NCBI GenBank assembly: GCA_938040735.1
Contig: CALHYE010000001.1
Span: 1 to 64,000 of the forward strand
Length of the DNA stretch: 64,000 nucleotides
Direction of reading: 5' to 3'
DNA from: an uncultured Bellilinea sp.
GTDB lineage: Bacteria; Chloroflexota; Anaerolineae; Anaerolineales; Anaerolineaceae
The position numbers were made by a program, and so were the translations under genes. Positions 1 to 64,000 of the stretch are shown here, in pieces; position 1 is the stretch's first letter; each line of letters starts with the position of its first letter. Under the pieces are notes generated by a model. It searched no databases. It saw nothing but the letters and a program-made list of their open reading frames with translations, and was not told the origin of the DNA.

Positions 1-570
1 GCGGATGAACTGGGTCTGCCGTTTGACCGCCAGAAGAACGAAGCCCTGCGAGGTGTTTCCCGCCGCGAGTCGCTGCTTTTACTGTTAGATGGCCGCCCGG
101 CAACAGAGCAGGAGATGACCGAGTGGATGGAGCGAAAAAACCGCTACTACATCGAATATATATCCACAATGACGCCCCAAAATCTGCTGCCGGGGGCGTT
201 GGAATTACTCAGGGAACTGCATGAGGCTGGCTATAAGGTGGCGATTGTGTCTTCCAGTAAAAATACACCGCTGGTACTGGAGCGTTTGCAAATGGGGAAG
301 TGGTTGGATACGGTTGTGGACGGGAACGCTTCTGCCCGCAGTAAACCGGCTCCGGATTTGTTTTTACTGGCGGCCGAACGTTTGGGGGTTGAACCGGCGG
401 AATGTCTGGTGATTGAAGATGCCGAGGCCGGCATTGCCGCCGGGAAAGCAGCCGGTATGCGCACCTTGGGATTGGGGCCCATTGAGCGGGTGAGGTCGGC
501 GGATTATCATTTGTCCGATTTGAACGGGGTAACCCTGGGACGGCTGCGCGAGTTGATTTCTGACCTTTGA
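1..570 (+). CDS. HAD-superfamily hydrolase, beta-phosphoglucomutase-like (5' truncated by window edge)
   Basis: Frame 1 is open from base 1 (ADELGLPFDRQKNEALRGVSRRESLLLLLDGRPATEQEM...) into the 115..570 ORF; LRGVSR, IVSSSKN, KPAPDLFLLAAERLGV and VIEDAEAGIAAGKAAGM are HAD/beta-PGM motifs. Confidence 0.9.
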   Translation, partial: ADELGLPFDRQKNEALRGVSRRESLLLLLDGRPATEQEMTEWMERKNRYYIEYISTMTPQNLLPGALELLRELHEAGYKVAIVSSSKNTPLVLERLQMGKWLDTVVDGNASARSKPAPDLFLLAAERLGVEPAECLVIEDAEAGIAAGKAAGMRTLGLGPIERVRSADYHLSDLNGVTLGRLRELISDL

Positions 571-575
571 AAAAT

Positions 576-602
576 GCCTCCCGCCATGATCCGGCGGGAG
601 GC
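576..602 (-). terminator. Rho-independent terminator (10-bp stem GCCTCCCGCC/GGCGGGAGGC)
   Basis: Perfect inverted repeat with 7-nt loop; followed on the minus strand by ATTTTT, just past the stop of the 615..1565 gene. Confidence 0.7.
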
Positions 603-614
603 TGACTTCACCTT

Positions 615-1565
615 TCAGGGGATGAAGGTGAAGGTGGAGATAACAGTTTCGTATAGCCGTTCCAAATCGGATGCGACGGCGGGTTCGTCAATCGGGGAAA
701 AGATCAATTGATAGAACATGCCGTTATGCAGGGCGAAGACCATCCGGGAACTCAATCGGCCGGGGATGGGTTCCAGCACTTCCGCCGGTTGTCCATCCAG
801 GGTGATTTGCGTCTGGCTGAGGTTTGCGGGGGAATTTGGCCCTTCAAATGATTTGCGGAATTCGCTGACCAATCTTTCCAGAACGGCTTCTGAAACGGCC
901 GGGCTGCTAAAAACATCCAAACGGGCTACAACTGCTTCTGAATTGGCAGGATTTTCAGGTTGGGCATATACCGCTGCCAAACCGCGGGTATCCGCCACAA
1001 AATCAGCCGGGTAGGCAAAGCAATAACCATCCGTGAAATCCACAAAGGTTTTCATGCCGTCTTGTTTGCAGCGGGCGGGTACTTCCCTTTCCGATTCGCG
1101 TACATCGGGCAGCATTGTTTCCCGGTTGATTCGCACCTGATTGCCGTTCTGGTCGGTGCGGACTTCAAGAATGGCGCCGTTGACTTCGATGAACAATCGG
1201 TAACCGGGCGTGATGACCTGAAGGCACATTTCGTCGGGTGATGCCAAACCGAGGCAGCCGTCCGGCCACTCAACCGGCGACATCTCGATCAGGCTAAGCG
1301 TTTCGGGCGCGGTATGGATTTGTTCGGCAATCATCAATCGTACTTTTTCAAAAATCATATCAGCCTCTTCCTGAGGAATGATTATACCGATGGTGGGGAG
1401 CGGTGTGGTTTGTTGATCGGTCGGTAGGGGGGTTGGTTTGTTCATTGGGGGTTGGGTTTGTTCCTGAGCGGTTGGCAACGGTGCAGCCGGTGTAACCGAA
1501 GGCGCACAGGCGGTTATCAGTAAGAGGGAGCTACAAATTGTGATAAAAAACCAGCGCTTGAGCAT
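615..1565 (-). CDS. Putative lipoprotein of unknown function
   Basis: ORF with lipobox-like N-terminus MLKRWFFITICSSLLLITAC and Pro/Thr linker; start taken at internal ATG. Confidence 0.7.
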   Translation of the reverse strand: MLKRWFFITICSSLLLITACAPSVTPAAPLPTAQEQTQPPMNKPTPLPTDQQTTPLPTIGIIIPQEEADMIFEKVRLMIAEQIHTAPETLSLIEMSPVEWPDGCLGLASPDEMCLQVITPGYRLFIEVNGAILEVRTDQNGNQVRINRETMLPDVRESEREVPARCKQDGMKTFVDFTDGYCFAYPADFVADTRGLAAVYAQPENPANSEAVVARLDVFSSPAVSEAVLERLVSEFRKSFEGPNSPANLSQTQITLDGQPAEVLEPIPGRLSSRMVFALHNGMFYQLIFSPIDEPAVASDLERLYETVISTFTFIP

Positions 1566-1743
1566 GGGGAATTTCCTCCAATTTCTAATCTCTTGCATTA
1601 TCCTGATCGGTTTATTGCAACATTAATTTTGGGACGTTGGACGACATCCAGAAGTTCCCCGATTTTTTCATGATAGGTAAACCTTTTACGCAGGTTGATT
1701 TTACCGGATAAGCGGGTAATTTATATGAATTTTTTCTAAAATA

Positions 1744-1772
1744 TTGACAAAATACGCCTTATTGGGTATATA
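1744..1772 (+). promoter_or_regulatory. Sigma70-type promoter for the iron ABC transporter operon
   Basis: TTGACA (1744-1749), 17-nt spacer, TATATA (1767-1772), upstream of ATG 1817. Confidence 0.6.
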
Positions 1773-1816
1773 TAGTCCGTCCCAACCCTAACCTTACTTA
1801 TTCAAGGAGTTATCGA

Positions 1817-2842
1817 ATGATTAAGACCCGATACTGGTTGATTTTGCCTCTGATGGCAGTTGTGCTGGTTGGTTGTGCATCTTTCTCGGCTTCTTCCCAG
1901 GCCGAAGATGCCGGAAGTCTGATTATTTATTCGGGGCGGAGTGAAAGTTTGGTGCGACCGGTGATCGAGCAATTTGCGCAGGTCAGCGGAATTAAGGTGG
2001 AAGTGCGTTATGGTAATACCGCCGAACTGGCGGCTACCCTGCTGGAAGAGGGGAAAAATTCTCCGGCGGATGTGTTTTATGCCCAAGATCCGGGTGGATT
2101 GGGTGCGGTTGCCAATGCGGGTTTGCTGGCAGTATTGCCCGATGAAACGCTGGAAAAAGTAGAGAGTCGCTTCCGCTCCGCTCAGGGTTTGTGGGTCGGA
2201 ATTTCCGGTCGTGCCCGGGTAGTTGTGTATAACAGCCAACGTCTGCAGCCGGAAGATTTACCGGCCGATTTGTTTGGTTTTACCGATCCGCGTTGGAAAG
2301 GTAAAATTGGCTGGGCGCCGACCAATGCTTCGTTTCAGGCAATGGTGACGGCCATGCGCCAGATGTGGGGTGAAGAAAAAACCCGGCAATGGTTACTGGG
2401 TATTTTGGCAAACCAGCCGGTGGTTTATGATGGGAATACGGCGATTGTGGCAGCCGTCGGCAGCGGAGAGATTGAAGTGGGTTTTGTCAATCATTATTAT
2501 CTCTACCGCTTTTTGAAAGAGCAAGGCGATTCGTTCGCGGCGCGCAATCACTTCCTGAATAATGGCGGACCTGATTCGCTGGTGATGGTTTCGGGAATTG
2601 GAAGACTGGCAGCCGGTAAGAACGAGGAAAATGCGCTTAAATTCATCCATTTCCTGCTCTCGCCGGTGGCGCAGCAGTACTTTGCCGCGCAGACCAACGA
2701 ATACCCGCTGGTAGCAGGTGTTCAAACGGCAGCCGGCCTGGCGCCATTAGAGAGCCTGAATGCTGCCAATATCAGCGTAGATCAATTGGCTGATTTGGAA
2801 GGTACTTTGAATTTACTGAGGGAAACGGGCGTTCTTCCCTGA
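1817..2842 (+). CDS. Iron(III) ABC transporter substrate-binding protein
   Basis: Lipoprotein signal plus SLIIYSGRSESLVRPVIEQFAQVSGIKVEVRYGNTAELAATLLEEG, typical FbpA/FutA family. Confidence 0.9.
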   Translation: MIKTRYWLILPLMAVVLVGCASFSASSQAEDAGSLIIYSGRSESLVRPVIEQFAQVSGIKVEVRYGNTAELAATLLEEGKNSPADVFYAQDPGGLGAVANAGLLAVLPDETLEKVESRFRSAQGLWVGISGRARVVVYNSQRLQPEDLPADLFGFTDPRWKGKIGWAPTNASFQAMVTAMRQMWGEEKTRQWLLGILANQPVVYDGNTAIVAAVGSGEIEVGFVNHYYLYRFLKEQGDSFAARNHFLNNGGPDSLVMVSGIGRLAAGKNEENALKFIHFLLSPVAQQYFAAQTNEYPLVAGVQTAAGLAPLESLNAANISVDQLADLEGTLNLLRETGVLP

Positions 2843-4470
2843 TGATGTTGAAAGACTGGGTTGTCGCAAAGCGGGTTGGGGCGGTAGTTGCGTCACCAGT
2901 GCGGGGTGCGTGGTTGTACCTGCCTGCCGCACTGGTGGCGCTGGCGATGAGTTTGCCGCTAATTTATTTGATCATTCGCGCCAGTACTGCCGGTTCATCC
3001 GCCTGGACCTGGCTGCTGAGGTTTCAAACGGTACAAATCATGGGGCAGAGCGTGGGGCTGGCGCTGTCGGTCATGCTGGCCGCCCTGATTTTGGGGGTCT
3101 TGCTGGCCTGGCTGGTTACCCGCAGCGATCTGATCGGACGAACAATCTGGTCGGCCTTGTTGCCCTTACCGTTGGTCATTCCCAGTTATGTGGGCGCTTA
3201 CCTGTTCGTCTCCTTCTTTGCGCCGCGCGGTTTGCTTCAAAACCTGCTGGAAGGATGGCTGGGTGTCGAGCGGCTGCCTTCCATTTACGGGTTTTGGGGG
3301 GCGTGGCTGGTGCTGACCCTGATGACTTACCCCTATGTATTTCTGGCGGCACGGACGGTTCTCATGGGCGGTGACCGATCGCTGGAAGAGGCGGCGCGGA
3401 GTTTGGGTTGTTCTCCGCTGGAGACCTTTTGGAAAGTAACCCTGCCTCAACTTCGTCCGGCGCTGGCGGCCAGTAGTTTGCTGGTGGGTTTGTATGTGTT
3501 GCGGGATTTTGGGGCGGTTTCCATTCTACGGTTCACCACTTTTACCCGTGCCATTTACCTGCACTATCAATCTTCGATTGACCGCTCAGCCGCGGCGCTT
3601 CTTTCGTTGGTTTTAATCTTGATCACGGTTGGCTTTCTGGTTACAGAACAGCGTTTCCGCCGATCGGCCGCTGAAAATCCCTATACCGCTGTCCGCCCGG
3701 TTGAATTGGTGCGCTTGGGCCGCTGGCAGATATTGGCCCTGACCGCGATCATCTTAACGGTGGTGTTTGGGCTGATTCTCCCCACGGCAGTACTTTTCTA
3801 CTGGCTGGTGCGGGGTTTGGCGGCGGGAGAACAACTGGGGATCTGGGTGAGTCCTTTGGTCGGGTCGGTCAGCGTTTCCGGCCTGGCAGCCATCCTCACG
3901 ATTTTAGCTGCTCTACCGGTTGCTATCCTGTCCGTCCGTCGAAAGAATTTACTCACCAAAGTTCTGGAAAAATGGAGTTACCTCGGATACGCGGTTCCCG
4001 GGATTGTGGTGGCGCTGGCATTGGTATTCTTGGGGGCTAATTTTGTTCCGCGGTTGTATCAGACTTTTTTCATGCTTTTGTTTGCGTATGTGATTTTGTT
4101 TCTGCCGCAAGCCATGGGCAGTATTCAAGCCGCCTTACGGATGGTACAGCGCAGTTTGGAGGAAGCCGCCGCCAGCCTTGGAGAAAACCCGCTGCGGGTT
4201 TTTCAGAGAGTCACCTTACCGTTGATGATGCCGGGTGTTGCCACTGCCGCTGCGCTGGTCTTCCTGACGACGATGAAAGAATTACCCGCCACCCTGTTAC
4301 TGGCGCCGATTGGTTTTTCCACGCTGGCTACACAGGTATGGGGGGCCGTTTCAGAAGCTTATTTTGCGCGCGCTGCGGCGCCGGCGCTCATCCTAATTCT
4401 CACCTCATCCATCTCGATGTACCTGATTAACCATCACTCTGCTATTGAAGGATCATCTCAACGACAATGA
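2842..4470 (+). CDS. Iron ABC transporter permease (two fused permease domains)
   Basis: Multi-TM ORF with two EAA-type loops (EEAARSLGCSPLETFWKVTLPQLRPAL; EEAAASLGENPLRVFQRVTLPLMMPG). Confidence 0.9.
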   Translation: MMLKDWVVAKRVGAVVASPVRGAWLYLPAALVALAMSLPLIYLIIRASTAGSSAWTWLLRFQTVQIMGQSVGLALSVMLAALILGVLLAWLVTRSDLIGRTIWSALLPLPLVIPSYVGAYLFVSFFAPRGLLQNLLEGWLGVERLPSIYGFWGAWLVLTLMTYPYVFLAARTVLMGGDRSLEEAARSLGCSPLETFWKVTLPQLRPALAASSLLVGLYVLRDFGAVSILRFTTFTRAIYLHYQSSIDRSAAALLSLVLILITVGFLVTEQRFRRSAAENPYTAVRPVELVRLGRWQILALTAIILTVVFGLILPTAVLFYWLVRGLAAGEQLGIWVSPLVGSVSVSGLAAILTILAALPVAILSVRRKNLLTKVLEKWSYLGYAVPGIVVALALVFLGANFVPRLYQTFFMLLFAYVILFLPQAMGSIQAALRMVQRSLEEAAASLGENPLRVFQRVTLPLMMPGVATAAALVFLTTMKELPATLLLAPIGFSTLATQVWGAVSEAYFARAAAPALILILTSSISMYLINHHSAIEGSSQRQ

Positions 4471-5558
4471 CGGAATATTTTATTGAGTGTCATCATTTGC
4501 AAAAAGCCTATCAGACTCAATTTGCGGTCAAAGATGTTAGTCTTCATGTAGTTCAAGGGGAGATTCTTGCAATCGTAGGCCCGAGCGGCTGCGGCAAAAC
4601 GACCACCTTACGCTTGATTGCGGGGTTTGAAAGGCCGGATCGGGGCGAAATTCGAATGGAGGGCAGGCTGCTCAGTCATCCGAACCGATTCATTCCCCCC
4701 GAAAAGCGCCATATTGGGGTTGTGTTTCAAGATTACGCGCTCTTTCCACATCTGACAGTCTATGAAAATGTTGCTTTTGGGCTGCGCAACCAGACACCTG
4801 AACAGGTCAGGGGGAGGGTCAATGAGATGCTGGAATTGGTGGGTTTAAGTGGACTGGCGAAAAGAATGCCCCATGAGCTTTCCGGTGGAGAGCGCCAGCG
4901 GGTGGCTTTGGCGCGGGCGCTGGCGCCCCGGCCACGGGTTTTGCTTTTGGATGAACCCTTTTCCAGTCTTGACATGGACTTGAGGTTGAAACTGCGGGAG
5001 GAAGTCCGCTTGCTGCTTAAGGGGATTCAACTTACGGCTTTATTTGTGACCCATGATCAGGAAGAGGCGTTGTTTATGGGGGACCGGCTGGCGGTCATGA
5101 ACCAGGGGGTAGTGCAGCAGTTAGATCGGCCGGAAACGATTTTTTCCCAGCCGGTAAACCCCTTTGTGGCCGAGTTTATGGGGAACGCCAATTTCCTGCC
5201 CGGCCGAATCGTTGAGGAGGGTATCGAAACGGAAATCGGTTTGATTCCCCAGCGGGTTGCCTTACCGGTTGGCAGCATGGTCGAGGTGGCCGTCCGTGCC
5301 GATGACATTGGTTTTGACCTGAGTAAAGACGCAAACGGGGTTATCCTCTCGCGGGTTTTCAAGGGAGTGACCAATGTTTATAAAGTCCGCCTGCGTTCCG
5401 GGCTGGTGCTGGAGGCTTTTCAGCCACATTACCGCTTTTTCCCGGAGGGCCAGCCGGTTCGAATTTTTGCAGATGCCGGTCATGAGTTGGCTTGTTTTCA
5501 CAAGGGGGTTGCGGTAAAAGAGGACGAACGTCACCTTGACAGGGTTACCAAAGGTTGA
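4467..5558 (+). CDS. Iron ABC transporter ATP-binding protein
   Basis: Walker A GPSGCGKTT, signature LSGGERQRVALARAL, Walker B VLLLDEPFSSLD; overlaps permease stop. Confidence 0.92.
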   Translation: MTEYFIECHHLQKAYQTQFAVKDVSLHVVQGEILAIVGPSGCGKTTTLRLIAGFERPDRGEIRMEGRLLSHPNRFIPPEKRHIGVVFQDYALFPHLTVYENVAFGLRNQTPEQVRGRVNEMLELVGLSGLAKRMPHELSGGERQRVALARALAPRPRVLLLDEPFSSLDMDLRLKLREEVRLLLKGIQLTALFVTHDQEEALFMGDRLAVMNQGVVQQLDRPETIFSQPVNPFVAEFMGNANFLPGRIVEEGIETEIGLIPQRVALPVGSMVEVAVRADDIGFDLSKDANGVILSRVFKGVTNVYKVRLRSGLVLEAFQPHYRFFPEGQPVRIFADAGHELACFHKGVAVKEDERHLDRVTKG

Positions 5559-5564
5559 TATAAA
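5536..5564 (+). promoter_or_regulatory. Consensus promoter inside the 3' end of the ATPase gene
   Basis: TTGACA (5536-5541), exactly 17 nt, TATAAA (5559-5564). Confidence 0.65.
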
Positions 5565-5603
5565 CTACCCATTGAGTTAATTCTACGAAAGGAGAGGCGT
5601 TTT

Positions 5604-5678
5604 ATGTTTATTGCAGTATCGGCGCTTGTTTGCTACCGAGCCGTATGGGCGCGCCTGCCTTTCGGGAGAGTCTGCTGA
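5604..5678 (+). CDS. Putative 24-aa leader peptide MFIAVSALVCYRAVWARLPFGRVC
   Basis: ATG-TGA mini-ORF with SD-like AAAGGAGAGG at 5588-5597, ~33 nt after predicted TSS, followed by terminator. Confidence 0.5.
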   Translation: MFIAVSALVCYRAVWARLPFGRVC

Positions 5679-5709
5679 TTCTGGTTTTCTAATAAACGAG
5701 ATTGTCTGC

Positions 5710-5741
5710 AGCCACGGGCGTGCTCATCCCCGTGGCTTTTT
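5710..5741 (+). terminator. Intrinsic terminator between leader ORF and rsgA (first)
   Basis: AGCCACGGG (5710-5718)/CCCGTGGCT (5729-5737) 9-bp stem followed by U-run. Confidence 0.75.
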
Positions 5742-5838
5742 ATTGCCGGGTGATCTTTAGGGCCATTGCCGGACGGTAATGTAGCAGCATGTCACCTGCA
5801 TTTGATTGCCTGATTTAATTCAGCAAGAAGAAATCATC

Positions 5839-5878
5839 AACACCAGCCACGGGAGAATCCGAGGCTGGTGTTTTGTTT
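5839..5878 (+). terminator. Second terminator-like hairpin immediately upstream of rsgA
   Basis: AACACCAGCC (5839-5848)/GGCTGGTGTT (5863-5872) followed by TTTTGTTT. Confidence 0.6.
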
Positions 5879-5896
5879 ATTTAAGGGACTTCAACC

Positions 5897-6877
5897 ATGT
5901 TTCATGATGATTGTAAAAGCGAACTCTTGGGTGTAATTACCAAAAAATTGAATAGTACTTTTGAGGTGAGCGTAGATCATAGGGTCATTCAGTGCCGAGT
6001 GGTTGGTAATTTAAGTGGAAATAGACCATCGCAATCCTCAAAGCGGACTTTGGCTGGTTTGCTTGCAGGAATAACCGTCGGAGATGAAGTCCGGGTACGT
6101 CTGATCGGCAGCCAGGAGGGTGTCATTACGGCTTTGTTGCCACGCCGGAGCGTTTTTGGCAGGCGTGCGGCACTTTCTATGCCGGATAAATATCCTCGCG
6201 AACAAGTCATTGCTGCAAATGTAAACCAAGTCCTGGCTGTTTTCTCTGTAACTCAGCCCGATCCTCATTGGAATTTACTGGATCGCTATCTTGTGGCATG
6301 CGAAGATGCCAGTTTATCAGCAGTGATTTGTATGACCAAAGCGGATTTGCTCGAACACCAGAATCACCAATTCGAGCAAGAAAACCTGCAGATCATCGAG
6401 GATTTTCGTCGCATAGGTTATCCTGTGATTTTCACAAGTACCCGGACAGGTGAGGGTTTAGATGATGTTCGGTCAATCCTTTCCGGACAGGTGTCGCTGA
6501 TCATCGGGAAATCGGGTGTTGGAAAAACATCGTTGTTGAATGCGTTACAAACCGAAAGATCGTTAAGGGTCGGGGATGTTAATCCTATTACCGGTAAGGG
6601 GCGGCATACCACCACTCATTTGGAAATGATCCCTCTTGAAGGGGGAGGTTTCATCATTGATACGCCCGGGATGCGGGAATTTGGTTTATGGGATATTCCC
6701 GCGGATGAACTGGCAGCCAATTTCCCGGAGATGCGAGACCTCCTCGGGAGATGCAAGTTCGGGTTGAACTGCGCTCATGATGAGGAATCCGGCTGTGCTG
6801 TACGCAGAGCAGTAATGGAAGGATTGATTCATCCACGCCGCTATCGAAGTTACCTGCGGTTGAGAGGTACACAATGA
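5897..6877 (+). CDS. rsgA: Ribosome small-subunit-dependent GTPase A
   Basis: Circularly permuted GTPase motifs: MTKADL, IIGKSGVGKTSLLNAL, RHTTTHLEM, IDTPGMREFGL; C-terminal Cys/His Zn motif. Confidence 0.95.
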   Translation: MFHDDCKSELLGVITKKLNSTFEVSVDHRVIQCRVVGNLSGNRPSQSSKRTLAGLLAGITVGDEVRVRLIGSQEGVITALLPRRSVFGRRAALSMPDKYPREQVIAANVNQVLAVFSVTQPDPHWNLLDRYLVACEDASLSAVICMTKADLLEHQNHQFEQENLQIIEDFRRIGYPVIFTSTRTGEGLDDVRSILSGQVSLIIGKSGVGKTSLLNALQTERSLRVGDVNPITGKGRHTTTHLEMIPLEGGGFIIDTPGMREFGLWDIPADELAANFPEMRDLLGRCKFGLNCAHDEESGCAVRRAVMEGLIHPRRYRSYLRLRGTQ

Positions 6878-7374
6878 AGAGGCGTTTTTACCCCAGCCAA
6901 AAGGACTTTACCTGCAAAAACTGTGGAATTTGGGTATCTGTGAATCCAAATTTGAGCGGGGTGTCCAATCGTAATCACTGTCCCTATTGCCTCTGGTCGC
7001 GCCATGTGGATTTATATGCCGCAGGTGACCGATTGAGTGCCTGCAAAGGCAAAATGAGACCCATCGGATTGACCATCAAGCGGCAGCGTAAAAAGTACGG
7101 CAGTTTTCTGCAAGGTGAGTTGATGTTAATTCACCGTTGTACAGAATGCGGTGCGGTTTCCATCAATCGTCTTGCGGCAGATGATGATGCAGAACAGCTC
7201 TTATGGGTTTTTGAGCATTCTCTTCAATTAGATGGAGAATTCCGCCAGAAATTATCCGGCATGGGAATTGTTTTATTGGAGGAGTGGCATCGAAATCTGG
7301 TGTGTCAACGGATAAAGGGAAGTGCCGAGATAGAGCTGAACCGTTTCGTTAAAGAGGTTCACTCTTCCAAATAG
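6874..7374 (+). CDS. RNHCP domain-containing protein
   Basis: FTCKNCGIWV...NRNHCPYCLWSRHVD is the RNHCP signature; overlaps rsgA stop. Confidence 0.88.
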   Translation: MKRRFYPSQKDFTCKNCGIWVSVNPNLSGVSNRNHCPYCLWSRHVDLYAAGDRLSACKGKMRPIGLTIKRQRKKYGSFLQGELMLIHRCTECGAVSINRLAADDDAEQLLWVFEHSLQLDGEFRQKLSGMGIVLLEEWHRNLVCQRIKGSAEIELNRFVKEVHSSK

Positions 7375-7631
7375 ACCGAGTCCACAATTCCAACGATCAC
7401 CGAAATCACGCAGGCATTCGGGTTTTGCAATACCTGACGGGCGCCGTTCCCTTCACGGTTGATCAGAACCGTATCCCCGATGCCTGCGTGGGTGTTATCC
7501 AGCGCGATGAAGTCGGTATCGGGGGCTTCGTCTTCCAAGCCGAGCGGCTGTACGACCAGCAACCGCCGATTTTTATAATCGGGATGACTGATGGTGGTAA
7601 CGACTGTGCCGACAACTTTGGCGAGAATCAT
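7359..7631 (-). CDS. EutN/CcmL family microcompartment (pentamer-type) protein
   Basis: MILAKVVGTVVTTISHPDYKNRRLLVVQPL...VALD..HAGIGDTVLINREGNGARQVL matches BMC-P family. Confidence 0.92.
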   Translation of the reverse strand: MILAKVVGTVVTTISHPDYKNRRLLVVQPLGLEDEAPDTDFIALDNTHAGIGDTVLINREGNGARQVLQNPNACVISVIVGIVDSVYLEE

Positions 7632-7640
7632 GTTTTGGCC

Positions 7641-7961
7641 TTAGGCGTAGGGGTTCCAACCTCGTTGGAGGGTGAGATTAAAGAATTCGTCACTCTTGAC
7701 TTCCAGTTCATCCACAATGCCGACCAGAGCAAGGTCAATCGGGACAAATTTCTCATCGGGCAGGGCTAAGGCGGCTTCGCGGGCGCGCACCATCACACAT
7801 AAATCACCCTCACCGGCGTGGACAATATCGGCTGCGACTTGCAGCCCTCCAAGCGGCTGCAGGTATTTATTGACCGGCTGAACGACCAGCAATTTCAACC
7901 CCTGAGTGCCGGGGTATTTGATGGTACAAACCGCGTTTCCTTTGACAATACCGAGCAGCAT
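7641..7961 (-). CDS. EutN/CcmL family microcompartment protein
   Basis: MLLGIVKGNAVCTIKYPGTQGLKLLVVQPV...AADIVHAGEGDLCVMVRAREAA. Confidence 0.9.
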   Translation of the reverse strand: MLLGIVKGNAVCTIKYPGTQGLKLLVVQPVNKYLQPLGGLQVAADIVHAGEGDLCVMVRAREAALALPDEKFVPIDLALVGIVDELEVKSDEFFNLTLQRGWNPYA

Positions 7962-7977
7962 AATCGTTTATTGAGAC

Positions 7978-8271
7978 TTACGGGGCCTTTTGAAAAGTGA
8001 TTTGTCCCTCCACTTCGAGGGTGTCAATAATCGCCATGATGACCGCATCCACCGGAGTATCTTTGGTTAGAGTGGTCTGACGGGCTGAGGAGCCGGCGCA
8101 GGTCAAGACCAGATCCCCAATGCCGGCATCCACTGTGTCAATCGCAACATACGGTTTACCGCTGGGGTTTCCAAATTCATCCGTAGGGCGAACGATCAGC
8201 AATTTGCGCCCGGCGAGTTTTTCATCCTTGATGGTTGCCACGGTTGTGCCGATGACTTTGGCGATCAGCAT
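7978..8271 (-). CDS. EutN/CcmL family microcompartment protein
   Basis: MLIAKVIGTTVATIKDEKLAGRKLLIVRPTDEFG...AIDTVDAGIGDLVLTCAGSSARQT. Confidence 0.92.
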   Translation of the reverse strand: MLIAKVIGTTVATIKDEKLAGRKLLIVRPTDEFGNPSGKPYVAIDTVDAGIGDLVLTCAGSSARQTTLTKDTPVDAVIMAIIDTLEVEGQITFQKAP

Positions 8272-8285
8272 GGTCTCTTTCCTCC

Positions 8286-9215
8286 TCAGTAACTTTTTTG
8301 CAGAACCGGTTCAGGCGCTTTAACCGCAGAGTCGGCGGGCTGTGTGCCGGAGATGATTTTCACGCTGGCGCTGGCTCCTATCCGGTTCGCGCCCGCTTTG
8401 ATCATCTGTTCGGCATCTTCGTATGTTCGTACTCCACCGGATGCTTTAACACCAAGTTGCGCGCCGACCACCCTGCGCATCAGGGCAACATCATTGACGG
8501 TGGCGCCTCCGCCAGAAAAGCCGGTGGAGGTTTTGACAAAATCGGCGCCGACTTCCTTGGAAATCAGACAGGCGATGACTTTTTCTTCATCGGTCAGCAA
8601 AGCGGTTTCAATGATAACCTTGACCAGCGCTCCTTTCTCATGGGCGGTTTTGACTACGCCGCGAATATCGCGTGCCACCCGTTGAAGATCGCGGGATTTA
8701 AGGGCACCGATATTGATCACCATATCCACTTCCTGCGCGCCAAGTTGAATGGCCTGGGCAGTTTCGTAAGCCTTGACTTCCGGCGTGTTGGCGCCGAGCG
8801 GGAATCCGATCACCGTACATACTTTAACCGGCGACCCTTGTAACAATTGGCCGCAAAGTTCGATCCAGGTTGGGTTGACGCACACCGATGCGAACCCATA
8901 ACGCTTGGCTTCAAAACACAATTGGGCAATTTGCTCCTGGGTGGCATCCGGTTTGAGCAGGGTATGGTCAATCATGCTGGCGATTTTCAGATCCTGGGGT
9001 ACACCGCCTAGACCGTTAGAAACGCGCTCGGCGCCGGCATGGATTACCTGCCCCACTTTATCAAAGCAGGTTTGCACACAGATTCCCTCCGCACAGGAAA
9101 ATTTGCAGCCGTTTTCACTTTGTTCAGCGGAGGTCTGACGCTGAATCAGAGTGGTCAGTACTTCTCGGGTAATGATTTCAACTAATGAAGCAATCGTTTT
9201 GGGGTCGTTGTTCAT
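8286..9215 (-). CDS. deoC: Deoxyribose-phosphate aldolase with N-terminal extension
   Basis: [52 protein letters not shown]; ~80-aa extension with amphipathic helix at N-terminus. Confidence 0.93.
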
Positions 9216-9221
9216 GTTGGA

Positions 9222-9803
9222 TTATCCTCCCTTGCGGTATTCTTTTTCAACGGCCATAATTTTCTCAACCCTGCGGCTGTGGCGGCCGCCTGCAAAGGCA
9301 GTTTCCAGCCATGTTTTGAGAATTTGCCGGGCTAAATTGACCCCAATCAATCCCGCCCCAAGGGTGAGAACATTGGCATCGTTGTGTTCGCGGCTGTTGA
9401 TTGCAGACGACAGGTCATAGGCAAGCGCAGCCCGTACGCCGGGGACTTTATTGGCAACCATACAAGAGCCAATTCCAGCGCCATCAATCATGACGCCCCG
9501 CCATGCCTTCCCGCTGGCAACCTGTCCGGCGACAGCATGGGCAAAGTCCGGGTAATCCACGGCCTCTTTGCTGTTGGTTCCAACGTCTATGAGGGCATAG
9601 CCTGCTTCAATCAGATCATTTTTGAGGACTTCTTTGAGATCAAAGCCGCCGTGATCCGCGCCAATGGCTACAATCTTATTGGTTATATCCGGCTTAGCGG
9701 AGGGTGAAGGTGAATGCACCGCTCCGGCTGGGTCTTGTCCGGTGGTCTGCTGAATAACCCGCAGCACGATTTCTCGTAATTCCGATTCGGATAGGGGAGA
9801 CAA
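9222..9803 (-). CDS. rpiB: Ribose-5-phosphate isomerase B with N-terminal extension
   Basis: IGADHGGFDLKEVL, DVGTNS, DYPDFA, GAGIGSCMVANKVPGVRAAL; ~40-aa helix plus Pro/Ser linker before the RpiB core. Confidence 0.92.
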   Translation of the reverse strand: MSPLSESELREIVLRVIQQTTGQDPAGAVHSPSPSAKPDITNKIVAIGADHGGFDLKEVLKNDLIEAGYALIDVGTNSKEAVDYPDFAHAVAGQVASGKAWRGVMIDGAGIGSCMVANKVPGVRAALAYDLSSAINSREHNDANVLTLGAGLIGVNLARQILKTWLETAFAGGRHSRRVEKIMAVEKEYRKGG

Positions 9804-9958
9804 GGAGATTTACCTTCCGTACGAATTTTCAGTAGATTGATTATAACCTTAATCAAGGCTTAGGAATTGAAAGCAGGTCATTCAATTGTTTTTATGAAAC
9901 CTCTCCCAAAAACCGCTTACACTTGTCACTATTCTTAAGAGGTATCGGGGTTATAATA

Positions 9959-9978
9959 ATATTCATTCAGACGAATAT
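9959..9978. promoter_or_regulatory. Inverted repeat ATATTC-N8-GAATAT upstream of thioredoxin-like gene
   Basis: Perfect 6-bp arms, overlapping the likely promoter region. Confidence 0.35.
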
Positions 9979-10002
9979 ATTTTTATCCTAGAGGTGGAAG
10001 AC

Positions 10003-10254
10003 ATGTTGAATATTAAAATCTTAGGTGTGGGTTGCGCGAACTGCAAGCGGCTTGAGGCCGTAACGCGTGAGGTTGTCGCTGCGCTTGGTATAGAAGCCGA
10101 GTTTGAAAAAGTTACCAATCATGCCGATATTTTGCAATACCCCATTCTGGCAACACCGGGACTGGTGATTCAAGGTAAGGTAGTTTCCTACGGGAGAATT
10201 CCTCCCAAAGCCGAAATTGAAAAATGGTTGAAAGAGGCTGTTCAAACGAACTGA
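10003..10254 (+). CDS. Small thioredoxin/glutaredoxin-like protein (redox-active disulfide family)
   Basis: MLNIKILGVGCANCKRLEAV...TPGLVIQGKVVSYGRIP; SD GAGGTGG before ATG 10003. Confidence 0.85.
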   Translation: MLNIKILGVGCANCKRLEAVTREVVAALGIEAEFEKVTNHADILQYPILATPGLVIQGKVVSYGRIPPKAEIEKWLKEAVQTN

Positions 10255-10268
10255 GAAGGGAGCAAAAG

Positions 10269-11048
10269 ATGTCCAAAGCCATTCAACAACTTGCACAGGC
10301 TATTGAGAACCGTCAACCGTCTGTGTTAGCCACCGTTGTCGAAGTTCGCGGGGCATCGCCGGCGAAGGTTGGCGCTCAAATTGCGCTTTTCCCCGATGGC
10401 AAGACCGCCGGGACGGTGGGCGGAGGTAAATTGGAAGCAGCCATTCTGACGGATGCCAGGAAGGCCATGAGCGAGCATCATTCCGGCCTTTTCCATTACA
10501 AACTGGCTGAAGAAGGGGAAGACGCAATTGGCACTCTGTGCGGCGGGGAGGTGACGGTTTTTATCCAACCCTTTCTTCCCGCACCCCAGTTAGTCATTGT
10601 TGGCGGCGGACATATTGGAAGACCGCTCAAAATCATGGGCGAAGCAGCCGGGTTTGACGTGGTGGTGGTGGATGTGCAGGCCGGGTTGGCAAATGTGCCT
10701 GAATTGGAACAGGTCAATCTTGGCGAAGATTCTTATGTCGTGTTGATTACAACTGATCACATTTCCGATGAGGCAGCCTTGCGCTATGCGCTGACCACCC
10801 CTGCTCCCTATATTGGTATGATCGGTAGTCTGGCAAAGTGCCGTACCATTCGCGAGCATTTGCTGGCGGATGGGTTTGATCCGCGTCAATTGGAGCGGGT
10901 TTATGCGCCCATCGGTCTGGATTTGGGCGGGGTAACCCCCCAGGAAATTGCAGTGGCAATTCTGGCGGAGGTGATTGCCTGCCGCCACCACAAGACCCGC
11001 GATACCGACAGCATCAAATTACGCCGGTTGGAAATGATTAAGGCGTAG
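10269..11048 (+). CDS. XdhC/CoxI family protein
   Basis: VLATVVEVRGASPAKVGAQ, GTVGGGKLEA, VIVGGGHIGRPL, YIGMIGS, PIGLDLGGVTPQEIAVAILAEV. Confidence 0.9.
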   Translation: MSKAIQQLAQAIENRQPSVLATVVEVRGASPAKVGAQIALFPDGKTAGTVGGGKLEAAILTDARKAMSEHHSGLFHYKLAEEGEDAIGTLCGGEVTVFIQPFLPAPQLVIVGGGHIGRPLKIMGEAAGFDVVVVDVQAGLANVPELEQVNLGEDSYVVLITTDHISDEAALRYALTTPAPYIGMIGSLAKCRTIREHLLADGFDPRQLERVYAPIGLDLGGVTPQEIAVAILAEVIACRHHKTRDTDSIKLRRLEMIKA

Positions 11049-11058
11049 AGCAAATATC

Positions 11059-12219
11059 ATGCAGCAATTTACTTACAATTTTCCTTTTACCGCAATTGTT
11101 GGACAGGAGCGCATGCAGCGCGCTTTAATTTTGAACGCCATCGATTCGCGGATTGGCGGCGTTCTCATCCGTGGCGAGCGGGGAACCGCCAAATCTACGG
11201 CGGCGCGCGCGCTGGCAGCCTTGCTGCCAGAACTCAAAGTAATTGAAGGCTGCCGTTTTGGATGTGATCCTGACCGGCCAATGGAGTGGTGTACCGAATG
11301 CCGGCAGCGTTTTCCGGACGGGATGAAACCACCCGTGGTTACCCGACCGACCCCTTTTGTCAACTTACCCATTTCGGCAACCGAAGACCGGGTGGTTGGC
11401 ACGCTGGATATTGAAAAAGCGATTCAGAAAGGGGAAAAAGCCTTTGAGCCGGGGGTTCTGGCAGCCGCCAACCGCGGGCTGCTTTATATTGACGAGGTTA
11501 ATCTGCTGGATGATCATGTGGTAGATGTCCTGCTTGACTCGGCTGCGATGGGGGTGAATATCATCGAGCGCGAGGGAGTTTCGTTCAGCCACCCGGCCCG
11601 CTTTATTCTGGTGGGCACCATGAATCCGGAAGAAGGCGATTTACGCCCGCAATTACTGGATCGGTTTGGGCTTTCGGTTCAGGTGCAGGGATTGCGGGGC
11701 GCGCTGGAACGGGTTGCCATCATGAAGCGACGGTTGGCGTATGAAGAAAGTCCGGAGGCATTTTGCCAGGAATGGCAGGTGCGCGAACGTGAATTGGGTT
11801 TTCAAATTCAACAGGCGCGCCGATTGGTTCAACAAGTGGAATATACTCGCGATGATTTGATGGTTATTACGCAGTTGACGGCTCACTTTCAAGTGGATGG
11901 GCATCGTCCGGATATGGTCATTTTGAAGACGGCACGGGCGCAGGCTGCCTTTCAGGGGCGGAATAAAATTACCTTGGAAGATATAGCGATTGCGGCCGAA
12001 TTAGCCCTGCCGCATCGCTTGAGGCATTCGCCGTTTGAACAACAATTCACCCATGTCGAACAGTTGCGGGATGAAATAGATACCCTTTTAGGTCTTAAAC
12101 CCACTCAGCAGGGGGATCAACGACGACCGATGGGTTTAAAAACCTACGAGGAAGTTCTGAAAGAATACGCCGACCCGAATAATCCTTTGAAGGATTTTGT
12201 AGATACCGGTCTGCGGTAG
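11059..12219 (+). CDS. AAA+ ATPase, magnesium chelatase subunit I (ChlI/BchI)-like
   Basis: FTAIVGQERMQRALILNAID, GVLIRGERGTAKSTAARALA, LLYIDEVNLLDDHVVDVLLD, GTMNPEEGDLRPQLLDRFGL. Confidence 0.92.
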   Translation: MQQFTYNFPFTAIVGQERMQRALILNAIDSRIGGVLIRGERGTAKSTAARALAALLPELKVIEGCRFGCDPDRPMEWCTECRQRFPDGMKPPVVTRPTPFVNLPISATEDRVVGTLDIEKAIQKGEKAFEPGVLAAANRGLLYIDEVNLLDDHVVDVLLDSAAMGVNIIEREGVSFSHPARFILVGTMNPEEGDLRPQLLDRFGLSVQVQGLRGALERVAIMKRRLAYEESPEAFCQEWQVRERELGFQIQQARRLVQQVEYTRDDLMVITQLTAHFQVDGHRPDMVILKTARAQAAFQGRNKITLEDIAIAAELALPHRLRHSPFEQQFTHVEQLRDEIDTLLGLKPTQQGDQRRPMGLKTYEEVLKEYADPNNPLKDFVDTGLR

Positions 12220-12237
12220 AAACTCAGTAAAAATCAA

Positions 12238-12270
12238 ACAGCCGCCTGCCATAAAGGGCTAGGCGGCTGT
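12238..12270 (+). terminator. Intrinsic terminator (10-bp stem ACAGCCGCCT/AGGCGGCTGT)
   Basis: Perfect inverted repeat followed by ATAATCTTTT. Confidence 0.75.
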
Positions 12271-12285
12271 ATAATCTTTTGCCTC

Positions 12286-12313
12286 TTGACAAATTGTCAA
12301 ATCAAGTTAATAT
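12286..12313 (+). promoter_or_regulatory. MarR-gene promoter with overlapping palindrome TTGACA-AAT-TGTCAA
   Basis: TTGACA (12286-12291), 16-nt spacer, TAATAT (12308-12313); the -35 is one arm of the palindrome 12286-12300. Confidence 0.55.
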
Positions 12314-12349
12314 TCAATTTCACTTAACTATTCGCAAGGATTGTTTTTC

Positions 12350-12799
12350 ATGGATGAAATCAGAAAAAAGTATTTTGAAGTGTTTGAAAGAGCGATGGGT
12401 CAGATCATGCAACGCTCGATGCGATCTTTCTGGCAATACACCAAAGAACAGGGGCTTTCGATGACCCAAATGGTGGCTTTGCGCCATATCCATTACAATC
12501 AGGATTGCAATATTTCCCAAATCAGTGAGGAATTGGGGGTGACGACTGCCGCTTCCAGCCAATTGCTGGATCGTCTGGTCCAGCAGGGCTTGATTGCCCG
12601 CCGTGAGAATCCCAATGATCGGCGTCATAAACAGTTAGTTCTAACCGAAAAAGGAAGACAAATTCTCACCGAAAGCACGATTGCCCGCCAGCAATGGCTT
12701 TATCAACTGGTAGATCGTCTTTCTGTTGCAGAAATGGAACAGATTATCCAGGCATTGGAATTAATGACCGAGCGCATGCAAGAAATTGAGCCGGTATAG
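12350..12799 (+). CDS. MarR family transcriptional regulator
   Basis: wHTH region ISEELGVTTAASSQLLDRLVQQGLIARRENPNDRRHKQLVLTEKG. Confidence 0.92.
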   Translation: MDEIRKKYFEVFERAMGQIMQRSMRSFWQYTKEQGLSMTQMVALRHIHYNQDCNISQISEELGVTTAASSQLLDRLVQQGLIARRENPNDRRHKQLVLTEKGRQILTESTIARQQWLYQLVDRLSVAEMEQIIQALELMTERMQEIEPV

Positions 12800-12836
12800 C
12801 CGCCGTTTCATCGCAGATTTTTGAGGAGGTTTATTA

Positions 12837-15083
12837 ATGTTTCGTATCCTTAAGTATGTAAAACCATTTGCCTTGCCCTTGATTCTGGCAATTCTGCTCT
12901 TGTTCGTGCAGGCGAATGCCGATCTGGCTTTGCCGGATTATCTTTCCAGAATTGTCAACGTCGGTATCCAGCAGGGCGGGGTGGAAAGCGGTCTGCCGCA
13001 GGCGATGCGTCAGACAACCCTGCAGCGCCTTGGATTGTTTTTGACCGCGGAAGAAAAGGAGCAGGTCTTAAATTCCTACCGGCTGGTGGATTCAACCGAC
13101 GCTGATTTTGCGTCCCTGGTGCAAACTTACCCGGCGTTGGCAGAACAACCGATTGTTGTGCTGAGTCAGACCGACCAGGAGATACTCCAACGGATGGAAG
13201 CCCCGCTAGCAGAAGGATTGCTGATCCTTTCTGGTATTGAGCAGGTGTTGCAAAACCCCCAGCAGGCACAAACGCTCCTGCCGGGCATGTCTTTTGACCC
13301 TTCACGTTTACCAGCCGGAACGGACCTGTTTACGTTGATGGCGAACTTGCCCGAAGCCCAACGCGCTCAGATCCGTCAGGCAGTCAGCCAGCGGTTTGAA
13401 ACGATTGGCGGAGAAAAAGCGCTGGTTCAGGCGGCTGCGCGGGTGGTGAGAAGCGAATATGACGCGCTTGGCATGGATACCGCTCGGCTGCAGACCAACT
13501 ACATTCTACGGGTGGGCGGTCAAATGCTGCTCATCTCGCTTCTTTCTGCGGCAGCGATTGTACTGGTTGGCTTTCTGGCTTCGCGGGTGGCGGCCGGACT
13601 GGCGCGTAATTTGCGTCACTTGCTGTTTGAACGCGTGATGCGCTTTTCCAGCGCTGAAATTGAAAAATTCTCCACCGCCTCATTGATCACCCGCTCGACC
13701 AACGACATTACCCAAATTCAAATGGTCATGATGATCCTGATTCGGATGGTTTTCTATGCTCCGATCATTGGAATTGGGGGCATCATTCGGGCGGTCAATA
13801 AGAGCCCGAATATGTGGTGGATTATTGCTGTGGCGGTCATTGCCCTGATTGGTTTGATTGGGGTTGTGTTTGCGATTGCTACTCCAAAATTCAAGATTAT
13901 CCAGAGTCTGGTTGACCGCCTGAACTTGATTGCCCGCGAAAACTTGAGCGGTATGATGGTGGTGCGGGCTTTCAACCGTCAAAAGCACGAAGAACAACGC
14001 TTTGAAGAGGCCAACCTGGACCTGACCCGCACCAGCTTGTTCGTTAACCGGGTGTTCGTAATGGTCATGCCGTTCATGATGATCATCCTCAACGGCATTT
14101 CCGTGCTGATTCTGTGGATCGGCGCTCATCAAGTCGCCCAATCTTCCATGCAGGTTGGCGATATGATGGCTTTCATGCAATACGCCATGCAAATTGTGTT
14201 CGCCTTCATGATGCTTTCTTTCCTGTTCATCCTTTTCCCGCGCGCCGATGTTTCCGCCAACCGCGTGGCGGATGTGCTGGAAACGGAGATAACGGTGATA
14301 GATCCGCCCCAGCCAAAATCTTTCCCCGAACCGTTCCGAGGACGGATTGAGTTCAAGAATGTGTCCTTCCGTTACCCGGATGCCGAGGAAAATGTGTTGT
14401 GTAATCTGAACTTTGTGGCGGAAGCCGGTAAAACCACGGCCATCATCGGTACAACTGGATCGGGGAAATCCACCGTGGTAAATCTGATTCCGCGTTTTTA
14501 TGATGTATCCGATGGAGCTATCCTGATTGATGGAGTGGATATCCGTGAGGTACGCCTGAGCGAACTGCGCGATAAGATCGGCTACATTCCTCAGCAAAGC
14601 AACCTGTTTAGTGGGACAATTGAGAGCAACCTGCGGTATGCCAATGAAGAGGCAGCAGAGGAAATTCTCAAGCAGGCGCTGGAAATTGCTCAGGCAAGCG
14701 AATTTGTGCTGTCCAGCCCGGAGGGGATTCAGGCTTCGGTTTCACAGGGTGGTATCAATTTCTCCGGCGGTCAAAAGCAGCGTTTGAGCATTGCCCGCGC
14801 GCTGGTCAAACGCGCCCCAATCTACATTTTCGACGATAGCTTTTCGGCGCTGGATTACCGCACGGATTCCCGCCTGCGGCGCGCTTTGAAGCAAAGCTTA
14901 AAGGACAGTACGGTGATTATCGTTTCCCAACGGGTGGCGACGATCAAAGATGCCGATCAGATTCTGGTGCTGGATGAAGGTCAGGTCATTTGCAGGGGTA
15001 CCCACGAGGAATTACTGGAAAAGTGTGAAGTCTATCGAGAAATTGCCCTTTCGCAATTGAAGAGAGAGGAGGTGCTGGCATGA
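12837..15083 (+). CDS. ABC exporter, fused TMD-NBD (half of heterodimer)
   Basis: IIGTTGSGKSTVVNLIPRFYD, FSGGQKQRLSIARAL, IYIFDDSFSALD. Confidence 0.93.
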   Translation: MFRILKYVKPFALPLILAILLLFVQANADLALPDYLSRIVNVGIQQGGVESGLPQAMRQTTLQRLGLFLTAEEKEQVLNSYRLVDSTDADFASLVQTYPALAEQPIVVLSQTDQEILQRMEAPLAEGLLILSGIEQVLQNPQQAQTLLPGMSFDPSRLPAGTDLFTLMANLPEAQRAQIRQAVSQRFETIGGEKALVQAAARVVRSEYDALGMDTARLQTNYILRVGGQMLLISLLSAAAIVLVGFLASRVAAGLARNLRHLLFERVMRFSSAEIEKFSTASLITRSTNDITQIQMVMMILIRMVFYAPIIGIGGIIRAVNKSPNMWWIIAVAVIALIGLIGVVFAIATPKFKIIQSLVDRLNLIARENLSGMMVVRAFNRQKHEEQRFEEANLDLTRTSLFVNRVFVMVMPFMMIILNGISVLILWIGAHQVAQSSMQVGDMMAFMQYAMQIVFAFMMLSFLFILFPRADVSANRVADVLETEITVIDPPQPKSFPEPFRGRIEFKNVSFRYPDAEENVLCNLNFVAEAGKTTAIIGTTGSGKSTVVNLIPRFYDVSDGAILIDGVDIREVRLSELRDKIGYIPQQSNLFSGTIESNLRYANEEAAEEILKQALEIAQASEFVLSSPEGIQASVSQGGINFSGGQKQRLSIARALVKRAPIYIFDDSFSALDYRTDSRLRRALKQSLKDSTVIIVSQRVATIKDADQILVLDEGQVICRGTHEELLEKCEVYREIALSQLKREEVLA

Positions 15084-17017
15084 CCCAATCCAATAACCTG
15101 AGATCCGGCAATGGAAAGCCCTCGCAAGGGGAGGGCGGCGCAATGCGTCCGCCCGCCGCCGGACGCGGACCGATGGGCGGCCGCGGGCCTTTTGGCGGTC
15201 ACATGATGATGGGTAAAGTTGAAAAAGCCAGAGATTTTAAAGGCACGCTGCGCAAATTGCTGCATTATCTCGATTCTTTCAAAGTCACGATTGTGATTGT
15301 GATTTTGCTGGCAGTTGGTTCAACCGTCTTTTCAATCCTCGGCCCAAAGATCCTTGGCGGCGCTACCACCAAGTTGTTTGAAGGCTTGCTGGCGCAGTTG
15401 AGCGGCAGCGGCAGCATTGATTTTGCCGGAATCGGTCAAATTCTGCTCACGGTTTTGGGGTTGTACCTGTTCTCCGCTGTTCTCAGTTATCTGCAAGGCT
15501 GGCTGATGACCGATGTAGCCATCACGGTAACCTATCAATTGCGCAAGCAGATCATGTCGAAAATCAACCGCATGCCGTTCCGTTACTTCGACGGCACAAC
15601 CCACGGCGAGGTGCTTTCCCGCCTGACCAATGATGTGGATACGGTCAATCAGACGCTCAATCAGAGCCTCACCCAAATCATCACATCCTTTGTCACGGTG
15701 GTGGGTGTGCTGGTGATGATGTTGACCATATCGTGGCAGATGACTCTGGTGGCTCTGTTGATCGTACCGCTGTCATTCGTAGTGGTGATGATGATTGTGC
15801 GTAATTCTCAGCGTTTCTTTACTCAACAGCAGGAATATCTGGGGAATGTCAACGGCCATGTGGAAGAAATGTTTGGCGGGCATGTAGTGGTCAAAGCCTT
15901 CAATGGGGAAGAAAAAAGCATCCGCAAGATGGCGGAGTACAACAACCGCCTGTATGGGGCGGCGTGGAAAGCCCAGTTTTTCTCCGGGATTATGATGCCG
16001 ATCATGTCCTTTATCGGTAATCTGGGTTATGTCGGGGTAACCATTCTGGGCGGCTGGCTGGTAATCCGCGGCTCGATCACGGTTGGGGATATTCAGGCTT
16101 TCATCCAGTACGTGCGCTCGTTCACCCAGCCGATCACCCAACTGGCTAACATTTCAAATGTGCTGCAACAAACCGTGGCAGCCGCCGAACGGGTGTTTGA
16201 ATTTCTGGAAGAGGAAGAAGAAATTAGCGAGACAACTTCGCCGGTCAAACTGGAAAAAGTGCGCGGCGAGGTGGAGTTCCGGAATGTGCATTTCGGTTAT
16301 CTGCCCGATAAGCCGGTGATTCGCGGTTTTTCGGCTCACATTCAACCCGGCCAGAAAGTTGCCATTGTCGGACCGACCGGGGCCGGCAAAACCACGATTG
16401 TCAAACTGCTAATGCGTTTTTACGATGTTCAGGAAGGTGAAATCCTGATTGATGGGGTGGATATCCGCCGTTTCAGCCGCGAGGATTTGCGGCGTATGTT
16501 TGGCATGGTGCTGCAGGATACCTGGCTGTTCAACGGTACGATCCTTGATAACATCCGCTATGGGCGGGAAGATGCCGCCGAAGAAGAGGTCATTCGGGCT
16601 GCCAAAGCTGCCCATGTGGATCACTTTGTGCGCACCTTGCCGGAAGCTTATCAAATGGTCATCAATGAGGAAGTCACCAACATCTCGCAGGGTCAGAAGC
16701 AATTGTTGACGATTGCGCGCGCCATTCTGGCCGACCCGGCCATGTTGATTCTGGATGAGGCTACCAGTTCAGTGGATACCCATACCGAATTGTTGATTCA
16801 AAAGGCGATGGATACCCTGATGCAGGGGCGTACCAGTTTCATTATTGCTCACCGGCTTTCCACCATCCGCAATGCGGATTTAATTCTGGTGATGCGCGAC
16901 GGCAATATTGTCGAGCAGGGAACCCACGAGGAACTGATGGCAAGAGGTGGCTTTTACGCCGATCTGTACAACAGTCAGTTTGAGCCGCTGGAAGTGGAAT
17001 CTGCCGTCGTTTCGTAG
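15080..17017 (+). CDS. ABC exporter, fused TMD-NBD (partner half)
   Basis: IVGPTGAGKTTIVKLLMRFYD, ISQGQKQLLTIARAI, MLILDEATSSVD; ATGA overlap with previous gene. Confidence 0.93.
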   Translation: MTQSNNLRSGNGKPSQGEGGAMRPPAAGRGPMGGRGPFGGHMMMGKVEKARDFKGTLRKLLHYLDSFKVTIVIVILLAVGSTVFSILGPKILGGATTKLFEGLLAQLSGSGSIDFAGIGQILLTVLGLYLFSAVLSYLQGWLMTDVAITVTYQLRKQIMSKINRMPFRYFDGTTHGEVLSRLTNDVDTVNQTLNQSLTQIITSFVTVVGVLVMMLTISWQMTLVALLIVPLSFVVVMMIVRNSQRFFTQQQEYLGNVNGHVEEMFGGHVVVKAFNGEEKSIRKMAEYNNRLYGAAWKAQFFSGIMMPIMSFIGNLGYVGVTILGGWLVIRGSITVGDIQAFIQYVRSFTQPITQLANISNVLQQTVAAAERVFEFLEEEEEISETTSPVKLEKVRGEVEFRNVHFGYLPDKPVIRGFSAHIQPGQKVAIVGPTGAGKTTIVKLLMRFYDVQEGEILIDGVDIRRFSREDLRRMFGMVLQDTWLFNGTILDNIRYGREDAAEEEVIRAAKAAHVDHFVRTLPEAYQMVINEEVTNISQGQKQLLTIARAILADPAMLILDEATSSVDTHTELLIQKAMDTLMQGRTSFIIAHRLSTIRNADLILVMRDGNIVEQGTHEELMARGGFYADLYNSQFEPLEVESAVVS

Positions 17018-17038
17018 AAGCGCTGAACGGTTAAGCAA

Positions 17039-17076
17039 AGAACTGCACATTGCCCGTTGGGGTGTGCAGTTCTTTT
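17039..17076 (+). terminator. Intrinsic terminator (AGAACTGCACA/TGTGCAGTTCT + U-run)
   Basis: 11-bp stem followed by TTTTCTTTTT. Confidence 0.85.
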
Positions 17077-17097
17077 TCTTTTTGGGGTGGATTTTTT

Positions 17098-17598
17098 CTA
17101 CTGATAACGCATCATCAACGCTTCCAGGTCTTCATCCAGCGCCTGTAAATCTTCCTCGTGTTCCACTTCCTGGGATAGAATGGTCAGCACCATATTGTAA
17201 GTGACCGGATCCTTGTCCTTTACGATCTCGAGCAGTTTGGTATAAACCCCAATGGCGCATTGCTCGCCGTGGATATTTTGCGCCAAAATCTTCTTGACGA
17301 ACGGATCGGTGGGGGCATCATACCCGCAGTTGCTTTCTTTGAACCAGTCTTCCGGCGTTACCAAAGGCGTTCCGCCCAACTGGATAATGCGCAGGGCAAG
17401 CATATCGGCGTGGGCCAGTTCTTCGCCGGCGTGTAATAACAGTTCGGCTGCAACGGCATCTTTCATCGGCCCGCGCACAATTTTGGCTCCCAGCCAGTAC
17501 TGATAATACGCCAGCCACTCGTCGGCATAGGCTTTGTTCAAGAGCGTTAGCAATTCATCCACATTCATACCAACGATTTCACGTCCTTTAGTTCCCAT
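17098..17598 (-). CDS. Ferritin-like domain protein
   Basis: ADEWLAYYQYWLGAKIV, HAGEELAHADMLALRI, EQCAIGVYTKLLE, SQEVEHEEDLQAL: four-helix metal ligands. Confidence 0.85.
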   Translation of the reverse strand: MGTKGREIVGMNVDELLTLLNKAYADEWLAYYQYWLGAKIVRGPMKDAVAAELLLHAGEELAHADMLALRIIQLGGTPLVTPEDWFKESNCGYDAPTDPFVKKILAQNIHGEQCAIGVYTKLLEIVKDKDPVTYNMVLTILSQEVEHEEDLQALDEDLEALMMRYQ

Positions 17599-17819
17599 GG
17601 AGACCTCCTGATTCATGCACCTGATTTGTGGTTTTGTTTTTCATTATAGAACGTCAGCAGATAAGGGGATTAGTGTCAAAAGTCACATTCGGCCTTTTTG
17701 TCAAAATCAGGATGAATTTCTGGAAGAAGCGGATTTTTAGCGCTTTCCATAACAGGAAAGAATCCATATAATTAGCCCGCTTTTGAGACTTGTGGTTCAG
17801 GCAGAATGAGGTTCTAACC

Positions 17820-18743
17820 ATGCAATATTCGAGTTCCTCCAAAATTTCACCGCGGCAGATGCTGCGGGCTTTGTTCACCCCGGCGGCGTTTTCCCGCAAG
17901 ACATTCCAGGAATATTTGCTGGTAGCGCTCGGCGCGTTCATTCAAGCGCTTTCGATGCGCTTGTTCCTGGTGCCGGCCCAGCTGGTCAGCGGCGGGGTGA
18001 GCGGCGCATCGCAGATCATCAATTTCTTTACCGGCTGGCCAATCGGTTTGATGGTGTTTATCGGTAATGTTCCCTTGTTTGTCCTCGGCTGGCAATATCT
18101 GGGGGGAGCGCGTTTTGCCAAACGCACCGCGCTGGCAATTGCGTTGTTTTCCCTGTTTACGGATGGGCTGGTCTGGTTTATTCCGGCGGAGGGAGTTACC
18201 AGCGACCTGGTGCTGGATTGTTTGTATGGCGGAATATTGCTGGGGGTTGGGTTGGGGCTGGTTTACCGCGGTCAGGGCACCAGCGGCGGCAGCGATATTC
18301 TGGGGCGCATTCTCAATCACCGGCTGGGCATTTCGATCTCACAGGCTTATCTGATTACGGATACGCTGGTGGTGCTGGCCGGCGGATTTGCATTCTCGTG
18401 GGAGAAGGCTTTGTACGGCTTGCTGGTAATTTATGTATCCGGGCTGGCGGCCGAGGCGGTTTCGGAAGGTTCCGGCGTGTTCCGCACCGCGTTGATCATC
18501 ACCCAACACCCGCAAGAGGTGACCCATTCGATTATGACCGTGCTGGAACGGGGGGTGACCATTCTGCCGGGTACGGGGGCATACACGGGGGCGCAGCGGC
18601 CGGTTCTTTATTGTGTGATTACCCGCTCCGAGGTTAACCCTTTGAAGGAATTGGTCCGCGAAATTGACCCGCGGGCTTTTATGGTCATTGGGCAGGCACA
18701 TGAGGCGTTAGGAGAGGGCTTCCGCCCACTGGTCAAGGATTAG
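17820..18743 (+). CDS. YitT family membrane protein (DUF161/DUF2179)
   Basis: RLFLVPAQLVSGGVSGASQII, GTSGGSDILGRIL, GVTILPGTGAYTG...VLYCVITRSEVNPLKELVREIDPRAFM. Confidence 0.9.
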   Translation: MQYSSSSKISPRQMLRALFTPAAFSRKTFQEYLLVALGAFIQALSMRLFLVPAQLVSGGVSGASQIINFFTGWPIGLMVFIGNVPLFVLGWQYLGGARFAKRTALAIALFSLFTDGLVWFIPAEGVTSDLVLDCLYGGILLGVGLGLVYRGQGTSGGSDILGRILNHRLGISISQAYLITDTLVVLAGGFAFSWEKALYGLLVIYVSGLAAEAVSEGSGVFRTALIITQHPQEVTHSIMTVLERGVTILPGTGAYTGAQRPVLYCVITRSEVNPLKELVREIDPRAFMVIGQAHEALGEGFRPLVKD

Positions 18744-18746
18744 GTT

Positions 18747-19415
18747 CTATTTTCTTAACAGGAAAGCGAGCGTCAGCAGGAATTGGGCAAGGTGGTAGGT
18801 GACCATGACCGTAAGCCTGCCAATGCGGGTGGAACGGACGAAGCGTTGATTGGCCAGCGTCCAATCCGAAAAGTAGAAGAACAGCGCTCCGGTTACCGCC
18901 AGCGCCGCGGCGGATAATGGCCAGGCAGGATTCCAGAGGGTCGTCAGGGCGGAATACAACATTGCGCTGATCGCCAGAATATAGATGAGAATCGCCCAAC
19001 GCAGTCGTTTGACGCGGCTTTCGGCGGGTAAAGCAGCCGAAAATCGCCGAAACGCCGCCAGTGCAATTAACAGCAAAAATCCGGCGCTGAGGAGATTGTT
19101 GACCAACAAGAGAGCAGGGGGTTGATGAAAGGCAAGGATGTAAGCCAATTGTGCCATCAAAAATGCAGCCAAACCGGCAAGGAAGAACCGAGAGGGCAGG
19201 AGCAGGAAGGCATCACCCGCCAGAGAGAAGATTAATCCAACCCCAAACCACCCTGAAATTTGCCATCCGCCGGAAATGGCAAAGGCGGCAATCAAACAGA
19301 GCATTGCTCCAGTTTTAGTCAGCCAGCGCCAGCCACGCTTTTCAAAAAATACGGCTAACCAGTCCGATACGGCGAGTAACCCCGCGGCTAAAAACCAGCC
19401 GGTATTCATGGTCAA
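18747..19415 (-). CDS. YhhN family (lysoplasmalogenase-like) membrane protein
   Basis: Multi-TM ORF with GLIFSLAGDAFLLL motif. Confidence 0.8.
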   Translation of the reverse strand: MTMNTGWFLAAGLLAVSDWLAVFFEKRGWRWLTKTGAMLCLIAAFAISGGWQISGWFGVGLIFSLAGDAFLLLPSRFFLAGLAAFLMAQLAYILAFHQPPALLLVNNLLSAGFLLLIALAAFRRFSAALPAESRVKRLRWAILIYILAISAMLYSALTTLWNPAWPLSAAALAVTGALFFYFSDWTLANQRFVRSTRIGRLTVMVTYHLAQFLLTLAFLLRK

Positions 19416-20332
19416 TCTCTCTTGCGAACATATCCCAGCCAGCGGAGGGCATCCGGCTTGTTACGCCAGTTGGGGTTGACTTTGACTTTTAATTCAAGGA
19501 AAATCCGCCTGCCGCTCATCGCTTCAATTTCCTGCCGGGCGCTGCTGCCAATTTTCTTGAGCATTTCACCGCCTTTGCCAATTACAATTCCTTTATGCGA
19601 TTCGCGTTCAACAAACAGTGTAGCATGAATGTAAGCCCCCTCCTCGCCGCGCTCGGTATATTCATCAATCCGTACGGCAATCGCATGGGGAACTTCATCG
19701 CGCAGGTGCAGCAGAGCCGCCTCGCGAATCAGATCGGCGGCGATTTCCCGCTCGTACAAATCGGTGATCTGCTCCGGGTCGAACAGCGCTTCACTGACCG
19801 GCAAGCGCTCAATCAATGCTTGCATGAGTTCATCGCGCCCTTCTCCGCGGGTTGCCGAGAGGGGAATCGTTTGTTCGAAAGGGTAAAGTCCTTGATATTG
19901 TTCGGTGCGCGCTCCGATCAGGTCTTGGTTGAGCAAATCAATTTTGTTCAAACCGAGTAAAACGGAAGGCAGCCCGTTCATGGATTTCAAACGCTCCGAG
20001 ATGCGGATATCTTCCGGGGTTGGCACAACCGAAGCATCTACCAGCCAGAGGATCACGTCTGCATCCTTCAACGTATCCTCAGCAACCTGATTCATGTATT
20101 CGCCCAGTTTGTGAACCGGCTTGTGCATGCCGGGGGTATCCATGAAGATCAACTGAGCCTCCGGCAAGGTCAAAATTCCCAATTGGCGCTGGCGGGTTGT
20201 TTGCGGACGCGGAGAAACCGCCGCAATTTTCTGTCCCATCAGGGCATTCATCAAGGTGGATTTTCCGACATTCGGACGGCCAATCAGGGCGATATACCCT
20301 GCCCGGTAAGGACTTGGCGAGGTATCATTCAT
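19412..20332 (-). CDS. era: GTPase Era
   Basis: IALIGRPNVGKSTLMNALMGQKIAAVSPRPQTTRQRQLGI, DTPGMHKP, C-terminal KH GKGGEMLKKIGSSARQEIE. Confidence 0.96.
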   Translation of the reverse strand: MNDTSPSPYRAGYIALIGRPNVGKSTLMNALMGQKIAAVSPRPQTTRQRQLGILTLPEAQLIFMDTPGMHKPVHKLGEYMNQVAEDTLKDADVILWLVDASVVPTPEDIRISERLKSMNGLPSVLLGLNKIDLLNQDLIGARTEQYQGLYPFEQTIPLSATRGEGRDELMQALIERLPVSEALFDPEQITDLYEREIAADLIREAALLHLRDEVPHAIAVRIDEYTERGEEGAYIHATLFVERESHKGIVIGKGGEMLKKIGSSARQEIEAMSGRRIFLELKVKVNPNWRNKPDALRWLGYVRKRD

Positions 20333-21230
20333 TTTTAAGAGCCTCCACGGGAGTTTTTCTCCAACTGATGCGTGAATTGACAATCGCAATGCCGCTGAGA
20401 ATCAGCACACCGCCCAGCAGAATGCGCCAGTCCAGCGCTTCCTGTAAAAAGATCACCCCTAATACCACACCGACCAGTGGAAAAAGATAAGTCACCAGGG
20501 TTGTGCGGGTTGGCCCAACTTCTTTTAGCAACCCATAATAAAGCACCGTACCGATGCAGGTTGCCATGATGCCAAGCCAGAGGATTGCCAGCCAGGTCAT
20601 GGGCAGGCGCGGCAGTCTCAGACTACCTTCCAGACCTAACGCAAGTCCCCAGACGGTCAGGTTGGCAAAAAAGTTTTGACCAAGGGCCTGAACTACCGGC
20701 GCTAAGTCAAATGTGCGCCGGCGGGCAAAGATGATGGCAACGGCATACGAAAGAGAGGCAGCCAGCACACCCAGTTGCCCCCACCGTTCCCCGCTCATGG
20801 CTGCGCCTAATTCATCGGATACCAGCACAACCACTCCCGCAAAACCCGCCAGCAGTCCAAGGGCTTTGGGAAGGGTAATACGGTCATCCCGCACAAAAAT
20901 TTGTGCCAGCAGCATGGTGAAGAGCGGAGCGGTTGAGTTGAGAACGGCTGCCATGCCGGAGGTAACATGCTGCTCGCTCCATGTAATCAGCAGAAAGGGC
21001 AAAGCGATGTTGAAAATCCCCAGGACAATAAAATCCCAGCCGTTTGCAAGTTTGGGTAAACGCGGTCGAGTTATGAGTAAAAGAATGAAAAGGCCGGTCA
21101 ACGCGACGCTCAAGCGCAGGGCAGTGAAGATCAGGGGAGTCAGTTCTTCCAAACCAATCTTAATCCACAAAAACGTGGCCCCCCACACTATTCCCAGGTA
21201 AAGAAATTTGAACCATGCTTTGAGAGTCAA
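20325..21230 (-). CDS. EamA/DMT family transporter
   Basis: Ten-TM-like ORF; GIVWGATFLWIKIGLEELTPLIFTALR, SEQHVTSGMAAVLNSTAPLFTMLLA. Confidence 0.9.
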   Translation of the reverse strand: MTLKAWFKFLYLGIVWGATFLWIKIGLEELTPLIFTALRLSVALTGLFILLLITRPRLPKLANGWDFIVLGIFNIALPFLLITWSEQHVTSGMAAVLNSTAPLFTMLLAQIFVRDDRITLPKALGLLAGFAGVVVLVSDELGAAMSGERWGQLGVLAASLSYAVAIIFARRRTFDLAPVVQALGQNFFANLTVWGLALGLEGSLRLPRLPMTWLAILWLGIMATCIGTVLYYGLLKEVGPTRTTLVTYLFPLVGVVLGVIFLQEALDWRILLGGVLILSGIAIVNSRISWRKTPVEALKNE

Positions 21231-21242
21231 GGAAATTCCTGT

Positions 21243-22112
21243 CTAGTAGTTGGTCGTTTGGTCAATTAAACCTCTTTCGCGGGCTTGATGATCGCACGAA
21301 CGAAAGATGAAAATACTGGCGATTCCAAATGCCAGAGACGACGCTGCGAGGATGAGGAGTAAATCCCCGTTGCTCAATGTGGTGAAGGTTGGAAAGGCTT
21401 CCGCAACTGCCCCGACTAGCGAACGGCGGATTAATTCCAGCCAATACGTGATTGGCAACAGGTAACCAACCGGTCGCAGCCAGACGGGCAGTACTTCCAG
21501 GGGGAAGATTGCACCGGTAAAGAGAAATAACCCGCCGGCTACTACATCACCGATGTAGTAGGAATGGCGGGCAGTTTTCAGCGTGATGCCCGCCAGAATG
21601 AGACCGCTGACTGCCAGCATGATAATGCCCAACACCAAAGTCAACAGAAAGAGCGGCCAATTCACTTGTGACCAGTCCAGCGGGACGTTCAGGAACAACA
21701 CGCCGGCGGCGATGGTGATGACCACCCCAAAGGTGCCTACAATGAATTTGGCAACCGCCCGTCCGAACAGGTAAAAGGGGATGTTCACCGGGGCGGTGTA
21801 GATGTATTTGAGCGTGCGGTAGTGTTCGCGATCCTCAATAATTGTCCACGAAACCCCAGTTAAAACCGCCGGCACATACTGGTAAAAGGCGTTGCCAAGG
21901 TAAAGATAAGCAAACACGGGCGATTCAAAATTCCCCTGCGTTACGATCGAATACATCAGCACCAATATGGCTGCCCCGGCTACCGGTTTGATGATGGAAT
22001 AGGTAGCGAATAGAAACGGGTCTGTCCAGTTGGACTCGATTTGCCAGCCCAACCACGAGGCGGTCAGGAAAGAGCGCAAGTTGACAGATTTTTGCATGAG
22101 GATACCTTTCAT
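21243..22112 (-). CDS. ABC-2 type transporter permease
   Basis: Multi-TM ORF in operon with ABC ATPase; GAIFPLEVLPVWLRPVGYLLPITYWLELIRR. Confidence 0.85.
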   Translation of the reverse strand: MKGILMQKSVNLRSFLTASWLGWQIESNWTDPFLFATYSIIKPVAGAAILVLMYSIVTQGNFESPVFAYLYLGNAFYQYVPAVLTGVSWTIIEDREHYRTLKYIYTAPVNIPFYLFGRAVAKFIVGTFGVVITIAAGVLFLNVPLDWSQVNWPLFLLTLVLGIIMLAVSGLILAGITLKTARHSYYIGDVVAGGLFLFTGAIFPLEVLPVWLRPVGYLLPITYWLELIRRSLVGAVAEAFPTFTTLSNGDLLLILAASSLAFGIASIFIFRSCDHQARERGLIDQTTNY

Positions 22113-22954
22113 CGGCGATTTTCGGTCAAGCGGCCTTCCCGCACGGCCAATCGTTCAACATAAGCCAACAGGTAACGGGCAGCGGTTACAAAGACTATCG
22201 AAAGGATGATCAAAATCCCAATTTCGGTTTCCACACTCAAAAAACCGAGGGTCGGGCCGCTGGCAAAGACCAACTGGCGCATGGCATCCAACCCCAGGGT
22301 AAGCGGAATGACCGAGGCAGCCGCCGCCGCCCAAAAGCCCAGATTCTTAACCGGAAAGTACATACCAGAAACCAGATAGACCGGTTCCATGGCCAGATTA
22401 GCGAGGTGCCAGGCTTCACGGCTCAGCAGCAGAAAGATAGAGGCGCTCATCATCCCCAAGCCATACAGGGCAACCATGCTCAGGGAAAAGACGGCGATCA
22501 ACTGCCAGAAAGAGGAAACGGCGTAGGTCACATTGAAGATCAGGCTGCCAACGGCAATAATGGCAATCGCCCTCAGCAGCGTGGCGAACAAGCCGCCCAC
22601 CGCCATGCCGAGCAAGATCGCCATCATCGGCGCCGGTGAGATGATATAGAGCGCCAGATTGCCCTGTTCCTTCTCCCAATACAACTGGCTGGACATGCTC
22701 CATAATACATTCATCCAGAAAGCGGTCATTGCTCCGCCAACCACAACAAAACCGACGTAATCTTCCGGCGCGCCGATGGCGCGGTAAACAAAGACATAGG
22801 CAGCCACGCTGAGCAGCGGTAAAAACACATCAAAAAACATCCACGAACGCTCCCGCTGCATACCGACAACCCGCGGGTAGGAGCGCCCCATGACGGTCAT
22901 CAGAAACAATTGCCAGCCGCCGGTTTTCTTTTCAATTCGCGGGAAGAGCGACAT
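22109..22954 (-). CDS. ABC-2 type transporter permease
   Basis: Multi-TM ORF overlapping both neighbours; VYLVSGMYFPVKNLGFWAAAAASVIPLTLGLDAMR. Confidence 0.85.
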   Translation of the reverse strand: MSLFPRIEKKTGGWQLFLMTVMGRSYPRVVGMQRERSWMFFDVFLPLLSVAAYVFVYRAIGAPEDYVGFVVVGGAMTAFWMNVLWSMSSQLYWEKEQGNLALYIISPAPMMAILLGMAVGGLFATLLRAIAIIAVGSLIFNVTYAVSSFWQLIAVFSLSMVALYGLGMMSASIFLLLSREAWHLANLAMEPVYLVSGMYFPVKNLGFWAAAAASVIPLTLGLDAMRQLVFASGPTLGFLSVETEIGILIILSIVFVTAARYLLAYVERLAVREGRLTENRR

Positions 22955-23951
22955 TTTCCACTTCCTCCATGCGCTGCCCAACCAGTTGTACGAACACATC
23001 TTCGAGGGTGGGTTCGCGTTTCTCCAGACGCAAAATACGGGCGGACTGAACGGTTAGTTCGTTGATCACCTCTGAAAGCGCGCCTTCTTCTTCCAGTGTG
23101 ATTTCCAGCCGCAGGGAATCTTCCTCCGGGAATTGGTGAAAATGCTTAACGCCATTGATTTGGAGGAAGGAGTACTCATCCAGCAGGCGGGGCGCAACCA
23201 CCCAGACCTGAAAGAAGATCTCGTGGTGCAGGTTTTGTTTCAAACGAGAGGGGGTATCGCAGGCCAAAACACGCCCCTGATTGATGATAGCCACCCGGTC
23301 GCAGAGTTCCTCGGCTTCGACCATATAATGGGTGGTCAGCAGCAGGGTGCGGTGTGGATTCTCGTCCATCCAACGGCGGATGAATGAACGCACATCCCGC
23401 GATGCGCCTACATCCAGCCCGAGGGTGGGTTCGTCAAGGAAGAGTACTTCGGGATCGGTCAAAAAGCCGCGGATGATATTCATCTTCTGGCGCAGGCCGG
23501 TGGAAAGATCGGAGGATTTGGTGTTGAGCCGGTCGGCAATGCCGACGATCTCTGCTAATGCTTTAATGCGCCGGTTGGCCTCGTCGCTGGGGATGCCGTA
23601 AAACTGGGCAAACATCCACAGGTTTTCACGCACGGTCAGCAGGCCGTAGCCGGAAGTCTCGCCACCGGAGACCATGTTGATACGTTTGCGGACTTCAGCC
23701 GGTTGCTGGGTCACATCGAAACCGGCTACCCAGGCTCTGCCGCTGGTTGGGGAGAGCAGGGTTGTCAGAATTTTGATGAGGGTGGTTTTGCCGGCCCCGT
23801 TCGGCCCAAGCAGGCCAAACAATTCACCTTCGCGAATTTCGAGATTGACCTTTTCGAGCGCGAGCAGTTCACGCTGTTTTTCTTTGCGGTTGTTGCGAAT
23901 TTTATAGATGCGTCCCAGATTTTCGGTTTTGACGGCGAGGGGTTGACTCAT
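22932..23951 (-). CDS. ABC transporter ATP-binding protein
   Basis: LLGPNGAGKTTLIKILTTLL, LSTGLRQKMNIIRGFLTDPEVLFLDEPTLGLD. Confidence 0.93.
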   Translation of the reverse strand: MSQPLAVKTENLGRIYKIRNNRKEKQRELLALEKVNLEIREGELFGLLGPNGAGKTTLIKILTTLLSPTSGRAWVAGFDVTQQPAEVRKRINMVSGGETSGYGLLTVRENLWMFAQFYGIPSDEANRRIKALAEIVGIADRLNTKSSDLSTGLRQKMNIIRGFLTDPEVLFLDEPTLGLDVGASRDVRSFIRRWMDENPHRTLLLTTHYMVEAEELCDRVAIINQGRVLACDTPSRLKQNLHHEIFFQVWVVAPRLLDEYSFLQINGVKHFHQFPEEDSLRLEITLEEEGALSEVINELTVQSARILRLEKREPTLEDVFVQLVGQRMEEVENVALPAN

Positions 23952-24097
23952 GGGATTTTCTCCAAATCAGACCGATTTCGTTAAGTGCTTGTAAGGTTAG
24001 CGTAGGTCAAGCGTAGGATTTGCGTCAAGCAGTCGAACAAAGTTTCCTGTATTATTGTAATCGAAAAGGGCGACTTCTCTTCTTCTCCTCCTTAAAA

Positions 24098-24128
24098 AGC
24101 GTGCCGGGGTCGGCGTCCCCGGCACGCT
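24098..24128 (-). terminator. Strong intrinsic terminator of the minus-strand operon (12-bp GC stem)
   Basis: AGCGTGCCGGGG/CCCCGGCACGCT, followed on minus strand by TTTTTAAGG. Confidence 0.85.
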
Positions 24129-24148
24129 GTGATTCTAACATACAAAAT

Positions 24149-25444
24149 TCAAAAAAAAGTCGGCAGAGCCAGCCAGTAGAGAATTGAAACAACCACGCAA
24201 GAAAGCAGCATGACCGGCAGACCGCGTTTGCTCCACACTTTACTGGTAATGGGCAGACGGGTTTTTTCGGAAAGACCGACTACCACGACATTGGCGGTGG
24301 AGCCGATGATGGTTCCGTTCCCACCCAGGCCGGCCCCAAATACCAGCGCCCACCACAAAAAAGAGTTGTTCATGCCGGGCAGAGTGATATGTTGGATGAT
24401 GGGAATGAGGGTGATGGTGATGGGAATGTTATCCACAATCGAGGATAAAAGAGCAACCGACCACAAGAGAAGTAACCCCGCCAGCGCCGGTGAAAGGTCA
24501 ACCAAACGGCTGATCAGACTAACAAAGGCATCCAACACGCCGGCTTGCTGAATGCCGCCAATCATGACGAATAAACCGGCAAAAAAGAGGAGAATTTCCC
24601 ACTGAATGCGTTTTAATAACTCACTGATGTTCGGCTGCAGCCAGAAAAGAGCCGCAGAAGCCGCTCCAAGGGCTACATAAGCAGGACGAATGTCTAAAAG
24701 TTCTTCAAGGAAAAATAAGACAATTGCGCCACCAATGACGAGAATTACTTTGCGGGCGCCGGCTTGATCGGTGTAGGCTTCCTTTGGATCAAGCGATTGG
24801 ATGGCTTCGGCATTGGGGGATGGATCGCGCAGCTCGAAACGGAATAACCAGCGCAAAAGCCCATAACTGACGATCCACACCACGATGATCAAAGGAAAAC
24901 TGTGGATGATAAAGTCGGTGAATGAGAAATTGGCTGCTGAGGCAATCAGCACATTCGGCGGATCTCCGACCAATGTGGAAATGCCGCCAATATTGGAAAG
25001 AATGGCTTCTGAAATTAGAAAAGGCTGCGGCGAAAAGCCCAAAATTTCACAGATCAAGATGGTCACCGGGGCAATTAATACCACCGTGGTGACATTATCC
25101 AGGAACATTGAAACCACAGAAGTCACCAGGGCTAACAGGAAAAGCAATGAACCGGCCTTGCCTTTAGAGAATTTACCGACCCAAACGGCTATAAACTCAA
25201 AAAAGCCGGTCGGTTCAAGCATGGCTACCAGCAGCATCATACCGAATAGTAACCCCAATGTGTTGAAGTCAATGGCGTTGACGGCTTGCTGTTGGCTGTA
25301 GTAGCCAAAGATTAAGCCGCTCGTCACCATGGCAACCGCGCCGACCATGGCGATGATGGTGCGGTGAATCCTTTCGCTGAAGATCAAAGCGAGGCAAACT
25401 ACAAAGATCAAAGCCGAAACTGCGGCGGGAAGTGAAAAGGTCAT
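24149..25444 (-). CDS. SLC13/ArsB-NhaD type anion/proton transporter
   Basis: Multi-TM ORF; MFLDNVTTVVLIAPVTILI, GGISTLVGDPPNVLIASAANFSFTDFI, VDNIPITITLIPII, GLGGNGTIIGSTANVVVVG. Confidence 0.88.
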   Translation of the reverse strand: MTFSLPAAVSALIFVVCLALIFSERIHRTIIAMVGAVAMVTSGLIFGYYSQQQAVNAIDFNTLGLLFGMMLLVAMLEPTGFFEFIAVWVGKFSKGKAGSLLFLLALVTSVVSMFLDNVTTVVLIAPVTILICEILGFSPQPFLISEAILSNIGGISTLVGDPPNVLIASAANFSFTDFIIHSFPLIIVVWIVSYGLLRWLFRFELRDPSPNAEAIQSLDPKEAYTDQAGARKVILVIGGAIVLFFLEELLDIRPAYVALGAASAALFWLQPNISELLKRIQWEILLFFAGLFVMIGGIQQAGVLDAFVSLISRLVDLSPALAGLLLLWSVALLSSIVDNIPITITLIPIIQHITLPGMNNSFLWWALVFGAGLGGNGTIIGSTANVVVVGLSEKTRLPITSKVWSKRGLPVMLLSCVVVSILYWLALPTFF

Positions 25445-25455
25445 CTGCTGCGACC

Positions 25456-25911
25456 TCAAGAGATCCAGTAAGAAAGCAGGGCAACACCCACATCCACATG
25501 CGAGGCAATTCCCACCAGTCGGCCTTCATGATCCACTACCGGCAGGTCGCGCAAGGCGTGTTTGTGCAAAAGAGCCGCGGTACGGAATAAACCGGATTCT
25601 TCGTGAACCGAAACAGGCTCACGAACCAATTCTTCGATTTGCTTTTCAAAAATTTGCGGGTCGGGGCGCTGATTTTCTACAGCCCCAAATCCATGCAGAA
25701 AATCGAAATCGGTTACCAGATGAATGAAATCCGGCATGCCCATGTCAATCACATCCTGCAGGCGTAAAATGCCAACCAGATGATGATCCTCATCCACCAC
25801 CGGCAGCGTGCCAATATGATGATCAATGAATAATTGAATCGCCTGACGAATGGTTGAATTTTGCGAAATGGAAATGACCTCTTTTTTCATCCAGCGGGAT
25901 ATTTGAAGCAT
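25456..25911 (-). CDS. Tandem CBS-domain protein
   Basis: Two CBS repeats: HHIGTLPVVDEDHHLVGILRLQDVI and HALRDLPVVDHEGRLVGIASHVDV. Confidence 0.9.
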   Translation of the reverse strand: MLQISRWMKKEVISISQNSTIRQAIQLFIDHHIGTLPVVDEDHHLVGILRLQDVIDMGMPDFIHLVTDFDFLHGFGAVENQRPDPQIFEKQIEELVREPVSVHEESGLFRTAALLHKHALRDLPVVDHEGRLVGIASHVDVGVALLSYWIS

Positions 25912-26024
25912 GTCCCCTCGCTTTCCGCTATTCAACGGCGAGATCCCCAAAGGTGAGAGGGCAACCTCCGGATGAGATTGCCCGTTTGTTCAAATTTAGT
26001 GTACCACTTTTTAGATAGCGCGCG

Positions 26025-27356
26025 TTAACTGGCAGCCAACAGCAAACCAAATAAGTAACCTGCGGTCATGCTCATCACGGCTACCAAAGATACATAGATA
26101 GCGGTCTTTTTTCTGCCCATCACGCCGTTCAAAACCAGTATGGACTGGAGCGAAAGTTCAGGGTCGGCCAACAGGTAAGCCAGCAGCGGGCCGCGCGCCA
26201 TGCCTAAGTCGAGAAACATTTTGGCAACCGGCACTTCTACGAGAGTGGGGAAGTACATGAACACACCGAATAAGACACCCGCCAGGTTGGCCAGCAAAGT
26301 ATTACGGCCGGCAATCGTTTGTACCCAAACTGCGGGGATAATTTCTTTGGCAATTCCTGCCACAAAGACTCCAATGATCAATAACGGGAAGATTTGCTTT
26401 ACGAACTTCCACGTTTCCCAGATCCAGCCGCTTAATTCATCTTTGGTGAACGACCGGCTGATCACTGCACCCAGTGCGGTCAATACCAGCGCTTCCCCAA
26501 TCAGCCGTCCATTAATGCCGATGATAATCGAGCCAATCTCTTCTTTGGGTGAAGCAACGATGATCGTGAATGCAATCAGGCCGATGGCGATATAAGTCCA
26601 GCGGTTGAAACCGGAGAACACATTTTCAAACCCTTTCCAGGCTGTAAGACCAATGAAAACCAGTAGAACAATCAGCAACGCGCCTTGAAAGGTCAGGTTG
26701 ACAGCCGAGAGGCTATTCCGCATTTCGGGGTTAATGTCAAACGGCAAGCGGATCTGAGCGTAAACATTCGTCAACAAGTCAATTTGCAGTGTGCCAACGA
26801 TGAGGACGGCTATCAGCAGCAGAAAGACCACCCAAACCGCCGGTTTAACCTGGGCCACCTGATCAAACATGCCGGCTTCGGCCATTTGCTCGGTGCGGGT
26901 AGCCTCCTCTTTTCGGAAAATCCACGCCATAGCCAGGCCGATGATGATGCCGAAAGCGATGGAGAGAACCAGACGCGCCACGGCAATGTCAAAACCGATG
27001 GCTGCACCGGTATAGGTGATAGCGAGGATGTTAATCGCCGGCCCGACAAAGAGAAAGGTAATTGCCGGCCCCAAACCGGCGCCGCGCTTCCAGATGCCAG
27101 CGAAAAGCGGAAGGATAGTGCAGGAACATACCGCTAAAATGAACCCGCCAAAAGCGGAAGCCGGATAACTGATCCATTTCGAGGCTTTCGGCCCAAGGTA
27201 ACGGGTGATCGTCTCTTTGGGGATCATCGAACTCATAAAACCGGCAATGATAAATGCGGGTACGAGGCACAGCAATACATGAGCAGCCAGATAATCCAAC
27301 AGGCTACTCCAGCCAGAAAAGAGCAAGGATGAGATCGTGTTGAGGATTGAGTCCAT
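26025..27356 (-). CDS. Permease (DUF318/SO_0444 efflux-type)
   Basis: Multi-TM; GFILAVCSCTILPLFAGIWKRGAGLGPAITFLFVGPAINILAITYTGA. Confidence 0.88.
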   Translation of the reverse strand: MDSILNTISSLLFSGWSSLLDYLAAHVLLCLVPAFIIAGFMSSMIPKETITRYLGPKASKWISYPASAFGGFILAVCSCTILPLFAGIWKRGAGLGPAITFLFVGPAINILAITYTGAAIGFDIAVARLVLSIAFGIIIGLAMAWIFRKEEATRTEQMAEAGMFDQVAQVKPAVWVVFLLLIAVLIVGTLQIDLLTNVYAQIRLPFDINPEMRNSLSAVNLTFQGALLIVLLVFIGLTAWKGFENVFSGFNRWTYIAIGLIAFTIIVASPKEEIGSIIIGINGRLIGEALVLTALGAVISRSFTKDELSGWIWETWKFVKQIFPLLIIGVFVAGIAKEIIPAVWVQTIAGRNTLLANLAGVLFGVFMYFPTLVEVPVAKMFLDLGMARGPLLAYLLADPELSLQSILVLNGVMGRKKTAIYVSLVAVMSMTAGYLFGLLLAAS

Positions 27357-27450
27357 GGCGCTACTTTAAGTTCCTTTAATTATGCAAAATTTTGAATATT
27401 AATTGGCGAATAAAAATGGAACGGCTTGAGTTCGTCCCATTGAGATTCCA

Positions 27451-27864
27451 TTATCCTAGTGGTTTTTGAATGCTCAAAATTTTCAAGTCGGCTGCAGGTG
27501 AATCTTTGCGTTTGCACTTCGGACAGTCGCAATCTTGCGGTTCGGGAATGATTATCGGCTCACCTTGTTGGGGTGCAAAAGAGCGAACCGTGTTGAGGAT
27601 ATCCAGGACATCCTCTCGCGCAATCCGATAGTAAATGTTCCAACCTTCACGGCGATCCCGAAGAATACCTGCCTCCCGCAGTACGGCAAGTTGCTGAGAG
27701 AGATAAGCCTGCCGAAAACCAAGGATGGCTTCCAAATGGCAGACACATTCTTCTCCATTACGCAGTACTTCGAGGATGGCCAGACGCGCCGGGTGAGCGA
27801 GCGCCTTGAAAATTTGGGCAGATTCTTCAAAGGATGACAATGAATTCTTCACAATAACATTCAA
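27451..27864 (-). CDS. ArsR family regulator (start ambiguous: TTG 27864 or downstream GTG)
   Basis: FKALAHPARLAILEVLRNGEECVCHLEAILGFRQAYLSQQLAVLREAGILRDRREGWNIYYRI. Confidence 0.93.
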   Translation of the reverse strand: MNVIVKNSLSSFEESAQIFKALAHPARLAILEVLRNGEECVCHLEAILGFRQAYLSQQLAVLREAGILRDRREGWNIYYRIAREDVLDILNTVRSFAPQQGEPIIIPEPQDCDCPKCKRKDSPAADLKILSIQKPLG

Positions 27865-27882
27865 CTCCTTGAATGTTATTGT
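27851..27882. promoter_or_regulatory. Perfect 14-bp-arm palindrome, candidate ArsR operator
   Basis: ACAATAACATTCAA-CTCC-TTGAATGTTATTGT spans the arsR ribosome-binding/start region. Confidence 0.7.
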
Positions 27883-27947
27883 AAAACATCCGCCTAGAAT
27901 GTCAAGCGGACAAATGTCATCAAAAATGCTTGAAGGATGGTAGGGTC

Positions 27948-29735
27948 TCAGTCCACCGTCAGGGTTTTACTGAGGTTGCGCGGAAAATCTGGGTCATACC
28001 CGCGCTCTACCGACAGGTGATAAGCCAGCAATTGCAGCGGCAAAACGCTGAGCAGGGATGAAATCTCGGGACTGGCTGCCGGCAGGGTGATGAGATCGCT
28101 GGCGTTAGCGCGCAGACGGGAATCTTCCTGTCCGATGGCAATCGCCCGCCCTCCGCGGCAGGTAACCTCGTTGATTCCGCTGACGATCAAGGGCACATCT
28201 TGCGGCCCGGCGACAAAGATCACCGGATAGTTATCTGTGACGGCCGAAAGCGGCCCGTGCTTGAACTCGGTTGACAACATGCCTTCGCAGTGGGCATAAG
28301 TGATTTCTTTGAGTTTGAGCGCGCCTTCCAGCGCCATCGGGTAGGTTGCCCCGTAACCCAGACAATACATGTCGTTCCACGGATTGATTGCCGGCACTAT
28401 CGCCTGAATTTGGGATTCGGCTGCGCTCAGGGTTTGTTCCATCAGTGCGGGAATGTCTTCCAGGGGGCGGTCATCCTTACCTGCCAGACGGTAAGCCAGG
28501 TACAGGAAAGTAACCACCTGATTGGTGAAGGTCTTGGTGGCCGGTACACTGATTTCATAGCCGCAGCACAAAGGCAGCCAGCAAGCGGTCGCTTTGGTGA
28601 GGGTTGAACCGATCACATTCGCCAATCCCAGGCAGGTCATGCCCTGCGCCTGAGCGGCCTGAAGGGCATTCAGCACGTCCTTGGTCTCACCCGACTGGCT
28701 GACAAAGATGCCGACATCCTGCCGGTTGACGGCTGGTAAATATTGCGGAATAAATTGAGGGGCCAGCACCGGAATCACCGCTTTGCCGGCCAGCTGGGCA
28801 AAGTACACCGAACCTGCCAGACAGGCGTGGTAACTGGTGCCGCATCCGATGAAGTAGACCTGCCGGGCATTACGGATGGCAGCCAGCGCTTGATCCACCT
28901 CCGCACTGCCGGCGAGCCTGTGCAATACTTCACGGGCAACCTGGGGCTGTTCGTGGATTTCTTTGAGCATGAAATGTGCATAACCGCCCTTTTGGACGGC
29001 TTCCATGGTTTCGGTGACCCGTTCGGGTTCGCGTTCAATCAGCCGACCATCCGTAACCGAACGCAGTTCAACCCGGTCGGCCCACAGGGTGATGATCTCG
29101 CCGTCCTGAATCCGCAAGATTTTACGGGTGAGCGGGAGAATAGAGGGTAAATCGGAAGAAACGCAGGTAAATCCCTCGCCAATCCCAACGACCAAACCGC
29201 TTCCCTTTTTGACGGCGTACAATTTGTCGTCGTTAATCTGCCCGATGACATAGGCGTAATCGCCCTGCAAATCCTGATAGGCGCGGCGGATGGCTTCGAT
29301 GAAATCATATCCACGATCAATGTAGCGTTCAACCGCGTGCACGCAGGATTCGCCGTCGTTGTGCGAACGAACCGTCATGCCTTCTGCCATGAATTGCTGG
29401 CGTAGTTCGACGTTGTTGACCACATTGCCGTTGTGAGCTCCGACCAGGTCGCCGTCTGAATCGAGATGCGGCTGGGCATTGACCTGAGAAGGCGCGCCAA
29501 ATGTCGCCCAGCGCAACTGGGTGATGCCGCGGCTTCCGGTCATTTCGGCAAAATGATAGCGTTCGGCCACCTCATCCACTTTGCCGACATCTTTGCGTAA
29601 GTCAATCCGGCTGCCGGAGATGGTGGCTGCCCCGACCGAGTCGTAGCCGCGGTAGGTCAGGCGGCGGGCGGCTTCAATCAGAATCGAGCCAAGCGGCTGA
29701 TCTTTTTCGGTTACGATGCCAAAAATTCCACACAT
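27948..29735 (-). CDS. glmS: Glutamine--fructose-6-phosphate aminotransferase (isomerizing)
   Basis: MCGIFGIV N-terminal nucleophile Cys; two SIS domains; C-terminal NLSKTLTVD. Confidence 0.96.
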   Translation of the reverse strand: MCGIFGIVTEKDQPLGSILIEAARRLTYRGYDSVGAATISGSRIDLRKDVGKVDEVAERYHFAEMTGSRGITQLRWATFGAPSQVNAQPHLDSDGDLVGAHNGNVVNNVELRQQFMAEGMTVRSHNDGESCVHAVERYIDRGYDFIEAIRRAYQDLQGDYAYVIGQINDDKLYAVKKGSGLVVGIGEGFTCVSSDLPSILPLTRKILRIQDGEIITLWADRVELRSVTDGRLIEREPERVTETMEAVQKGGYAHFMLKEIHEQPQVAREVLHRLAGSAEVDQALAAIRNARQVYFIGCGTSYHACLAGSVYFAQLAGKAVIPVLAPQFIPQYLPAVNRQDVGIFVSQSGETKDVLNALQAAQAQGMTCLGLANVIGSTLTKATACWLPLCCGYEISVPATKTFTNQVVTFLYLAYRLAGKDDRPLEDIPALMEQTLSAAESQIQAIVPAINPWNDMYCLGYGATYPMALEGALKLKEITYAHCEGMLSTEFKHGPLSAVTDNYPVIFVAGPQDVPLIVSGINEVTCRGGRAIAIGQEDSRLRANASDLITLPAASPEISSLLSVLPLQLLAYHLSVERGYDPDFPRNLSKTLTVD

Positions 29736-29888
29736 AATCTTCCTTTGGGGTTGCAGGGTTGGGGTTTAACAACGCCAAGTTTATCACAAACAGCAGGTGA
29801 ATTTAAGGACTGGAGGACCTGCGGCGAATGAAATTCATGCTAAACTAAAACCAGAGCCGGCTTGGAAAAAATGATTTGGAGTACCCTC

Positions 29889-30659
29889 ATGCTTCTGTGT
29901 ATTGATATTGGCAATACCAACATTAAGTTTGGACTGTTTGCGGGCGATCAAATGTGCTGCCATTGGCGGATTGCTACCGACCGTAATCGCCTGGCAGATG
30001 AATATGCGGTATTGCTCCTCAACCTGTTATCCAACTCGGGGCTGAGCGTTGCGGACGTGGACGGGGTTGCGGTCTCCTCGGTCGTGCCGGCGCTTACGCA
30101 GGTATTCGAGGAAATTGCCCGGCGCTACCTGCATCAAGAAGCGCTGATGATCGCCGATGGCGTTGATCTGGGCATGCGGATTAACACCGAGTATCCCAAA
30201 GAGGTTGGGACGGACTTAATTGTCAATGCGCTGGCGGCCCGCCACCTGTACGGCACGCCGGTTATCGTGGTGGGCTTTGGGACAGCCACCACTTTTTCGG
30301 CGGTTTCAGCCGAGGGCAATTTTGAGGGGGTGGCGATTGCGCCGGGCATCTTAACCAGCAGCGATTCGCTCTTTCGGGCTACCGCCACCTTGCCGCAAGT
30401 AGCCCTGGCTCACCCTGTGGCGGCAATTGGAAAAAATACGCTTCAATCCATGCGCGCCGGGATTGTGTTTGGTTTTGCCGAACTGGTTGACGGCATGGTG
30501 CGGCGCATCCGCCGGGAACTGGGCGGGCAGGCACGGGTGGCGGCTACCGGAGGGCTGGCGGAATTAATTGCCCCCGAAAGCCAGTCCATTGAGATGGTTG
30601 AACCCAACCTCGCCTTAATCGGATTGCGTTTGCTCTACGAGCGTAACCGGCTCGGTTGA
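29889..30659 (+). CDS. coaX: Type III pantothenate kinase
   Basis: MLLCIDIGNTNIKFGLF, VSSVVPALT, GTDLIVNALAA, VVGFGTATTFSAV. Confidence 0.95.
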   Translation: MLLCIDIGNTNIKFGLFAGDQMCCHWRIATDRNRLADEYAVLLLNLLSNSGLSVADVDGVAVSSVVPALTQVFEEIARRYLHQEALMIADGVDLGMRINTEYPKEVGTDLIVNALAARHLYGTPVIVVGFGTATTFSAVSAEGNFEGVAIAPGILTSSDSLFRATATLPQVALAHPVAAIGKNTLQSMRAGIVFGFAELVDGMVRRIRRELGGQARVAATGGLAELIAPESQSIEMVEPNLALIGLRLLYERNRLG

Positions 30660-31727
30660 GCCAAACAAATTGCGCCGTAAAATATCCGCAATGGTCAAGT
30701 TGTGCCGCTCAGTCAGTTGCTGATTGATCATCTCGATCTGTTTGCGGGGTGAATAAAAGACCTCGCTCCACCCATAACCGGCGCAGGCCGTGTCGGCAAT
30801 CCAGTTACCGGCTTTGTCCTGGCCCCACCACCGGCGGTAGGCTTGTTCCAATTCGGGATGGATGTGGAGTTCAGGAATATCAAAGTGGGCTGAGTAGTAG
30901 TAGTCTGGCGGCAGAGCGTTGAGCAGGGTTTCAAAACTGTGCACGCGGATACGAATGTTTTCACTGCCGTCACATTCGGTGATGCGGCACAGGCCGCGCA
31001 GCGTGGCAAAGGGCGCAATCACCTCCACCCTTTGAATCCGCGGGAAACGCTCTTTGATTTTGTTGATCACTTCACGCATCACTAAACCGCTGGCAATGCT
31101 GTCGGCAACAAATGCAACGGTGATGTTTTCGTGCTGAATTTTGTTTAAGTCCTTGTCTTTAAACAGCGTCATTTCGACTTTGCGGCTGAAAACCGGCACA
31201 CTGCTGTCAAAGACATGATGAGCATCCAGAATCACTTCGTCACAGAGATAACCGGAGTTGGCGTAAATGGCTTCGGTGACTTGATACTTCAATCCCTCGC
31301 GGGCAATCGGAAAGACGGCGATCTGGGTTTGCTGCTGGCTGGAAAACAGGCTCTGAAAGACGGGTGAAGCCAGCATGGCTTGAATTGCCTGACTGATGAG
31401 AAAAGACCGCTGTGAACCCATGATCAACTGACCGGGCAGGGTCAGGGTTTGGATGGATTGTATTTCTTCTGGCTTGAGACCGGTTAAGGTCAACAAATGA
31501 GGATTGGGTTGGGCGGTGTGGGTGTAGATGAATTGGGCAGTGGCCAGGTTGTGATACAGGACCAGATCAATCGAGGTTTTATTGTCCAGAATCATCCGGC
31601 CGGGACGGTAAAAGCCGCTTCCCTGAGTACCGATGGGGTAGGGAAGCGGCTCTGTCAGGATCACCTGACCTGTGGAACGACCGGGGTCATCCTCCGAAAA
31701 GTCAAATGGCAAGATAAATTCACTCAT
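30615..31727 (-). CDS. Phosphoribosyltransferase-fold protein of unknown specificity
   Basis: VAVFPIAREGLKYQVTEAIY-like and VAFVADSIASGLVMREVINKI resemble UPRT hood and PRPP-loop motifs; SD GGAGGCGC before ATG. Confidence 0.55.
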   Translation of the reverse strand: MSEFILPFDFSEDDPGRSTGQVILTEPLPYPIGTQGSGFYRPGRMILDNKTSIDLVLYHNLATAQFIYTHTAQPNPHLLTLTGLKPEEIQSIQTLTLPGQLIMGSQRSFLISQAIQAMLASPVFQSLFSSQQQTQIAVFPIAREGLKYQVTEAIYANSGYLCDEVILDAHHVFDSSVPVFSRKVEMTLFKDKDLNKIQHENITVAFVADSIASGLVMREVINKIKERFPRIQRVEVIAPFATLRGLCRITECDGSENIRIRVHSFETLLNALPPDYYYSAHFDIPELHIHPELEQAYRRWWGQDKAGNWIADTACAGYGWSEVFYSPRKQIEMINQQLTERHNLTIADILRRNLFGSTEPVTLVEQTQSD

Positions 31728-31893
31728 AAAGCGCCTCCAAATAACCATGCCTGAAAACCCGGCAGGATTGATTTACAAAAAAGCAGGCGTGGGGCATTCG
31801 CTGTTTCGCGATTCCACGACCTGCCCGAATAATTCTATCGCATTTGTGAAAAAAAGTTAAGCCAAAACCCTGCATCTAAAATTTTTTAAGAGG

Positions 31894-31926
31894 AAAACCC
31901 CCTGATTTTTCTATGCAGGGGGTTTT
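31894..31926 (-). terminator. Intrinsic terminator AAAACCCCCTG/CAGGGGGTTTT
   Basis: 11-bp stem, bidirectional with A/T flanks, just past the stop of the 31948..32415 gene. Confidence 0.8.
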
Positions 31927-31947
31927 GTGAAGATTTGGTTCAATGGT

Positions 31948-32415
31948 TCAAGCGTCGAACTTGCCGATTTCTTCACCATTGACCAGCACGGTGTAACTTC
32001 CGCTGGGGAATGATCCCAGACGATAGGTCACTTCAAAGGCTTCCAGGATTTGAATACAAACCGTCTCAGGGTCAGCCACAGAATAGACTTCCACAAGAAT
32101 GCGGTTATTTTCGTCAGGCTGATTGGCTACAATCCGAAGCTGGTGGCAAGGGGTTGGCAGGTTGCCCTGTAAAACCAGATTAATTTGAACCGGGTAACTT
32201 TCCAAAATCAACAGGTCGGTTGAGTCAATGAACACTTCGCCGCGCTGTAAGGCTGCATCGCTTTCCAGCGGCTGGTAGGGGTTGACTTGCGCGGGTGTTT
32301 CAGCAGCGCCTTCGGTTGGATTGGTCACCGGCGCGTTGGGGTCTGCCTCAACCGGGGTGGCACACGCGCTGAGAATGAACATCATTCCAACGCTTAGCAA
32401 GAGTAATCTGAACAT
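31948..32415 (-). CDS. Putative lipoprotein
   Basis: MFRLLLLSVGMMFILSACATP lipobox; SD AGGAGG upstream. Confidence 0.7.
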   Translation of the reverse strand: MFRLLLLSVGMMFILSACATPVEADPNAPVTNPTEGAAETPAQVNPYQPLESDAALQRGEVFIDSTDLLILESYPVQINLVLQGNLPTPCHQLRIVANQPDENNRILVEVYSVADPETVCIQILEAFEVTYRLGSFPSGSYTVLVNGEEIGKFDA

Positions 32416-32527
32416 CGTAACCTCCTTTTTTATCATTGAATATAGGACGCTGGCGTCATCCATTTTGTTCCCACTTGGCGATAGATGATATAATTTATCA
32501 AAATAATTTATATAATCCTCAAACGCA

Positions 32528-32959
32528 ATGAGTCTGAAATCAACCATTCAATTTACGGTGGAAATACCGGTCTACCCGGAAAGGGTTTACCGCGCCTGGC
32601 TTGATAGTTATGAACATAGCCGTTTCAGTGGTCAACCGGCGGCAATCCAACCCGAAACGGGAGGAACCTTTATTGTCATGAACGGAACGGTGAAAAGCCG
32701 CCTCATCCGTCTTGTACCGCACTCTTTAATAGAACAAACCTGGCAGATTGAAGGTTTACCGCTGGAAGAGGATTCACGAATCTCACTGATGCTTCAACCT
32801 ACCTGTACCGGTTGTGAAGTTCGCCTTCTTCATCAAGGTGTGCCTTTGGAATGGGGTAAAAGCCTGCTCCAGTGGTGGGAGGAGCAATATTTCCGTCCGC
32901 TGAGAACTTATTTTGAGGCAATTGTGGGGGATTATGTGGCCGATATGGGTGACGGATAA
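32528..32959 (+). CDS. SRPBCC/AHSA1-like domain protein
   Basis: VEIPVYPERVYRAWLDSYEHSRFSG...GGTFIVMNGTVKSRLIRLVPHSLIEQTW. Confidence 0.8.
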   Translation: MSLKSTIQFTVEIPVYPERVYRAWLDSYEHSRFSGQPAAIQPETGGTFIVMNGTVKSRLIRLVPHSLIEQTWQIEGLPLEEDSRISLMLQPTCTGCEVRLLHQGVPLEWGKSLLQWWEEQYFRPLRTYFEAIVGDYVADMGDG

Positions 32960-33101
32960 GCCCGCGGCTTGGCTGAAAAATAGGAATTGCGGCTGACCTG
33001 TTTCCTATTTTCGGTCATATTTTGCCAGAGAGTATTTTGCTGGATAGAAGGTGATGATATTATAAAAATTGCTCAAATTTTTTACGGGGAGGGTGTTTTC
33101 C

Positions 33102-33968
33102 ATGCAAATTGTAACCGATCGGGGGTGTGATCTTTCCACTCAACAACTTCAGGAATTACCGCCTATCCACTCCATTCCAATGAAGTTAACTCTTGACGGG
33201 AAAACCTATTCCAGTGGAGAAGATCTCACTTCGGAGGAATTTTACCGCTTGCTGGACGAAACAGGCGCGTATCCGACCACTTCTCAGCCGGGCACAGGGG
33301 ATTTTGTGGAATTGTACCGCCGTTTGGCTCAGGATGATCCTCAAATCCTTTCCATCCACATATCTTCTGGCCTGAGCGGGACGTTGAACTCGGCACGGGT
33401 GGCAGCCGAAATGGTGCCGGAGGCTCAGATTACGATTTGGGATACGATGACCCTTTCTGCTCCAGAAGGCTGGCAGGTCGAGGCAGCGGGTCGAGCGCTT
33501 AAGGCGGGTTGGGATTTGAACAGCACGCTTGAACTGATGGAAAAAGTGCGCAGGATGACAACCGGCTTTTTTACGTTGGACACGTTGAAATACTTAATTC
33601 ATGGCGGGCGGATCAGTCACCTGAAGGGGTTGTTGGCATCGCTGTTGAACATCCGGCCGGTCATCTCGGTATCAAAGGAGGATGGGCGCTATGTGACTAT
33701 GGCGCAGGAGCGCACTTTCCGCCGAGCCATTCAGCGCATGGCTCAGGAAGTCATTAAGATGTATCCTCAGTCAAAAAAACTGCGCTTGCAGTTAATTCAT
33801 GCACATAACCCGACGGGGATCGAAATGCTGCGCGAGGCGATGGAAAATCTGGTGCAATGTGAGTGGCTGCCGCCGGTTACCGTAGGCCCGATCCTTGGCG
33901 CGCATACGGGCAGCACCCTGGTAGGCATTTGCGCTGCACCGGCTGAACTGGCCGATTTACTTCCATAA
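33102..33968 (+). CDS. DegV family fatty-acid-binding protein
   Basis: MQIVTDRGCDLS, TSQPGTGDFVELYRRL, ILSIHISSGLSGTLNSARVAAEM, GRISHLKGLLASLLNIRPVIS. Confidence 0.93.
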   Translation: MQIVTDRGCDLSTQQLQELPPIHSIPMKLTLDGKTYSSGEDLTSEEFYRLLDETGAYPTTSQPGTGDFVELYRRLAQDDPQILSIHISSGLSGTLNSARVAAEMVPEAQITIWDTMTLSAPEGWQVEAAGRALKAGWDLNSTLELMEKVRRMTTGFFTLDTLKYLIHGGRISHLKGLLASLLNIRPVISVSKEDGRYVTMAQERTFRRAIQRMAQEVIKMYPQSKKLRLQLIHAHNPTGIEMLREAMENLVQCEWLPPVTVGPILGAHTGSTLVGICAAPAELADLLP

Positions 33969-34137
33969 GAACAAATTAATCCGCTTTTCATACGGTGGAC
34001 TTCGTCTTTTCCTCGGCTGGCGAAAATCAATTGCCAGCCGATTCGCATTTTCTAATAGATTTATAAATTTTTTGGATAAAAACCGGATTCACGAATAACT
34101 ACTTTGTTGATAAACTTATGAAAAGAATGGAGCTGCG

Positions 34138-34914
34138 ATGAATATCGTTGTTTGTCTCAAAATTTCGCCGGATCCAGAAGATTTGGAAATTGGCAACGAT
34201 GGTTCGGTGAGCGCTGCTCACGCCGAATGGAAAATCGGTGGTTTTGATTTACCGGCATTAGAAGCCGGCGTGCGGCTGGCTGAAATGCACGGCGGCAGGG
34301 TGATTGCCCTCTCTATTGGCCCGCCCCCTATCAATCAATCCAAGGTTAGAAAGGATATTCTCTCGCGCGGTGCGGAGGAATTGGTGCTGGTAGTGGATGA
34401 AGCCCTGCAGGATGTTTCTACTGCTGAAACCGCGCGGGTGCTGGCAGCCGCAATCGGCAAGATAGAAGATGTGCAACTCGTTCTTTTTGGCGAGGGATCG
34501 GCTGACCTGTACTTTCAGCAGACCGGTGTGCAGGTGGGCGAGCGGCTGGGGTGGGTCAGTTTAAATGCCGTTCGGGATGTGCAATGGGTTGAGGAAGGGA
34601 ATCTGCTGGTTCAGCGAGTTCTTGAACAGGAGATTCAAGTGTTTGAAGTCCCGTTGCCGGCGGCTCTCTCGGTCACCTCGGATATCTGTGAACCGCGCCT
34701 GGCCTCCATGCGTGAGATTTTACGGGCTTCCAAAAAGCCGGTTGTAGAATGGTCGCTGGCTGATGTGGGCGTTGAAAACTTATCGGCTTCGGTTGAAATT
34801 CTGGCGGTACAGGCGCCCCCGCGCGCTGCCCGGAAGGGGCTGATCCTGAACGGTTCGGTTGAGGAAGCGGTTGGGTCGCTGGTGATCGCCCTGAAAAAAG
34901 AAGGCATGCTTTAA
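34138..34914 (+). CDS. Electron transfer flavoprotein beta subunit (FixA-like)
   Basis: MNIVVCLKISPDPEDL...DLPALEAGVRLAEMHGGRVIALSIGP; operon with FixB/C/X-like genes. Confidence 0.88.
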   Translation: MNIVVCLKISPDPEDLEIGNDGSVSAAHAEWKIGGFDLPALEAGVRLAEMHGGRVIALSIGPPPINQSKVRKDILSRGAEELVLVVDEALQDVSTAETARVLAAAIGKIEDVQLVLFGEGSADLYFQQTGVQVGERLGWVSLNAVRDVQWVEEGNLLVQRVLEQEIQVFEVPLPAALSVTSDICEPRLASMREILRASKKPVVEWSLADVGVENLSASVEILAVQAPPRAARKGLILNGSVEEAVGSLVIALKKEGML

Positions 34915-34925
34915 GGAGGCGGCCA

Positions 34926-35891
34926 ATGAGCAGTCAGCAACGGATTTTCCTGATTAGCGAAGATATAAGCCTGATTGGAGAACTGGCCAGCGCAGCGCGT
35001 CGGTTGAACGGGGATGATTATTCGAGCATTGCGGCCGTCGTGGTGGGGAATCAAACGGATGTCCATCAGGTTGGCTCGTATGGAGTTGATTCGATTTACT
35101 GGGTAGACCAGATACCCGACGGCTATCTTTTTGAGGATGTTTTTTTGACCTTGTTGGAATTGGTTCAACAGCACAAACCATCGTCCATATGGATCGGAGC
35201 AACCACCAGCGGACGGTTAATTTGCGGCCGGCTGGCTGCTCGTTTGGATATCAGCGCAATCACCGATGTTCGATCTTTTGAGCAGCACGAGAATAAGGTG
35301 GTGATGCGTCATATGATTTTTGCCGGAGGCGCCGAACGGCTTGAACGTCCATTGCGCTTGCCGGCGCTGATCACCGTTGCCAAGGGGCAATTTGCGGCTG
35401 AGGTTGTTCAACATGCGAACCCCCCAAAGGTAATTACCCTTCCCTTCCTCATTCCAGAAAAAAGGGCTGTTCTACTTGAAAGAAAAGACCTTCCGCCGGT
35501 TTCGGTGAATCTGGCTGACGCTAAACGGGTCATTTGCCTTGGTCGTGGAATTGCCCGCCAGGAGCATCTGGCATTGGCGGAGAACCTGGCCGATGAATTG
35601 GGGGCAGAAATTGCCTGCACCCGCCCTCTCTCGGAAGGATTGGGGTGGTTGCCGCGCGAACGGTATATTGGCATTTCTGGCGCTTACATCAAGTCTGATT
35701 TGTACATTGGTTTGGGTGTTTCCGGTCAGGTTCAACATACGGTGGGTATCACCGATGCCAAAGTGATTGTGGCGGTCAATCGCGACCCGGATGCGCCTAT
35801 TTTCAAGCAGGCGGATTATGGTATTGCGGCCGATTTATATGAAGTGTTGCCGGCCCTGATTCAGGCAATCCGCTCTACGAAAGGCGCTTGA
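34926..35891 (+). CDS. Electron transfer flavoprotein alpha subunit (FixB-like)
   Basis: VICLGRGIARQEHLALAENLADELGAEIACTRPLSEGLGWLPRERYIGISGAYIKSDLYIGLGVSGQVQHTVGI. Confidence 0.92.
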   Translation: MSSQQRIFLISEDISLIGELASAARRLNGDDYSSIAAVVVGNQTDVHQVGSYGVDSIYWVDQIPDGYLFEDVFLTLLELVQQHKPSSIWIGATTSGRLICGRLAARLDISAITDVRSFEQHENKVVMRHMIFAGGAERLERPLRLPALITVAKGQFAAEVVQHANPPKVITLPFLIPEKRAVLLERKDLPPVSVNLADAKRVICLGRGIARQEHLALAENLADELGAEIACTRPLSEGLGWLPRERYIGISGAYIKSDLYIGLGVSGQVQHTVGITDAKVIVAVNRDPDAPIFKQADYGIAADLYEVLPALIQAIRSTKGA

Positions 35892-37186
35892 TGAACGCCG
35901 ACAAACTGGATGTGATTGTGGTAGGGGCAGGGGTGGCGGGCTGCACGGCTGCGCTCTTGTTGGCCAAACAGGGGCTGGAGGTGGCCCTGATTGAGCGCGG
36001 CCCGTACCCGGGCAGTAAAAATCTTTCCGGGGGGGTGTTGTACGGGCAAGTTCTTCACCAGATCATCCCCAGTTTTTGGGAAGATGCGCCGGTTGAGCGG
36101 TTTATCACCCATAATGTTGTCACGTTTCTCACCGAGACGGACTCTGTCAGTCTGGATTACAAAACCCGCTCATTCAGTCAAACGCCTTACAACGCTATGA
36201 GTGTGTTGCGCTCTAAATTTGACCGCTGGTTAGGGGATCAAGCCGAAGCGGCCGGGGCAATCCTCATACCGGGTATCAAAGTGGAACGAGTTTTACGGGA
36301 AGGGAATCGGATTATTGGGATTGCGGCCGGTCAGGAAGAAATGGTTGCGGATGTGATCATCGCTGCCGATGGCGCAAACTCTTTTCTGGCACAGGAAGCA
36401 GGTTTACAACAAAAAATTGCTGAAGCGCATGTTGCGGTTGGCATAAAAGAAGTCATTGCCCTGCCCCAAGAGGTTGTTGAAAACCGCTTTCGATTAGAAG
36501 GAAATGAGGGCAGCGCCTATACCATTGTGGGTTCTGCCACCCAAGGAATCGCCGGCGGCGGCTTTCTTTATACCAACCGGGAGAGCCTTTCCATCGGGCT
36601 GGTCATTCAACTGGCGGATTTAGTGCAACGCCAGAAAAAAGTCGGCGAAATATTTGACCAATTTTTGAATCATCCGTGGGTCGCCTCCCTGATAAAAGGG
36701 GGCAAAGTGGTGGAATATGGGGCGCACTTGGTGCCGGAGGCCGGGTTGGAGATGATGCCGCGCTTATTTACGGATGGGATGGTGGTGATTGGCGATGCTG
36801 CCGGCCTGACGATTAACAACGGATTTTGGGTGCGCGGCATGGATCTGGCAATCGGCTCGGCAATTGCGGCAGCCGAAACGGTGGTGAAAGCCCATCAGAA
36901 CAAAGATTTCAGCGCAGATAGTCTGGCGCTTTATCACCAGAAACTGGAAGAAAGTTTTGTGATGGCGGATTTGAAGACTTTTTTCCGTGCGCCGCATTTT
37001 ATGCAAAACGATCGGTTGTATACCGTCTATCCGCAAGTGATGAGTGATCTATTCCGCCAGATTTACCAACAGGATGCGCGTCCTCATCAACCGTTAAGCC
37101 GCATTGCCCGTGAGGCAGTTCGGCGTAACAAGGTTCGTTTACTGGATTTGTTCAAAGACCTTTGGGATGGAGGCCGATCTTTATGA
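35891..37186 (+). CDS. FAD-dependent ETF:quinone-type oxidoreductase (FixC-like)
   Basis: VIVVGAGVAGCTAALLLAKQGLEVALIERGPYPGSKNLSGGVLYG. Confidence 0.93.
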   Translation: MNADKLDVIVVGAGVAGCTAALLLAKQGLEVALIERGPYPGSKNLSGGVLYGQVLHQIIPSFWEDAPVERFITHNVVTFLTETDSVSLDYKTRSFSQTPYNAMSVLRSKFDRWLGDQAEAAGAILIPGIKVERVLREGNRIIGIAAGQEEMVADVIIAADGANSFLAQEAGLQQKIAEAHVAVGIKEVIALPQEVVENRFRLEGNEGSAYTIVGSATQGIAGGGFLYTNRESLSIGLVIQLADLVQRQKKVGEIFDQFLNHPWVASLIKGGKVVEYGAHLVPEAGLEMMPRLFTDGMVVIGDAAGLTINNGFWVRGMDLAIGSAIAAAETVVKAHQNKDFSADSLALYHQKLEESFVMADLKTFFRAPHFMQNDRLYTVYPQVMSDLFRQIYQQDARPHQPLSRIAREAVRRNKVRLLDLFKDLWDGGRSL

Positions 37187-37467
37187 ATCGCTTATCGGTT
37201 AACGAAAGACTTGCCCTGAACAAGTATGAACTGGATGATGGACATCCGCATATCGTTGTGAACAACGAGGTATGCGAAGCGGAGTGCAAGATTCGGGCGT
37301 GTCTGTTTGTGTGCCCTGCCGATGTTTACAGCGAGCAGAACGGCAAAATTGTTGCGGATTGGGCCGGCTGTTTGGAGTGCGGCACCTGTACGGTTGCCTG
37401 CCCGCCCCAAGCGCTGCATTGGGAATTTCCACGCGGGGGTTTTGGCATTCTCTATCGTTACGGGTAA
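37183..37467 (+). CDS. Ferredoxin-like protein (FixX-like)
   Basis: CKIRACLFVCPADVY, CLECGTCTVACPPQALHWEFPRGGFGILYRYG. Confidence 0.93.
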   Translation: MNRLSVNERLALNKYELDDGHPHIVVNNEVCEAECKIRACLFVCPADVYSEQNGKIVADWAGCLECGTCTVACPPQALHWEFPRGGFGILYRYG

Positions 37468-37579
37468 GGGCTGATCTTCACTTAAGTTTGGGGAATTCAG
37501 GAAAAAATTGTCTTGCCTTTTCTGGTAAACTGGTGGCGGAAATCTAACCGGTAACAAACACCAGAAATGAGGAGGAAGT

Positions 37580-38455
37580 ATGCCCGCCAGAAGAGCCATG
37601 TTGTATGTGCCTGCCGATGACGAACGGAAAATCCACAAAGCGGCCGGTTTAAATGTGGATAGCATCTGTCTGGATATTGAGGATGGGGTGGCGGTTAACC
37701 GCAAGTCAGTGGCGCGCGAAAACATTGCCGCTGCCCTGCGAACGGTCCATTTTGGCCGTTCGGAGCGGCTGGTACGGATTAACCCTTTAGGGTCAGGGTT
37801 GGCGGAAGAGGATTTGCGGGCTGTACTTGCGGCTCAGCCGGATGGAATTGTTCTGCCAAAGGTTGAGGGGGCAGATGAGGTGCAGTGGGTTTGCCGGGAG
37901 ATTGCTGCTGCCGAGCAAGCCAACGGTTGGAAAAGCGGTTCGATTGGATTGCTGGTGTTGATTGAAACCCCTCAGGCAGTCTTGAATTTGCGGGAAATCT
38001 GCACGGCAGACCTGCGTTTGCAAGGCTTGATTTTCGGAGCGGAAGATTTTGCGGGAAGTATTGGGGCTGTCCGCAGCCGGGATGCTCTTGAATTGTTGTA
38101 TGCCCGCAGCGCAGTAGTGATCCATGCCGCGGCATTCAATTTGCAGGCGATGGATATGGTCTGGTTAGACCTGAAAGATCTGGAAGGGCTGCGGCAGGAG
38201 GCGCAAGCCGGAGCGGCGCTGGGATTCACAGGTAAGCAAATCATTCATCCCAATCAGGTTCAACCTGTGCAGGAAGCCTTTACTCCCTCGGAAGAAGCGA
38301 TCCAATCTGCAAGGCGGATCATTGAAGCTGCTCAAGCCTATCAGCAGGCGGGTAAAGGCGCTTTTGCGCTGGATGGCAAAATGGTGGATGCTCCGGTCAT
38401 CAAGGCTGCCCTGCGGGTTTTGGAACGCGCCAGAACCGCCGGAAAAGCTGCTTAA
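37580..38455 (+). CDS. HpcH/HpaI-CitE family CoA ester lyase
   Basis: RRAMLYVPADDERKIHKA...DSICLDIEDGVAVNRK, GLIFGAEDFAGSIGA, GFTGKQIIHPNQV. Confidence 0.9.
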   Translation: MPARRAMLYVPADDERKIHKAAGLNVDSICLDIEDGVAVNRKSVARENIAAALRTVHFGRSERLVRINPLGSGLAEEDLRAVLAAQPDGIVLPKVEGADEVQWVCREIAAAEQANGWKSGSIGLLVLIETPQAVLNLREICTADLRLQGLIFGAEDFAGSIGAVRSRDALELLYARSAVVIHAAAFNLQAMDMVWLDLKDLEGLRQEAQAGAALGFTGKQIIHPNQVQPVQEAFTPSEEAIQSARRIIEAAQAYQQAGKGAFALDGKMVDAPVIKAALRVLERARTAGKAA

Positions 38456-38471
38456 TCCTTTGCCGAAAACT

Positions 38472-39722
38472 TTATTGCCGGCGTACCACAATCAGGGCAA
38501 TGTCGTCTGAGCGGCGGGCATTGCCGACAAAGCGGTGGACTTCGTTCAAGATTGCCGTGTGAACCTCCGCAGCCGGATGACCGGCGTAAGCCAGAGCCAC
38601 ATCTAAAAGGCGGTCCTCGCCAAAGAATTCGCTATTTTCATTTTGCGCTTCGGTGATCCCATCGGTATAGAGGATGAGCAAATCGCCGGGAGACACTCGC
38701 ACGGTTTTTTGTGTCCAACGCGCCTGCTCAGAGACCCCTAATGCCATGCCGGTTGTCTTTAGTTCGCCCAGGGAGATCTTTCCCTTGCCCGATAGGCTGA
38801 TGAGGTAACCCGGCGGGTGGCCGGCGTTGGCATAGGTCAACCTGCCGGTCAGCGGTTCGAGGATGCCAAAGAAAGCCGTCACAAACATGTTGCCGCGCGT
38901 ATCCGAGAGAATGCGCTCACTGACGGCGCTCATGGTAATGGCGGGCAGGGTTGGAAAACGCACCGCGTAAGTGCGAAAAAGCGTGCTGCTCAACGCCATG
39001 AACAGGGCCGCCCCCATCCCCTTATCCGAAACATCCGCCACCACAAACCCCATTTTGTGATTGGAAAGCGGGATGAAGTCATAAAAGTCGCCGGAGGTCT
39101 CTCTGGCGGGTTGTAAGGCCGTAACAATTTCCCAGCCGTTCAGGCGGGGGGCTTCTTCTGGGAGGATATCGGCCTGAATTTTACCGGCCATAGCCAGTTC
39201 ACGGTTGGTAAATTCCTCTTTTTCGGCTGCGGCAGATCGAGGAAGCGTGAAGGCATCCGCCAGGTCTTTCTCCAAGGGGGAGAGGTTGGAATGATTGAAA
39301 ACCGGATGCGGCATTTCTTCCTTTTCGGGCGAAGGGGAAGGATCGCGCTCCACCTGAAGCAAGGCCGCTTTAAATTCTTCTTCGCTGACATCGCGGGAAA
39401 ACAAGTAGAGAGGGACGCTGCCGAATTCTTCAAGGGGTAAGGTTTCTTCGGGGCATTCGAGCAACAGCACAATTTTCATGGTGGGCCAGAGGGAGTGAAT
39501 TTCGTTAACCAAATAGTGAGCCTGCTCGGCTGAGCTTTTGAAGTCCAGCAGAACCAGGGTTGGCTCAGTCAATTTGCACAATTCAACAATTTCGACTACG
39601 CTCTGAGCCTCACCGACCAGTTGAAAGTTCTTGATGCTCATGATCAAAGAGGAGAGACCTTTGCGATAAATTGCCTGATCAGAAGCCAGAGCAACGCGCG
39701 TGGCAGATTTCAAGGGGTTCAT
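38472..39722 (-). CDS. Response-regulator receiver + SpoIIE/PP2C phosphatase
   Basis: Receiver-like N-terminus (PTLVLLDFKSS) then AGKIQADILPEEAP...GDFYDFIPLSNHKMGFVVADVSDKGMGAALFMAL. Confidence 0.9.
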   Translation of the reverse strand: MNPLKSATRVALASDQAIYRKGLSSLIMSIKNFQLVGEAQSVVEIVELCKLTEPTLVLLDFKSSAEQAHYLVNEIHSLWPTMKIVLLLECPEETLPLEEFGSVPLYLFSRDVSEEEFKAALLQVERDPSPSPEKEEMPHPVFNHSNLSPLEKDLADAFTLPRSAAAEKEEFTNRELAMAGKIQADILPEEAPRLNGWEIVTALQPARETSGDFYDFIPLSNHKMGFVVADVSDKGMGAALFMALSSTLFRTYAVRFPTLPAITMSAVSERILSDTRGNMFVTAFFGILEPLTGRLTYANAGHPPGYLISLSGKGKISLGELKTTGMALGVSEQARWTQKTVRVSPGDLLILYTDGITEAQNENSEFFGEDRLLDVALAYAGHPAAEVHTAILNEVHRFVGNARRSDDIALIVVRRQ

Positions 39723-40029
39723 TCATTCCTGCCTTCAGAAAAACTCTGTCACCGAAGAAACTTCCCGTCCCAGAGGACGGCTTGTACACCGAGTTGCACA
39801 CGTTCATTATAACGGTCAATGGCCAGTTTCGTCCTCTCCAAAAGGTGAGTATCCCAGTGTGTTAAAAAAATTTTCATGATGAGCCAATAAATATTGATAT
39901 AATAAACTTTATAAGTAAATGATTATATCGAAAGGAGATCGGTTATTGATAGAAACCCGTATTGATTTATGCCGGTCGGGCAATTTGTGATCGTCCCTTT
40001 CCTGGTATTTGATCAGATTTGGAGAAAAA

Positions 40030-41838
40030 ATGAAAAAAACAGCCTCTTACATTTTGACATTTCTGGTAATCCTCTCCCTTGGGGTTGGTCTTTTACCCAA
40101 CTCTATCGTCCAGGCCAGTCAGCCAAAAGTTGCCTTTTGGCTAACTGTTTTACACAACAATGACGGTGAGTCGGACTTAATCAACCTTGGCAGGGGGTTA
40201 GAAGATTTTGGCGGAGCGGCTCGATTCAAAACTTTGGTAGATAGATTGAAGTGGGACGCGGTCCACGGAAAGCCGCCGTTTCCCTCTGCTCCCCGTAGTA
40301 TGGTGATGGTCTCCTCGGGTGATAACTTTTTAGCCGGTCCGGAATTCAATGCCAGCCTTGAAAAGGGCGTGCCATTTTACGATAGTATCGCCATGGACCT
40401 GATCGGATACGATGCAATTGCGCTGGGAAATCACGATTTCGATTTCGGCCCGGATGTTCTGGCGGACTTTATTCAAGGTTTTTCGGTTTCAAAACCGCCT
40501 TTCCTTAGCGTCAATCTGGATTTTTCGGCTGAACCGCGCCTGCAGGAATTGAAAAATCAGAAAAGGATTGCAGCCAGCACCACCGTAAAAACCCCGGCAG
40601 GACGGGTTGGTATTATTGGGGCGACTACGCCGATGCTTCCTTACATCTCCAGCCCGCGCAATGTTCGAGTCAATGATATGGTGGTTGAAGCGATTCTGGC
40701 AGAAGTACGCCGCCTGGAAGCGATGAAAATCAACAAAATCATCCTGATCAGCCACCTCCAAAGCATTACCGAAGATCTTTCGATGGTGCCGTACCTTTCA
40801 GGAGTTGACATCATCATCGCTGGCGGCGGTGATGAGGTGCTGGCTAATCCCGGGCAATTACTGGTGCCGGGTGACGAAACCCGTATTTTTGGTTCCTACC
40901 CCTTGTGGGCAACCGATTCAAATGGCGTTCAAGTGCCAGTAGTAACCACCGCAGGCAGTTATGCCTACGTGGGACGTCTGGTGGCGGGTTTCGACAAAGC
41001 CGGAAATCTGGTCTTGATTGATGAGTCTCAGAGCGGGCCGGTACGGGTTGCCGGAGGCAGTCAGCCGGATGCGGTTCCACCCAATCCCGAAGTGCAAACG
41101 CGGGTGGTTGAGCCATTAATTGAGGCGCTCAATGAAATGAGTATGAATGTGATTGGGATAAGTGAAGTGGCATTAGATGGCACAAGAACCAACATTCGCA
41201 GCCGGGAAACCAATCTGGGTAATTTGACCGCCGACGCATTACGCTGGCAGGCTGCTCAACTGGCCGGTTTGTACGGGGTGAGTGTGCCCCAGGTAGCTCT
41301 CCAAAATGGCGGGGGTATCCGCAATGCTTCCGTTATTCCAGCTGGCGATATCACCGAATTGACCACTTTCTCGATTCTGCCATTCCCTAACTTCGTTTCA
41401 ATTGTGGAAGGCATTTCCAGAGATCAGTTCAAACAGATACTGGAAAATGCCGTTTCGCGGGTTGAATTTGGGGATGGCCGCTTCGCCCAAATTTCCGGTT
41501 TTCGTTTTGTCTGGGATCCGGCCGGCACCGCTCAAACACTGGATGCAAACGGGAATGTCCTCACAGTTGGTTCGAGAGTCAGGGATGTATTCCTGGATGA
41601 TGGCACTCAGATTGTCGGAGATGGCAGCGTCATCCCAGGGCCGGATTTGACGGTTGCGACAATTGATTTTCTGGCGCGGGGCGGCGATCAGTATCCTTTC
41701 CGGGGGGCTGCCTTTACAACCGTCGGTGTAACTTATCAGCAATCCCTTCGGAATTACATTCAATCCGGTTTGGGTGGTGTGATCACAGCAACCCAATATC
41801 CTGAAGGCGGGCAGGGGCGGATTACCCCCCTGCCATAA
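40030..41838 (+). CDS. Secreted 5'-nucleotidase/UshA-like metallophosphatase
   Basis: Signal peptide; LTVLHNNDGESDL, SSGDNFLAGP, DAIALGNHDFDFGP, NLTADALRWQA, LQNGGGIRN. Confidence 0.92.
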   Translation: MKKTASYILTFLVILSLGVGLLPNSIVQASQPKVAFWLTVLHNNDGESDLINLGRGLEDFGGAARFKTLVDRLKWDAVHGKPPFPSAPRSMVMVSSGDNFLAGPEFNASLEKGVPFYDSIAMDLIGYDAIALGNHDFDFGPDVLADFIQGFSVSKPPFLSVNLDFSAEPRLQELKNQKRIAASTTVKTPAGRVGIIGATTPMLPYISSPRNVRVNDMVVEAILAEVRRLEAMKINKIILISHLQSITEDLSMVPYLSGVDIIIAGGGDEVLANPGQLLVPGDETRIFGSYPLWATDSNGVQVPVVTTAGSYAYVGRLVAGFDKAGNLVLIDESQSGPVRVAGGSQPDAVPPNPEVQTRVVEPLIEALNEMSMNVIGISEVALDGTRTNIRSRETNLGNLTADALRWQAAQLAGLYGVSVPQVALQNGGGIRNASVIPAGDITELTTFSILPFPNFVSIVEGISRDQFKQILENAVSRVEFGDGRFAQISGFRFVWDPAGTAQTLDANGNVLTVGSRVRDVFLDDGTQIVGDGSVIPGPDLTVATIDFLARGGDQYPFRGAAFTTVGVTYQQSLRNYIQSGLGGVITATQYPEGGQGRITPLP

Positions 41839-41876
41839 GGTTTGAACTCTCAAACGGAATTGGTTAGGGGTTAATC

Positions 41877-41915
41877 GGCTCACTCCCGTTTCATTCTTTC
41901 AAACGGGAGTGAGCC
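41877..41915 (+). terminator. Long hairpin terminator-like element (15-bp stem)
   Basis: GGCTCACTCCCGTTT/AAACGGGAGTGAGCC, 9-nt loop; weak U-run. Confidence 0.55.
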
Positions 41916-41924
41916 TCTCAACGG

Positions 41925-43232
41925 ATGGTGGATGTGCAATTCAAGAAACAACCGTTTTCCATTTCTTCTTTGCTTTTGGGCATTGTTTTTTTTAACTTGC
42001 TGGTGCGGATGGTTCAACCGGTGAATGGACAAACACCCGAGCCGTCGGATTTCTGTTCCATGCCGTTTCAGCCGGTAGCAGCGCCTTTGACCGAACTGGG
42101 AAACACGGAATATAGGCGAATGGACGGAAGGTCAACCGGTTTTACCGGAGGGCTTTATCCCAATGGAAGCAACAGCCGCCCGGCACGACACGAAGCCGCC
42201 GGTTTGGAATTATCCCGCCAGATTCAACCTCTGACAAAGGACGGGCAAGTAGACAAAGAAAACGGACGAATTTTGGTCATTTCGATTGGTATGTCGAATA
42301 CAGCAACCGAGTTTGGGGCTTTTACGCGGCTGGCTCAACAAAAGGTGGAACTCAACCCGCGGGTGGTGTTGTTGAATGGGGCATTACCCAACCAGGTTGC
42401 TGAACGCTGGGCTAATCCCAAAGGAATTGCCTGGCAGGAATTGGACAGGAGAATTACCGGTTACGGATTTTCCCCCCAACAGGTGCAGGTGGCATGGGTT
42501 AAGCTGACCAACACCGGTGGGGGAGATTTTCCGCAGAAGGCATTGGCCTTGCAGGCAGACTTGCAGGCGATTGTTCAGCATTTGAACGACCAGTTTCCCA
42601 ATCTAAAATTGGTGTTTCTTTCCAGCCGGACGCGTTCCTACACCTACTGGCGCGGTTTAAGCCCGGAACCGCTGGCGTATGAAACCGGTTTTGCGGTAAA
42701 GTGGTTGATTGAGAAGCAAATAGAAGGCGATTCTGAATTGAATTTTGACCCAAAGCAAGGTAAGGTGAGAGCAGCCCATCTTTCATGGGGGCCTTATTTA
42801 TGGGCTGATGGGGAGAATCCCAGAGAAGATGGTTTCCTGTGGACGGGAAGCGATTTAACCAACGATTGTACCCATCCCTCGCCTGCGGGGGCTGAAAAGA
42901 TCGCCCAACAGTTATGGGAATTTTTCAGCGCAGATACGCTCACACGCGATTGGTTTTTGTTATCAGCGAAGGCGGAAGTGGAAATCCACACTTCATCGCC
43001 CGTGAGGATGACGACCCCCTCCATTACGCCCCAAATCTCTCCTGAAATAACCCGCGCAATACTGCTCAATCCCTATGTTCCGCCGGTTACTTCTTTTGCT
43101 CCCACCGAGGCCGGAAAAGAAAGAAACCCGATGGAGAATTCTTCTTCTTTGGAAGCCGGTATGATTCTGCTGGCGGCGTTGGTGGGCATCGGCGCTGTTT
43201 GGGGATGGCTGCATGGAAGGAAGAAAAATTAA
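41925..43232 (+). CDS. Secreted/membrane-anchored SGNH-hydrolase-like protein
   Basis: N-terminal hydrophobic signal, ILVISIGMSNTATEF-like block, C-terminal TM LLAALVGIGAVWGWLHGRKKN. Confidence 0.55.
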   Translation: MVDVQFKKQPFSISSLLLGIVFFNLLVRMVQPVNGQTPEPSDFCSMPFQPVAAPLTELGNTEYRRMDGRSTGFTGGLYPNGSNSRPARHEAAGLELSRQIQPLTKDGQVDKENGRILVISIGMSNTATEFGAFTRLAQQKVELNPRVVLLNGALPNQVAERWANPKGIAWQELDRRITGYGFSPQQVQVAWVKLTNTGGGDFPQKALALQADLQAIVQHLNDQFPNLKLVFLSSRTRSYTYWRGLSPEPLAYETGFAVKWLIEKQIEGDSELNFDPKQGKVRAAHLSWGPYLWADGENPREDGFLWTGSDLTNDCTHPSPAGAEKIAQQLWEFFSADTLTRDWFLLSAKAEVEIHTSSPVRMTTPSITPQISPEITRAILLNPYVPPVTSFAPTEAGKERNPMENSSSLEAGMILLAALVGIGAVWGWLHGRKKN

Positions 43233-43496
43233 TCCGCCTGAAACTATAAAAAATTTATAAAGAACAAGCCGCCTTTTTTCAGGTATTATAATTTCAATTA
43301 ATTTGATAGATATTATTAATAATTTGGCAAAGACTTTGAGATTCCACTCTTAAATTGTCTGATTTCCAAATCTCGACAGGCGGGGTTGAACTCAGGTTGT
43401 AGCGGGTGAACTTCTGTACAGCGGCTGAACAGGGGGAAATCCACCCGTTTCATCGAAGGATAGGTTTCGGTTAACTTTTATAAAAGGACTGTCAGG

Positions 43497-44420
43497 GTGA
43501 AAGACGTGTTCCGTTCCTCGCGTTTTCGTTTTTTGTTTACCGGATTAATTCTGGTGCTAATGATATTTGGATCCGCGCCCAATCAAGCCGTTCGAGCCGA
43601 TGGGCTGGCGGGGTTTGCCCTCTCTTTCGATGGCAGAGATGATATGGTCAACCTGGGCAGTACCGTGTCCATGTTCCCCAATGATGGCTGGGTTTATACG
43701 AAAACGGTGAGTTTATGGGTTAAACCGGAAGGTGTGGCGGACTGTTCGGTCATCAACGGTGTTCCGCGGATTGAACCGGCGCAGTGCGATAATATTTTTG
43801 GCGATTTTGCGCGTTGGTGGGGGATCAGCCGCGGGCCGACTCAAATCTGGGTGTGGATGGCTTGTTTTGATCCGGCTAATCCCTCCACATATCCTCCTTA
43901 TTCCCCTATTCGCCAGATTCAGTTTGGTTATACCCTGAATGAATGGATGCACATCGCCCTGGTGCATGGTAACGGCTATCTTTCGGCTTATAAAAACGGT
44001 TATCTGGTTGGCTCGGTTAACTGCATTGGCACGGCACAGCCGCCGGCCCAACCCATCCTGCTCTTCGGCGGGATGATCAAAGCCGACAGCCAGAATCAGA
44101 ATCATAGTTTTTGGGGATTCCAGGGTGAGATTGATGAGGTGCGGATTTACTCAACCGCATTGAGCCAGCAGGAAATACAGGATACGATGATGAATGAGCT
44201 CACTGGCGGTGAAAGCGGATTGGTCGCTTATTACAAAATGTCGAATGGCAGCGGCCTGGTCGTTCTGGATGACAGCGGCAACGGGAAAGATGGTCAATTA
44301 ATGGACGGGACGAATATTGTGCCCGGCAATGGGACGCCGCCTTTATGGGTTTATTCAACTGCGTTAGATAATGTACCGCCGGCTCAACGTTTTATTTACT
44401 TACCGATGGTGAGGAAATAA
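43497..44420 (+). CDS. Secreted LamG/concanavalin-like domain protein
   Basis: Signal peptide; YALSFDGRDD-like start, GEIDEVRIYSTALSQQEIQ; C-terminus RFIYLPMVRK; GTG start. Confidence 0.85.
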   Translation: MKDVFRSSRFRFLFTGLILVLMIFGSAPNQAVRADGLAGFALSFDGRDDMVNLGSTVSMFPNDGWVYTKTVSLWVKPEGVADCSVINGVPRIEPAQCDNIFGDFARWWGISRGPTQIWVWMACFDPANPSTYPPYSPIRQIQFGYTLNEWMHIALVHGNGYLSAYKNGYLVGSVNCIGTAQPPAQPILLFGGMIKADSQNQNHSFWGFQGEIDEVRIYSTALSQQEIQDTMMNELTGGESGLVAYYKMSNGSGLVVLDDSGNGKDGQLMDGTNIVPGNGTPPLWVYSTALDNVPPAQRFIYLPMVRK

Positions 44421-44442
44421 AATATCCGTTATTAGAATTTTT

Positions 44443-45081
44443 TTATGGTTGCTGACCGGCTTCTATTACTCGAATCTTCACCCAAAAGGCCTTATCGCCG
44501 CCGCTGCCCAGACCAAAAATCACTCCCTGGGGATTTTGCAATTTCCAGTAACTTTCATAATCGCGCGGCTGGTCGGGGGCTTTCATGTTGACCGAAATGT
44601 CCACCAATCCATCCGGCGGCACATTCACCGGCAGGTTGAAACTGGGGGGAGCGCCCAGCACATTTCCGGATTCAAACACAATCCGGTAACTGGTGGTCCA
44701 GGTGCAGGAACCGGTGTTTTTCAACCGCCAGGTTTTAATGAAGGTTTGCCCCGGGGAAAACTCGCTTCCATCGGGTACGGTAACATCGCTGACAAATTCA
44801 GCCCTTTCGCAGGGTTTGACGCCTTCAGCAGGGGTGAGCGTTGGTAAGGATTGGGGTTGCGCGCTGGTTTGTGCGGCAGGGGGCGGCGTGGAGGTGATCA
44901 TCTGGGCAAATTGGGTGGTGAGCGCCGAGACGGTTTGGGCCGCGGAGGTGCCGGCAAAATCGCCGGTAGGGGTGAGCGCTTGACCGGGTTTGGGTAGATT
45001 GCAGCCCGCGCTTATGAACAGAATCACAATCGTGCCTGACCAGAGGAATAGAAAAATATGGTTAGGGTGTATTTTCTTCAT
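44443..45081 (-). CDS. Lipoprotein with NBR1-type Ig-like domain
   Basis: FVSDVTVPDGSEFSPGQTFIKTWRLKNTGSCTWTTSYRIVFESGN. Confidence 0.88.
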   Translation of the reverse strand: MKKIHPNHIFLFLWSGTIVILFISAGCNLPKPGQALTPTGDFAGTSAAQTVSALTTQFAQMITSTPPPAAQTSAQPQSLPTLTPAEGVKPCERAEFVSDVTVPDGSEFSPGQTFIKTWRLKNTGSCTWTTSYRIVFESGNVLGAPPSFNLPVNVPPDGLVDISVNMKAPDQPRDYESYWKLQNPQGVIFGLGSGGDKAFWVKIRVIEAGQQP

Positions 45082-45117
45082 GTTTGGTTTTACCGGCTTA
45101 AGCATAGCCATAAACAT

Positions 45118-45144
45118 ACCGCCCGTCAAGTAAGGACGGGCGGT
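45118..45144 (-). terminator. GC-rich hairpin ACCGCCCGTC/GACGGGCGGT between two minus-strand genes
   Basis: Perfect 10-bp stem, 7-nt loop; no U-run, so terminator role uncertain. Confidence 0.4.
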
Positions 45145-45166
45145 CATCGCGAGACCTTATTCAGAA

Positions 45167-46195
45167 TTATTTTCTGACCATCGGGAGAAACAAGAAATTG
45201 TTCATGTTGGGATCGAGGGTGCGGGTGGGGGTGAGGCTGGGCTGGGGTGTAAAACCGGGCGGCAGACGGGTGGATGTTGAACTGGGAGATGGCGTGTTGG
45301 TGAAGGTTGCGGTCACGGTAAAGGTGGGGGGCAAAGTTGGGGTCGGGCCGCTGCCAAATAAATTAGACAGTACCCAGAGCGGATAATTACCCGGCGGGTT
45401 TTGTCCTTCAATGTGAACTAAGGTCCCGTTGTTGCCATTGCCGCTGTCATCGGTTAACACCAGGCCGCTGCCATTGCTCATTTTGTAGTAGGCCATCAGG
45501 GCAGGCTCAAAAGGAGGGGATAATTCATTGTAAATATCGGCTCGGATTTCTTCACCGGATAATGGCCGGTTGTAAACCCGCACCTCATCAATCAGCCCTT
45601 TGAAGAGATATTTTCGATCCGGTGGGGTAAAACCGCCGCCGATGTGCAGAACAGTCTGTTCGGCAGGTCCGCCGTCAGCGCCAAGGCTCATTCCGCTCTC
45701 ACGGCTACCGGCTAAAAACCCAAAGCGATAAGCATCTAACCGGTTGTTGTGATGAACCAGTGTAATGTGAATCCATTCGCCATTTTCATAAATGATTGGA
45801 ATTGAGTCAAAGCCGCTGGTAGGACTTTTATCAAAATTCCAAACCCAAATACGGTCCTCGCCGTTAAGGATACCTCGATAGATGCCCCAAAAGCGCGGAC
45901 GGTCGCCTACAATCAATTGACAGCTGCCGGGATCCGGGCCGGTACAGACCGGAGAGGGTGCGAGCGGTTTGACCCAAACACTGATGCTCTTTGTGGACTG
46001 CCAACTTGAATCACCGAAAATGATCCACTCTTTTTTCGTGGCCACATAATTCGACCATCCGTCAAATTCCAGGGCATAGTTGACCGGGTCAGCATAACCG
46101 GGAGAGGGATTCTGGAAAAGCATACCCAGAAGTATCAAGGTCAAGATTGTAAGAAGCAAAGGTCTTTTTTTGTGGTGATTTTTGGATATAAACAT
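45167..46195 (-). CDS. Secreted LamG domain protein with Pro/Thr/Ser-rich stalk
   Basis: YALEFDGWSNYVATK, GLIDEVRVYNRPLSGEEI, stalk TPTLPPTFTVTATFTNTPSPSSTSTR, C-terminus NFLFLPMVRK. Confidence 0.85.
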   Translation of the reverse strand: MFISKNHHKKRPLLLTILTLILLGMLFQNPSPGYADPVNYALEFDGWSNYVATKKEWIIFGDSSWQSTKSISVWVKPLAPSPVCTGPDPGSCQLIVGDRPRFWGIYRGILNGEDRIWVWNFDKSPTSGFDSIPIIYENGEWIHITLVHHNNRLDAYRFGFLAGSRESGMSLGADGGPAEQTVLHIGGGFTPPDRKYLFKGLIDEVRVYNRPLSGEEIRADIYNELSPPFEPALMAYYKMSNGSGLVLTDDSGNGNNGTLVHIEGQNPPGNYPLWVLSNLFGSGPTPTLPPTFTVTATFTNTPSPSSTSTRLPPGFTPQPSLTPTRTLDPNMNNFLFLPMVRK

Positions 46196-46403
46196 CGTCA
46201 AATTCCTCCCGCTACTCCAACTTTTCCCCCGCTAACTCGATGATTATTGTGAAGAGGAGTTAAGTAATTGTTAAATAATTTTATCAGGTTTATCAACGAA
46301 TAATTTTTAGAAAAGTTTGAGAATTGTGAAGTTAATTGCCACCTATCCTTAATCTTTTCAAAGAATATTCTCATGCTCGCTGCGATCAAGTAAAATAAGG
46401 AGA

Positions 46404-46952
46404 ATGAAATTCACCCCCTGCTGCATTCCAGATGTTGTGCTGATTGAACCGCGTCTGTTTGGCGACCAGCGCGGTTTCTTCATGGAAACCTACCAGCAAA
46501 AAGTGTTTGCCGAGCATGGGATTGCCGCTCAGTTTGTGCAGGATAATCACTCCGGCTCAAGGCGTGCAACCCTGCGCGGCTTGCATTACCAGATTCGCCA
46601 GCCCCAGGGGAAACTGGTGCGGGTGATTGCGGGCGAGATCTTCGATGTGGCGGTGGATTTACGCCGCAGTTCGCCGACTTTTGGTCAATGGGTGGGGGAG
46701 ATTCTCTCCGCCGAAAATAAGCGTCAGTTGTGGGTGCCACCCGGATTCGCCCATGGCTTTTATGTGCTGAGCGAATGGGCGGAAGTGGTGTATAAAGCCA
46801 GCGATTTTTACGCCCCGCAGTGGGAGCGTACTCTTTTGTGGAACGACCCGGCGGTAGGAATTGAATGGCCGCTCCTGGACGGGTTAGAATTGCTCATCTC
46901 TGAGAAAGACCGCGCCGGCTTGCCCCTGGCGCAGGCTGAAACCTATCCCTGA
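46404..46952 (+). CDS. rfbC: dTDP-4-dehydrorhamnose 3,5-epimerase
   Basis: PDVVLIEPRLFGDQRGFFMETYQQ, FVQDNHSGSRRATLRGLHYQ, WVPPGFAHGFYVLSE. Confidence 0.96.
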   Translation: MKFTPCCIPDVVLIEPRLFGDQRGFFMETYQQKVFAEHGIAAQFVQDNHSGSRRATLRGLHYQIRQPQGKLVRVIAGEIFDVAVDLRRSSPTFGQWVGEILSAENKRQLWVPPGFAHGFYVLSEWAEVVYKASDFYAPQWERTLLWNDPAVGIEWPLLDGLELLISEKDRAGLPLAQAETYP

Positions 46953-46967
46953 TTTTATGGAGGAATG

Positions 46968-48053
46968 ATGCAAAATATCCTGATTACGGGCGGGGCAGGT
47001 TTTATCGGTTCCAATTTTGTCCATTATATTTTAGGGCTCAATCCATCTGTCCGAGTGATCAATTTGGATGCCCTGACCTATGCCGGCAGCCTGGAAAACC
47101 TCAAAGGATTGCCGGATGAAAGCCGGCATGTGTTTGTGCAGGGGGATATTTGCGATCGTCCGCTGGTAGACCGTCTGCTGCACGACCACGAGATTGACAC
47201 AGTGGTGCACTTTGCAGCCGAATCGCATGTGGACCGCTCAATTCACGGCCCCGGTCAGTTCGTTCAAACCAACATCATCGGCACCTATACCTTGCTGGAA
47301 GCCTGCCGTCAGTACTGGTTGAAGGAAAACTTTGCTCAAACCCGGCCGGTACGCTTCCATCATGTTTCAACCGACGAAGTGTTTGGATCGCTCCATCCAG
47401 AAGATCCACCCTTCCGCGAGGATACGCCCTACGCGCCAAATTCGCCCTATTCAGCCTCTAAAGCAGCCAGCGATCATCTGGTACGGGCTTATTATCATAC
47501 CTACGGACTGCCGGTAACCATTTCCAACTGCTCCAACAATTACGGCCCGCGCCAGTTCCCGGAAAAGTTAATTCCGCTGATGATTCTCAATGCGCTGGAA
47601 GGCAAACCCCTGCCGGTGTACGGGGATGGCAAACAAATTCGCGACTGGCTGCATGTGCAGGATCACTGCGAAGCAATTTACCGCATTTTAGAAGACGGAA
47701 AGCCCGGCGAAACGTATAATATCGGTGGGAATAACCAGCCCACCAATCTCGAAATCATCCAGCACATTTGCGCCATACTCGATGAGCTGCGTCCCGAATC
47801 TCCCTATCGTCCGCATTTTCAGTTGAAACAACATGTGACCGACCGTCCCGGTCACGACCGGCGCTATGCTATGGACATCCGCAAAATTGAGCGCGAACTG
47901 GGTTGGAAGCCGCGCTTTGAACTTTCCAGCGGTTTGCGCCAGGCGGTGTCGTGGTATCTGGAAAACGGCGAGTGGGTAGCCGCCATTCGTCAACAGCAGG
48001 AATATCAGGCGTGGCTGATGAAAAATTACGCTGCACGAGGAGAAGCAAAATGA
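46968..48053 (+). CDS. rfbB: dTDP-glucose 4,6-dehydratase
   Basis: [72 protein letters not shown]. Confidence 0.96.
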
Positions 48054-48922
48054 AAGGAATTATTCTTGCCGGAGGAAAAGGAACCCGCCTTCATCCGTTA
48101 ACGATTGTGACCAGCAAGCAGCTCCTGCCGGTTTACGATAAGCCGATGATCTACTACCCTCTTTCGATGTTGATGCTGGCAGGAATCCGTGAGGTGTTGG
48201 TGATCAGCACCCCGGAGGACTTACCGTCCTTCCAACGGCTGCTGCGAGACGGCAGTCAATGGGGGATGAAATTCAGTTACGCCGAGCAGGATCAACCACG
48301 CGGGCTGGCGGATGCTTTTCGAGTTGGACGGGATTTTGTCGGCAGCGACCCGGTTTGTTTGATTCTGGGGGATAACATCTTTTTCGGTCATGGATTGCCG
48401 GCAGTGTTGCGTTCCATGGCAGCCCGGGTGAGCAACGGCGGAGGCGCGGCCATTTTTGCCTATCCTGTGCAGGATCCGTGGCGTTACGGCGTGATCGAAT
48501 TTGATGCCGAGGGCAAAGCGCTCAGTTTAGAGGAGAAACCGGCTAACCCGCGCTCGAATTATGCCGTACCGGGCATGTACTTTTACGATAATCAGGTTGT
48601 CCAGATTGCGGCGGATCTCAAACCATCCCCGCGCGGCGAACTGGAAATTACGGATGTGAATTTGACCTATATGCGTTTAGGTAAATTGTATGTGCAGGAA
48701 CTCGGTCGTGGGGTCGCCTGGCTGGATGCCGGCACGCACGAATCTCTGCTCCAGGCGGCTGCTTTTATCCAGACGGTCGAAGAGAGGCAGGGAATGATGA
48801 TTTCCAGTCCGGAGGAAATCGCTTACCGAATGGGCTTTATTGACCGCGAGCAGCTGCGCCGGCTGCTGGATGAATTGGGCAACAGCGCTTACCGGTCGCG
48901 GTTGGAAACCTTGCTCAAATAA
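48050..48922 (+). CDS. rfbA: Glucose-1-phosphate thymidylyltransferase
   Basis: [46 protein letters not shown]. Confidence 0.97.
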
Positions 48923-48926
48923 CGGC

Positions 48927-49817
48927 TTATTTTTCCATTGCCAGCGCAAGCGCCTGATCCCAGGGCGGCAAGCGCAGTCCGAAGACCCGCTCAAACTTGC
49001 CGCAATCCAGGGCGGTAAAGAGGGGGCGTTGCGCCGGAGTGGGAAACTCGGCAGTCTTTGCGGGCAGCACCTGTCGAGTTTTTTGTTCCTGCCGGGCCGG
49101 GTCCAATTCAAGAATTTTTTGAACCCACTCCAAGCGGCTGGCAGCGCCATCACCGGCCAGGTGATAGACGCCGCGAGTATCGCGGATGTAGTTAAAATAC
49201 TCCCCTTTGGCTTGAGCCAGCGCAAGGCTGATCATCTGAGAAAGCAGCCTTGCCCAGGTCGGTGATCCGACCTGATCGTCCACAATTTTCAGGGTTTCCT
49301 GTTGGCGGCTCCAGGTCAGCACCCGTTGTACAAAATCATTGGCGCGGCGGCTGTACAACCAGGCTGTGCGCAGCACCCAGCAGGCGGGCGCATGGGCAAG
49401 CACGGCTTGCTCGCCGGCCAGTTTGGAACTTCCGTAGCGGTTCAGCGGATGAGTCGGGTCTTCTTCGGTATATGGACGAGATTGAAAGCCGTCGAAAACA
49501 TAATCAGTCGAGATATGAATCAAACCGCAGCGCAAGCGGGCGGCTTGTTGAGCCAGCCGTTCCACCGTTCGAGAGTTGATTTGATCGCATAATTCGGGCT
49601 CGCTTTCGGCTTTGTCCACGTTGGTGTAGGCGACAGCATTCACAATCAAAGCAGGCTGCAAGGACTCCACCATCGAGAGCAGTTCATCCGGGCGGCTGAA
49701 GTCAATTTGCGGAAAATCCAGCGCAACCACCCGGCCCAACGGTTGCAAGTCACGGTGCAGTTCCCATCCCAATTGACCAATTTTGCCCAGCAGAACAATC
49801 GTTGCAGATGTTGCCAT
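48927..49817 (-). CDS. rfbD: dTDP-4-dehydrorhamnose reductase
   Basis: VLLGKIGQLGWELHRDL, VNAVAYTNVDKAESEPELC, HISTDYVFDG, YGSSKLAGEQAV. Confidence 0.93.
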   Translation of the reverse strand: MATSATIVLLGKIGQLGWELHRDLQPLGRVVALDFPQIDFSRPDELLSMVESLQPALIVNAVAYTNVDKAESEPELCDQINSRTVERLAQQAARLRCGLIHISTDYVFDGFQSRPYTEEDPTHPLNRYGSSKLAGEQAVLAHAPACWVLRTAWLYSRRANDFVQRVLTWSRQQETLKIVDDQVGSPTWARLLSQMISLALAQAKGEYFNYIRDTRGVYHLAGDGAASRLEWVQKILELDPARQEQKTRQVLPAKTAEFPTPAQRPLFTALDCGKFERVFGLRLPPWDQALALAMEK

Positions 49818-49913
49818 GAAAAATCACCTTTCGGCTTCTAGGGTTTGGTGAGAAAATTATAACATTGAGGCGGCAGGAGCGTTTTTGCGGCAGTTCGTAG
49901 TAGAATCAGGACA

Positions 49914-51326
49914 ATGAGCGATTGGGATGTGTATCAATCACCGTTCAGCTGGCGGTACGGTTCGCCAGAAATGCGGCGTATCTGGAGCGAGGGGGAAAAG
50001 CGCCGTTTGTGGCGGCAAATTTGGCTGGCGCTGGCAGAAACCCAAGCGCAATTCGGTCTGGTCCGCCAGGATCAATGCAGCGACCTGCGCCGTAATGTGG
50101 AAAAAGTTGATCTGGAACGGGCGCTGGCGATAGAAGCCGAAATTCATCATGATCTGATGGCGGAGTTGAAAACCTATGCGGAGCAATCACCGCTGGGCGG
50201 GGGAGCGCTTCATCTCGGCGCTACTTCGATGGATATTGAAGATAATGCCGAGGTATTACGCCTGCGGGCCGGTCTGGATTTGATCCTGCAGCGTTTACAG
50301 GAGGTATTATCTCTCTTTGCCGGGTGGGTTGAGCAAACTGCGGATGTGCCGGTCATGGGCTTTACCCACTTGCAGCCCGCCGAGCCAATTACCCTAGGTT
50401 ACCGGTTGGCTTTTTATGCCCAAGACCTGCTGACAGAGTGGCAAGCGCTGCGCCGGGTGAAGGGAGAACTACGGGGCAAGGGCTTTAAAGGGGCGGTCGG
50501 GACAGCGGCTGCCTACGCCGATTTGATCGGCCGCGAAAACCTGCAAACCTTTGAGGAAGCGCTGAGCCGAAAGTTGAATCTGGCTTTTTATCCGGTCACT
50601 TCGCAGGTTGCGCCGCGTTTACAGGAATACCATTTGATCAGTGAATTGGCCGCCGTTGGGGCTGTGTTGAATAAATTCGCTTTCGATTTGCGTTTTTTGC
50701 AGTCTCCGCCGTTAGGGGAGTGGCAGGAGCCGTTTGCCCATCAGCAAGTGGGTTCTTCGGCAATGCCGTTTAAGCGCAATCCTGTAATGGCGGAAAAAAT
50801 CAACTCGCTGGCGCGGCTATTGGCGAATCTGCCGGGGGTGGCCTGGGGAAATGCGGCTTTTTCGCTGCTGGAGCGCACGCTCGATGATTCGGCCGACCGC
50901 CGATCGCTGCTGCCGGAAGGTTTTTTGATCACAGAAGAGATGTTGCTCACAACCCGGCGCATCTTGAAAGGGCTGCAGTTGCATGTGGCAGCCATTCAGC
51001 GCAATTTACAACAATATGCGCCGTTTGCTGCCACCGAAAGGGTGCTGATGGCGCTGGTCAAGACGGGCGCCGACCGGCAGGCGATGCACGAACGCCTGCG
51101 CGGCCACTCGCTGGCTGCCTGGCAGGCCGTCCAAAGCGGCCAGGAAAATCCGCTGGCGGATTTATTGTGTAAAGATGAGCAAATTGGGGGCGTTCTCGGC
51201 GTTGAGGGGGTTCGACGATTAATGCAGGTGGATACTTACCTGGGAATTGCCCAAGAACAGGCGCGCCGCATGGCGGAGCGTATCCGCCTTGAAATTCAAG
51301 ACAAAGCAGAGGAGCAATACGCATGA
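49914..51326 (+). CDS. purB: Adenylosuccinate lyase
   Basis: YGSPEMRRIWSEGEKRRLWRQIW, HLGATSMDIEDN, GSSAMPFKRNPVMAEKINSLARL. Confidence 0.92.
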   Translation: MSDWDVYQSPFSWRYGSPEMRRIWSEGEKRRLWRQIWLALAETQAQFGLVRQDQCSDLRRNVEKVDLERALAIEAEIHHDLMAELKTYAEQSPLGGGALHLGATSMDIEDNAEVLRLRAGLDLILQRLQEVLSLFAGWVEQTADVPVMGFTHLQPAEPITLGYRLAFYAQDLLTEWQALRRVKGELRGKGFKGAVGTAAAYADLIGRENLQTFEEALSRKLNLAFYPVTSQVAPRLQEYHLISELAAVGAVLNKFAFDLRFLQSPPLGEWQEPFAHQQVGSSAMPFKRNPVMAEKINSLARLLANLPGVAWGNAAFSLLERTLDDSADRRSLLPEGFLITEEMLLTTRRILKGLQLHVAAIQRNLQQYAPFAATERVLMALVKTGADRQAMHERLRGHSLAAWQAVQSGQENPLADLLCKDEQIGGVLGVEGVRRLMQVDTYLGIAQEQARRMAERIRLEIQDKAEEQYA

Positions 51327-52735
51327 AACAGGCAGAAATTGGCATCTACGGATTAGGGGTCATGGGCTTTAATTTGGGACGCAATTTTCAACGCAACGGT
51401 TTTCGCGTAGCGGTTTTCAACCGTTCGCCGGAAAAAGTGCGTTTGTTTGTGGAACAACCTGCAGACGGAGTTCAACCGCTGGGTGCGACCAGTCTACGCG
51501 AACTGGCGCTGATGTTGGAAAAACCGCGCCGCTTATTACTGATGCTGCCGGCTGGAAAGACGATAGATCAAGCGATTGAGGATGTATTACCCTATTTGGA
51601 TGCCGGAGATATTCTTATTGACGGCGGTAATTCGTTTTTTATGGATAGCGACCGGCGCAGTCAGTATTTGGCTGAAAAAGGGATTCACTTTATCGGCATG
51701 GGCGTTTCGGGTGGAGAAGAAGGGGCATTGTGGGGACCAAGTCTCATGCCGGGCGGTTCCCAAATTGCCTGGCAGGTGTTGCAACCCATGCTGACGGTGG
51801 TTGCCGCCAAAGCCGAGGACGGCGCAGCTTGTGTGAGTTATATCGGTCCGCGGGGTGCAGGCCATTATGTTAAGATGGTTCACAACGGCATCGAATACGG
51901 CGATATGCAGTTGATTGCCGAAGCCTACGAGGTGCTCCGGCGGGCGCTGGGGCTGAGCGCGGCTCAATTAAGCGAGATTTTCAGTGAGTGGAATAAGGGT
52001 GAATTAAGATCCTTCCTGATTGAAATTACCGCCAAAGTGCTGGCAAAGGTGGATGAGGAAACCGGTCAACCGCTGGTTGACTTAATTCTAGATGAGGCTG
52101 AGCAAAAAGGCACCGGAAAATGGACTGCCCAAAATGCCCTGGACATCGGAGCTGCGGTGCCCACCATTGATGCGGCTGTGTATAGCCGCATTCTCTCCGC
52201 CATGAAGGCCGAGCGGGTACATGCCAGCACAATTTTCAGTCACACTGCACCGGCTCTGATGTCCAGCAGCGACGAATTGATTAAATCCGTGCGAGAAGCG
52301 TTGTATGCCAGTAAAATCCTTTCGTATGCGCAGGGCATGGCCATGCTGCGTTTGGCTTCAGTGGAATACGATTATGGTTTGAATCTGGCTGAACTGGCGC
52401 GCATCTGGCGGGCGGGTTGTATCATTCGGGCTAACCTGTTGAACGACATCACCGCCGCTTATCAGACAACACCTGATCTGCAGAACTTGCTTCTTTCGTC
52501 CTATTTTAGCGAGGCGGTCAATCGTTATCAACCGTCACTCCGCAAAGTGGTCATGATCGCCATCGAACAAGGCATTGCCGTTCCGGCGATGTCCGCCTCG
52601 CTGGCTTACTTCGACGCCTACCGCAGTGAGCGGTTACCGGCCAACTTAATTCAGGCTCAACGGGATTTCTTTGGCGCGCATACTTACCGGCGGTTGGATC
52701 GAGAAGGCGTTTTTCACACCCGTTGGGAAGAGTAA
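51323..52735 (+). CDS. gnd: 6-phosphogluconate dehydrogenase, decarboxylating
   Basis: IGIYGLGVMGFNLGRNF, DGGNSFFMDSDRR, FIGMGVSGGEEGALWGPSLMPGG, KMVHNGIEYGDMQLIAEAY. Confidence 0.96.
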   Translation: MKQAEIGIYGLGVMGFNLGRNFQRNGFRVAVFNRSPEKVRLFVEQPADGVQPLGATSLRELALMLEKPRRLLLMLPAGKTIDQAIEDVLPYLDAGDILIDGGNSFFMDSDRRSQYLAEKGIHFIGMGVSGGEEGALWGPSLMPGGSQIAWQVLQPMLTVVAAKAEDGAACVSYIGPRGAGHYVKMVHNGIEYGDMQLIAEAYEVLRRALGLSAAQLSEIFSEWNKGELRSFLIEITAKVLAKVDEETGQPLVDLILDEAEQKGTGKWTAQNALDIGAAVPTIDAAVYSRILSAMKAERVHASTIFSHTAPALMSSSDELIKSVREALYASKILSYAQGMAMLRLASVEYDYGLNLAELARIWRAGCIIRANLLNDITAAYQTTPDLQNLLLSSYFSEAVNRYQPSLRKVVMIAIEQGIAVPAMSASLAYFDAYRSERLPANLIQAQRDFFGAHTYRRLDREGVFHTRWEE

Positions 52736-52764
52736 TCTACACCCTGCCGATTACGCTGGATGGT

Positions 52765-53709
52765 CTATTGAGAGAGGTAAGCGCGGTACCAGGCGATGGT
52801 CTCAGACAGCGCCTCATGCAAGGGTGTGGCGGTTTGACCAAATGCTTGGGTGAATTTGCTGCTATCCATCACAAAGGGTTTCTCGAATTCGTACATCATC
52901 TCAACCGTTTCACGCGCCTCAGGAATGAACAACCCCCCAATCGCCATCATCCAGCGCCCCATTCCGCTCATTTTGGCGGGCTGCCCCAGGATTTCAAAAA
53001 TCGTCTGGCCAATTTGGCGTTGAGTTACGGCCGGTGCGGTGGGAACATGCCAGACCTGCCCGTAAGCCTGTTCTTCCATCGCCAGCCTGACCAGCGCTTT
53101 GCCAAAATCTTTGATGTAGGTATAACTATGCGGCAGGTCAAGATTACCGGTAAAACTGGCTGTCTTACCCCGCAGGGCGGGGACAAATACCCGTTCTCCC
53201 AGTGTGGAGCTCAACACGCGCGGGCCGAAGAAATCGGAAGCCCGGCCGATCACTACCGGCAGGCGGCCTTTCTGGTGGGCTTCCAGGGCAGCCTCTGCCA
53301 TCCTGGCGCGTAATTGACCTTTGCGGGTGGTTGCCGCGTAGGGTAATCCTTCGTGGATTGATCCCTTCACCTCGCCGTACATGTAAAGGTTTTCGCCGAT
53401 GATCAATCGAGCGCCAACAGCGGCGCTGGCTTCCAGAAGATTTTGTTGTAAGGAAGGGAATTTCTCCAACCACTGGTGATAAGGCGGTTGGGCACACTGG
53501 TAAACAAAAGCAGCCCCTTCACAGGCGCGTAATGCTTGTTGAGGGTCGTATACATCGGCCTGGATGATCTCAACCTCCGCGGGTGTGTTGGCTTTACCGC
53601 TGCGATTGACCACTCGCACGGGCTGACCCCGAGAAATTAGTTCATCCACAACGGAAAGCCCTAGCGGTCCGCTGCCGAAGACAACCTGAAAAGAAGATGG
53701 ATTGGACAT
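52765..53709 (-). CDS. NAD(P)-dependent epimerase/oxidoreductase
   Basis: FQVVFGSGPLGLSVVDELISRGQPVRVVNRSGKAN; extended SDR-like. Confidence 0.85.
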   Translation of the reverse strand: MSNPSSFQVVFGSGPLGLSVVDELISRGQPVRVVNRSGKANTPAEVEIIQADVYDPQQALRACEGAAFVYQCAQPPYHQWLEKFPSLQQNLLEASAAVGARLIIGENLYMYGEVKGSIHEGLPYAATTRKGQLRARMAEAALEAHQKGRLPVVIGRASDFFGPRVLSSTLGERVFVPALRGKTASFTGNLDLPHSYTYIKDFGKALVRLAMEEQAYGQVWHVPTAPAVTQRQIGQTIFEILGQPAKMSGMGRWMMAIGGLFIPEARETVEMMYEFEKPFVMDSSKFTQAFGQTATPLHEALSETIAWYRAYLSQ

Positions 53710-53793
53710 ATAATTTGACTCCTGAAAATGGTTTGGCACAAAAAACGGCGGGTTAGCCGCATAAAAGCAGCAGACCATCATGGGGCATCTTGT

Positions 53794-54480
53794 TCATAAA
53801 TTCATCTGGTCGAATAACCGTTCAATTTCAAAGGAATAAAATTGAGCGGGGTCGCTGAGCAGGGGTTGAATGTGATTGAACAGTTCCAGCATGATCATCC
53901 CGTGAATGTGATACCAACCTACGATGCCGACATAGACCACCTTTTCGGGTAGAGAAGGTTGAACTTCTTGCATGGACTGCGACAGCCGAACCTGTAACTG
54001 CGGCGGGAGGCTTTCCAAAAAGGCCGGGTAAGGGCGGTTTTCCTGCTGGTAGGCTCGTTCCAGAATTCGCAAGATGGGGGCAAATACTCTGCCGGCAGTC
54101 GGGGCGGTGATGGCCTCCTCGGCCTGATAGCCGGGGATGGGATTACCGAAGATTAACTGGAAATCTATGGGGTGATCCAGCGCCCAGCGCCGATAGGTGA
54201 GCAGGACTTGCCTCAGGCATTCCCGTACCGGCTGATGGACAAAGCGAGCCGCTGTTTCTTCCAATGCGTTGGCTAACGCCTCATAAGCATCCACAATCAA
54301 GGCGGTGATCAGCGCGTCGCGGCTTTCAAAGTAGCGGTACAATGCTGGCCCGCTCATCCCCATGTGTTTGGCTATTGCATTCAGCGACAGGCTGGCAGTC
54401 CCGCCTTCCGCCATTTGAAGGCGGGCAAGGCTTTTGATTTCGTCAATGGTGATCTGGCGGAATTTTGCTCTTCTGGTCAT
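53794..54480 (-). CDS. TetR/AcrR family regulator
   Basis: SLNAIAKHMGMSGPALYRYFESRDALITALIVDAYEAL HTH. Confidence 0.92.
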   Translation of the reverse strand: MTRRAKFRQITIDEIKSLARLQMAEGGTASLSLNAIAKHMGMSGPALYRYFESRDALITALIVDAYEALANALEETAARFVHQPVRECLRQVLLTYRRWALDHPIDFQLIFGNPIPGYQAEEAITAPTAGRVFAPILRILERAYQQENRPYPAFLESLPPQLQVRLSQSMQEVQPSLPEKVVYVGIVGWYHIHGMIMLELFNHIQPLLSDPAQFYSFEIERLFDQMNL

Positions 54481-54493
54481 AGATACTCACGCA

Positions 54494-54522
54494 AGTTATA
54501 AATTATAATTTATGTTATAACT
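54494..54522. promoter_or_regulatory. AT-rich inverted repeat AGTTATAA...TTATAACT, candidate TetR operator
   Basis: 8-bp perfect arms flanking an internal palindrome AAATTATAATTT, 14 bp upstream of the tetR start codon. Confidence 0.5.
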
Positions 54523-54660
54523 TATCTTGTTATTTGTCAAGGGTTTCTTGCTTTATGTTGAGCGATTCACAAGAAAAGATGATCTGGTCGTTAGTCATAA
54601 GGCACAGAATGGGCTTAAAATAAGGGTACTCAAAAAACGACAATCCTTGCGGAGGCGGCC

Positions 54661-55665
54661 TTGAACACCTATCTTTATGAAACGATTCTTAACTTGAAAC
54701 AGCGAGTATTCATCCTTCCGGCGGCATATCCGGTTGGCTTGGAGATGGATAAGGCGATCTCTGAATTTGCCAGCGACGCCAATACCCAAATTCAGGTTCT
54801 GGAACAGGTTTATAAGCGGTTTGGAGGGACGTTTCTCTTACCCGTGTGGGATCGGATGATTGAAGCCGAAGCATTTGGCGCACCGCTTCAAATGGACGCG
54901 AAATTGCCGATTGGCTCGGCGGGTACAGTGGTGGCTTCTCAGCGGGATGTTGAAGCCTTGATGATTCCACGACCGGGTCATAAGCGTACCACGGTTACCC
55001 TTGCCATACCCCGCCTGTTAAAAGAACGTCTGCCTGAGCCCAAGCCCTTGATTTTGGGAATCATCAACGGCCCTCTGGCGGTTGCCAGGCAGTTGATGGG
55101 TGAAGAGGGGTGGGAGGAAATCTTGAATCGGCAGCCAGAGGTGTTGGATGCGCTGCTGGATAAAATCATGCGCTTTTTGCCGGATTATGCGCACGCGTTT
55201 GGTTTCAATGAGGCGGACGGAATTGTGTTGAGCGAGCCGCTCGAGGATGCCCTGACCGCTGAACAACGCGAGCGGTTTTCTCTCCGGCATGTGCGGCGCC
55301 TGATCCAGCAGGTGCAAAGCCCCCGCTTTGCGATTATTCTGCATAATCCACTGGCGGACGAGGCGCAACTTCAACTCTGGCAAACAAGCGGAGCGGCGGG
55401 GTATTGGCTCGGCAGCCGGGTGAATCTGGTTTCGGCGGTAAAGCGTTTTGCAGAAGACACGCTGGTGATCGGCAATCTGTCGGTGGACTGGCTGACAACC
55501 GCCTCACCCGAAGCGGTTTATGAGGAAACCCAAAACTTGTTAACCGCGATGCGTGATTTTCCCAACTTTGTGCTGGCGCCGGAAGATGACCTGCCGCCGC
55601 ACACACCGCTGGCTAATCTGGACGCGCTTATCCGGGGTGTGAATCGATTTAATGGCGATTTTTAA
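54661..55665 (+). CDS. Uroporphyrinogen decarboxylase (URO-D) family protein
   Basis: HemE/methyltransferase-like architecture (SDANTQIQVLEQVYKRFGGTFLLPVWDRMIEAEAFGAPLQ); TTG start with GGAGG SD. Confidence 0.75.
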   Translation: MNTYLYETILNLKQRVFILPAAYPVGLEMDKAISEFASDANTQIQVLEQVYKRFGGTFLLPVWDRMIEAEAFGAPLQMDAKLPIGSAGTVVASQRDVEALMIPRPGHKRTTVTLAIPRLLKERLPEPKPLILGIINGPLAVARQLMGEEGWEEILNRQPEVLDALLDKIMRFLPDYAHAFGFNEADGIVLSEPLEDALTAEQRERFSLRHVRRLIQQVQSPRFAIILHNPLADEAQLQLWQTSGAAGYWLGSRVNLVSAVKRFAEDTLVIGNLSVDWLTTASPEAVYEETQNLLTAMRDFPNFVLAPEDDLPPHTPLANLDALIRGVNRFNGDF

Positions 55666-56105
55666 CCGACCGACTGACGGCGTTTCTGTTCCACAATTCC
55701 GCCGCTCGCCCCGCGAGCGGTGGCGTTTTGTTTGAACTCCTCCACGCTGATTTCCTCGACTTGCGGAGTCAGGATGGGGAGGATCAACAATTGCCCTACC
55801 GCATCGCCGGCTTCGAACACCAGGGGTTCATCCGTTGGATTGGCGACCTTGACGAGAATTTCACCCTGATAGCCGGCATCAACCACACCAGCCCCCAGCA
55901 AGTGATTGCTACGACCCTTGGGTTTGAGCAAGCCAACAAAGCCGGGCAAAATTTCTACCGAAATGCCGGTCGGTACAATGCCAAAGCAATGGGGAGGAAT
56001 TTCAATTCTCTCCACAGCGTACAGGTCTAAACCGGCATCTTCGGGGTGCTTCCGGGTGGGCAGGCGGGCGTCTTCCCGCAGGCGGGCAATGCGGATGAGC
56101 TGCAC
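55662..56105 (-). CDS. dut: dUTP diphosphatase-like protein
   Basis: PTRKHPEDAGLDLYAVE, PKGRSNHLLGAGVVDAGYQGEILVKVANP, GDAVGQLLILPIL; GTG start. Confidence 0.9.
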   Translation of the reverse strand: MQLIRIARLREDARLPTRKHPEDAGLDLYAVERIEIPPHCFGIVPTGISVEILPGFVGLLKPKGRSNHLLGAGVVDAGYQGEILVKVANPTDEPLVFEAGDAVGQLLILPILTPQVEEISVEEFKQNATARGASGGIVEQKRRQSVG

Positions 56106-56125
56106 TTTTTTCGAAGTCAGGTTGA

Positions 56126-56554
56126 CTATTTGCCGCGCCGCATCCGCAGCCAGGCGCTAGTCACGAACGCCAGGGTGGTAAAGGCGGTCAGGTAAATTTT
56201 GGTAAAATCCACAATCGGTTTGACCTGAACGCCCTGATCATTGGCAACAATCACGGCTACCGGACGGGCAAAAGTATTGCCGCCCCCTCCGCCGCCTGAA
56301 CCGCTGCCCTTGTTGTCTTCGGAAACCCCGGAACCGCTGCCGATCCCAAAACCCATGATGCTGACCACTTCCGCAGCCGGCAAAATCAGATTACCCTGAT
56401 GCTTTATGGTTTCACCAAACACGGCATTGACATCCGCCGTTGCCATAAATTGGTCCATAGTGTCTTGGATGGTTTCCAAAGCAGCGGTGGCTAAGGCGTC
56501 TTCATTTGCCGGGGGCGCGGTTTCGGCTTGACTGGCGTTTTCTGAGTCGCTCAT
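56126..56554 (-). CDS. GerW/YtfJ family protein
   Basis: VFGETIKHQGNLILPAAEVVSIMGFGIGSGSG...GGGGGNTFARPVAVIVANDQGVQVKPI. Confidence 0.88.
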   Translation of the reverse strand: MSDSENASQAETAPPANEDALATAALETIQDTMDQFMATADVNAVFGETIKHQGNLILPAAEVVSIMGFGIGSGSGVSEDNKGSGSGGGGGGNTFARPVAVIVANDQGVQVKPIVDFTKIYLTAFTTLAFVTSAWLRMRRGK

Positions 56555-56823
56555 GCTTTACTCCTCTTAAAAAACCCTTTCAGGAAAAAAAAGAACAACA
56601 ACCCACTCAGGATGATCATGATCTGAATGATGCGGGTTAAATCGTAGATCGGCAGATATTGGGTTTCGCTCTGTGGTGTCTGAACCCGGATGCCTACCGG
56701 ACGATTCCAGATCATCCCAAACTGGGGGGATGGCACAAAGCGGAAGGCTTGTGCAACCGGACTGATTTCGTAACCACGCCATTTCACTGGCGGGTGGTTT
56801 GAATCTTGGAGAAGCATTTTCAT
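56551..56823 (-). CDS. Small membrane protein, possibly functionally linked to the GerW-like gene
   Basis: One TM segment (IIQIMIILSGLLFFFFLKGF), 4-bp overlap with downstream gene. Confidence 0.6.
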   Translation of the reverse strand: MKMLLQDSNHPPVKWRGYEISPVAQAFRFVPSPQFGMIWNRPVGIRVQTPQSETQYLPIYDLTRIIQIMIILSGLLFFFFLKGFFKRSKA

Positions 56824-56881
56824 CTCCTTGTTGAGGCGTTAACATTCATTATACCGAAAGTGGCGGGAATTTGGCGGATTT

Positions 56882-57427
56882 CTAGCTTTTGAAAGGAACG
56901 GATCGTAACAACAAAGCCGGCGGCGGTCGGTCGGTGGGGTCGTGGCTGTAATAGGCCAACAACACCTGTCCGTGCCGGTCGAGGATAAAATCGCCCCCCA
57001 GTTGATGCAGATCGCCACCGGTGGCGACCAGTTTTTCGCCCCGAATTAATTTTTTGGCGTAAAACCACAGCGTCGGTAAATTCCAGGTGCGGCGGATGGA
57101 GCGCTGCAAGCCAAAGGCCTGATACAGGTCTTTCTGCGGATCGAGCAGAATTGGAAAGTTGATCTGGGTAATTTCCAGCCAGCGGTCTAACCAGTAACCC
57201 TGCTCAAACGTGACAAAAGCAATCGAAATGCCGGCCTGTTCGAATTCAGCGTGAACGCTTTGCAACTGCAAAGCATGTTCTCGGCAGGGAATTCAACCCA
57301 AATGGCGCAGAAAAACCAGCAACAGATAGGGTTTCTCGTTCAGCAGGTCGGTAAGAGAGTAGAATCTACCATCGGCTGCTGGCAAAGAAAATGGTGCAAT
57401 CCGATCTCCGCGGCGTAAACCGTTCAT
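56882..57427 (-). CDS. Candidate selenoprotein: peroxiredoxin-like (AhpC/TSA-fold) with UxxC motif, TGA-Sec at codon 45
   Basis: Reading through TGA 57293..57295 gives MNGLRRGDRIAPFSLPAADGRFYSLTDLLNEKPYLLLVFLRHLG-U-IPCREHALQLQSVHAEFEQAGISIAFVTFEQ...; no other in-frame stop; SECIS-like hairpin downstream. Confidence 0.85.
57257..57274 (-). promoter_or_regulatory. Bacterial SECIS-like hairpin
   Basis: Minus strand GCTTTGC-AGTT-GCAAAGC, 7-bp perfect stem, loop AGTT with G at position 2, apical loop 25 nt after the TGA; further GAAC/GTTC pairing after a 2-nt bulge. Confidence 0.75.
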
Positions 57428-57432
57428 GTTAT

Positions 57433-57717
57433 TCAGGCTTCAACCCGAACGCCACGCCAGAAAGCCACGTAATCTTTGATCTGGCGGGCGGCTTCTTTGG
57501 GGTTGGGGTAATACCAGGCGGCATCCGGATTGCTTTGCCCGTTAACCACAATTGTGTAGTAACTGGCTTCCCCTTTCCATGGGCAGATGGTGTGGGTATC
57601 GCTATTTTCAAAATAATCCCAATGGACGGCAGAGGGAGGAAAGTAATGGTTGCCTTCAATGATAATCGTTTGGTCGCTCTCTGCTAAGACGGTATTGTTC
57701 CAAATCGCTTTTGCCAT
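57433..57717 (-). CDS. DUF427 domain protein
   Basis: AVHWDYFENSDTHTICPWKGEASYYTIVVNGQSNPDAAWYYPNPKEAARQIKDYVAFW. Confidence 0.92.
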   Translation of the reverse strand: MAKAIWNNTVLAESDQTIIIEGNHYFPPSAVHWDYFENSDTHTICPWKGEASYYTIVVNGQSNPDAAWYYPNPKEAARQIKDYVAFWRGVRVEA

Positions 57718-57731
57718 GATCGCTTCACCTC

Positions 57732-58250
57732 TTATTTGTAATTGGATGATCCATGAAATCGTTTTTCGCCGGCGCGAATGGGTACGGACAGGCGGTTTTC
57801 TGGGGGTGTGAGCGGGCATGACCAGTCATCGTTATAGGCGCAATAGGGGTTGTACGCAAGATTGAAATCCACAATGAACTGGTTTTGCCCAATCTCTTCC
57901 GGTTCAAGGTAACGCCCGGCAGGGTAGGTTTCTACGCCTGCCAGACCGTCCACAAACGGCAGGAAGTAGCCGTATTGATTGCCGTACAGGGTTAGTTCGA
58001 CTTTTTGCCCGTCTACTTCAAAAGAAAACCGCCCCAGCCGCGCATAAACCTGAACATCCCCGGTGTTGGTTTGAATTTCGACCATTGTCCGTTGCGGGAA
58101 CGGCAGCAAGTTTAACCGCAGGCGCAGAGTGGGGTTGGGCGGAAAGTAGTTCAACCCCTTAAAGACAGCCTTTTGCTCTTCCCGCAACGGGCTTTGCGGA
58201 TGAGTGGCGAAGAATTCGTCTTTCTCTTGACGGATTGCTTGATAGTCCAT
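57732..58250 (-). CDS. DUF1684 domain protein
   Basis: IRQEKDEFFATHPQSPLREEQKAVFKGLNYFPPNP...YGRYLEPEEIG-type; FNLAYNPYCAYNDDWSCPLTPPENRLSVPIRAGEK. Confidence 0.92.
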   Translation of the reverse strand: MDYQAIRQEKDEFFATHPQSPLREEQKAVFKGLNYFPPNPTLRLRLNLLPFPQRTMVEIQTNTGDVQVYARLGRFSFEVDGQKVELTLYGNQYGYFLPFVDGLAGVETYPAGRYLEPEEIGQNQFIVDFNLAYNPYCAYNDDWSCPLTPPENRLSVPIRAGEKRFHGSSNYK

Positions 58251-58475
58251 AACAACCTCTTTCTATTTTTAACCCATCCAGTTCTGATTTGCAGTTTTCT
58301 GACCGTCGAAACCTTATACACTGAACTTAACGCAGAAGGTGAAGACAGTGGGGCAAACACTCGTCTGCGCTGCCATCGCGCGCAGTTCGGTGCAATTGTC
58401 ACTTTGCTCGAACACATGACGGAGGTATTCGGCTGGCAGGGATGGGGTGATGACTGGCGGCGCTGGGAAGCCTTT

Positions 58476-60209
58476 TTATCCGGACTTTTGGCGGTGTTCA
58501 ACCAGCCAGCGGCGAATTTCGGCGGGCGGGCGGGTGTTCAAAACCTGAGCGGCATTCACCCAGGCCCGCCGCGCAACCGAAATGCCGTACTCCGCCAGTT
58601 CCAAATCCGCCGGACTGTGAGCGTCGGTATTAATGCTCAGCAGAATACCCAGTTCTACAGCCCGCCGCGCGTGAACTTCGTCCAGATCCAGCCGCGAGGG
58701 GTTGGCGTTGATTTCGAGAGCGACGTTTTCTTCACGGGCAGCGCTCAGGATCAATTCCCAATCCAGATCGGCTCCCTCACGATTGGGCAGTAAACGCCCG
58801 CTGGGATGACCGATTATATCCACATGCGGGTTGCGGATAGCGCGCAGCAAGCGGGCAGTGATCTCCTCGCGCGGCTGGCGTAGACTGACATGCAGGGAGG
58901 CAATGACCATATCCAGTTCAGCCAGCGTTTCATCCGGCAAATCCAGACTGCCATCGGCTTTAATTTCAACCTCAGCGCCTTGCAGCAGGAGCAATTCGTC
59001 CCCCAGAATTGCTTGAACGGCGTCAATTTCTTGGCGCTGCTGGCGCAGGCGGGCTGTATCCAGTCCGTTAGCGATGCCCAGCGAGTGGGTGTGGTCGGTA
59101 ATTGCCAGTACCTTCAAGCCACGCGCTTTGGCGGCTTTTGCCATCTCGTGGATGCTTAACGCCCCATCGCTCCAGGTCGAATGGCTGTGCAATTCGGCGA
59201 TCAAATCGGACGGGTTGATCAGGTCAGGCAAGCGGTGTTCCAAAGCGGCTTGAATCTCGCCGCGGTCTTCGCGCAGCTCCGGCGGTATCCATTCCAGACC
59301 TAAGGCGTGGTAGAGTTCGGCTTCTTTAGAAAAGGACTGCTCCTGCCCATCCGGGGCGGTAAGCCCATGCTCTGAAAGAGATAACCCTTTGCGTTGGGCC
59401 AGTTCGCGCAGGCGTACATTGTGATCTTTGGAGCCGGTCACAAATTGCAGCAGCGAGCCGAATTTCTCTTGAGGTTGTAACCAGAGTTGAACATGCAAGC
59501 CGTTGCTCAGTTCGATGCTGGACTTGTTTTCACCGTGCGCCAATACCCGGCTGACCTCCGGATGATGGATAAATGCGTCCATAACTTTTGCCGGATCCTC
59601 GGCCGCTGCGACCAGATCGAGGTCTCCAATGGTGGGTTTCCAACGGCGCAGGCTGCCGGCCAGTTCCGCTTCCCGAACACCGGGAAGTCCCCTCAGCCAA
59701 TTCAGCCAGCGCAGGCCAATCGGCCGTACCGTGCCGAGCAACATGCGCTTGCTGCGCCTTCGCAGGGCCTCAATGCCGGCGAGAATGCGCTGTTCGGACT
59801 TTTCACCCATCCCCGGCAGGCGGCGGAGGTGTCCGTCCCGCGCAGCCGATTCCAAATCCATCAAGGAGGTAATACCGGCTTGCTTCCAGAACAAAGCCAC
59901 TTTTTTGGGGCCGACATCCGGAATTTCAAGCAATTCCAGCAGGGTGGGCGGGACTTCATCTTCCAGCCGTTCCAGAAAACCCAATTTTCCGGTGGTGAGC
60001 AATTCTTCGATCTTTTCGGCAATGGCTTTGCCAACGCCGGGAATTTCAGTCAGTTTACCTTCACGGTACAAATCCTCGGCTTCGCGCGGGTAAGCGCGCA
60101 GGCTCTCGGCTGCCCGGCGGTAGGCAATGGTTTTATAAACTACCTCGCCGTTGATTTCCAACAAATTGGCGATGCGCTCAAAAATCTCGGCTAATTGCTG
60201 ATTATTCAT
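58476..60209 (-). CDS. polX: DNA polymerase/3'-5' exonuclease PolX (polymerase beta + PHP domains)
   Basis: HhH motifs, GDLDLVAA, PHP motifs ELHSHSTWSDG, AITDHTHSLGIANG, GAEVEI. Confidence 0.95.
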   Translation of the reverse strand: MNNQQLAEIFERIANLLEINGEVVYKTIAYRRAAESLRAYPREAEDLYREGKLTEIPGVGKAIAEKIEELLTTGKLGFLERLEDEVPPTLLELLEIPDVGPKKVALFWKQAGITSLMDLESAARDGHLRRLPGMGEKSEQRILAGIEALRRRSKRMLLGTVRPIGLRWLNWLRGLPGVREAELAGSLRRWKPTIGDLDLVAAAEDPAKVMDAFIHHPEVSRVLAHGENKSSIELSNGLHVQLWLQPQEKFGSLLQFVTGSKDHNVRLRELAQRKGLSLSEHGLTAPDGQEQSFSKEAELYHALGLEWIPPELREDRGEIQAALEHRLPDLINPSDLIAELHSHSTWSDGALSIHEMAKAAKARGLKVLAITDHTHSLGIANGLDTARLRQQRQEIDAVQAILGDELLLLQGAEVEIKADGSLDLPDETLAELDMVIASLHVSLRQPREEITARLLRAIRNPHVDIIGHPSGRLLPNREGADLDWELILSAAREENVALEINANPSRLDLDEVHARRAVELGILLSINTDAHSPADLELAEYGISVARRAWVNAAQVLNTRPPAEIRRWLVEHRQKSG

Positions 60210-60216
60210 GTCAGTT

Positions 60217-60226
60217 ATTATACAAT
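60217..60226. promoter_or_regulatory. Overlapping divergent -10 elements for polX (minus) and aldolase-like gene (plus)
   Basis: Minus TATAAT (60222-60217) 7 nt from polX ATG; plus TACAAT (60221-60226) 6 nt from ATG 60233. Confidence 0.5.
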
Positions 60227-60232
60227 AGAGCC

Positions 60233-61369
60233 ATGAACACATCCCTGTATCCCGATATTTCCCGCCCAACTCTGTTGATTGACCCGCAGCGCGTCCATAA
60301 TAACATCCAGCGCATGGCAGAAAAAGCCAATTTATACGGCGTTCGCTTGCGGCCTCACTTTAAGACCCATCAATCGGCGCGGGTTGGAGAGTGGTTTCGT
60401 CCGTTTGGTATTGATGCGATCACGGTTTCATCGCTGGATATGGCGGCGTACTTTGCCAGGCATGGCTGGCAGGACATTTTGGTCGCATTTCCCCTCAATT
60501 TGCGTCAACTGGATTGGGTGCGCTCATTAAGCGCGTCAATCCGGCTGGGTGTGCTGGTAGAATGCGGGGAGCAGGTAAAGGCGCTGTCCGACTCCCTCGA
60601 AAGAGCGGTAGATGTGTGGATAAAGGTGGACAGCGGCAGCCATCGTACCGGCTTATTGTGGAACGAGCCCCTTAAGATTCTGGAATTAGCCCGTCAAGTC
60701 CGACAACATCGGCTGTTGAACCTGCGCGGTTTGCTGACCCATGCCGGCGAAACTTACCACAGCCTCAACCCGGCCGAAGTGGTGCAGCGTTTTCGCCGCA
60801 GCAACCAGCGCATGAACGAAGTGCGCCAATTTTTGGCACAGAACGGCATGAACGATCTGGAAGTGTCGGTAGGCGATACCCCCGGCTGCAGCCTGAGCGA
60901 TGATTTTGAAGGGGTGGATGAGATTCGGCCGGGCAATTTTGTCTTTTATGACGCCCAGATGGCGCGCCTGGGAGCCTGCCGGGAAACCGACATTGCGGCT
61001 GTGGTTGCCTGTCCGGTTGTGGCGCTCCACCCCGAAAGGGAGGAGGCGGTGATTTATGGAGGCGCCATCCACTTTTCAAAAGATACGGTGCAGGAAAACG
61101 GAGCGGCGGTTTACGGCTGGGCGGTACAACTCCATGGACAGGGGTGGGCGTCGCGCATCATGGGAGGCGCGCTGGCGCGCCTTTCACAGGAGCATGGGAT
61201 TCTGCGACTACCGGCGGAGGCGCTTTCTTCGTTGAGGATCGGCGGTTTAGTTGGAGTCATACCTGCGCATGTCTGCCTGACCGTTTCGGCGCTGGGCATT
61301 TACCGCAGCCTGCAAGGCGAATGGATCGAAACGCTGGTCAGGGCATCAACGCCAGCGGGACGGGGGTAA
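60233..61369 (+). CDS. D-threonine aldolase/D-serine dehydratase-like PLP enzyme (alanine racemase N-terminal fold)
   Basis: PTLLIDPQRVHNNIQRMAEKANLYGVRLRPHFKTHQS, DSGSHRTGLLW, GDTPGCSLSDDFEGVDEIRPGNFVFYDAQM, IPAHVCLTV. Confidence 0.92.
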   Translation: MNTSLYPDISRPTLLIDPQRVHNNIQRMAEKANLYGVRLRPHFKTHQSARVGEWFRPFGIDAITVSSLDMAAYFARHGWQDILVAFPLNLRQLDWVRSLSASIRLGVLVECGEQVKALSDSLERAVDVWIKVDSGSHRTGLLWNEPLKILELARQVRQHRLLNLRGLLTHAGETYHSLNPAEVVQRFRRSNQRMNEVRQFLAQNGMNDLEVSVGDTPGCSLSDDFEGVDEIRPGNFVFYDAQMARLGACRETDIAAVVACPVVALHPEREEAVIYGGAIHFSKDTVQENGAAVYGWAVQLHGQGWASRIMGGALARLSQEHGILRLPAEALSSLRIGGLVGVIPAHVCLTVSALGIYRSLQGEWIETLVRASTPAGRG

Positions 61370-62549
61370 ACACCAGCAAGAAGACCAGCAGGGTCAGCAG
61401 CCCTAACCGTTTGCGGCGCGGGTCGAGTTCGGTGATCTGGTCGAGCGGCTCGGCATACACCCGCCCGAACAAGAAGATTAACACAGCCCACAACCACCAC
61501 CCAGACCAGACGAACCCCAGCAGGCCGAGCGCCAGCAATACCAGAGGATAAATCCGCCGGGCGCGTTCCCGCCCGAACAGGACATAGAGCAGGTGTCCGC
61601 CATCCAGTTGACCAGCGGGAATCAAATTTAGCGAAGTGATCAAGATGCCGCCCCAGCCGGCCCATGCCACCGGATGGAGCAGAACGTCCAGTCCGCCATA
61701 TGGCAGCGGTTGGCCGGTAAAGATGTAGCGCAGCCAGTAAAGCAGCGGAGAAAGTCCTCCGTAATCGGCCGGTGCGGGTAAAAACTGCCCGAAAACCACA
61801 AATTTGAGCAGCAGGTAAAGGATGGAATTGCCTTCCAGTTGAGTTTGTCCCAACCCGCTGCCCAATGGCGCGGCCGGCAGTGGAGAAAGTTCAGAAAGCG
61901 ACAGACCGATCAGCAAGACCGGAATTGCCACAATCAGACCGGAAAGCGGGCCGGCGATACCGATGTCCATCAGCACCCGCCGGTTTTTGGGCAGTTCTTT
62001 CATGTTGATGAACGCGCCCAGCGTTCCAAACGGGCTGAGCGGGAAGGGCAGCGGCAGAAAATAGGGCAGGCTGACGGCTGCGCCGTGCCGTCTGCCGACC
62101 AGATAATGCCCAAATTCGTGGGCAGTCAGAATCGCCAGCATGCTGATGGCAAACGGCCAGCCGCCGCTGATGACGGCCCAAATAAATTCGGCCGCATTCG
62201 CCGGCATCTGCTCCAGACTCAGCATGCCGCCGGTAAACCACACGCTGATCAGCGTTAGAATGAAGAAGATCAGGTTGGTGCGGGGATTGGATGGACGCGG
62301 GGCCTGCCGGCTGGTCACAAAAATCACGGTTTGGCGGTTGTTTTCATATCGAAACAGCGGGGTCAAGCCCAATGGCGCCGCCGCTTCGGCCAGACGGTCA
62401 TAGGCTTCGGCCGTATCCGGCAAGATGATCCGCCCGTGGTATTTGATCATGAAGCCTTTGCGTTCATCCCCATAGGTAGTATCTTCGATGAAGAAGACTC
62501 GACGCACGGCCAGTTCGATTCGTTCATACAGTAAAGGTTGATCTTCCAT
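61338..62549 (-). CDS. Site-2-protease-like M50 metalloprotease
   Basis: AILTAHEFGHYLVGRRHGAAVSLPYFLP (HExxH) and LNLIPAGQLDGGHLLYVLFG. Confidence 0.92.
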   Translation of the reverse strand: MEDQPLLYERIELAVRRVFFIEDTTYGDERKGFMIKYHGRIILPDTAEAYDRLAEAAAPLGLTPLFRYENNRQTVIFVTSRQAPRPSNPRTNLIFFILTLISVWFTGGMLSLEQMPANAAEFIWAVISGGWPFAISMLAILTAHEFGHYLVGRRHGAAVSLPYFLPLPFPLSPFGTLGAFINMKELPKNRRVLMDIGIAGPLSGLIVAIPVLLIGLSLSELSPLPAAPLGSGLGQTQLEGNSILYLLLKFVVFGQFLPAPADYGGLSPLLYWLRYIFTGQPLPYGGLDVLLHPVAWAGWGGILITSLNLIPAGQLDGGHLLYVLFGRERARRIYPLVLLALGLLGFVWSGWWLWAVLIFLFGRVYAEPLDQITELDPRRKRLGLLTLLVFLLVFTPVPLALMP

Positions 62550-62592
62550 CAGTCCCTGTTTCCCTGTTGAGAATACCGGCAATTTGGTCAGG

Positions 62593-62686
62593 CGGGAATG
62601 GATGGGAGTCGAACCCACCGCGGCCCGCAACGCGGCCCGCCACCGGTTTTGAAGACCGGGGAGCCCACCGGGACCCTACCACTCCC
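62593..62686 (-). tRNA. selC: tRNA-Sec, anticodon UCA
   Basis: 94 nt; acceptor GGGAGTGG/CCATTCCC (8 bp, one G-U), G discriminator, anticodon arm CCGGT-CTTCAAA-ACCGG with UCA (62652-62650), long variable arm, T-arm GTGGG-TTCGACT-CCCAT. Confidence 0.93.
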
Positions 62687-62731
62687 GCCTTTAAGCATAC
62701 CCCAGCGCGCCGTATTCGTCAATTTTTCTGT

Positions 62732-63310
62732 TCAGGGTGAGATGACCCACTCATACGAATTGCTCAGATTGACCCCTCGAATTTCCGCAATCACATTCAT
62801 CTCACAATCCAACACCCGGGCATGAACCAGGGCGGGCGGCAGAAAGAATACCCGCTTATTGCCGGGCAGGATGCTCTCAACCTCACCCAAGCGGTCATTT
62901 CCCCATTCTTCGGTGGTTGAAATGTAAAGGTAGCAAATTTCCTGAGCGGTTTGGTTGGTCACCCGAAAAAGAGCGTTCCCCTCGCCGCCGATGATGATGT
63001 GGCGGTTTTGGGAGATTTTGGCTTCGGAATAAAGCGTGTCCTCTGAGCATGAGCGGATAAGCAGGTCGTATTCGCCCGCTTCAAGCATAAAGGTGTGACT
63101 GCCGCGGCTGGGGATTAATTCACCTTCGCCTAGTTGATTTTCTCCAAAATCTGCTTGCTGCGGTGGAGAAAAGTAAACCTCGCAAACAGGCAGGCTGCTG
63201 TGATTATCCACCTGAATTTCCAGCGGAGAGGTTTGACAGGCGCAAACAAGAAAGAACCATAAGCCGAATGTGATCCAGCCGTGTAAGGATCGTACCCCCC
63301 GCCTGATCAT
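62732..63310 (-). CDS. Putative secreted/lipoprotein of unknown function
   Basis: N-terminus WITFGLWFFLVCACQTS lipobox-like. Confidence 0.65.
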   Translation of the reverse strand: MIRRGVRSLHGWITFGLWFFLVCACQTSPLEIQVDNHSSLPVCEVYFSPPQQADFGENQLGEGELIPSRGSHTFMLEAGEYDLLIRSCSEDTLYSEAKISQNRHIIIGGEGNALFRVTNQTAQEICYLYISTTEEWGNDRLGEVESILPGNKRVFFLPPALVHARVLDCEMNVIAEIRGVNLSNSYEWVISP

Positions 63311-63319
63311 GGATTGGAA

Positions 63320-63862
63320 TTACCCGAAAAGGAAAGGCAGAATGGTTTGCATCCATTCTCGCGCGGAGAGGAAAACCCCTCCGCTCAGCAAACCCAGAGT
63401 CATGCCAGCCAGCACATCCGATAAATAGTGCATACCGGTGAAGATGCGCGAAAGGCTGACCAGCGCTGCCCAAATGATCACGCATGCCGCTACCCAAAAG
63501 GGAGCATTGGCTGCCACCACCGAGGCAATCATAACCGCACGGGCAGCATGACCGGAGGGGAATGAGTGCGGGTCGGTGTTGCGGTAAATGCTGCCCCATT
63601 CTCCCGGCGGGCGGCTGCGGCGGACAAGGAACTTAATGCTCATCACCAGTGCGGCAAGCAGAAGAATATCCACCATCAAAAAAGCCGAAAACCCCCTCCA
63701 CGCCTTGGAAACGAGCCAGAGGATCCCCAAACCCAGTAACCAAAACCACGAATCGCCGGAGTGAGCCAGAAAAGCCACCAATTTCCACCGGAAGGACTCG
63801 TCCACTTCCATCCTCATACGATTGGACAGGTTGACGTCCCATTGGATCAATTTTTGCATCAT
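63320..63862 (-). CDS. PAP2 family phosphatase
   Basis: KFLVRRSRP, DPHSFPSGHAARAVMIA, LSRIFTGMHYLSDVLAGMTLG. Confidence 0.93.
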   Translation of the reverse strand: MMQKLIQWDVNLSNRMRMEVDESFRWKLVAFLAHSGDSWFWLLGLGILWLVSKAWRGFSAFLMVDILLLAALVMSIKFLVRRSRPPGEWGSIYRNTDPHSFPSGHAARAVMIASVVAANAPFWVAACVIIWAALVSLSRIFTGMHYLSDVLAGMTLGLLSGGVFLSAREWMQTILPFLFG

Positions 63863-63978
63863 TCAAGAACACCCCATAAACTGCATTCTGAAAACCCAAG
63901 CGGAGTATACCTTGATTGATAAAAGTTGACCAGCAGCCACCTTACTGATTTGTCAATTCCAATGCCCTGTACTTCTCG

Positions 63979-64000
63979 TATAATTACCTTGGATGCAGTC
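63979..64000 (+). promoter_or_regulatory. Promoter -10 and possible near-leaderless gene start at window edge
   Basis: TATAAT (63979-63984) 8 nt before ATG at 63993; gene not visible. Confidence 0.3.

Follow-up and report, generated by a model that had tools for sequence, protein, structure and literature searches.

The question raised by this locus is whether a tRNA gene with a UCA anticodon, located in a 64,000-nt window (the whole stretch of DNA analysed here) from an uncultured Bellilinea sp., encodes a selenocysteine tRNA (tRNA-Sec, selC), and whether the organism carrying it decodes UGA as selenocysteine (Sec). The reading we favour, to which we assign a probability of about 0.96, is that of a conventional bacterial selC gene whose users would include a redox gene of the same window, carried by a member of the Anaerolineae (Chloroflexota) that decodes UGA as Sec; selD is presumed to lie in a part of the genome missing from the assembly, and it is from sequence that we infer the insertion of Sec.

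The tRNA-Sec gene and its neighbourhood

ARAGORN reported a single tRNA in the window, a tRNA-Sec(tca) at 62591-62686 on the minus strand, and the sole Rfam match in the 64 kb at gathering threshold was to the bacterial tRNA-Sec family RF01852 (62594-62686, 71.7 bits, E 1e-12, against a gathering score of 47). The remaining RF01852 matches of this genome, at 30-37 bits with a maximum of 36.6, were ordinary tRNA-Gly, Asp, His and Gly genes. The tRNA body, G73 included, is 94 nt long (Table 1), and its MFE fold produced the bacterial 8/5 cloverleaf, in which an 8-bp acceptor and a 5-bp T stem were accompanied by a D arm with a 6-bp stem and 4-nt loop, an anticodon arm with a 5-bp stem and CUUCAAA loop, and a long variable arm of 4+4 bp flanking one mismatch. 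The fold energy was -50.1 kcal/mol (z -2.45), and 1 of 200 shuffles did equally well. When stem pairs were tallied by us on a MAFFT alignment of the window gene and 60 orthologues from named Anaerolineae loci, each pair was kept in 95-100% of sequences, and two-sided changes were seen in several of the stems.

Table 1. Features of the window discussed in the text
Feature	Coordinates	Strand	Evidence
Putative SelL-related / AhpC-TSA-type redox selenoprotein gene, 181 aa, predicted Sec codon 45, GUIPC	56882..57427	-	PF00578 with one TGA, translation, NF040769
Predicted bacterial SECIS-type hairpin, 7-bp stem GCUUUGC/GCAAAGC, AGUU loop	57257..57274	-	Fold and covariation, 15 sequences
In-frame TGA, codon 45, predicted to be read as Sec	57293..57295	-	Translation, homologues
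Peptidase M50 gene, conserved neighbour directly downstream of the tRNA	61338..62549	-	PF02163 70.8 bits; adjacency conserved
tRNA-Sec (selC), UCA anticodon, G73 at 62593, CCA not encoded	62593..62686	-	ARAGORN, Rfam RF01852, fold, stems in 60 orthologues
Probable lipoprotein gene, upstream neighbour of the tRNA	62732..63310	-	Lipobox-like LVCAC in translation

The UCA anticodon, 8/5 fold, 6-bp D stem with 4-nt loop, long variable arm and G73 by which bacterial tRNA-Sec is defined are all present, as are the CUUCAAA loop and, elsewhere in the genome, SelA and SelB; the single difference from bacterial tRNA-Sec of RF01852 is that the 3' CCA, a usual and non-defining trait, is not encoded, and G73 is followed by CCT instead. 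ARAGORN, the Rfam model (which accepts the fold) and the folding itself thus agree with the first-pass annotation, which had described a tRNA-Sec of this length, anticodon, acceptor stem, variable arm and discriminator and had already read CCT in place of CCA. The 3' CCA is encoded by 93% of bacterial tRNA-Sec genes (PMC5330540). Among the Anaerolineae orthologues (loci L080-L159), 52 of 60 have GCCT, not GCCA, after the acceptor stem, and four further tRNAs inspected in this genome also lack an encoded CCA; its absence is unusual among bacterial tRNA-Sec genes overall and usual for this lineage. The GCCT trailer of the Anaerolineae genes is nearly invariant.

The tRNA-Sec gene lies about 44 nt from the start of the M50 peptidase gene (62549), on the same strand. 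On its other side, the product of the probable lipoprotein gene begins ...FFLVCACQTS... and had no Pfam match. The neighbours named in the first-pass annotation were hence correct, while the isolation it had attributed to the tRNA applies to the immediate neighbours only, as the putative selenoprotein gene described below is 5.2 kb away. Eighty named Anaerolineae loci (L080-L159) were gathered via the M50 protein, the closest being that of Bellilinea caldifistulae GOMI-1 (96% identity). The record of this cultured species (L080) contains both the tRNA and the UGA-bearing redox gene seen in the window. A same-strand tRNA-Sec was found in 60 of the 80, and in 57 of these, as we read the coordinates, it lay shortly upstream of the M50 gene; of the 20 loci lacking it, at least four end at a contig edge just upstream. 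Judged by these loci, the position of tRNA-Sec beside M50 is old and conserved and does not represent a stray insertion. That the placement reflects functional coupling beyond conserved gene order, for example co-transcription that ties the protease level to tRNA-Sec processing, appears improbable. Approximately 16 M50 loci, including that of Leptolinea tardivitalis (L095), have enough upstream sequence and yet no tRNA-Sec.

UGA-containing redox genes and a candidate SECIS hairpin

Standard ORF calling at 56882-57427 begins past an in-frame TGA and yields only a 129-aa ORF (56882-57271), which we would re-annotate as the 3' part of a selenoprotein gene of 181 aa. Translated with the TGA as Sec, the full frame reads RHLG-U-IPCREHA around codon 45, scores 154.9 bits against the NF040769 SelL-related redox profile (cut-off 120), and also matches PF00578 and PF13911. 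The TGA is kept at this position in 18 homologues of 38-81% identity, and eleven more distant homologues (30-34% identity) have Cys there. Comparison of the window gene with that of one relative (G005) gave pN 0.132 and pS 0.502 before the TGA, and pN 0.105 and pS 0.513 after it, values from which purifying selection is seen to act on both sides of the codon. Prx-like thiol:disulfide oxidoreductase selenoproteins (PF00578) carry UxxC or UxxU (PMC13188914); the window protein, with UxxC and a score over the NF040769 cut-off, shows no notable difference from them and would be one more member. A second TGA three codons on, giving UxxU, was observed in four of the TGA-containing homologues (L193, L194, L196 and L197, of relatives G124, G132, G136 and G045).

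Bacterial SECIS elements are modelled with a spacing of 16-37 nt (PMC13188914), and the hairpin that follows the TGA fits this published range, its loop being 25 nt from the TGA, with G second in the loop and U next. In an alignment of 15 sequences, from which three longer-loop sequences and one near-duplicate of L185 were excluded, the stem covaries: 22 cells held two-sided changes compared with 7.8 (sd 2.2) after shuffling and no more than 6 in slid controls, and the covariation score was 0.558 against 0.230. Some of the invariance of the loop may come from protein constraint, since it encodes Gln-Leu codons; the matched changes in the stem are harder to explain by protein coding. The gene is likely a user of the tRNA-Sec.

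The selenoprotein gene is preceded by DUF1684 and DUF427 genes, the latter of which, directly upstream, stops at an ordinary TGA (57433-57435). The first-pass annotation had called for all UGA-truncated genes of the genome to be re-examined; UGA continues to terminate ordinary genes, this one among them, which makes that proposal too broad, and candidates are confined to UGAs that have a SECIS hairpin and align with a Cys position of homologues.

A search with PF00578 returned two genes of the source genome with one TGA each, namely the window gene and a second on contig C2, which reads NRGFM-U-PYC and whose TGA is kept in two relatives (G002 and G005). For three of four sequences folded, the structure predicted downstream of the C2-type TGA was a stem with an AGUU loop. 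Four molybdopterin oxidoreductases were matched in the source genome, none with an internal stop, so the users seen do not include the most common bacterial selenoprotein. GrdB (PF07355) had no match in the source genome or in eight relatives, but as control genomes likewise gave none, it may be present even so. As selenoproteins were sought by family, with few families and in an incomplete genome, two is a minimum.

SelA, SelB and the missing SelD

The source assembly comprises 1.71 Mb in 29 contigs and is 76.8% complete. The genome search that had been suggested for the Sec machinery was rewarded in part: one SelA (546 bits, contig C19) and one SelB (359 bits, contig C13, profile positions 2-578 of 581) were found, each the only one over cut-off and free of stops, and UGA-containing redox genes were recovered as described above, whereas no SelD over cut-off was found in this 77%-complete assembly. 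The selA and selB genes are hence outside the window, on contigs other than that of the tRNA, in agreement with the first-pass annotation. Two weaker SelD matches were rejected against the cut-off of 125 bits. L010 (60.5 bits), which is part of a cluster of hydrogenase-maturation genes, is read as HypE, and L009 (G000:C10:21073-21810, 80.8 bits) appears as a HypE/SelD-superfamily paralogue of a kind also found in relatives with a true SelD.

Across the genus, SelD was present in the five members that are at least 91% complete, in every case with a single in-frame TGA in an SSCAGU or STCAGU motif, and was not found in three members of 71-77% completeness, these being the present genome and two others (71% and 77%). 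In genus members that have selD, the open frames next to it were identified as GGT-like and UvrC on one flank and as PriA on the opposite one. UvrC and PriA are near-universal in bacteria. Profile searches of the source genome returned neither of them over cut-off, and since near-universal flanking genes are missing as well, the simplest reading is that the selD segment is missing from the assembly. A gap of this kind is the best explanation of the absent selD, which would accordingly lie in the missing part. SelD matches were also seen in open frames of 740-800 aa without TGA (L055-L059, in G034, G016, G035, G022 and G010), which may be fusions of SelD with a further domain; a TGA-containing SelD is additionally present in G010, G016, G022 and G034.

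Sec decoding in this organism and in the Anaerolineae

The absence of SelD from the source assembly and from two other incomplete members of the genus could be taken to mean that the lineage lost selD, and that the tRNA, selA and selB are the decaying leftovers. This is very unlikely: the genes flanking selD have gone with it, which points to an assembly gap, the tRNA stems, SelA and SelB are intact, and the UGA genes are still constrained past the UGA. Less probable again, to the point of being nearly negligible, is that the gene encodes a tRNA-Ser-like tRNA or an opal suppressor that reads UGA. The UCA anticodon by itself would fit a suppressor, but the 8/5 fold, the D arm and the CUUCAAA loop, an RF01852 score about which no other tRNA of the genome comes close (71.7 against at most 36.6 bits), the presence of SelA and SelB, and the continued use of UGA as a stop by ordinary genes such as DUF427 have already largely refuted it.

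With a tRNA-Sec in a Sec-decoding organism as the preferred reading, both selA with selB and a selenoprotein gene with an in-frame UGA and SECIS-like hairpin have been found in this genome, supporting the earlier prediction that UGA is decoded as Sec. The organism almost certainly makes selenoproteins, like many of its relatives, to judge from the tRNA, from selA and selB, and from the UGA-containing genes with their covarying hairpin in the window. The selC transcript would be trimmed and its CCA added enzymatically, SerRS would charge it with serine, and SelA would turn Ser-tRNA into Sec-tRNA with selenophosphate supplied by SelD; SelB would then bring Sec-tRNA to those UGA codons that have a SECIS hairpin after them. 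No fewer than two redox genes of the genome, one in the window, look like users.

Sec use in the Anaerolineales has already been reported, Sec elongation factors and Sec-type formate dehydrogenases being described in single-cell genomes of the order and a Sec elongation factor in A. thermophila (PMC4959059). The trait and the order are the same here; in contrast, the users seen are AhpC/TSA-type redox proteins, and the molybdopterin oxidoreductases lack TGA. This Bellilinea relative thus very probably uses selenocysteine by means of an ordinary tRNA gene, and understanding of Sec decoding is unchanged. The distance of selA and selB and the lack of CCA, both mentioned in the first-pass annotation, are real, and neither is odd in this lineage. 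Of 61 genomes searched, 51 had a tRNA-Sec match exceeding the Rfam cut-off, although those that barely exceed it (47-50 bits) may represent other tRNAs with a long arm; in all eight genus genomes searched, tRNA-Sec was found at 70-73 bits.
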